Positions 1-22,427 of a stretch of DNA of 22,427 bases are shown here, piece after piece (the stretch's first letter is position 1; each line of letters opens with the position of its first letter). The stretch spans positions 1 to 22,427 of the IMG/VR virus record IMGVR_UViG_3300005081_000021, one strand, 5' to 3'. The notes beneath the pieces were generated by a model that searched no databases, was not told the origin of the DNA, and saw only the letters and a list, made by a program, of their open reading frames with translations. Made by a program: the position numbers and the translations under genes. This stretch comes from a virus.

Positions 1-95
1 CCAGCGGGCTTATAGACAGACAGTGCCTGCTCGTCCTCGATGTACGCCATCCAGCCTACCTTTGGAACGTAGTATTCCCACGTCCCGCCTACCAT
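1..95 (-). CDS. DUF2793-like tail protein, N-terminal fragment (runs off left edge)
   Basis: An open frame starts with ATG at 95, overlapping the TGA stop of the upstream DUF2793 gene by one base (TGATG). It stays open to the left edge, giving 31 codons. A GTG directly in front (98) is an alternative start. The visible peptide contains GTWEYYVPKVGWMAYIEDE, which resembles the conserved Trp/Tyr strand pattern of DUF2793 tail-fibre proteins, including the stretch GSWHFYTPPVGHAVY of its neighbour. Position after the tail tip genes fits a receptor-binding or fibre accessory protein. The remainder lies outside the window, so length and function are inferred only from this motif and the tight coupling. 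Confidence 0.6.
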   Translation of the reverse strand, partial: MVGGTWEYYVPKVGWMAYIEDEQALSVYKPA

Positions 96-991
96 CACGG
101 CGATCCCTTGATGAGGCCGAGTGCGACGAGATCAGCCCGCATGGCGTTTACAAGACGCTTGAGGTCGTTGAGCATGTCGCGCTCGTTCGTGGTGTAGGTT
201 TCGCCAGCGGTTTGTGTGACGGCCTGCTGGTCCGCGGATGCTGGCTGGCTGATAGGATCGGCATTGAAGAAGCCGAGCTTTTGGGAGGGCGATGTGCCGA
301 TGCGCGTGCCCTGCGTGGTGCCGAGCGTGAGGTCGCCGCCGTCCTCGAAGCTGAATCCGTCGATTGCCCATGGAAAGTGAGTGACGGCGGCGTTGACGTT
401 GGTGCCGTCGCAGTAGACGATCGTGCGGCGTCCACGGCGGGCGAGCGTTACACCACTGCCCGATGCGGTCTTGATGGTTACCGGGTAGTTGCCGCTGGTG
501 AAGTCGTCAACGATCCATACGCGCGGTTCCGCTGGGACGATGACTTGCCTGGCAGCCGTCAGCTCGCCGTCGAGCTGCAAAATCGCGCAGCTCGCCTCAG
601 TGTCGGTCAAAACCCAGTCCGCCGAGGCGATGTTCTTGTAGGTCTTGCCGGCCGCGCCACCTGTCGTTTTGAGCACCCACGCCGCGCCGTTCCATTGGTA
701 TTCGTTGCCGTCGGCGTTGTTGTAGACGGCATGGCCGACTGGCGGGGTGTAGAAGTGCCACGAGCCGTTGTAGTAGTGCGCCAGTTGGTTTGCCTTGCCG
801 ACAAAATCGCCGCTCGGAGCGGATGCAACGATATAGACGGCCCCCGGCTGGGGTGAGGCAGGAGGCGATGCGGCGATCCCGGAAACGCCGCCTATCATAG
901 CCTCGATCTGCCGGTTGTTTTCGTTGATGACCACGTATGCCTCGGCTTGCGAGGCGTAGAGGTCCGTCAATCCCAATCGTTCGCTTGCCAT
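95..991 (-). CDS. DUF2793 family tail fibre / receptor-binding protein
   Basis: This 298-aa protein has a short helical N-terminus (residues 2-35), then a DUF2793-like core at about 41-120 with the pattern GAVYIVASAPSGDF, NGSWHFYTPPVG and YQWNGAAWVLK. A beta-rich, Gly/Thr-rich middle follows, and the C-terminal helix ERDMLNDLKRLVNAMRADL is common at the ends of prophage tail proteins. DUF2793 proteins sit after the megatron gene in GTA-like tails and are thought to be surface-exposed fibre or receptor-binding components. The ATG at 991 is supported by AAGGAG six bases upstream, and 18 bases separate it from the preceding gene's stop. The receptor is unknown. The family assignment is from motif recognition; the role is inferred from position. 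Confidence 0.75.
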   Translation of the reverse strand: MASERLGLTDLYASQAEAYVVINENNRQIEAMIGGVSGIAASPPASPQPGAVYIVASAPSGDFVGKANQLAHYYNGSWHFYTPPVGHAVYNNADGNEYQWNGAAWVLKTTGGAAGKTYKNIASADWVLTDTEASCAILQLDGELTAARQVIVPAEPRVWIVDDFTSGNYPVTIKTASGSGVTLARRGRRTIVYCDGTNVNAAVTHFPWAIDGFSFEDGGDLTLGTTQGTRIGTSPSQKLGFFNADPISQPASADQQAVTQTAGETYTTNERDMLNDLKRLVNAMRADLVALGLIKGSP

Positions 992-1009
992 GGTTGACTC
1001 CTTTCAAGA

Positions 1010-2425
1010 TCACAGGATGGCATGCGCAGGGTGGCCGATGCCAACGACCGCACTGACCTGGTAGACGGCGACGCGCACGGATGGCTGCGTACTTCCGAAG
1101 TCGGCTACCTGCTCGGCTGCGGTGTAGATCGCCTCAGGGCTGGACACCGTTATGGTGCGCCGTATCGCCCCGGTGGCGTCGAGCACATGGACCATGTATC
1201 TCTCCTCGGCCTCTCCCAGCGGTATTTCTGACACACCGCGCCAGTCGAGAGCCTTGCGACTACGCCTGCGCCAGCGGATCGTGAGGTCGCCAGCGGCGTT
1301 TCTCTCGCCGCGCAGGTGCACAGGCGAGAACGGCCGTAGGCTATTGCCTGTCGGCGTGTAGTACTGTCCGGTGACCGAGCCGAGCGTTGCGGTGCTGCGC
1401 AGGCTGAGCGCTTTGACCATCACGGTGCGCCCCAGTGACGTAGATACGGTAGCGGGTACGGCGTTGGATAGCATGTAGAACGTCTCCGTACTGCCGTGCG
1501 TACCGATGGCGTGCTCGGTACCTCGGACGCCGCGCTGAAGGCCCGAGAGGATATACGAGCCGTCGGGCTGTAGGTGAGCGTTGAGGAAGCGAATCATCTC
1601 GCCGCCCAGCAGCGCCGTGTTGGCGCCGTTGAACAGCGCCAGGCTGGTTGTGGATTCGAGCGTCGCCGTGCAGTCGCTCACTGGATACACCCTGATGGTG
1701 TGCGCCCAGTCCATGACGGCGGGGTCTGCCGCTTCGAGCGGCTGATACACCGTGCCGACGAACCCACCGGCACTGCTCGTCAGTATCGCCTCATAGGTCG
1801 CCCCCTCATCGAACGACCGGTAGTACTCTGCGCCGCTCCAGCCCGCCTTCTTGACGGCCAGCACGTAGCCGTCTAATCCGCCGTGATAAGCGCTCACGAG
1901 TGGGCAGTCGAGCACGTAGAAGGTCGTCTCCGGGACGACCACGACGTTAACGGTGCGCGGCGGGCTCGGTGTGTACACCGCCGAGTAGCTGAAAATCTCC
2001 GGGTCGTGCTCGGACAGCACCATCTTCACGACGCCGCGCGGGTCGTAGGACATGTCCGTGATGATGTAGGTGCGCGCGCTGCCGTCGATGTCGAGCATCA
2101 AAACATCGCCGGGGTCATATTGCAGATAGGGACGAGGCAGGAACACGGTGTACTTCACCCGGCCGAGCCGCTCGAGGTAGAGCAGCCGGTCCGCCAGTGT
2201 CTTGGCCTGGTCGCGCGTCGTGACCATGTTGACATTGACGTGCACGTCTTTCGGCTCTTCGCCCTGGACCTGCGCGATCACGACATTGGGGGCGTGTCCA
2301 AGGTCGCGGTCGATGAAGCGCAGAAACAGGCGCGATGGCGTCTCCGTCTGGCTGCGCACGACGCGCGTGATGCGCGGCGGCGCTTGCTCGCCGTAGGGCC
2401 GGGCTGCAAGGTCATGGTCAAGCAT
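1010..2425 (-). CDS. megatron tail tip protein, C-terminal part (separate gene)
   Basis: This 471-aa protein looks like the C-terminal half of the long GTA-type megatron protein. It begins MLDHDLAARPYGEQ and continues with RLFLRFIDRDLGHAPNVVIA, then DRLLYLERLGRVKYTVFLP and YDPGDVLML, the tail-hub-like segment that in relatives is in one chain with the N-terminal domain. Later parts include VVPETTFYVLDCPLVS, a GMIRFLNA-like beta region (GGEMIRFLNAHL), SGLQRGVRGTEHAIGTH, and a fibronectin-like C-terminus from about residue 365. The start ATG at 2425 has AGGTGG seven bases upstream and overlaps the previous gene by 8 bases. It lacks the hydrophobic Gly-rich N-terminus found in the genes at 5966 and 6868, so it must assemble with a separately made N-terminal protein. 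Confidence 0.8.
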   Translation of the reverse strand: MLDHDLAARPYGEQAPPRITRVVRSQTETPSRLFLRFIDRDLGHAPNVVIAQVQGEEPKDVHVNVNMVTTRDQAKTLADRLLYLERLGRVKYTVFLPRPYLQYDPGDVLMLDIDGSARTYIITDMSYDPRGVVKMVLSEHDPEIFSYSAVYTPSPPRTVNVVVVPETTFYVLDCPLVSAYHGGLDGYVLAVKKAGWSGAEYYRSFDEGATYEAILTSSAGGFVGTVYQPLEAADPAVMDWAHTIRVYPVSDCTATLESTTSLALFNGANTALLGGEMIRFLNAHLQPDGSYILSGLQRGVRGTEHAIGTHGSTETFYMLSNAVPATVSTSLGRTVMVKALSLRSTATLGSVTGQYYTPTGNSLRPFSPVHLRGERNAAGDLTIRWRRRSRKALDWRGVSEIPLGEAEERYMVHVLDATGAIRRTITVSSPEAIYTAAEQVADFGSTQPSVRVAVYQVSAVVGIGHPAHAIL

Positions 2426-5400
2426 GTCGGGTCCACCTGCTCAAAAAGAGGTCGCTGCCGTCGATCCAGGATCGAATCTTGGCCGCGTCCATGCCAAGGG
2501 CGGCGATGATGGCGCTGCCGTATTTTAGCAGTTCAGCAAGCGTGATGATGATCTCGGCGTGCCAGAATATCCACCACTCGGTCTCATCGGGGCGAGCAGA
2601 CCAGCTACCCTCCATTTGACCAGACGTGACGTATCTGGCATCGAGATAGGCGTAACCACGAGCAAGCAGCGGGCGCGTGAGATGGCGCAGGCTGTCGTCC
2701 GCCAGGTCTGCGTAGAGCGCCGCGCGCATGAAAAGCGCGACCATGTGCGGCTCGTGGTAGTTGCCGTAGGCCGCCGCTGCGTAGTGGTAGCCGTCGCACC
2801 GCCACTCGATGTCGCCGTCGATCACCGTGGCCCCCAAGGTGAGCGGCCAGGCGGGCTCCGTCGTGCCGGACACGCCGTTGCGTAGGCAACGGTAGACGAA
2901 GCCGTTTTTGCCAGCCGATGGACGCACGAAGTCGATTGCGGCGTTGTAGGAGCCGGTCTTGTAGCGCGTCGCGGGCTGCCAGCTCGGTATTGCTGCGGGG
3001 AAGTCCGTCGGCGGGAACAGCGCGTGGCTGGTCCATTCACGGTTGAGCCAGCCAAGGTAGTCGGCCACGATCTGACGCGCCACAGGGCTGCCGCTCAGCC
3101 ACAGGTAGTGGGCGGCCGACTGCAACGCGCGGTATTGGTAGCCGCCCCACTGGGAGTTCGGGTCGACCCAGTTGAAACCCCAGGTGTTGGCCGGTCCGTA
3201 CTCGACTTCTTCCGGGCGGTCGCGGTAGTAGGCGTGGATGAATGGCCCCAGGTCGCCCAGCCGCGCTTGATACTCGAGCTGAGCGTCGCGCAAAAACTGG
3301 GCTTGGGCTTGCGCTCGCCCGTGGTCGCCGAGCTTTTGCCAGACGTGCGGGTATGTATAGCCGGCACCGGGGGACCCACGCCAATCGATGAGTGTGTCGC
3401 GCAGCATGTTTGCGGTATAGGGCGGTGCGTGCGGGTACTCGATCGGCACCTCGGGATAGGGCCTGATGCGCCGAATCGTGAGCGTGCACTCGACCTCTTG
3501 AAAGACCGAGACCCCCACCGCATAGAGGTCCGGGTTGTGGTCGAGCGCCGGGCCGGTCACTTGGTCTCGGAGGAAGAAGTCCCCTCTTTCCAGGTCGAAG
3601 GTTTGCACCCCCGTACCAGCCAAAGAGACCAGGGCGTAGTACCGCGTGCTTGGCGAGTATGTCGGCGCCGTGTCGAGCCAGACATAGACCTCGACGGGGG
3701 CGCTTGCGCCAATTTCGACCCGCACCGTGTCGCTGTCGTTGCGCCAGCGATCCAGAATGCCGCGGCCGAACTGCACCTCGCCTGCTCGCCCGGGGATATA
3801 GACAGTGACGTTGCCGTCGCTGTCGCGCAGAAAGCTGCTCAAATCGACGCCCTGGCGATCGGAGTTTGCGAACGTGCCGTCCAGCGAAAACGCGCTGTCG
3901 GAGATGTGCGGCCGTATCCAGTTGCGGCCGTCGTCCACTGCGTGCGTGACGACGAGCGAATGGGCGTTGGCGGCCCGCGCCTTGGCCCACTTCGGATCAG
4001 CCGTGATGGCGTACAGGCTTTCGTATGCGTCGTCGGCCCAATACAGGGAGTCCACGGCGCAGTCCACCTCGCCCTCGGCCGTCTCGCGCCAGTGCGGCCA
4101 TGCCTCGTAGCGCCCGCCCACCTCGAGCCACGGGCCGACCTCCGTGAGGGTGTAGGCAAGCACCACATACCGGTCGATCTCGGGATCGTATCCGGGCGGC
4201 TTTGATAGCATCACCCGCAGCCCATGCCCAGGCACGTATTCGGTGCCGATCACGTCGTAGGTCCAGCCTTGCAGCGTCGGCTCGTTGACCATGTACTCAA
4301 CCGATTGGAGCGCCGCGACGTTGTCGTAAACAGTCCAGTACCATGCACGCCGGATCGCCGCCAGATAGCTCATGTTGATGGGCGCTCCGGCGATGTATTC
4401 CCACACCTTGGCCATGGTGCTGCGGTATGCCTGGTCGATGCGTTTGACGCGCTCGCCGTAATGCCCTGGCCCATCGGGAATGAAGCCTTCCAGGTGCCCG
4501 CCCGCGTCCACCACGCGCAGCTTGTAGTAGTCTTGATGGCTTTCAAGCTGGATCGGGCGTTTGGCATTGACGAGCCAATGCGGAATCCAGAGCTCCGGGC
4601 TGTCCGGCACCGGCCGGCCGTAGTAGATCGGCTCTAGGGCGCTGGCCAGCAGATCGGCTCGATCGCGCCATGTCTGTGCGCCCGTGACCTCATAGGCAAG
4701 GCAGCAGGCGTGGATCGCGGTGAACTGCCCCTCGCTCGTGCCACTCGACGAGGAAAAATAGCCGTCGCGCCCCAGGATGTCATGCATGGAGTTGACGACG
4801 ATGCCGCGCTCCGAGATGGCGCATGTTTGCTCATGCAACCGCAGGCGCAGCGGCTGGGGAAGTCGCAGGAAGGCGAGTTTGCCGTCGCGCTCTTGCACCA
4901 CGAAGGCGGACGCGCTCATGATGTCGGCGATGACGGAGGACGCCGGTTTGGGTTGAGAGACGAGATAGCCGATGACCTCATCCGTCATCTCGGTCATGTC
5001 CAATCGGTCCAGCGGGAGCCCGCCGCGGCGAGACAGGTCGCCCAAAATCTCGTACAGCTTGACTGGCACCGGGTTGGCCCAGTGACTGACGGGCGGCTCA
5101 TTGCCCACGTCGTTGATTCGCCACTCGGGCGCTTGACCCGGCGTTTGATAGTGGACAAAAAAATCGTAGGTCTCGCCGTCGGGTAGTGGCGGTGGAGGCG
5201 GTATGTCAGCCTCATAGCGCTGCCGTGGGTGCGGGTAGGTATTGACGATCTGGTGGCCGCGCGAGATGACCTCGACCTCGACATCCGGCACCGTCCACGT
5301 TTCGTATTTTTGGACGATGATGTCCTTGAACACCAGATAGGCCCGCCCTCGGTAGGCGGGCGTTTGTGCCGCTCCCAGATGCGCTTGTATCGTAGGGCTT

Positions 5401-5966
5401 GGCATCTGATCCTCCGTGCCGAGATAAATCTCGACATGAAGCTGCTGTGAGGTGTAGCCGATCGCGGGCTTGCTCCAGCGCCGGCGGTCGTAGGCGAGCT
5501 TGCCACCCAGCCAGATGCGGCTCACCCCTGCAATCTCTCCTTCGCAGATCAGGACGGCAAAATCGACTGCGTGCGCCTCGACCTGCTCGGTCTGAATGAT
5601 CGTCTCCGTCTGGTCGCCCACGATGTCCAATTCCTGCGGCACATCGATGGTGACGGGGCGAAACTCGCTCATCCACAGCAATTGCCCCGCGACACGCGCG
5701 AGCCCGTACACGATCGGTATGGGCGCGCCGTACTCGGACAGCGGGACGACCGGCACTTGATCGGCGGCGCGCCGGTCGGTGGCCCGCAACGGCGCGCGCG
5801 TGTCTCGACTCGTCAAGGCGCGCATGACATGGGCGTCAATCATGCTGCCAAGGCTATAGCCGACGAGCCGCCCCACCATGCCAGCGATGGGCGCGGCCAC
5901 CGTCCCGGTCTGGAACAGCGACGCGGCAGCAGTCGAGAAGACGGCAGATAAGGCGATGCTGGCCAT
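2418..5966 (-). CDS. chimeric tail tip protein: duplicated megatron N-domain fused to alpha/alpha-toroid-like enzyme region
   Basis: The protein is 1182 aa. Residues 1-235 and 300-366 match the domain order of its upstream neighbour: hydrophobic N-terminus, VPLSEYGAPIPIVYG, DFAVLICEGEI, IYLGTEDQ, AYRGRAYLVF, then IGYLVSQPKPAS. A proline run sits at 255-262. Residues about 395-1170 are unrelated to standard tail proteins. They hold several helical hairpins typical of six-hairpin glycosidase or lyase folds (about 411-446, 640-675, 940-978, 1070-1111, 1131-1160), a beta-rich block (about 690-835) and a short adhesin-like motif (995-1056, PSWQPATRYKTGSY to GDIEWRCDG). I infer a tip-mounted polysaccharide-binding or cleaving enzyme; the exact family and active site are not recognised. 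The start overlaps the previous stop (TGATG), with a weak AAGGGG ten bases upstream. Confidence 0.75.
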   Translation of the reverse strand: MASIALSAVFSTAAASLFQTGTVAAPIAGMVGRLVGYSLGSMIDAHVMRALTSRDTRAPLRATDRRAADQVPVVPLSEYGAPIPIVYGLARVAGQLLWMSEFRPVTIDVPQELDIVGDQTETIIQTEQVEAHAVDFAVLICEGEIAGVSRIWLGGKLAYDRRRWSKPAIGYTSQQLHVEIYLGTEDQMPSPTIQAHLGAAQTPAYRGRAYLVFKDIIVQKYETWTVPDVEVEVISRGHQIVNTYPHPRQRYEADIPPPPPLPDGETYDFFVHYQTPGQAPEWRINDVGNEPPVSHWANPVPVKLYEILGDLSRRGGLPLDRLDMTEMTDEVIGYLVSQPKPASSVIADIMSASAFVVQERDGKLAFLRLPQPLRLRLHEQTCAISERGIVVNSMHDILGRDGYFSSSSGTSEGQFTAIHACCLAYEVTGAQTWRDRADLLASALEPIYYGRPVPDSPELWIPHWLVNAKRPIQLESHQDYYKLRVVDAGGHLEGFIPDGPGHYGERVKRIDQAYRSTMAKVWEYIAGAPINMSYLAAIRRAWYWTVYDNVAALQSVEYMVNEPTLQGWTYDVIGTEYVPGHGLRVMLSKPPGYDPEIDRYVVLAYTLTEVGPWLEVGGRYEAWPHWRETAEGEVDCAVDSLYWADDAYESLYAITADPKWAKARAANAHSLVVTHAVDDGRNWIRPHISDSAFSLDGTFANSDRQGVDLSSFLRDSDGNVTVYIPGRAGEVQFGRGILDRWRNDSDTVRVEIGASAPVEVYVWLDTAPTYSPSTRYYALVSLAGTGVQTFDLERGDFFLRDQVTGPALDHNPDLYAVGVSVFQEVECTLTIRRIRPYPEVPIEYPHAPPYTANMLRDTLIDWRGSPGAGYTYPHVWQKLGDHGRAQAQAQFLRDAQLEYQARLGDLGPFIHAYYRDRPEEVEYGPANTWGFNWVDPNSQWGGYQYRALQSAAHYLWLSGSPVARQIVADYLGWLNREWTSHALFPPTDFPAAIPSWQPATRYKTGSYNAAIDFVRPSAGKNGFVYRCLRNGVSGTTEPAWPLTLGATVIDGDIEWRCDGYHYAAAAYGNYHEPHMVALFMRAALYADLADDSLRHLTRPLLARGYAYLDARYVTSGQMEGSWSARPDETEWWIFWHAEIIITLAELLKYGSAIIAALGMDAAKIRSWIDGSDLFLSRWTRHA
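5328..5357. repeat. 30-bp exact repeat, copy in chimeric tail gene
   Basis: This stretch is identical over 30 bases to 6251-6280, 923 bp away in direct orientation. It codes for AYRGRAYLVF within the duplicated megatron N-terminal domain (residues 204-213 of the 1182-aa protein). Identity at the DNA level, not only the protein level, suggests either relatively recent duplication or gene conversion between the two copies. Confidence 0.9.
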
Positions 5967-6868
5967 CAGTCGAATGCCCCTTGGCGGACCTTGATCGCGC
6001 CATCGGTCTCGCTCACGGTGAAATAGGCGACACGCTGGAGTTCTTCGATGGTGGCGCGCGCCGCGGATACGTTGACGAGATAGCCCAGCATACCAACATC
6101 GGGCAAGGGGTCCACATGAACGCGGCTTGACGGCATCCCGGCGGCGCGCATCACATCGTCGACGACGGCGCTCAGGGTGGACGGCTCCGCCCTGACGACG
6201 GCGCTGACCTCGGGTATGCGGTTGCCGAAGAGTTCGAGCGGCACGTCAACGAACACCAGATAGGCCCGCCCTCGGTAGGCCGGTGCGAGCGCTGCACCTA
6301 CATCGGCCTGGATGTCCGTGTCTGGTGTCTGGCTTTCCGTGCCAAGGTAAACCTTGACGTGTTCGCTGACGAATTCCGGCGTAGCCAGTTTGCCTGCCAG
6401 GTAAATGGCGCCGACCTCTTCGATCGGGCCTTGGCACAGCAGCACGGCAAAGTCGGCGTAATACTTGTAGTCCACGCGGCGTATTTCCGACGTGACGGTC
6501 GAACTGCTCTTGCCCTGTTTGACCTTGGTAGTGCTGGTACCGATGCTCTCCGTGACGCGCTCGCGCACTTGGGACGCCCAGATGAGCTGACCTGGCACCC
6601 TAGCCGTGCCGTACACCCTCGGAATCGATACCCCGTATTCGGTGATTGGCACGAGATTGGTCTGCCCCAGTCTCGGGCCGTACACGGTGGTCGATGAGCT
6701 TGCCACACCACCACCAACCAGCGCCGGGAACAGATAGGCGCTATCGATGTAGGAGCCGACCATCAAGCCGATCGTGCCGCCTATGGTGGCCGCCGATATC
6801 CCCAGAATCGTGCCGCCAATGCTTGCGCCGATGCTCGCGCCGACGTACGCCAGTGCTACTGTTGCCAT
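5966..6868 (-). CDS. megatron tail tip protein, N-terminal part (separate gene)
   Basis: This 300-aa protein corresponds to the N-terminal section of GTA-type megatron (lambda gpJ-equivalent) proteins. It has a Gly/Ala/Ile-rich hydrophobic segment at 1-55, NLVPITEYGVSIPRVYG at 71-87, RVPGQLIWAS at 90-99, ADFAVLLCQGPIEEV at 138-152, KVYLGTESQTPD at 172-183, PAYRGRAYLVF at 196-206 and a domain ending FTVSETDGAIKVRQGAFD at the stop. In intact relatives this is followed directly by the sequence that here begins the gene at 2425. I chose ATG 6868 because the protein then begins MATVALAYVG, as relatives do; an upstream ATG at 6907 would overlap the NlpC gene by 52 bases. The overlap with that gene's stop is 13 bases. 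Spacing and order place it at the tail tip. Confidence 0.8.
   Translation of the reverse strand: MATVALAYVGASIGASIGGTILGISAATIGGTIGLMVGSYIDSAYLFPALVGGGVASSSTTVYGPRLGQTNLVPITEYGVSIPRVYGTARVPGQLIWASQVRERVTESIGTSTTKVKQGKSSSTVTSEIRRVDYKYYADFAVLLCQGPIEEVGAIYLAGKLATPEFVSEHVKVYLGTESQTPDTDIQADVGAALAPAYRGRAYLVFVDVPLELFGNRIPEVSAVVRAEPSTLSAVVDDVMRAAGMPSSRVHVDPLPDVGMLGYLVNVSAARATIEELQRVAYFTVSETDGAIKVRQGAFD
6251..6280. repeat. 30-bp exact repeat, copy in megatron N-terminal gene
   Basis: This is the partner of 5328-5357, identical over 30 bases, coding for AYRGRAYLVF at residues 197-206 of the 300-aa megatron N-terminal protein. The flanking sequence diverges immediately on the right side (GGG versus CGG) while the encoded proteins stay similar. 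Confidence 0.9.
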
Positions 6869-7287
6869 GGTGCGTACCTGTAGATAGCCACGGTGCGCCG
6901 CTGCCACTGCGGCGCGTAATCGTGCTCGATGACCCGACCCATGGGCCAGTAGCTGTGGATCATGCCCAGGCCGTGCGGCAAGTCGCTGATGATCGCCACA
7001 TGCTGCGGATGAGTGACGATGTGAAAGAGCGCGATGTCGCCCGGCTCGGCCTGCTGCACCCGGACGCAGTAGCGGTCGAGCCCGGTTTCGAGCAGCCCGG
7101 CCTGCGGGCGGATGTCATAGTCCAGCACGTCATGGACCTCGGCACCGACCGCACGGCGAAACACCTCGATCACCAGGCCGATGCAGTCCACGCCGCGGCC
7201 CAGCACGCGGCCGCGATGCGCGAACGGCGTGCCAATCCATCGGCGCGCCTCTTCGACTAGACGCTCTCGATATAGCCGGACTTCCAC
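6856..7287 (-). CDS. NlpC/P60 family tail peptidoglycan hydrolase (lambda gpK-like)
   Basis: The 143-aa protein is a phage-type NlpC/P60 cysteine peptidase. The N-terminal helix EEARRWIGTPFAHRGRV leads into GVDCIGLVIEV with catalytic Cys35. His96 (PQHVAII) and His111 (GMIHSYWP) fit the second and third positions of the triad. Such proteins sit at the tail tip and open the cell wall during DNA entry. The start is taken as GTG at 7287, with GGAG seven bases upstream, because no ATG exists between it and the conserved helix. This makes a 31-base overlap with the DUF2163 gene. Its position between the hub and megatron genes is that of gpK in lambda and of the NlpC gene in gene transfer agents. 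Confidence 0.88.
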   Translation of the reverse strand: MEVRLYRERLVEEARRWIGTPFAHRGRVLGRGVDCIGLVIEVFRRAVGAEVHDVLDYDIRPQAGLLETGLDRYCVRVQQAEPGDIALFHIVTHPQHVAIISDLPHGLGMIHSYWPMGRVIEHDYAPQWQRRTVAIYRYAPWQQ

Positions 7288-8108
7288 TTGTCCGCTCCAG
7301 GCACATGCGGCTCGCCGCGAAAGTTGACGACGTTGCCAAAAGAGGCGCAGGCCGCAAGCGTCTTGTCGCAGCCCGCCACGACCGTCACCTGGTCTCCAGC
7401 GGCCACGGCGTATGGCGTTGGCGCATGTAGGTGAATCGTGCTGCCGACCTGCCTGGCAATGTCCACCGTCACACCGGCATTCGCGCCGGTATGGAAGGTC
7501 GCACGTCCGTGCGTGAGGTAGCCGTCGGGGAAGGCCGCACTCAGCGTGACGCTGCGCCCGCTCGCCCCCGTCACCGTGACCGAGTGCGTATAGGCCGCCA
7601 GGTCTTTTTTGCACCGCGCGTCGCCAAACTTCGCGCGGCAAATGGCGGATGTCGTCTCGCCGATGGCCGTGGACAGCAGATCGACGAGCGATCGGCACTC
7701 GACGACGAACACCTCGTCGCGGATCGTGACCTCGCCAAAGACGAACGTCTTGAGCATGATCACCTTGCCGGGCACGACCTCATCGGGCGGATTCGTGTAG
7801 TCGATCAGGAAGACGTCCAGCACGGCGCGGTCATAGCGCCCCTTGAGCAGGTCGTCCTTGGTGATCGCGTCGGATGACAGGATGCCGGTGATGCTCAGGT
7901 TGTCCACCGACAGGCGAGACGACGACTCCAGCGCGCTGGTGTCCGATCCGATCTGTGGGGTGTAGTACACCCCGTCGATCCAGAAACCGTCGATATGGTC
8001 GGTGAAACCGATCTTGACGCCGTCAGCACGGGTGATGAGCGCGCAGTGCGTCAGGGTGGAGACGGGACTGTTGAGCTGGTTCAGCAGCTCCGGGTTGATG
8101 GTCTTCAT
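7257..8108 (-). CDS. DUF2163 tail hub protein (lambda gpL-like), four-cysteine type
   Basis: The 283-aa protein matches the DUF2163/TIGR02218 family: TLTHCALITRADGVKIGFTDH near the N-terminus, then LESSSRLSVDNLSITG, and the C-terminal signature CRAKFGDARC and GCDKTLAACASFGN followed by NFRGEPHVPG. The four cysteines are C157, C166, C247 and C254. Lambda gpL binds an iron-sulfur cluster in its C-terminal part, and the related RcGTA hub protein has one, so these cysteines probably do the same; that is inference for this protein. It would form the hub that closes the tail tube at the tip. The ATG at 8108 overlaps the DUF2460 stop by four bases (ATGA). Its length is normal for the family. Confidence 0.9.
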   Translation of the reverse strand: MKTINPELLNQLNSPVSTLTHCALITRADGVKIGFTDHIDGFWIDGVYYTPQIGSDTSALESSSRLSVDNLSITGILSSDAITKDDLLKGRYDRAVLDVFLIDYTNPPDEVVPGKVIMLKTFVFGEVTIRDEVFVVECRSLVDLLSTAIGETTSAICRAKFGDARCKKDLAAYTHSVTVTGASGRSVTLSAAFPDGYLTHGRATFHTGANAGVTVDIARQVGSTIHLHAPTPYAVAAGDQVTVVAGCDKTLAACASFGNVVNFRGEPHVPGADKWKSGYIESV

Positions 8109-8749
8109 ACGCGCACCTCCACCACTGGCAACGATTGCAGCGTGAACAGCGCCTCGCCGCTTGCTTTGTCGTAGGCCTCGAAGGTGGATCGGAACTGGTC
8201 GGTATCGAACCGCGCAGGCACATCGAACTCGCAAGAGACGGTCATCAAGTCATCGCCTTGTGGTTCGCCGAACGACACGATGCCGGTCGTGTAATCGACG
8301 CTATACCCGGCAATCTCTACGCCGCCACGATAGACGCGCACGGTCCCGACGACGGGCTTGACGATTGGGCGGTCGTAGGTTTCGCCGGCATGCTGGTAGC
8401 GCTTGACGATTTGGTAGGTGTTGGTGGTGTCGATGCGCTTGAGTATCCCCAGGCTTTGCGCGCCGCCGCTGGCCGATACGGTGTGCGTGCACACGTAATC
8501 CGCCCAATCCTTGAACCGGAACTGCTGCGCCATCCCACGGCGGGCGCGGAAGAAGGCCAGCAGATAGTCGTGCTCCGATTTGCGCACGATGCGCTCGCCG
8601 ATCTCCCATCTACCGCGCTCGGTGTGCCAGTTGACATTGGCGTACTCGTAGCCGGAGCCGGTCGCCACAATCGTGGTCGAAAAGGTCGGGCCGCCAATCG
8701 CGCCGTAGTCGATGCCCAGCTCGAGCCGTGTCTCGGCAAACGGTGTCAT
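8105..8749 (-). CDS. DUF2460 distal tail protein (lambda gpM-like)
   Basis: The 214-aa protein belongs to DUF2460/TIGR02217: FAETRLELGIDYGAIGGPTF at the start, GGYEY-like strand (GSGYEYANVNW), RWEIGERIVRKSEHDYLLAFF, then FRARRGMAQQFRFKDWADY, IVKPVVGTVRVYRGG and DYTTGIVSFGEPQGDDL. Family members form the distal tail ring that joins the tube to the hub. The frame is open far upstream, but the start is clearly ATG 8749: AGGAGG lies six bases before it, it overlaps the tape measure stop by four bases, and homology begins there. Its placement directly after the tape measure and before DUF2163 is canonical. Confidence 0.92.
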   Translation of the reverse strand: MTPFAETRLELGIDYGAIGGPTFSTTIVATGSGYEYANVNWHTERGRWEIGERIVRKSEHDYLLAFFRARRGMAQQFRFKDWADYVCTHTVSASGGAQSLGILKRIDTTNTYQIVKRYQHAGETYDRPIVKPVVGTVRVYRGGVEIAGYSVDYTTGIVSFGEPQGDDLMTVSCEFDVPARFDTDQFRSTFEAYDKASGEALFTLQSLPVVEVRV

Positions 8750-11700
8750 GCCATCCTCCTCATAGCGCGCGCGACGCCGAGCGCGGCCGCGGCCGAGATT
8801 TGGTACTCGGACTGCTTGCTGACGGGGCCTTGCACGGTGAAATGGTTGTGCACGACGACTTGCGGCGGTGCTGGCTGCGACGACTGCACCTGGACCTGGG
8901 GCACCAAGCCACCCGCCGCGAAGGCCAGGCGCTGGCCGTCCCAGCCGGGCGGGGCCTTCAGGCCGTTGATGGCGTCCAGAAATGCCACGCCCACGCGCTT
9001 GACGGCAGCGGCACGCACCACGTATTCGCCGGCCGACAGCCGCGCCGGGATCGAATCCGAGGTCGAGGTGCCGGGGCCCGACACGTAGCCTCCAGAGGCG
9101 AACTTCTTGATGTTGCCCAGCAGCGCCATGACGGCGGCCACCATCGCCGCCATCGCCGCCATCGCCAGCGTCGGGCCCACGACCGGAATCGACGCCTGCG
9201 AGGCGGCCGCGCCCGAGCCCGCCACGGCGGCGTTGGCGCTGACCTTGGCCACCGTCTCGGCCTGCTTGGTGGCCACAGACTGGACGGCCGCCGCCTGCTC
9301 GATGGCGGCTTCCTGCTGGATGAAGCCCAGCTTCATGGCGAGCATCCTCGCCTGCATCGCCACCCACTGCTGGAAGGGCTGGACGACCAGGTACTGCAAG
9401 AAGGCGTCCGAGATCGAGCGGACTATGGAGGCGAGACCCTCGCGCAGCGTCTGCGCACCGGTGATCATGCCCTGCAAGGCGGTGCCGAAGCCCTCGCCGA
9501 TGCGATTCCACAGCGGGGCCATTTCATCAACGGTGAGCTTGGTGCGATCCAGCTCATTGCGCCACGCCTGCACGCGAATCACCGCATCCGGCCCGATGGC
9601 CTCGGCGGCCTGCTGCATCGCCGGCAGAAGCCGCTCCATCTCGGCGGAGGACTGCTGCTGCAATGCGACGATCTGCTGCCGCGCTTGGGCTTCCGTCAGC
9701 AGCCCTGCCTCCTGCTGTATACGGATAGCCTCCTGCGCGTTGCGCATACGCTCGGTTACGAGCCGCCATTGCGACTCCAGCGCCTCCAGGTTGGCCTGTG
9801 CAGCCTTGACGTCGATCAACTTGTCCACCAGCGACACGCCTGCCGTGTCGCCCTGTGCTGCGAGCCGAGCCCTGAGATCACGGTAGCTGCGCTCGATTGC
9901 GGCGCGCCGGTCTTCAGCCGTAGCCGTGCCAGTGATCTGTGCCAGCTCCTCCCGCGCTTGAGCAAGCGCGTCGGCCAGTTCGCGCTCGGCGGCTGCTGCC
10001 TTGCGCGCGTTGGCTTGCTCGACATCGGCACGTTTGTTATTGAGGATTATAAGCTCAGCCTCGATTTTCGCCACCTCGCCCTTGGCGCGGATACGCTCGG
10101 ATTCTGATGCTCGTGGATCTGATTGCAGGCGGCGTTGTTCGGCTAGCAACGCCTGCTGGCGTGCGATCTCGGCATCGATCTCCTGTTGCTCGATGGCTGT
10201 CTTCTTAGCGTAATAGTCTCGGATTGAGATGAGCCGGTCTTCGAGCGCGGCATCCAGCGCCCGCGACTGACGGGCCAACGCGTCCTTGAGGATCTTGAAT
10301 TCGGCCTCGGCCTCTGCCTGGGCCTGCACGAGGGCGAGCTTCGCTGCTTCGCCTGCCTTGTCGGTGGCGGACAAGACCTGCGGCTGCGGACGACCGAAGA
10401 CACCCGACTGGGTTTGCTCGGGACGGATGCGCCGGGCGATGGCTTGTGCGGCCTCCCCGACGTAGTCGCGCGTGACGGCGTCGCGCACGGCTCCAGCCAA
10501 CTCCTTCCCGAAATCCCGCACCTCGCCGATCTGGCGACCGAGTGCTGCGCGCAGCGCCTGCATCGAAAAGTCGCCGCTGAAGGCCGCTGCCACGTCCTGG
10601 CCAAAGGCCTTCGCCAGCGCTCCGATGTCTGAAAAGGCGCTACGAAAGCGCTCGACCAGAAATGCGGCCGTGATGCCGGCGGCGCTGCCGACGGCGTTGA
10701 ACGCGCCGATGACGCCGTTAACCATAGCGCGGACGGCCGCGCCGATTGTGTTCAGCGCGCCGACCATCGCCGTGCGCACGCGACCCCATGAGAGATCGTT
10801 GGCGCCGACCAGTCGCCCCAGGGCGCTCACGACTTCGCCGACCTTATCGACGACCAGGTCCAATGCGGCGGCGACGTTCTGCTTGATAGAGGCGGTTCTG
10901 CCGCCGAACTCGACCACGGCGTCGCGCGCCGAATATAGTGCGCTCGCGAGCAGCCCAGCGGAGGTAACGATGACGCCGATTGGCCCGCCCAGGAGCGCGA
11001 GCGCCCCGCGCAACAGACCCGCGGCGCGACCGAGCAGGGACATGGACGCTGCTGCCTGAGCCACGGCACGGGAAGCAGCGGCGGCTTGCAGCCTGGCCTT
11101 GGCCGCATCCGCGACCAGCGCGCCGGTGGCAAGCCCTTGCGCACGCGCCTGAGCCAAGGCGGCATCGGCAAGCCGCACCCGGGCGAGCGCCTCGGCTTCC
11201 AGCGCGCGCAGGTTGGTCAGGCGCGCGGCCGCTTCCGCCCTGGCGGCAGCAACACTTGTCGCGAAGGCGCCGACCATCCGCCCGAACGCGGCAACCAGCA
11301 CGACACCGGCCAAGTCGATTAGCAGCTCGAGATGCCCGGCGACGAGCTGGATGGCCTGCGCCAGCCCCGCCGTCAGACCAGAGCTCGCGTCGAGTTCGCC
11401 GAAGGCTCGCTGGAATGCGTTCCTGAGGCGGGTGAGCGCACCCGACACCGTATCTGGGAGGCTCGCGTACTCCTCGGCGAGGCGCGTCCGCTCCTTGAGC
11501 AAGGCGTCGAGCACGACCTCTGAGGTGAGCTTGCCTTCCTGCGCCAGGGCCCGCAGTGAGCCGAGCGGCGCACCCATGCCGTCGGCGATGGCCTGCGCCA
11601 GGCGCGGCGTCTGCTCGATGACGGAATTGAACTCCTCACCGCGCAGCTGACCAGAGGCTAAGGCCTGCCCCAGCTGCAGCAGGGCACCGGCCGCCTCGGC

Positions 11701-12123
11701 GCTTGATGCGCCGGAGAGCGACACGGCCTGCCCGATGGCGTCGGTAACTGCCAGCGCGTCCGCCTGCGAACGCCCCAACGCCTGCACCGAGGGTGCGAGC
11801 CGCGCATAGAGAGCGATGGTCTCTGCCAGTGGCGCGCGGTTTTTCTGGGCGATCTCGAAGAGGGCCGCGGCGGCGCGGTTGAACTCCTCTTGCGGGGGGA
11901 CCGCGAGCTTGAGGCGCGCCTGCAGGTTCTTGTACTGGTCGGCGACCTCGACCAGTTCGCGCACCCCCAGCCCGATGCCGATCGCACCACCGATGCTGGA
12001 GAGCACCTGGCCGACCTTGTCGGCTTCGTCGCGCAGGCGGGCGAGATTCCCCTGTACGGACTGGAAGGCCCGTCGCGTCTCATCGACGGCGGTGATGAGG
12101 ATCTGGGCGCGGTTACTGACCAC
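8746..12123 (-). CDS. tail tape measure protein
   Basis: The protein has 1125 aa. After the N-terminus NRAQILITAVDETRRAFQSV comes a tape-measure domain at about 60-240 (QYKNLQARLKLA, SGQLRGEEFNSVIEQTPRLA, DALLKERTRLAEEYASLPDT). Hydrophobic segments lie near 274-294 and 385-405, a long Ala/Gln/Glu/Arg-rich coiled-coil region at about 590-850, and a Gly/Pro-rich end (FASGGYVSGPGTSTSD). It sets tail length and is ejected at infection; by analogy with lambda gpH the tail should be lambda-like or somewhat longer. I prefer GTG 12123, with GAAGG seven bases upstream, over TTG 12129, which has no usable spacing. The gene ends in an ATGA overlap with DUF2460. Third-position GC is very high, much higher than in the tail tube gene. 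Confidence 0.95.
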   Translation of the reverse strand: MVSNRAQILITAVDETRRAFQSVQGNLARLRDEADKVGQVLSSIGGAIGIGLGVRELVEVADQYKNLQARLKLAVPPQEEFNRAAAALFEIAQKNRAPLAETIALYARLAPSVQALGRSQADALAVTDAIGQAVSLSGASSAEAAGALLQLGQALASGQLRGEEFNSVIEQTPRLAQAIADGMGAPLGSLRALAQEGKLTSEVVLDALLKERTRLAEEYASLPDTVSGALTRLRNAFQRAFGELDASSGLTAGLAQAIQLVAGHLELLIDLAGVVLVAAFGRMVGAFATSVAAARAEAAARLTNLRALEAEALARVRLADAALAQARAQGLATGALVADAAKARLQAAAASRAVAQAAASMSLLGRAAGLLRGALALLGGPIGVIVTSAGLLASALYSARDAVVEFGGRTASIKQNVAAALDLVVDKVGEVVSALGRLVGANDLSWGRVRTAMVGALNTIGAAVRAMVNGVIGAFNAVGSAAGITAAFLVERFRSAFSDIGALAKAFGQDVAAAFSGDFSMQALRAALGRQIGEVRDFGKELAGAVRDAVTRDYVGEAAQAIARRIRPEQTQSGVFGRPQPQVLSATDKAGEAAKLALVQAQAEAEAEFKILKDALARQSRALDAALEDRLISIRDYYAKKTAIEQQEIDAEIARQQALLAEQRRLQSDPRASESERIRAKGEVAKIEAELIILNNKRADVEQANARKAAAAERELADALAQAREELAQITGTATAEDRRAAIERSYRDLRARLAAQGDTAGVSLVDKLIDVKAAQANLEALESQWRLVTERMRNAQEAIRIQQEAGLLTEAQARQQIVALQQQSSAEMERLLPAMQQAAEAIGPDAVIRVQAWRNELDRTKLTVDEMAPLWNRIGEGFGTALQGMITGAQTLREGLASIVRSISDAFLQYLVVQPFQQWVAMQARMLAMKLGFIQQEAAIEQAAAVQSVATKQAETVAKVSANAAVAGSGAAASQASIPVVGPTLAMAAMAAMVAAVMALLGNIKKFASGGYVSGPGTSTSDSIPARLSAGEYVVRAAAVKRVGVAFLDAINGLKAPPGWDGQRLAFAAGGLVPQVQVQSSQPAPPQVVVHNHFTVQGPVSKQSEYQISAAAALGVARAMRRMA
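9142..9168. repeat. short 9-bp tandem repeat inside tape measure gene
   Basis: Two exact copies of CATCGCCGC are followed by CATCGCCAG. They encode part of an Ala/Met run (MAAMAAM) in a hydrophobic helix near the tape measure C-terminus. It is probably a coding low-complexity stretch, but it could vary by slippage in steps of three residues. Confidence 0.7.
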
Positions 12124-12125
12124 GT

Positions 12126-12773
12126 TCAAACCTTCGACATTTCTTTACTGATGGCCGCCGTCAGGCGGGGAAGCTCGCCTCGCACCGTGCTGTCGAGGTC
12201 GAACCGTTTTCTCAAGCTCACGCGTCGCACGAGCACGGCGATGGGAATCTCCTGGCCGCGCTTGATCTGCTTCACGCCAGTGCGAGCTCGCTCGGCCCGC
12301 TTGAAGCGGCGCAATTCGGCATGGTTTTCCTTGATATTCTCGGCCATCAGTATCACCTTGCCGTTCTTCTTAATGAAAAAGGCATTGCCTGAGCGCATCA
12401 GGCCGTCGATGACGCGACGGAACGCCTTTCTACCGATGCGCTGGTGCTCTGGGAGCAACGGGATTAGCATACGACCGCCGATGGTGCCGCCATGTACGTG
12501 GATGCCGAGCCACGGGATGCGCGAGCCGATGAGCAGTGCCGGGAACTTATCCGGGCGACCGGCATATACCTTGTGGCGCATCGACTTAACGAAGCTAGCG
12601 CGTCGCACCTTGAACGCCGACCGCATTCTGGACTGAGCCACCTCAGCGATTTCCCTGCCAGCGGTTTTCATACCGGCCGCAATCGCCTTGTGGATCGCGC
12701 GCCGCTTCTCCGGCAACCAACCGTCGAGCCGCTTCGGATCGAGCAGCCCTGATGCAGTCAGACTAATCTTCAC
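12126..12773 (-). CDS. DUF6441-like tail assembly protein
   Basis: The 215-aa basic protein begins MKISLTASGLLDPKRLDGWL, which resembles the start of DUF6441 proteins found before the tape measure in GTA-like phages. It continues with a helical segment (KAIAAGMKTAGREIAEVAQ) and SMRHKVYAGRPDKFPALLIG, then the Gly-rich HVHGGTIGGRML. It has many Arg and Lys and no predicted membrane segment. The role is unknown; position between the tail chaperones and the tape measure suggests tail assembly or tail completion. The start is GTG 12773 with GGGAG seven bases upstream, overlapping the chaperone fusion frame by 11 bases. Residues encoded further upstream do not look conserved. The family name is from memory of its N-terminus, hence moderate confidence. 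Confidence 0.65.
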   Translation of the reverse strand: MKISLTASGLLDPKRLDGWLPEKRRAIHKAIAAGMKTAGREIAEVAQSRMRSAFKVRRASFVKSMRHKVYAGRPDKFPALLIGSRIPWLGIHVHGGTIGGRMLIPLLPEHQRIGRKAFRRVIDGLMRSGNAFFIKKNGKVILMAENIKENHAELRRFKRAERARTGVKQIKRGQEIPIAVLVRRVSLRKRFDLDSTVRGELPRLTAAISKEMSKV

Positions 12774-13346
12774 GCCCGAGCTCCCGCTGCAGCATCTCGA
12801 TTGATAGTTTATCTCCCTGACTGCCGACTGATATAACAGCAAGCAGCAAGCTCAATCGTTCCATCTCTTCACGCGACTCGGCTTCCAGGAACGCATTCAC
12901 CTGAGCAAGGGTGTAGCCTAGGATATCCTGCAGCCTATGCCCGGAGCGAATTAACCGCTGGATTGCTCGCGACCAGCTGATTCTCCGCTCACCTGCTCGT
13001 TGATCCGAGCCGCGGCCCGTTGAATCGCTGGCGACACCTGTCGCGTGAAAAAATCCGCGTTCACCTCGAACAGGACGGTCGCCAGTCGAACGGCATCGTC
13101 GATTGTTAGTCGCGAGACCCAATCTTTCTGGCGGCGAGATGCGATTGCTATCGCCTCTAGCAACGCATCGTTGTGGTCGGCCAGCAGTGCTATCCAGTCA
13201 GTGTCCGCGGTTAGTCGCTCAATAAACGGGCGCACGGCTTTGATCAGCGCGGACAACTCGCCGACACGGATTGGAGTGATCTCAAGTGATTCGTCGCCGA
13301 CCTCAATCATGACCGGGGTGGGCGGAAAGACATCAAACTCGCTCAT
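12763..13346 (-). CDS. tail assembly chaperone frameshift fusion (lambda gpGT-like)
   Basis: I predict a 194-aa fusion made by a -1 shift, read as join of 13346-13047 and 13047-12763. The -1 frame holds a distinct C-terminal domain: IQRLIRSGHRLQDILGYTL, NAFLEAESREEMERLSLLL and a short charged tail. This frame has no ATG, GTG or TTG codon between the slippery site and that domain, so it cannot readily be translated on its own. The frame offset is exactly -1, as in lambda G/GT, and the overlap contains a heptamer T-TTT-TTC in the correct register. In the family, the low-abundance fusion binds tape measure and tail tube subunits during assembly. Shift efficiency is not known. Confidence 0.75.
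12951..13346 (-). CDS. tail assembly chaperone (lambda gpG-like)
   Basis: The 131-aa protein begins MSEFDVFPPTPVMIEVGDES, then ITPIRVGELSALIKAVRPF and SRLTIDDAVRLATVLFEVN. It is small and acidic, located between the tail tube and tape measure genes like gpG-type chaperones of siphophages. The part after the slippery site (residues 101-131) is Gln/Ser/Arg/Ala-rich and looks like the disposable zero-frame tail. It is the main, unshifted product; it should bind the tape measure during tail assembly and not be in the virion. The start ATG at 13346 follows the tail tube stop by eight bases. Confidence 0.78.
   Translation of the reverse strand: MSEFDVFPPTPVMIEVGDESLEITPIRVGELSALIKAVRPFIERLTADTDWIALLADHNDALLEAIAIASRRQKDWVSRLTIDDAVRLATVLFEVNADFFTRQVSPAIQRAAARINEQVSGESAGREQSSG
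13047..13053 (-). promoter_or_regulatory. predicted -1 ribosomal slippery site T-TTT-TTC
   Basis: On the coding strand the zero frame reads GCG GAT TTT TTC ACG, so the heptamer T TTT TTC has the X-XXY-YYZ arrangement. After a one-base backward slip both tRNAs pair again with TTT codons and translation continues at CAC in the frame of the second chaperone domain. It lies 32 codons before the zero-frame stop, a little farther than in lambda. I did not identify a certain downstream pseudoknot or stem. Confidence 0.7.
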
Positions 13347-13354
13347 CGCTTACC

Positions 13355-14107
13355 TCACAGCAGCACGATTCGTCCGAACTGGCCAAGGTCGCCGTCGGCG
13401 GGCTTGAGTGTATCGGCCAGCACCTGTCCGGAGAGCTCGAACCTCATGATATCGTCCGTAATCATCGATAGCTCTCTTGTCGGATTAATCGCCACACGAT
13501 AAAGGTCGATCACCACCTCGCGATTACCGTCGGCAGTGTTTAGCCCCTCGAAGCGCACCCAGCGCTCTGGCAGCTGCGACTTAAACATGGCCACCGCGCT
13601 TGATTCGCCATAGCTGTAGTCCACTTTTAATGGCTCGGTGTAGGGGCCGCCGGTTGTCTTGTCGTTGATGACGATGGAACCGTGCTTGGCGTTCACCGTG
13701 TACTGCGTGGCGGGCAGAGTTTTTGGTGTGGCACTGGAGTCCTTCACCACCACGGATGAGACGTTCTGGTGCGCTAGCAGGTATAGGCTGCCCACGGTCA
13801 CCGGATTTGGCAGCGTCTCTTCGGTGACGGTGCCGCTTGTGGTGGAGGTGGTAGTGCCGTAAAGCGCTAGCTCTAGGTTGGCGGCAACGAAGTCCTCGAG
13901 GGCGCAGCCGAACTCGCCCTTCTTGGCGGTGATGATCTGCAGGTCGGTCAAACGCTGGCCGCTCGTGCTTTCTTTATGCTCCAGTGTTTCCACCGAGAGC
14001 GACAACTTGAGTTCGGGCACGTTGCCAACGTATGTTAGCCCCTGCGGGTAGCCGTCGCTGTCGCGCGCACCGATGTATACGCGCCCCTGTCCTGAAAAGT
14101 AAGCCAT
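13355..14107 (-). CDS. major tail tube protein (lambda gpV-like)
   Basis: The 250-aa protein begins MAYFSGQGRVYIGARDSDG and continues with LTYVGNVPELKLSLSVE, then EHKESTSGQRLTDLQIITAK and GEFGCALEDFVAANLELALY, the usual pattern of long-tail siphophage tube proteins. A beta-sandwich-like middle contains LPATQYTVNAKHGSIVIND and LKVDYSYGESS, and the C-terminus has WVRFEGLNTADG and IMRFELSGQVLADT. It would polymerise around the tape measure to make the tail tube. Length matches lambda gpV (246 aa). ATG 14107 has AAGGAG about eight bases upstream, six bases after the previous stop. Local GC is visibly lower than in the tape measure gene. Confidence 0.88.
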   Translation of the reverse strand: MAYFSGQGRVYIGARDSDGYPQGLTYVGNVPELKLSLSVETLEHKESTSGQRLTDLQIITAKKGEFGCALEDFVAANLELALYGTTTSTTSGTVTEETLPNPVTVGSLYLLAHQNVSSVVVKDSSATPKTLPATQYTVNAKHGSIVINDKTTGGPYTEPLKVDYSYGESSAVAMFKSQLPERWVRFEGLNTADGNREVVIDLYRVAINPTRELSMITDDIMRFELSGQVLADTLKPADGDLGQFGRIVLL

Positions 14108-14113
14108 AATTAG

Positions 14114-14323
14114 TTACTCCTTTGGTTTACGCTTTGATTTGGTTTCACGGATATCCGCAGTTCCTGCGTCGGTCTCTTGCACGGCTTGCGAATCGTCGAC
14201 TATTTTACCAACACCCTTATTGATTATCCAGCGGGCGGTGTGTGCATTCACGTCGATGACGTGTCCGGCGGGATATACCACCCCTGCATGGGTGTGGGTG
14301 ACATTTAGTTTTATCTTAGGCAT
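14114..14323 (-). CDS. small conserved phage protein, unknown function
   Basis: This 69-aa protein begins MPKIKLNVTHTHAGVVYPAG and has HVIDVNAHTARWIINKGVGK, followed by an acidic and then lysine-rich tail (RETKSKRKPKE). The N-terminal 40 residues resemble small phage proteins of the DUF7210 type found among head-tail joining genes, which typically carry a G-x-x-Y-x-x-G beta hairpin. No enzymatic motif is visible. The start is well set: AAAGGAGG lies six bases before ATG 14323, and the previous gene's TGA is one base away. It may be a head-tail or tail assembly accessory factor; this is inferred from position only. Confidence 0.7.
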   Translation of the reverse strand: MPKIKLNVTHTHAGVVYPAGHVIDVNAHTARWIINKGVGKIVDDSQAVQETDAGTADIRETKSKRKPKE

Positions 14324-14324
14324 G

Positions 14325-14753
14325 TCAACCTCCTTTAGAGATGTCGGATGCGATAGTGCGGTAGGTTATGCGATACGACGCAGGGATAGCGATAGCCTCG
14401 ATGTCTGCGTCCTCGGCCTGCCAATCTGTATCTGCCTCCTGGATGCCGAGCGCAATGCTGCCTAGCGTCACGTCAGCGAACAATGCCGCATGCGCCCGGC
14501 AGATCAGGTCATCTGCCACCGTGTAGCCGTCCGCATCGTCGCGAGCGAGACCGACGAGCCGCACGACAAGCCCACGCTCCATGCGATCGTTGAATCGCCT
14601 AACCGGATTGTCCGATTCGACGGCGACAATAAGCGCAGGCGTCCGCTCGCGCGGGATGGCCGTAACTGGTTGGCGCAGAACGGCGGCTGGAGCAACCGCC
14701 GCAGCGCAGCGCGCCACAACCTCTCGTACAATGCGCTCACGAACACTCTGCAT
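14325..14753 (-). CDS. tail terminator protein (lambda gpU-like)
   Basis: The 142-aa protein has the gpU-like pattern: N-terminal helix SVRERIVREVVARCAAAVAP, then PRERTPALIVAVESDNPVRR, RMERGLVVRLVGLARDDADG, a helix TVADDLICRAHAALFAD and a C-terminal strand ASYRITYRTIASD. Such proteins form the hexameric ring that stops tail polymerisation and contacts the head-tail connector. Its position between the gpFII-like joiner and the tail tube fits. Length is close to lambda gpU (131 aa). The start ATG overlaps the previous TAA by one base (TAATG), so translation is probably coupled. Similarity is weak at single residues; the assignment relies on pattern, length and order together. Confidence 0.75.
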   Translation of the reverse strand: MQSVRERIVREVVARCAAAVAPAAVLRQPVTAIPRERTPALIVAVESDNPVRRFNDRMERGLVVRLVGLARDDADGYTVADDLICRAHAALFADVTLGSIALGIQEADTDWQAEDADIEAIAIPASYRITYRTIASDISKGG

Positions 14754-15040
14754 TACACTCTCGCAAGCTTAGCAATAGACTCGGAACCATCGCGCACCTG
14801 CCGCACTTCGCGCACACGGTAAGACTGTCCTGCTATCTCGACAGTGTCCCCAGGCGACAGAGCCAACCGCACAGTTGGAAACTCGATCTCGTAGTCGCGC
14901 GAGAGCGCCAGACCGTCCAACACCGTTTCGTCAGGGGCGCGAAAGTTGCAATCTACAGTCAGCGCCCCGAACTTAACTGGTGTTAGCAGCCCGGCGCGGG
15001 CGGCCGCATCATATAGTGCGCCAACGTCCATCACCATCAT
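14753..15040 (-). CDS. head-tail joining protein (lambda gpFII-like)
   Basis: The 95-aa protein has a short N-terminal helix (MDVGALYDAAARAGLLTPV) followed by a beta-rich body: FGALTVDCNFRAPDETVLDG, DYEIEFPTVRLALSPGD and VEIAGQSYRVREVRQVRDGS. This is the pattern of small head-tail attachment proteins of the gpFII type, which bind under the portal/gpW complex. It directly follows the major capsid gene and overlaps it by four bases (ATGA). Three ATG codons occur among the first four codons, so the exact start could be 15040, 15037 or 15031. It is shorter than lambda gpFII (117 aa). Function is assigned from pattern plus gene order. Confidence 0.72.
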   Translation of the reverse strand: MMVMDVGALYDAAARAGLLTPVKFGALTVDCNFRAPDETVLDGLALSRDYEIEFPTVRLALSPGDTVEIAGQSYRVREVRQVRDGSESIAKLARV

Positions 15041-16041
15041 GCCATCGTCAGCTTAACCAGCACGCCCGGCCGATGACACATCGGCAGCGGGTTGCTTTGA
15101 GTGTGCAGGTCGGTACCACGGTCGAACTTGCGCGGTTCCTGTTTAGCATAAAGCGGCTGTCCTAACGTGTTGACCGTTTCATTAAAGTCCGCCGGCGCGA
15201 AGTAGGTAGCGAAGGTGTCGACCGTGCCCAGCGGGAAGGCGTGGGCCTCGCCCGCGGCGATGAAGCGGCGCACGTTGCCGTTGGCGTCGGTGGCCTGACC
15301 ACGATACTCCTCGAAGGTAATGCCGCCGAAGACGAAGCCTGCTCGCATGTCCGCTCGTAGAGCCAATCCGTCCTGCCACCGCTGATAGGCTTCTTCGACG
15401 TTCGGATGATTCGTAAGCGCGTCGAAAAATTCAGGCGAGCACAGGCAGTGCACGCCCGTCGAGAATTCGCCCATCAGGTTATCCTCGATATGACGCACAA
15501 CCTCCATGCACTTGGCCTTTACTTTTGTGGCTGTGTCTCCGAGTGCGAAGTTCACGGTTTCTGGCGCTATGCCGAACTCGGCGTAGAGGTCGACCAGCAC
15601 GGCGCCGTCTGCATCGAGGATTTGGCCCTTAAGCGCGCCCATGCGAAGGTGCTCCAAGGTGATTGCGTGCTTATTGCGCATGGCCTCCAAGTGCCGTGCC
15701 AGCACGCCAGCGACCGCTTCCATTTCCGTTTCGGAGCCGAATGCACGAATGCCCTGCACTTCCTCTGGCAGTACGACGTCGTCGTACGGGATGTGTGGAA
15801 TGACAAAGGAGCGCAGATTGCGCGTGCCGCGCTCGCCAACAGTGCCCGGCGAACCGAGCGGTTTCGTTGGCAAGAGTGTCAGCTTGCCCGCATACTCCTC
15901 AACGATGATATGCCGGGTGCGTACCGGCTTGGCAGGGAACACATTGAGCTGCTCCAGCCGCCCGTAGCGGTTCGGGATAAGATTAATGGCGGCGGTGAGA
16001 CTCGCCATCGAGAAGCCGGGATTGTCGAACGGATTTTGCAT
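15037..16041 (-). CDS. major capsid protein (lambda gpE-like)
   Basis: The 334-aa protein belongs to the Phage_cap_E family. Visible signatures are NPFDNPGFSMASLTAAINLI at the start, NRYGRLEQLNVFPAKPVRTR, GERGTRNLRSFVIPHIPYDD, then RNKHAITLEHLRMGALKGQI, EVVRHIEDNLMGEF, FGGITFEEYRGQ and GEAHAFPLGTVDTFATYFAP near the end. Length equals that of lambda gpE (341 aa). It forms the icosahedral shell after assembly on the scaffold and processing by the S49 protease. GGAG lies eight bases before ATG 16041. A 30-base gap separates it from the decoration gene; I see no terminator there. Confidence 0.95.
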   Translation of the reverse strand: MQNPFDNPGFSMASLTAAINLIPNRYGRLEQLNVFPAKPVRTRHIIVEEYAGKLTLLPTKPLGSPGTVGERGTRNLRSFVIPHIPYDDVVLPEEVQGIRAFGSETEMEAVAGVLARHLEAMRNKHAITLEHLRMGALKGQILDADGAVLVDLYAEFGIAPETVNFALGDTATKVKAKCMEVVRHIEDNLMGEFSTGVHCLCSPEFFDALTNHPNVEEAYQRWQDGLALRADMRAGFVFGGITFEEYRGQATDANGNVRRFIAAGEAHAFPLGTVDTFATYFAPADFNETVNTLGQPLYAKQEPRKFDRGTDLHTQSNPLPMCHRPGVLVKLTMA

Positions 16042-16071
16042 GTTTAGTCTCCAATTCCGTTAAATGATAGC

Positions 16072-16443
16072 TTAAACAGCGTCACGCACCAAAATACCGG
16101 CGGCAGCAAGTTGCGCTTCGGCAGCGGCCTTCTGCGCATCCGTAATGCCCGACGGCCAGATCAGCGCGGATCGCGCGACGATAGCGTGACGTGCAATCAT
16201 GACCGCGCCCCGATCGATCAGCGTCGCATCAACATCGTTGCCGAGCACACCAACGGCGATTTCGGTGCCGTCGGTTGCTGCTGGATTCAATGCATACAAC
16301 TTGCCGTCGGCTGTTCTGCCGAGCACGGTGCCGAGCAGCAGGTTCTGCCCGGCGGCGACAGTAACGACGTCACGTGAATAGCGACTCGGCGCTTCGTATT
16401 TCAGCAGGTCGCCAAGGTTCTTGGCTTGGGTGATAGCGGGCAT
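16072..16443 (-). CDS. head decoration protein (lambda gpD-like)
   Basis: The 123-aa protein shows the gpD family pattern: KNLGDLLKYEAPSRYSRDVV, TVAAGQNLLLGTVLGRTADG, KLYALNPAATDGTEIAVGVL and GAVMIARHAIVARSALIWPS. Such proteins form trimers that cap and stabilise the expanded capsid. It is slightly longer than lambda gpD (110 aa). ATG 16443 lies three bases after the protease/scaffold stop, with AAGGAG inside the end of that gene. Location between protease and major capsid genes is as in lambda. Confidence 0.93.
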   Translation of the reverse strand: MPAITQAKNLGDLLKYEAPSRYSRDVVTVAAGQNLLLGTVLGRTADGKLYALNPAATDGTEIAVGVLGNDVDATLIDRGAVMIARHAIVARSALIWPSGITDAQKAAAEAQLAAAGILVRDAV

Positions 16444-16446
16444 GGT

Positions 16447-16779
16447 TTACTCCTTGTTGATGAGTTTCTTGACGGCGGCGACCACGGGCGAGGCGGCCGG
16501 ATCGGTGCCGTTGGCGGCCCAGTCCTTGGGTGCGTGGGTCGAGCGCACTGCCGACTCCATGCTGTGGGCGGCGCGCGCCTCGATCAGTGCGCGGCGCACC
16601 TCGGCTTCGGTACTGCCTGCTGCAATGAACTCTGCGGCGCGCTCTGGGCAGCCTGCGATCAAGCACATCTCTGCGATTGCCTGAGCCGACCGTGCAACCT
16701 CACTACGAGCATCGGCGACTAAGGCGGCTACTTGATCGTCGATCATTTCTTTGGTTTCTTCAATTTCTCCAATAGACAT
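16447..16779 (-). CDS. predicted nested scaffold protein (Nu3-like), in frame inside protease gene
   Basis: An in-frame ATG at codon 304 of the protease gene follows a perfect AGGAGG with eight bases of spacing, better than the start signals of many neighbours. Initiation here gives a 110-aa protein starting MSIGEIEETKEMIDDQVAAL, helical and acidic, with the end AAVKKLINKE. Lambda makes its scaffold Nu3 in exactly this way, from a start inside the 3' part of gene C. The equivalent role would be an internal scaffold for procapsid assembly, degraded by the protease. The start signal is seen directly; translation and function are inferred. Confidence 0.72.
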   Translation of the reverse strand: MSIGEIEETKEMIDDQVAALVADARSEVARSAQAIAEMCLIAGCPERAAEFIAAGSTEAEVRRALIEARAAHSMESAVRSTHAPKDWAANGTDPAASPVVAAVKKLINKE

Positions 16780-17688
16780 AGTATCGTCCTCCTGTAAGCG
16801 AGTCGCCCATGGTCGTGTAAAGCTCCGAGCCGTGGGCGCATTTCGGACTCTGGAGCTGAGGTATGTTGAAAACTCTTCAAGCGTTGCATCCAGCGTGCCA
16901 ACTGCATCTGCCAGTCCAGCAGATATTGCGTTCGGGCCAAAGTATAGCGCAGCTTCGGTGTCACGTACAACTTTTTCTTGCAGTCCACGCATGGCCGCCA
17001 CGTGCCCGACGAAAATGTCGTAGAGGCGGTTGACCTCTGCCTGAAGTTCGTCTCTCGCGGTGCCGGAAAGCGGCTCATGGGGTGAGAAATCGTTTTTGTG
17101 CGCACCAGCCGTGATCGCGGTGTAGCGGTAACCGTCGTTGGCATCCTTCACCGACTGATCTACGTGCAGTGCAATAACACCAATCGAGCCAACACCGCCG
17201 GTTTCGGTTACGATCACCCGGTTCGCGGCTGCGGCGATCGCATAGGCCGCAGAGAAGGCTACATCGTTAGCCACAGCCCAAACGGGTTTCACGGCGGTGG
17301 CTTCACGTACACGGCGAGCAAGCTCAAAGCTACCTGAGGCTTCGCCACCAGGCGAATCGATATCGAACAGGATGCCGGTGACGCTTGGATCGGCCAGCGC
17401 CGCATCGAGCATCGCGCTGATTTCCTGGTAGCTCATTAGCCCAGAGGCGGCCTCAAGCCCAAGTGTGCGGTGCACAAGCGTGCCGTAGATAGGAATCACG
17501 GCAACCCCGGCAGCGCCTTGCACTTGCTGGCGAGGCGCTGGTATTGCTTCCATCAGTTCCTTGGCATCGGCATGGATCTGGCCGTCGATCCCCAGCCGCG
17601 GGCCGAGCACTGACAGGATCACGTCGAGCTTCGCGCGCTGAATTAGCAGCGGCGTCCCGAAGATGCGCGAGGCAAGATGTGGCAGCAT
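16447..17688 (-). CDS. S49 family capsid maturation protease with C-terminal scaffold region (lambda gpC-like)
   Basis: The 413-aa protein has an SppA/S49 peptidase domain: VAVIPIYGTLVHR (62-74), GILFDIDSPGGEASGSFELA (105-124), the catalytic serine region NDVAFSAAYAIAAAA with Ser146, GGVGSIGV (164-171), and TAGAHKND with probable general-base Lys198. After about residue 300 the sequence changes to a helical scaffold-like tail. It should process capsid proteins and the portal during head maturation. ATG 17688 is preferred to GTG 17694 because AGGAG lies five bases before it; the portal stop is two bases upstream of this ATG. Order portal, protease, decoration, capsid is the lambda order. Confidence 0.92.
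   Translation of the reverse strand: MLPHLASRIFGTPLLIQRAKLDVILSVLGPRLGIDGQIHADAKELMEAIPAPRQQVQGAAGVAVIPIYGTLVHRTLGLEAASGLMSYQEISAMLDAALADPSVTGILFDIDSPGGEASGSFELARRVREATAVKPVWAVANDVAFSAAYAIAAAANRVIVTETGGVGSIGVIALHVDQSVKDANDGYRYTAITAGAHKNDFSPHEPLSGTARDELQAEVNRLYDIFVGHVAAMRGLQEKVVRDTEAALYFGPNAISAGLADAVGTLDATLEEFSTYLSSRVRNAPTARSFTRPWATRLQEDDTMSIGEIEETKEMIDDQVAALVADARSEVARSAQAIAEMCLIAGCPERAAEFIAAGSTEAEVRRALIEARAAHSMESAVRSTHAPKDWAANGTDPAASPVVAAVKKLINKE
16788..16793 (-). promoter_or_regulatory. internal Shine-Dalgarno AGGAGG for nested scaffold
   Basis: The coding strand reads AGGAGG, then eight bases, then ATG at 16779 in frame with the protease. Within the protease the same bases encode Gln-Glu-Asp, so the strong signal is not forced by the encoded protein. 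It decides the proposed start of the nested scaffold protein. Confidence 0.7.
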
Positions 17689-17690
17689 GG

Positions 17691-19163
17691 TCACTCCTCT
17701 GATTCTGCTTCTGGCGGCATTGGACTGGGCGGCATTTTATCATGGCGCGGATCGGAATCGAATACCAAGCCAAGTGCATCCGCGCGGGCGTTGTCCGCCG
17801 CAATCTCCCGATCCACGTCCTCTGCGTCGTACCCGTAGGCCGAGATCGCCTCCGAACGGCTCATGATCCCGGCACGAATGGCGAGCTTCATGGCGTCAAA
17901 CTCCTTCTGCGGATCGACCCACTGCCAGCCCTGCGGAATCCACTTTACGGACTGATAATCGCGTCGACGGAGACTGTAGCCTGGCAGCGTAAGCGCGCCT
18001 TCGAGCACCGCCTGATCCATCCATGCGCGCCATATCGGTCGACAAAGCTGATGCACGATCACCCCGTGCTGGATGGCCTCGCAGCGGCGGCGAAACTCCA
18101 ACAGCCCCGCGCGGATGCTCGAGTAGTTCACCTGGGTGAGATCGCCGGTTAGCATTTCGTAGGTTACGCCCATCGCAGCGGCCACCGCGCGGAACTGCTG
18201 GCGCATAAATTCAGCATAGGAATTGCCGACATCTGCCGGAGACGAAAACTTTATATCCTCGCCTGGCTCCAATATTTGCAAGGTGCCGGGTTCCAGCCCG
18301 GCGAGCGCCCCACCATTGTCGTCGGCAACCCCCTCGCCGACGAGATTGTCATCGGGCGAAAGACGTGTAATAAAGCCTGCAAACATCGCCGCGGTTTTCT
18401 TGCGCACCAACTCGGCGTCGTCGTACTGGTCGAGCTCGTGCAGCTTCACCAGCGCCCGCGCGAGCCACGGTTCACCGCGAATCTGGCCAGGTCGCAGCGG
18501 ACGGAACAAGTGGATCACCTCATCCGCTGGAACGCGCACTGTTTCCATTCCGCCAGCGCCTGACATAGGGGCGAGGCCGCCATCGCCCGGATGGGAGCGG
18601 TAAAGGTGATAAGCCACGCGCCGCCCGATCCGGTCGAACTCGATGCCTGCGCGGATTACGTTGCCATTGGCAAGCTCGCGGTTCATCGCCAGCGGCAAGT
18701 GCTCGGCCTCCAGCACCTGAATCTGAAGCGCCACCGGCAAGCCATCCTCTGGACGCCGCCAGCGCAGTCGCACGATTGCCTCGCCGCCTTCGATCATGGC
18801 GCGGCATGCGAGCGCCTGCAGTCCATAAAAGTCGGTAAGCTCTGCCGCATCGGCCTCTTCCACCCACTGCCACCAGAGACGCTGGATGGCTTCGCGTTGG
18901 GCGGCATCCTGCACCATACTTTGCGGCTTGATACCGGTGCCGATAGCGTTGGCAACGAAGGCATCGACGCCAGCGGCGGCCCATGCATTGCGCCGCACGA
19001 TGTCGCGGCTCTTGGCGCGCAGTTCGTCTTGCGTTAAAGCAAGCGCCGCGACCGCCCCGGGATTGCCGACCTGCCAGGCAAGCGAGCGCCGACCTCCGCC
19101 TACACCGTCGTAGACCGGCGTGCTGCCGAAGAGGCGACGTTTAATTGCTTCAAACCAACCCAT
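17691..19163 (-). CDS. portal protein (lambda gpB-like)
   Basis: The 490-aa protein belongs to the lambda portal family (Phage_portal_2). Signatures are LRAKSRDIVRRNAWAAAGVD (48-67) followed by VANAIGTGIKPQ, RAMIEGGEAIVRLRWR (121-136), LEAEHLPL, VPADEVIHLFRPLRPGQIRG (211-230), FMRQQFRAVAAAMGVTYEML and QVNYSSIRAGLLEFRR (344-359). It would form the dodecameric ring at one capsid vertex for DNA entry and exit, contacting gpW and terminase. Length is close to lambda gpB (533 aa). The start overlaps the gpW stop by one base (TGATG). The C-terminus is Pro/Glu/Ser-rich, possibly the part trimmed at maturation; that is inference. Confidence 0.95.
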   Translation of the reverse strand: MGWFEAIKRRLFGSTPVYDGVGGGRRSLAWQVGNPGAVAALALTQDELRAKSRDIVRRNAWAAAGVDAFVANAIGTGIKPQSMVQDAAQREAIQRLWWQWVEEADAAELTDFYGLQALACRAMIEGGEAIVRLRWRRPEDGLPVALQIQVLEAEHLPLAMNRELANGNVIRAGIEFDRIGRRVAYHLYRSHPGDGGLAPMSGAGGMETVRVPADEVIHLFRPLRPGQIRGEPWLARALVKLHELDQYDDAELVRKKTAAMFAGFITRLSPDDNLVGEGVADDNGGALAGLEPGTLQILEPGEDIKFSSPADVGNSYAEFMRQQFRAVAAAMGVTYEMLTGDLTQVNYSSIRAGLLEFRRRCEAIQHGVIVHQLCRPIWRAWMDQAVLEGALTLPGYSLRRRDYQSVKWIPQGWQWVDPQKEFDAMKLAIRAGIMSRSEAISAYGYDAEDVDREIAADNARADALGLVFDSDPRHDKMPPSPMPPEAESEE

Positions 19164-19375
19164 CAGAATCCCTTACACGTTGTCACACGAATCTGGCGCG
19201 GCGCCTTTGGCGTTTGTCCGTCGAGACGGTCGATTTGACGCTTGACCTCGCGAATGGCATCCTTGAGTTCTTCTATGGAACGATATTCTACAGTCTTGTC
19301 ACCGAATGTGACACGCCGCTCGCCTCGCACCAAGGCGGCCTCAAGGGCTTCGAGATGTTCGATAGTGTAGGCCAT
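19163..19375 (-). CDS. head-tail joining protein gpW-like
   Basis: The 70-aa protein begins MAYTIEHLEALEAALVRGER and continues with VTFGDKTVEYRSIEELKDAI and REVKRQIDRL, the helix-beta-hairpin-helix pattern of gpW, and is the size of lambda gpW (68 aa). gpW binds beneath the portal and prepares the head for tail attachment. The frame is open upstream to 19492, but ATG 19375 has GGGGG about seven bases upstream and family similarity begins there. It ends overlapping the portal start by one base, as expected for coupled expression. Confidence 0.92.
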   Translation of the reverse strand: MAYTIEHLEALEAALVRGERRVTFGDKTVEYRSIEELKDAIREVKRQIDRLDGQTPKAPRQIRVTTCKGF

Positions 19376-19388
19376 GTTCAACCCCCAA

Positions 19389-19499
19389 TCAAATATTAGC
19401 ACAACGCAGCGGATAATCAATACCACACCTTCGCCAGGCGGCACCTGATTCCTCGCGGATGCGCACTTCCATCGTTTCGATACGAGCTTCAAGCGTCAT
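19389..19499 (-). CDS. small hypothetical ORF between terminase and gpW
   Basis: A 36-codon frame begins with ATG three bases after the large terminase TGA and ends 13 bases before the gpW start. The peptide begins MTLEARIETMEVRIREESGA and ends with a Cys/Arg-rich portion. It would fill most of the otherwise unused 127-base gap. There is no strong Shine-Dalgarno sequence, though coupling to terminase termination is possible. I do not recognise any family. It could equally be untranslated spacer, so confidence is low. Confidence 0.3.
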   Translation of the reverse strand: MTLEARIETMEVRIREESGAAWRRCGIDYPLRCANI

Positions 19500-19502
19500 G
19501 GC

Positions 19503-21503
19503 TCAACTCATCCAACGGCTCTTGATCACACGTCGACCGGTGTTGCGGTTGCCAGAAACACCAATGCCGCCGCGTTGAGCAGCCTCGGCTGGTTGTTCGT
19601 TCTGCGAATCTGTGCCGCGTGGCTGCGACAGCCCAAGTTGCCGCTCCAGTTCGCGCCAGTGCCGTTCCTCGAAGCGGTCGAGACCTGCGGCACTTGCCGC
19701 AGCGCGTGCATACACATAGCAATCGAGCGCTTCGTTTCTCTCGCGCATCTTCTGCCACTCGCGCACCGGGAATCCGTTGCGGTCGCGGCGGGTAATCAGT
19801 TGCTCGGCGCACAGTTGTTTCACTAATTCTACATCAATTTTTGGCAGGTGTATAAAGCCTGCGGGATAACTAATTGTAACACCATCATCGGCCACATCCG
19901 CGCTCTTGCGCAGGTTGTTGTAAAACTCTAGCTTAGCAATACCGACGGCGACCGAAAACACCTTTACGCCGCGCCGCAGCTTCCGACCGTCCTTTGTTAC
20001 ATCCACCGCCGTCGGCGTGCCGATCAGCGCCGCCCCACGGGGCACGCCCTTGACCGCCATGACCCGACTATCGCGGCATGAGCGCACGAACGCGTAGGCC
20101 TCCTGTGTCGCAAAGCCGGTATCCACCGCCATGCGCGCCAGCGGCATCTTCGCACCAGATTCGTGCGTCCATGTCTCGGCGAGCATCCCGCCAAGCGCCT
20201 TCCACACCGTATCCCGCGCGGTGTCGCCCATCAGCACGCGGTGCTCGACGAGCCAGGCTTCCTTGCCGCGCCCGTAGGCCCAGACGGATACCTCGATGCG
20301 ATCCTTTTGCACGTCAGCACCCGCGACGAGCAAGAGCCCGCCCATTGGAACGGTGCCCATAGGATAGTCCTCACGCCGCTCCAGCAGGCGCTGCCAGTCT
20401 GGCGCCTCCCCTTCTTCTACCCATGTCTCGCCAAGCTCTGTGTTCTTGAATGTCTTGATCGCAGCAGCCGAGCCGGTTCTCTTGTCCACGGCGTTTTCCC
20501 AGCTGGCTGCTATGTCTCGCCAGCTACGCCAGCCAACCGGACTGTAGAGCGATGACAGGTGAAAACCTGCGGTTTTGCCTCCGTTCTCCGGTGCCATTGC
20601 GCGCCACTCCCCGTGCTCAAGCATCCAGGTCTTGTGGTGCTCGGCAATTGGTGTATCACACGACTCGCACACATAGACCGCCGTCTTAGGCTTACCACGC
20701 TCCCAGCGCAGCCGATCGAAGCGCAGCCACTGCATGTGCTCGCAATGCGGGCATGGCACGAAGTAGCGGCGCTGATCAGATGCCTCGTACTCACGTTCGA
20801 TAGCCGAGGCGCCAGCGATCTTCGGCGTCGAAACGATGAATATCTTGCGCCGCGAAAAGGTGCGCGTGCGCGCCTCGGCAAGCGCGATTGCATCGCCTTC
20901 GCCCTCCACGTCGAGCGGGTAACCATCCACCTCATCGAGGAACAGATAGCGCACAGGCATCGAGCGCAGGCCAACTGCGCTGTTCGCGCCGGTCATAACC
21001 AGCACGCCGCCACGAAACTCTTTGGCGAGGACGGTGTTGCCCGAGTCACGGCTTCTCGCCGGAGCGATGAGTTCGCGAAGCACAGGTGTTTCATCGATCA
21101 GCGGGTCGATTCGCTGCTTGGAGTTACGCTTTGCCATCTCGACCGTGGGCCACACCACCATCATCGGCCCAGGCGCGTGGTGGATCACGTAGCCGATCCA
21201 GTTCGAGCCGGCCTCTGTCGCGCCAATCTGCGCACCCTTCATGAACACCACGCGCTCAATGGGCGAGGACGGCGACAGGCAGTCCATGATCTCCTTGAGG
21301 TACGGCGTGCGGCTGGTGCGCCAGCGGCCAGGCTCGCTCGACGCCTTACTAGACAACACCCGATAACGATCCGCCCACTCGGATACAGTAAGCATCGGGT
21401 CCGGAGTTAGACCCTCGCGCCAAGCGCGCTCGATGGCATCGGAACCTTCATACGTAAACAACCCTCGACTGAAGTCGGAGGCTTTATCGTGGGAGGGAAT
21501 CAT
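19503..21503 (-). CDS. large terminase subunit (lambda gpA-like)
   Basis: The 666-aa protein is a gpA-family terminase. The N-terminal ATPase part has PMLTVSEWADRYRVLS (36-51), a Walker A-like FMKGAQIGATEAGS (87-100), VVWPTVEMAKR and Walker B YLFLDEVDGYP (186-196). A zinc-finger-like CPHC...CESC pair lies at 251-282. The C-terminal RNase H-like nuclease has VAGADVQKDRIEVSVWAYG with Asp397, MAVDTGFATQEAY with Asp461, and ALDCYVYARAA with Asp594. It cuts concatemers, probably at cos, and drives DNA into the procapsid. ATG 21503 is chosen because GGGGA lies five bases upstream; ATG 21509 is an alternative, and 21572 would give a non-conserved extension. It overlaps the small terminase by 20 bases. 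Confidence 0.97.
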   Translation of the reverse strand: MIPSHDKASDFSRGLFTYEGSDAIERAWREGLTPDPMLTVSEWADRYRVLSSKASSEPGRWRTSRTPYLKEIMDCLSPSSPIERVVFMKGAQIGATEAGSNWIGYVIHHAPGPMMVVWPTVEMAKRNSKQRIDPLIDETPVLRELIAPARSRDSGNTVLAKEFRGGVLVMTGANSAVGLRSMPVRYLFLDEVDGYPLDVEGEGDAIALAEARTRTFSRRKIFIVSTPKIAGASAIEREYEASDQRRYFVPCPHCEHMQWLRFDRLRWERGKPKTAVYVCESCDTPIAEHHKTWMLEHGEWRAMAPENGGKTAGFHLSSLYSPVGWRSWRDIAASWENAVDKRTGSAAAIKTFKNTELGETWVEEGEAPDWQRLLERREDYPMGTVPMGGLLLVAGADVQKDRIEVSVWAYGRGKEAWLVEHRVLMGDTARDTVWKALGGMLAETWTHESGAKMPLARMAVDTGFATQEAYAFVRSCRDSRVMAVKGVPRGAALIGTPTAVDVTKDGRKLRRGVKVFSVAVGIAKLEFYNNLRKSADVADDGVTISYPAGFIHLPKIDVELVKQLCAEQLITRRDRNGFPVREWQKMRERNEALDCYVYARAAASAAGLDRFEERHWRELERQLGLSQPRGTDSQNEQPAEAAQRGGIGVSGNRNTGRRVIKSRWMS

Positions 21504-22014
21504 GTCCATCCCCGAGTTCGGCGAGGTGCTCGCGCACCGCCTCCTCCAGTGCAACGTGCAAAGCGTGTGCATCCACGCCGAGCCTGGACGCCAACTGCGC
21601 CGAAATCCGCGCAGGCCAGTTTAGCCATGCATCACGCTCGGCGCGCGCGAGTTTGAATACGTGTGCGATTGCCTGGTTGCGATCGACCAGCTCGCCCTTG
21701 AGGTGGGCGAGGCGCACCTCGTTGATCTGCGCCTTGACCATCTCGTTGAACGTGCGCGCCTGCACGAGCGTTGTGTCGCCCGGAGACAGCGGCAGCGCGA
21801 CCGGTTCGCCACTTTCTTGTGGCGATGGCGCAGCAGCGGTCTTGCGGGCGGAAGACCTGCGCGGCGCGGTGTTTTGCGCCCACTCAATGTCTGCGCGGGC
21901 CGGGTCGATCGTGCCGTCCGGCTCAAGCGTGATGCGCCCGCTATCAATCGCCTTTTTCACCGCAGTATGCGAGACGCCGCGGTGTCTGGCATAAGCTCGT
22001 ATCGACAGACCCAT
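21484..22014 (-). CDS. small terminase subunit (Nu1-like)
   Basis: The 176-aa protein has an N-terminal helix-turn-helix-like DNA-binding segment (IRAYARHRGVSHTAVKKAID, then SGRITLEPDGTIDPARADIE), the pattern of Nu1 and related small terminases. A Ser/Ala/Pro-rich linker follows. The C-terminal helices TFNEMVKAQINEVRLAHLKG and DAWLNWPARISAQLASRLGV would serve in oligomerisation and contact with the large subunit. The length equals lambda Nu1 (181 aa). It should recognise the packaging site on the genome. ATG 22014 has an in-frame TAA two codons upstream, so the start cannot be farther out; no good Shine-Dalgarno sequence is visible before it. Confidence 0.9.
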   Translation of the reverse strand: MGLSIRAYARHRGVSHTAVKKAIDSGRITLEPDGTIDPARADIEWAQNTAPRRSSARKTAAAPSPQESGEPVALPLSPGDTTLVQARTFNEMVKAQINEVRLAHLKGELVDRNQAIAHVFKLARAERDAWLNWPARISAQLASRLGVDAHALHVALEEAVREHLAELGDGHDSLPR

Positions 22015-22033
22015 GATTTACGCTAAAACACTT

Positions 22034-22063
22034 ATCGTAGCCCCGTCACCCTTACCGCGGCAA
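22034..22063 (-). promoter_or_regulatory. possible sigma70-type promoter for packaging/head operon
   Basis: On the minus strand TTGCCG (22058-22063) and TACGAT (22034-22039) are separated by 18 bases, each matching four of six consensus positions. The site is 20 bases before the small terminase ATG. The match is modest and could be chance; the late operon may instead be transcribed from further upstream. Confidence 0.22.
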
Positions 22064-22149
22064 CTGGCAACCTGCTTTCTCGATTAGACGCTAGCGAAAC
22101 GCCGCGCTCCCGCCCCCCGCATACTTTTTCGTCCAGGAAGGACCCGCGA

Positions 22150-22168
22150 TTGGCACGGCTCGTGCTAA
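22150..22168. promoter_or_regulatory. sigma54-like -24/-12 motif overlapping an inverted repeat
   Basis: The plus strand reads TGGCACG, four bases, then GTGCT (22151-22166), with GG and GC ten bases apart, as in sigma54 promoters. The same bases form an inverted repeat: TTGGCACG and CGTGCTAA flank a 3-base loop with one G-T pair. As a promoter it would point rightwards, antisense to the lysin gene. As a hairpin it lies about 40 bases after the lysin stop, without a U-run typical of terminators. I cannot decide between the two or exclude chance. Confidence 0.3.
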
Positions 22169-22206
22169 GCTCGAAGAGCATTCCCGTCCCCCTGGGCTTT
22201 CCTGTG

Positions 22207-22427
22207 TTACGTTTTTGCCACACCCAGCCACATGGCCGGCGCCGGACTAGGTCCCAAGTCCAGGTGCACGAAGTTCTCATAAACGCCGATCCTGGTGAAC
22301 CCGGCCTGAATCGCCGCCCGGACCAGCAGGAAGCGCCGCTCCGATGACGGCACCCGAATGTCGGCGGCGAGTCCTTCCAGGTGGTAGCTGTTGGGGACGC
22401 CGCCCACTTTGCGGTTGTGCTCCGGGC
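22207..22427 (-). CDS. M15 family peptidase, C-terminal part (probable endolysin; runs off right edge)
   Basis: The open frame reaches the right edge and stops with TAA at 22207. The visible 72 residues include PEHNRKVGGVPNSYHLEGLA followed by ADIRVP, with the zinc-binding His and Asp of the S-x-H-x(6)-D motif, and later GVYENFVHLDLGPS carrying the last zinc-ligand His. This is the Peptidase_M15_3 pattern of phage endolysins and D-Ala-D-Ala carboxypeptidase-like enzymes that cut peptidoglycan cross-links. A GTG at 22407 is not the start, because conserved sequence continues in frame upstream of it. Its place just ahead of the terminase genes suggests that the lysis cassette lies immediately outside the window. 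Confidence 0.9.
   Translation of the reverse strand, partial: PEHNRKVGGVPNSYHLEGLAADIRVPSSERRFLLVRAAIQAGFTRIGVYENFVHLDLGPSPAPAMWLGVAKT

Follow-up and report, generated by a model that had tools for sequence, protein, structure and literature searches.

An IMG/VR virus record supplied the window analyzed here, a stretch of DNA of 22,427 bases. Three of its genes, here called A, B, and C, all lie on the minus strand, and as an earlier sequence-only reading of this DNA had stated, they are intact open reading frames that overlap one another by 1 and 8 bases. These megatron genes are placed after genes for a tape measure protein, a distal tail protein, a hub protein, and an NlpC/P60 peptidase, of which the tape measure and hub were assigned by NCBIfam and the distal tail protein and peptidase by position and order only. 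Gene A ends in IKVRQGAFD, and gene C begins MLDHDLAARPYGEQ. Elsewhere in the window, the major capsid protein encoded at 15037-16041 is 70-73% identical to the capsid proteins of Wolbachia phage WO, and by this identity a WO-like capsid gene and a GTA-like tail are combined in one phage.

Table 1. Positions of the three genes and of their assigned or predicted parts in the window
Feature	Position	Strand	Description
Gene A	5966..6868	(-)	300 aa; ORF; megatron N-part with iris/penetration, adhesin-like, and first half of central domain
A residues 1-226	6191..6868	(-)	Iris/penetration helix region and adhesin-like domain (copy 1); names per PMC7296036
A residues 227-300	5969..6190	(-)	First half of central domain; stops where R7M-type chains carry an insert
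A/B junction	5966..5968	(-)	A stop overlaps B start codon by 1 base (TGATG); identical in contigs L006 and L007
Gene B	2418..5966	(-)	1182 aa; second megatron N-part plus ≈780-aa insert; ends where central domain would resume
B residues 1-236	5259..5966	(-)	Iris/penetration and adhesin-like domain (copy 2); 37% identity to A, profile positions 1-203
B residues 297-375	4842..5078	(-)	First half of central domain; Phage-tail_3 profile positions 1-32
B residues 376-1182	2421..4841	(-)	Large insert; also in R7M-type megatrons and in structural proteins of Klebsiella, Salmonella, and other phages
B residues 699-834	3465..3872	(-)	Predicted β-sandwich; low-confidence model, pLDDT about 45-75 here
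B/C overlap	2418..2425	(-)	8 bases, ATGCTTGA
Gene C	1010..2425	(-)	471 aa; megatron C-part with second half of central domain and fiber-binding domain
C residues 1-150	1976..2425	(-)	Second half of central domain; PF13550 positions 51-161
C residues 151-471	1013..1975	(-)	Fiber-binding domain; from Rcc01698_C and PDB alignment

A Shine-Dalgarno-like AGGTGG occurs at 2433-2438, 7 nt 5′ of the start codon of C, and the start regions of both B and C, including this site, are conserved between the window and its relatives. The overlap of B and C sits in a 127-bp run (2358-2484) that is the longest stretch of identical DNA shared with the 92%-identical contig L007; this invariant run could reflect extra constraint on the translation of C or a recent recombination. 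A programmed frameshift that fuses B and C is not supported, as C has a Shine-Dalgarno-like site of its own and its frame is closed 5 codons upstream. We rejected an intron or intein between A and C, since B occupies the entire gap and overlaps both neighbors; an Rfam search of the window matched no RNA family of any kind, introns included.

Genes A and B encode two diverged megatron N-parts

Profile and structure-database matches confirm that A, B, and C jointly encode a GTA-type megatron baseplate protein, in which A and B are diverged paralogues of the N-terminal iris/adhesin domain and C is the remainder. On the 1299-position NCBIfam GTA_megatron profile, A covers positions 1-202, B positions 1-203, and C positions 845-1298. 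The NF048004 equivalog cut-off, which is set at 800 bits for one chain, is reached by none of them (A, 188.9 bits; B, 143.0 bits; C, 232.5 bits), and we regard the chains as homologous to NF048004 in parts, with no single chain a member. The N-termini of A and B both match PDB 6tba, and A additionally matches residues 1-213 of PDB 8gtc_M (E 9.5e-34), which identifies them as iris/adhesin domains. The two align with each other at 37% identity over 239 aa and 122 bits, compared with at most 23.9 bits for 50 shuffled A sequences. Moreover, all five motif blocks by which a second version of the N-terminal domain had been recognized in B occur once each in A and in B. PF13547 (GTA_TIM barrel) gave no match in A, B, or C; it is also absent from the megatrons of the phages R7M and S20, and the TIM barrel is thus not universal.

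The break lies inside the central domain

For RcGTA and R4C, the central domain has been described as the part docked onto the distal tail protein; the iris/penetration helices at the N-terminus shut the channel, and the fibers are attached to the C-terminal domain (PMC7296036, PMC10276861). Residues 14-124 of C match positions 51-161 of PF13550 (Phage-tail_3), and residues 223-316 match positions 3-97 of PF23666 (Rcc01698_C), both over the cut-off; against PDB 6tba, C matches residues 896-1297. Positions 1-32 of PF13550 are found in B, below the cut-off, such that a family that is continuous in S20 (residues 256-401) is divided in the window between B and C. Against a profile made from the first central-domain half of single-chain relatives, A scores 24.5 bits (residues 231-296) and B 35 bits (residues 302-368), and the second half is present in C only.

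An AlphaFold model of the single-chain relative L112 (pLDDT 76) has a fold that matches the RcGTA megatron 6tba_8A (TMt 0.70), R4C 8gtc, and the hub proteins of T5 and lambda. In this model, the joint is at residue 328, in a loop that follows a β-hairpin, inside the domain of residues 263-472 and beside a poorly ordered stretch (341-347). Because PF13550 is divided between B and C and the joint maps to an intradomain loop, the break is within a domain and not, as the sequence-only reading had it, at a domain boundary. It follows that A and B each carry the first half of a domain that only C completes. The break point is also the site of the large insert in R7M-type megatrons, and the insert of B starts where A stops. 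Since both A and B retain the half-domain that is needed, the most economical view is that each of them pairs with C and that the tip is a mixture.

The insert of gene B is probably carbohydrate-active

The ≈780-aa insert of B corresponds to the extra domain that one of the two copies had been said to carry. Gene B matches PHROG 2871 and 4271, and a Pfam search of its insert matched no family. AlphaFold gave a poor model for B (pLDDT 46, built on six sequences), whose secondary structure suggests a helical insert interrupted by a β-sandwich. Foldseek returned many weak matches of this β-sandwich to carbohydrate-binding module (CBM) families, which at TMt 0.4-0.5 serve as leads only. Judging from the model, residues 699-834 are possibly a carbohydrate-binding module, and the insert is probably a carbohydrate-active domain of sugar-degrading appearance.

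Each N-chain is collinear with a single-chain megatron when joined to C

Placed end to end, A (300 residues) and C (471 residues) run straight through the single-chain 772-aa megatron of Tetraselmis viridis virus S20, with ≈4 residues missing at the joint, and the start of C retains the DLAA motif present in S20. The contention that the A and C sequences are adjacent in single-chain relatives is thereby borne out. B and C are likewise collinear with Alteromonas phage R7M gp40, which is one chain of 1528 aa (B 79-1166 aligns with 28-1050 and C 19-465 with 1082-1522), and the collinearity includes the ≈780-aa insert, which is homologous and at the same site. B is 30-33% identical to R7M gp40 residues 28-1050 and to residues 82-1024 of the R9Y2 megatron. 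The alignments to single-chain megatrons that had been proposed thus pair A+C with S20 and B+C with R7M and R9Y2, in addition to the matches of the parts to RcGTA 6tba. Since A+C equals a plain S20 megatron and B+C an R7M-type megatron, each N-chain together with C makes up a complete known protein.

The expectation that close relatives would have these parts as one chain held for distant relatives only: those at ≈30-35% identity are consistently one chain, whereas the only close relatives found share the split and none of them is a single chain. All other R7M-type loci (L026-L031) are single-chain, and a scan of genome contigs gave only one R7M-like locus. L031 (PBFM01000045.1) is filed under a Neomarinimicrobiota MAG and has a megatron of the R7M/R9Y Alteromonas phage type; it is probably a misbinned phage contig.

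The three-gene layout is conserved and under purifying selection

A search for the same layout elsewhere, as had been suggested, found the three genes intact and with the same overlaps in two further IMG/VR contigs, L006 (98-100% amino acid identity) and L007 (90-92%), which rules out an assembly artefact. Between the window and L007, the one divergent pair on which our selection estimates mainly rest, dN/dS is 0.19 for A, 0.23 for B, and 0.26 for C. These values and the conserved starts rule out pseudogenes, and the values, together with the layout conserved in three contigs, agree with the view of a working arrangement rather than decay. The half-domains themselves have accumulated fewer nonsynonymous changes than expected under neutrality (A, p = 0.024; B, p = 3e-4; C, p = 2e-4). 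Their dN/dS values are 0.35 in A, where 11 of 21 changes are nonsynonymous, 0.14 in B, and 0.15 in C; the difference between A and B is not significant (p = 0.33).

These data bear on a non-adaptive history of fission and duplication, in which breakage of the chain was neutral and the surplus copy is passively retained or decaying. Megatron ORFs are sporadically split elsewhere (L081, L097, L166), as such a history would have it. Nevertheless, the overlaps are identical in three contigs, purifying selection acts on all three genes, the Shine-Dalgarno-like sites of B and C are conserved along with their junctions, and A and B are so diverged, with a path length of about 2.2-2.6 changes per column in two N-domain trees, that a passive copy would be gone. 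We consider this history very improbable, and the constraint on A already disfavors it.

Additional N-domain genes recur in other phages

We surveyed megatron loci twice to place this layout among others. The first survey, of A-like matches and reference phages, comprised 81 single-chain loci; the exceptions were the window clade, two single-stop splits, the tandem megatrons of Caulobacter phage CcrPW, and truncated or frameshifted contigs. In the second, which covered C-like loci, 57 of 76 were single-chain. The two surveys share a few contigs and give about 135 one-chain loci combined. Several apparent splits are not comparable to that of the window: L081 and L097 each have a single in-frame stop, L042 is a frameshift of a normal megatron, and L139 and L173 show overlapping frames that are probably sequence errors. 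L173 (4714-9238) is broken near the same point of the central domain with a frame overlap of 41 bp, which is probably an indel error and could be a second true split. L166 (4983-9256) is split between an N-domain part (500-aa ORF) and a central and C-terminal part (913-aa ORF), with a short gap.

Thirteen loci of the second survey have a standalone N-domain gene of ≈210 aa upstream of, and mostly directly adjacent to, a complete megatron with its own N-domain. A dedicated scan for such solo genes yielded 41 loci, 40 of them newly retrieved. In 38 of these 40, another N-domain ORF follows downstream and the solo ORF stops one residue past the N-domain; the remaining two are cut by the contig end. 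Solo genes, each comprising the iris and adhesin parts, occur in L140-L149, L151, L152, L156, and L197-L235. Solo and full N-domain copies are 48-56% identical, and dN/dS of close pairs indicates the same constraint on both (0.055-0.073 for solo and 0.040-0.066 for full copies). A different arrangement is seen in L124 (2502-9700), where two complete megatron genes (1307- and 1133-aa ORFs) with sister N-domains stand in tandem, as in CcrPW.

The solo genes are pertinent to the main rival of a C-chain shared by A and B, namely that the megatron body consists of B and C alone, as the two pieces of an R7M-type chain, with A acting as an accessory N-domain subunit that forms a second iris/adhesin ring or a cap and is not paired with C. 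Solo genes directly upstream of complete megatrons are found on at least 38 contigs (a count of contigs, some from shared samples, and not of independent lineages), in the A-like position between peptidase and megatron; the half-domain of A is also weaker than that of B, and B+C is collinear with R7M. An accessory N-domain, however, would not need the 74 central-domain residues that A keeps to the exact break and under constraint (p = 0.024), and the solo genes of other phages end right after the N-domain. On balance, this alternative strikes us as possible but doubtful.

Phylogeny of the N-domains leaves two orders of events

In an N-domain tree of 56 rows, A and B of the window are sisters (99/94), as are the clades of solo and full copies of the L140 type (100/99), the L124 megatron pair (100/100), and the CcrPW pair (100/99). 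By these sister pairs, the N-domain has duplicated independently at least four times. A and B are also sisters in a smaller, earlier N-domain tree (88/76), and both trees support the duplication that the sequence-only reading had proposed. In the smaller tree, A+B and the R7M group are neighbors with moderate support (94/91), and an AU test did not reject a grouping of B with R7M (p = 0.215). C falls in a clade with S20, R7M, and CcrPW/Mwe-JY26 (100/100). Given this moderate support and the AU result, either B may have been inserted into an A-C chain or A may have been duplicated from an R7M-type chain.

The first of these orders could be taken further, to a plain S20-like A-C ancestor in which B is a cassette inserted at the loop; the hub would then consist of A and C only, and B would be an enzyme-bearing decoration that docks via its N-domain. 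The near-seamless fit of A+C to S20, the DLAA motif kept at the start of C, and the AU test are in line with this. Against it, both N-domain trees recover A and B as sisters, the half central domain of B is conserved at least as well as that of A, and R7M-type chains show the insert, N-part, and C-part working in one chain. We therefore regard this reading as unlikely.

Discussion

In our preferred reading, to which we assign a probability of roughly 0.5, one megatron-type hub is built from the chains A, B, and C, with C as the shared partner of both A and B, and the tip mixes armed and unarmed subunits. C would give the second half of the central domain, for tail docking, and the fiber-binding domain. 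The N-chain, be it A or B, would complete C with the iris/penetration helix, the adhesin-like domain, and the first half of the central domain, and B would additionally bring the large, probably carbohydrate-active insert at the break. Translation would proceed stepwise, coupled via the overlapping stop and start codons. By cryo-EM, the tips of RcGTA and R4C each contain three megatrons (PMC7296036, PMC10276861); here, the threefold tip would be heteromeric, with three copies of C and a mix of plain (A) and armed (B) N-chains, and the A:B ratio would set both the number of insert domains and the composition of the iris. Our inferences from the comparisons above are the pairing of C with both A and B, their mixed stoichiometry, and what the insert does. 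The half-domains kept in A and B, a second half found only in C, and the constraint on all three argue for a shared partner, as does the independent origin of separate or tandem second N-domains in other phages. Conversely, A may not pair with C, as its half-domain scores lower and is less constrained than that of B, and the extra chain of the solo-gene phages lacks a half central domain, which would also allow an accessory role without C.

Among the closest known systems are the RcGTA megatron Rcc01698 (gp15) and the R4C megatron (PDB 6tba, 6teh, 8gtc), which share with the window the N-terminal iris/adhesin, central, and fiber-binding domains and the same gene neighborhood (tape measure, distal tail, hub, NlpC/P60 peptidase, megatron, fiber). 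Each is a single chain in which a TIM-barrel peripheral domain separates the adhesin and central domains, whereas the window has three chains, two N-domains, a different insert inside the central domain, and no TIM barrel. R7M gp40 and the R9Y1-3 megatrons have the same insert in the same place, and B+C is collinear with them over ≈1500 residues at 28-33% identity, but they are single chains of 1509-1528 aa with a single N-domain, and their much shorter N-terminus lacks the long, glycine-rich iris segment present in A and B. The S20 megatron and its relatives L112-L116, to which A+C aligns throughout, are also one chain and have neither insert nor second N-domain. Phages of the solo-gene type (L140/L148/L197-L235) resemble the window in that another N-domain is encoded by its own gene immediately upstream, where A is located; in these, by contrast, the solo gene has no half central domain, the downstream megatron is unbroken, and the duplication is independent. 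In CcrPW, the N-domain is duplicated in tandem megatrons as in the window, but both copies (1198 and 1196 aa) are complete chains.

Hub subunits that are spread over several polypeptides include T4 gp27/gp5, as compared with the single-chain VgrG. To our knowledge, the breaks in the hubs of T4 and lambda lie between domains, and each chain is present once. The window differs in that one domain is itself interrupted and a single partner appears to be common to two alternative chains. The lambda tail hub is likewise distributed over gpJ, gpL, and gpI (PMC13243795). Our literature search found no account of duplicated or split megatrons. Hubs of several polypeptides are thus already known, and what appears new is that one domain is divided between a common C-chain and two N-chains that are alternatives to each other, and that solo N-domain genes recur. 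The recurrence of extra front-part copies in unrelated phages suggests tips built from mixed subunits. More tentatively, one C-chain may serve two alternative N-chains by split-domain completion, giving variable armed and unarmed tips, and together with the solo genes, heteromeric iris/adhesin rings may be a general, unrecognized design of GTA-type tips.

The megatron is the closing gate of the tail channel and probably also makes up the outer-membrane pore. If a second, diverged N-domain is repeatedly added as a gene of its own, the gate may be a mixed ring instead of three identical helices, a point on which the RcGTA and R4C cryo-EM maps are silent, since both have a single megatron gene. 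The window goes a step further, in that a domain is cut in two and one half is offered by two different chains. It would therefore provide a natural system for how a tail tip tolerates both fission and a large enzyme domain carried on only some of its subunits.
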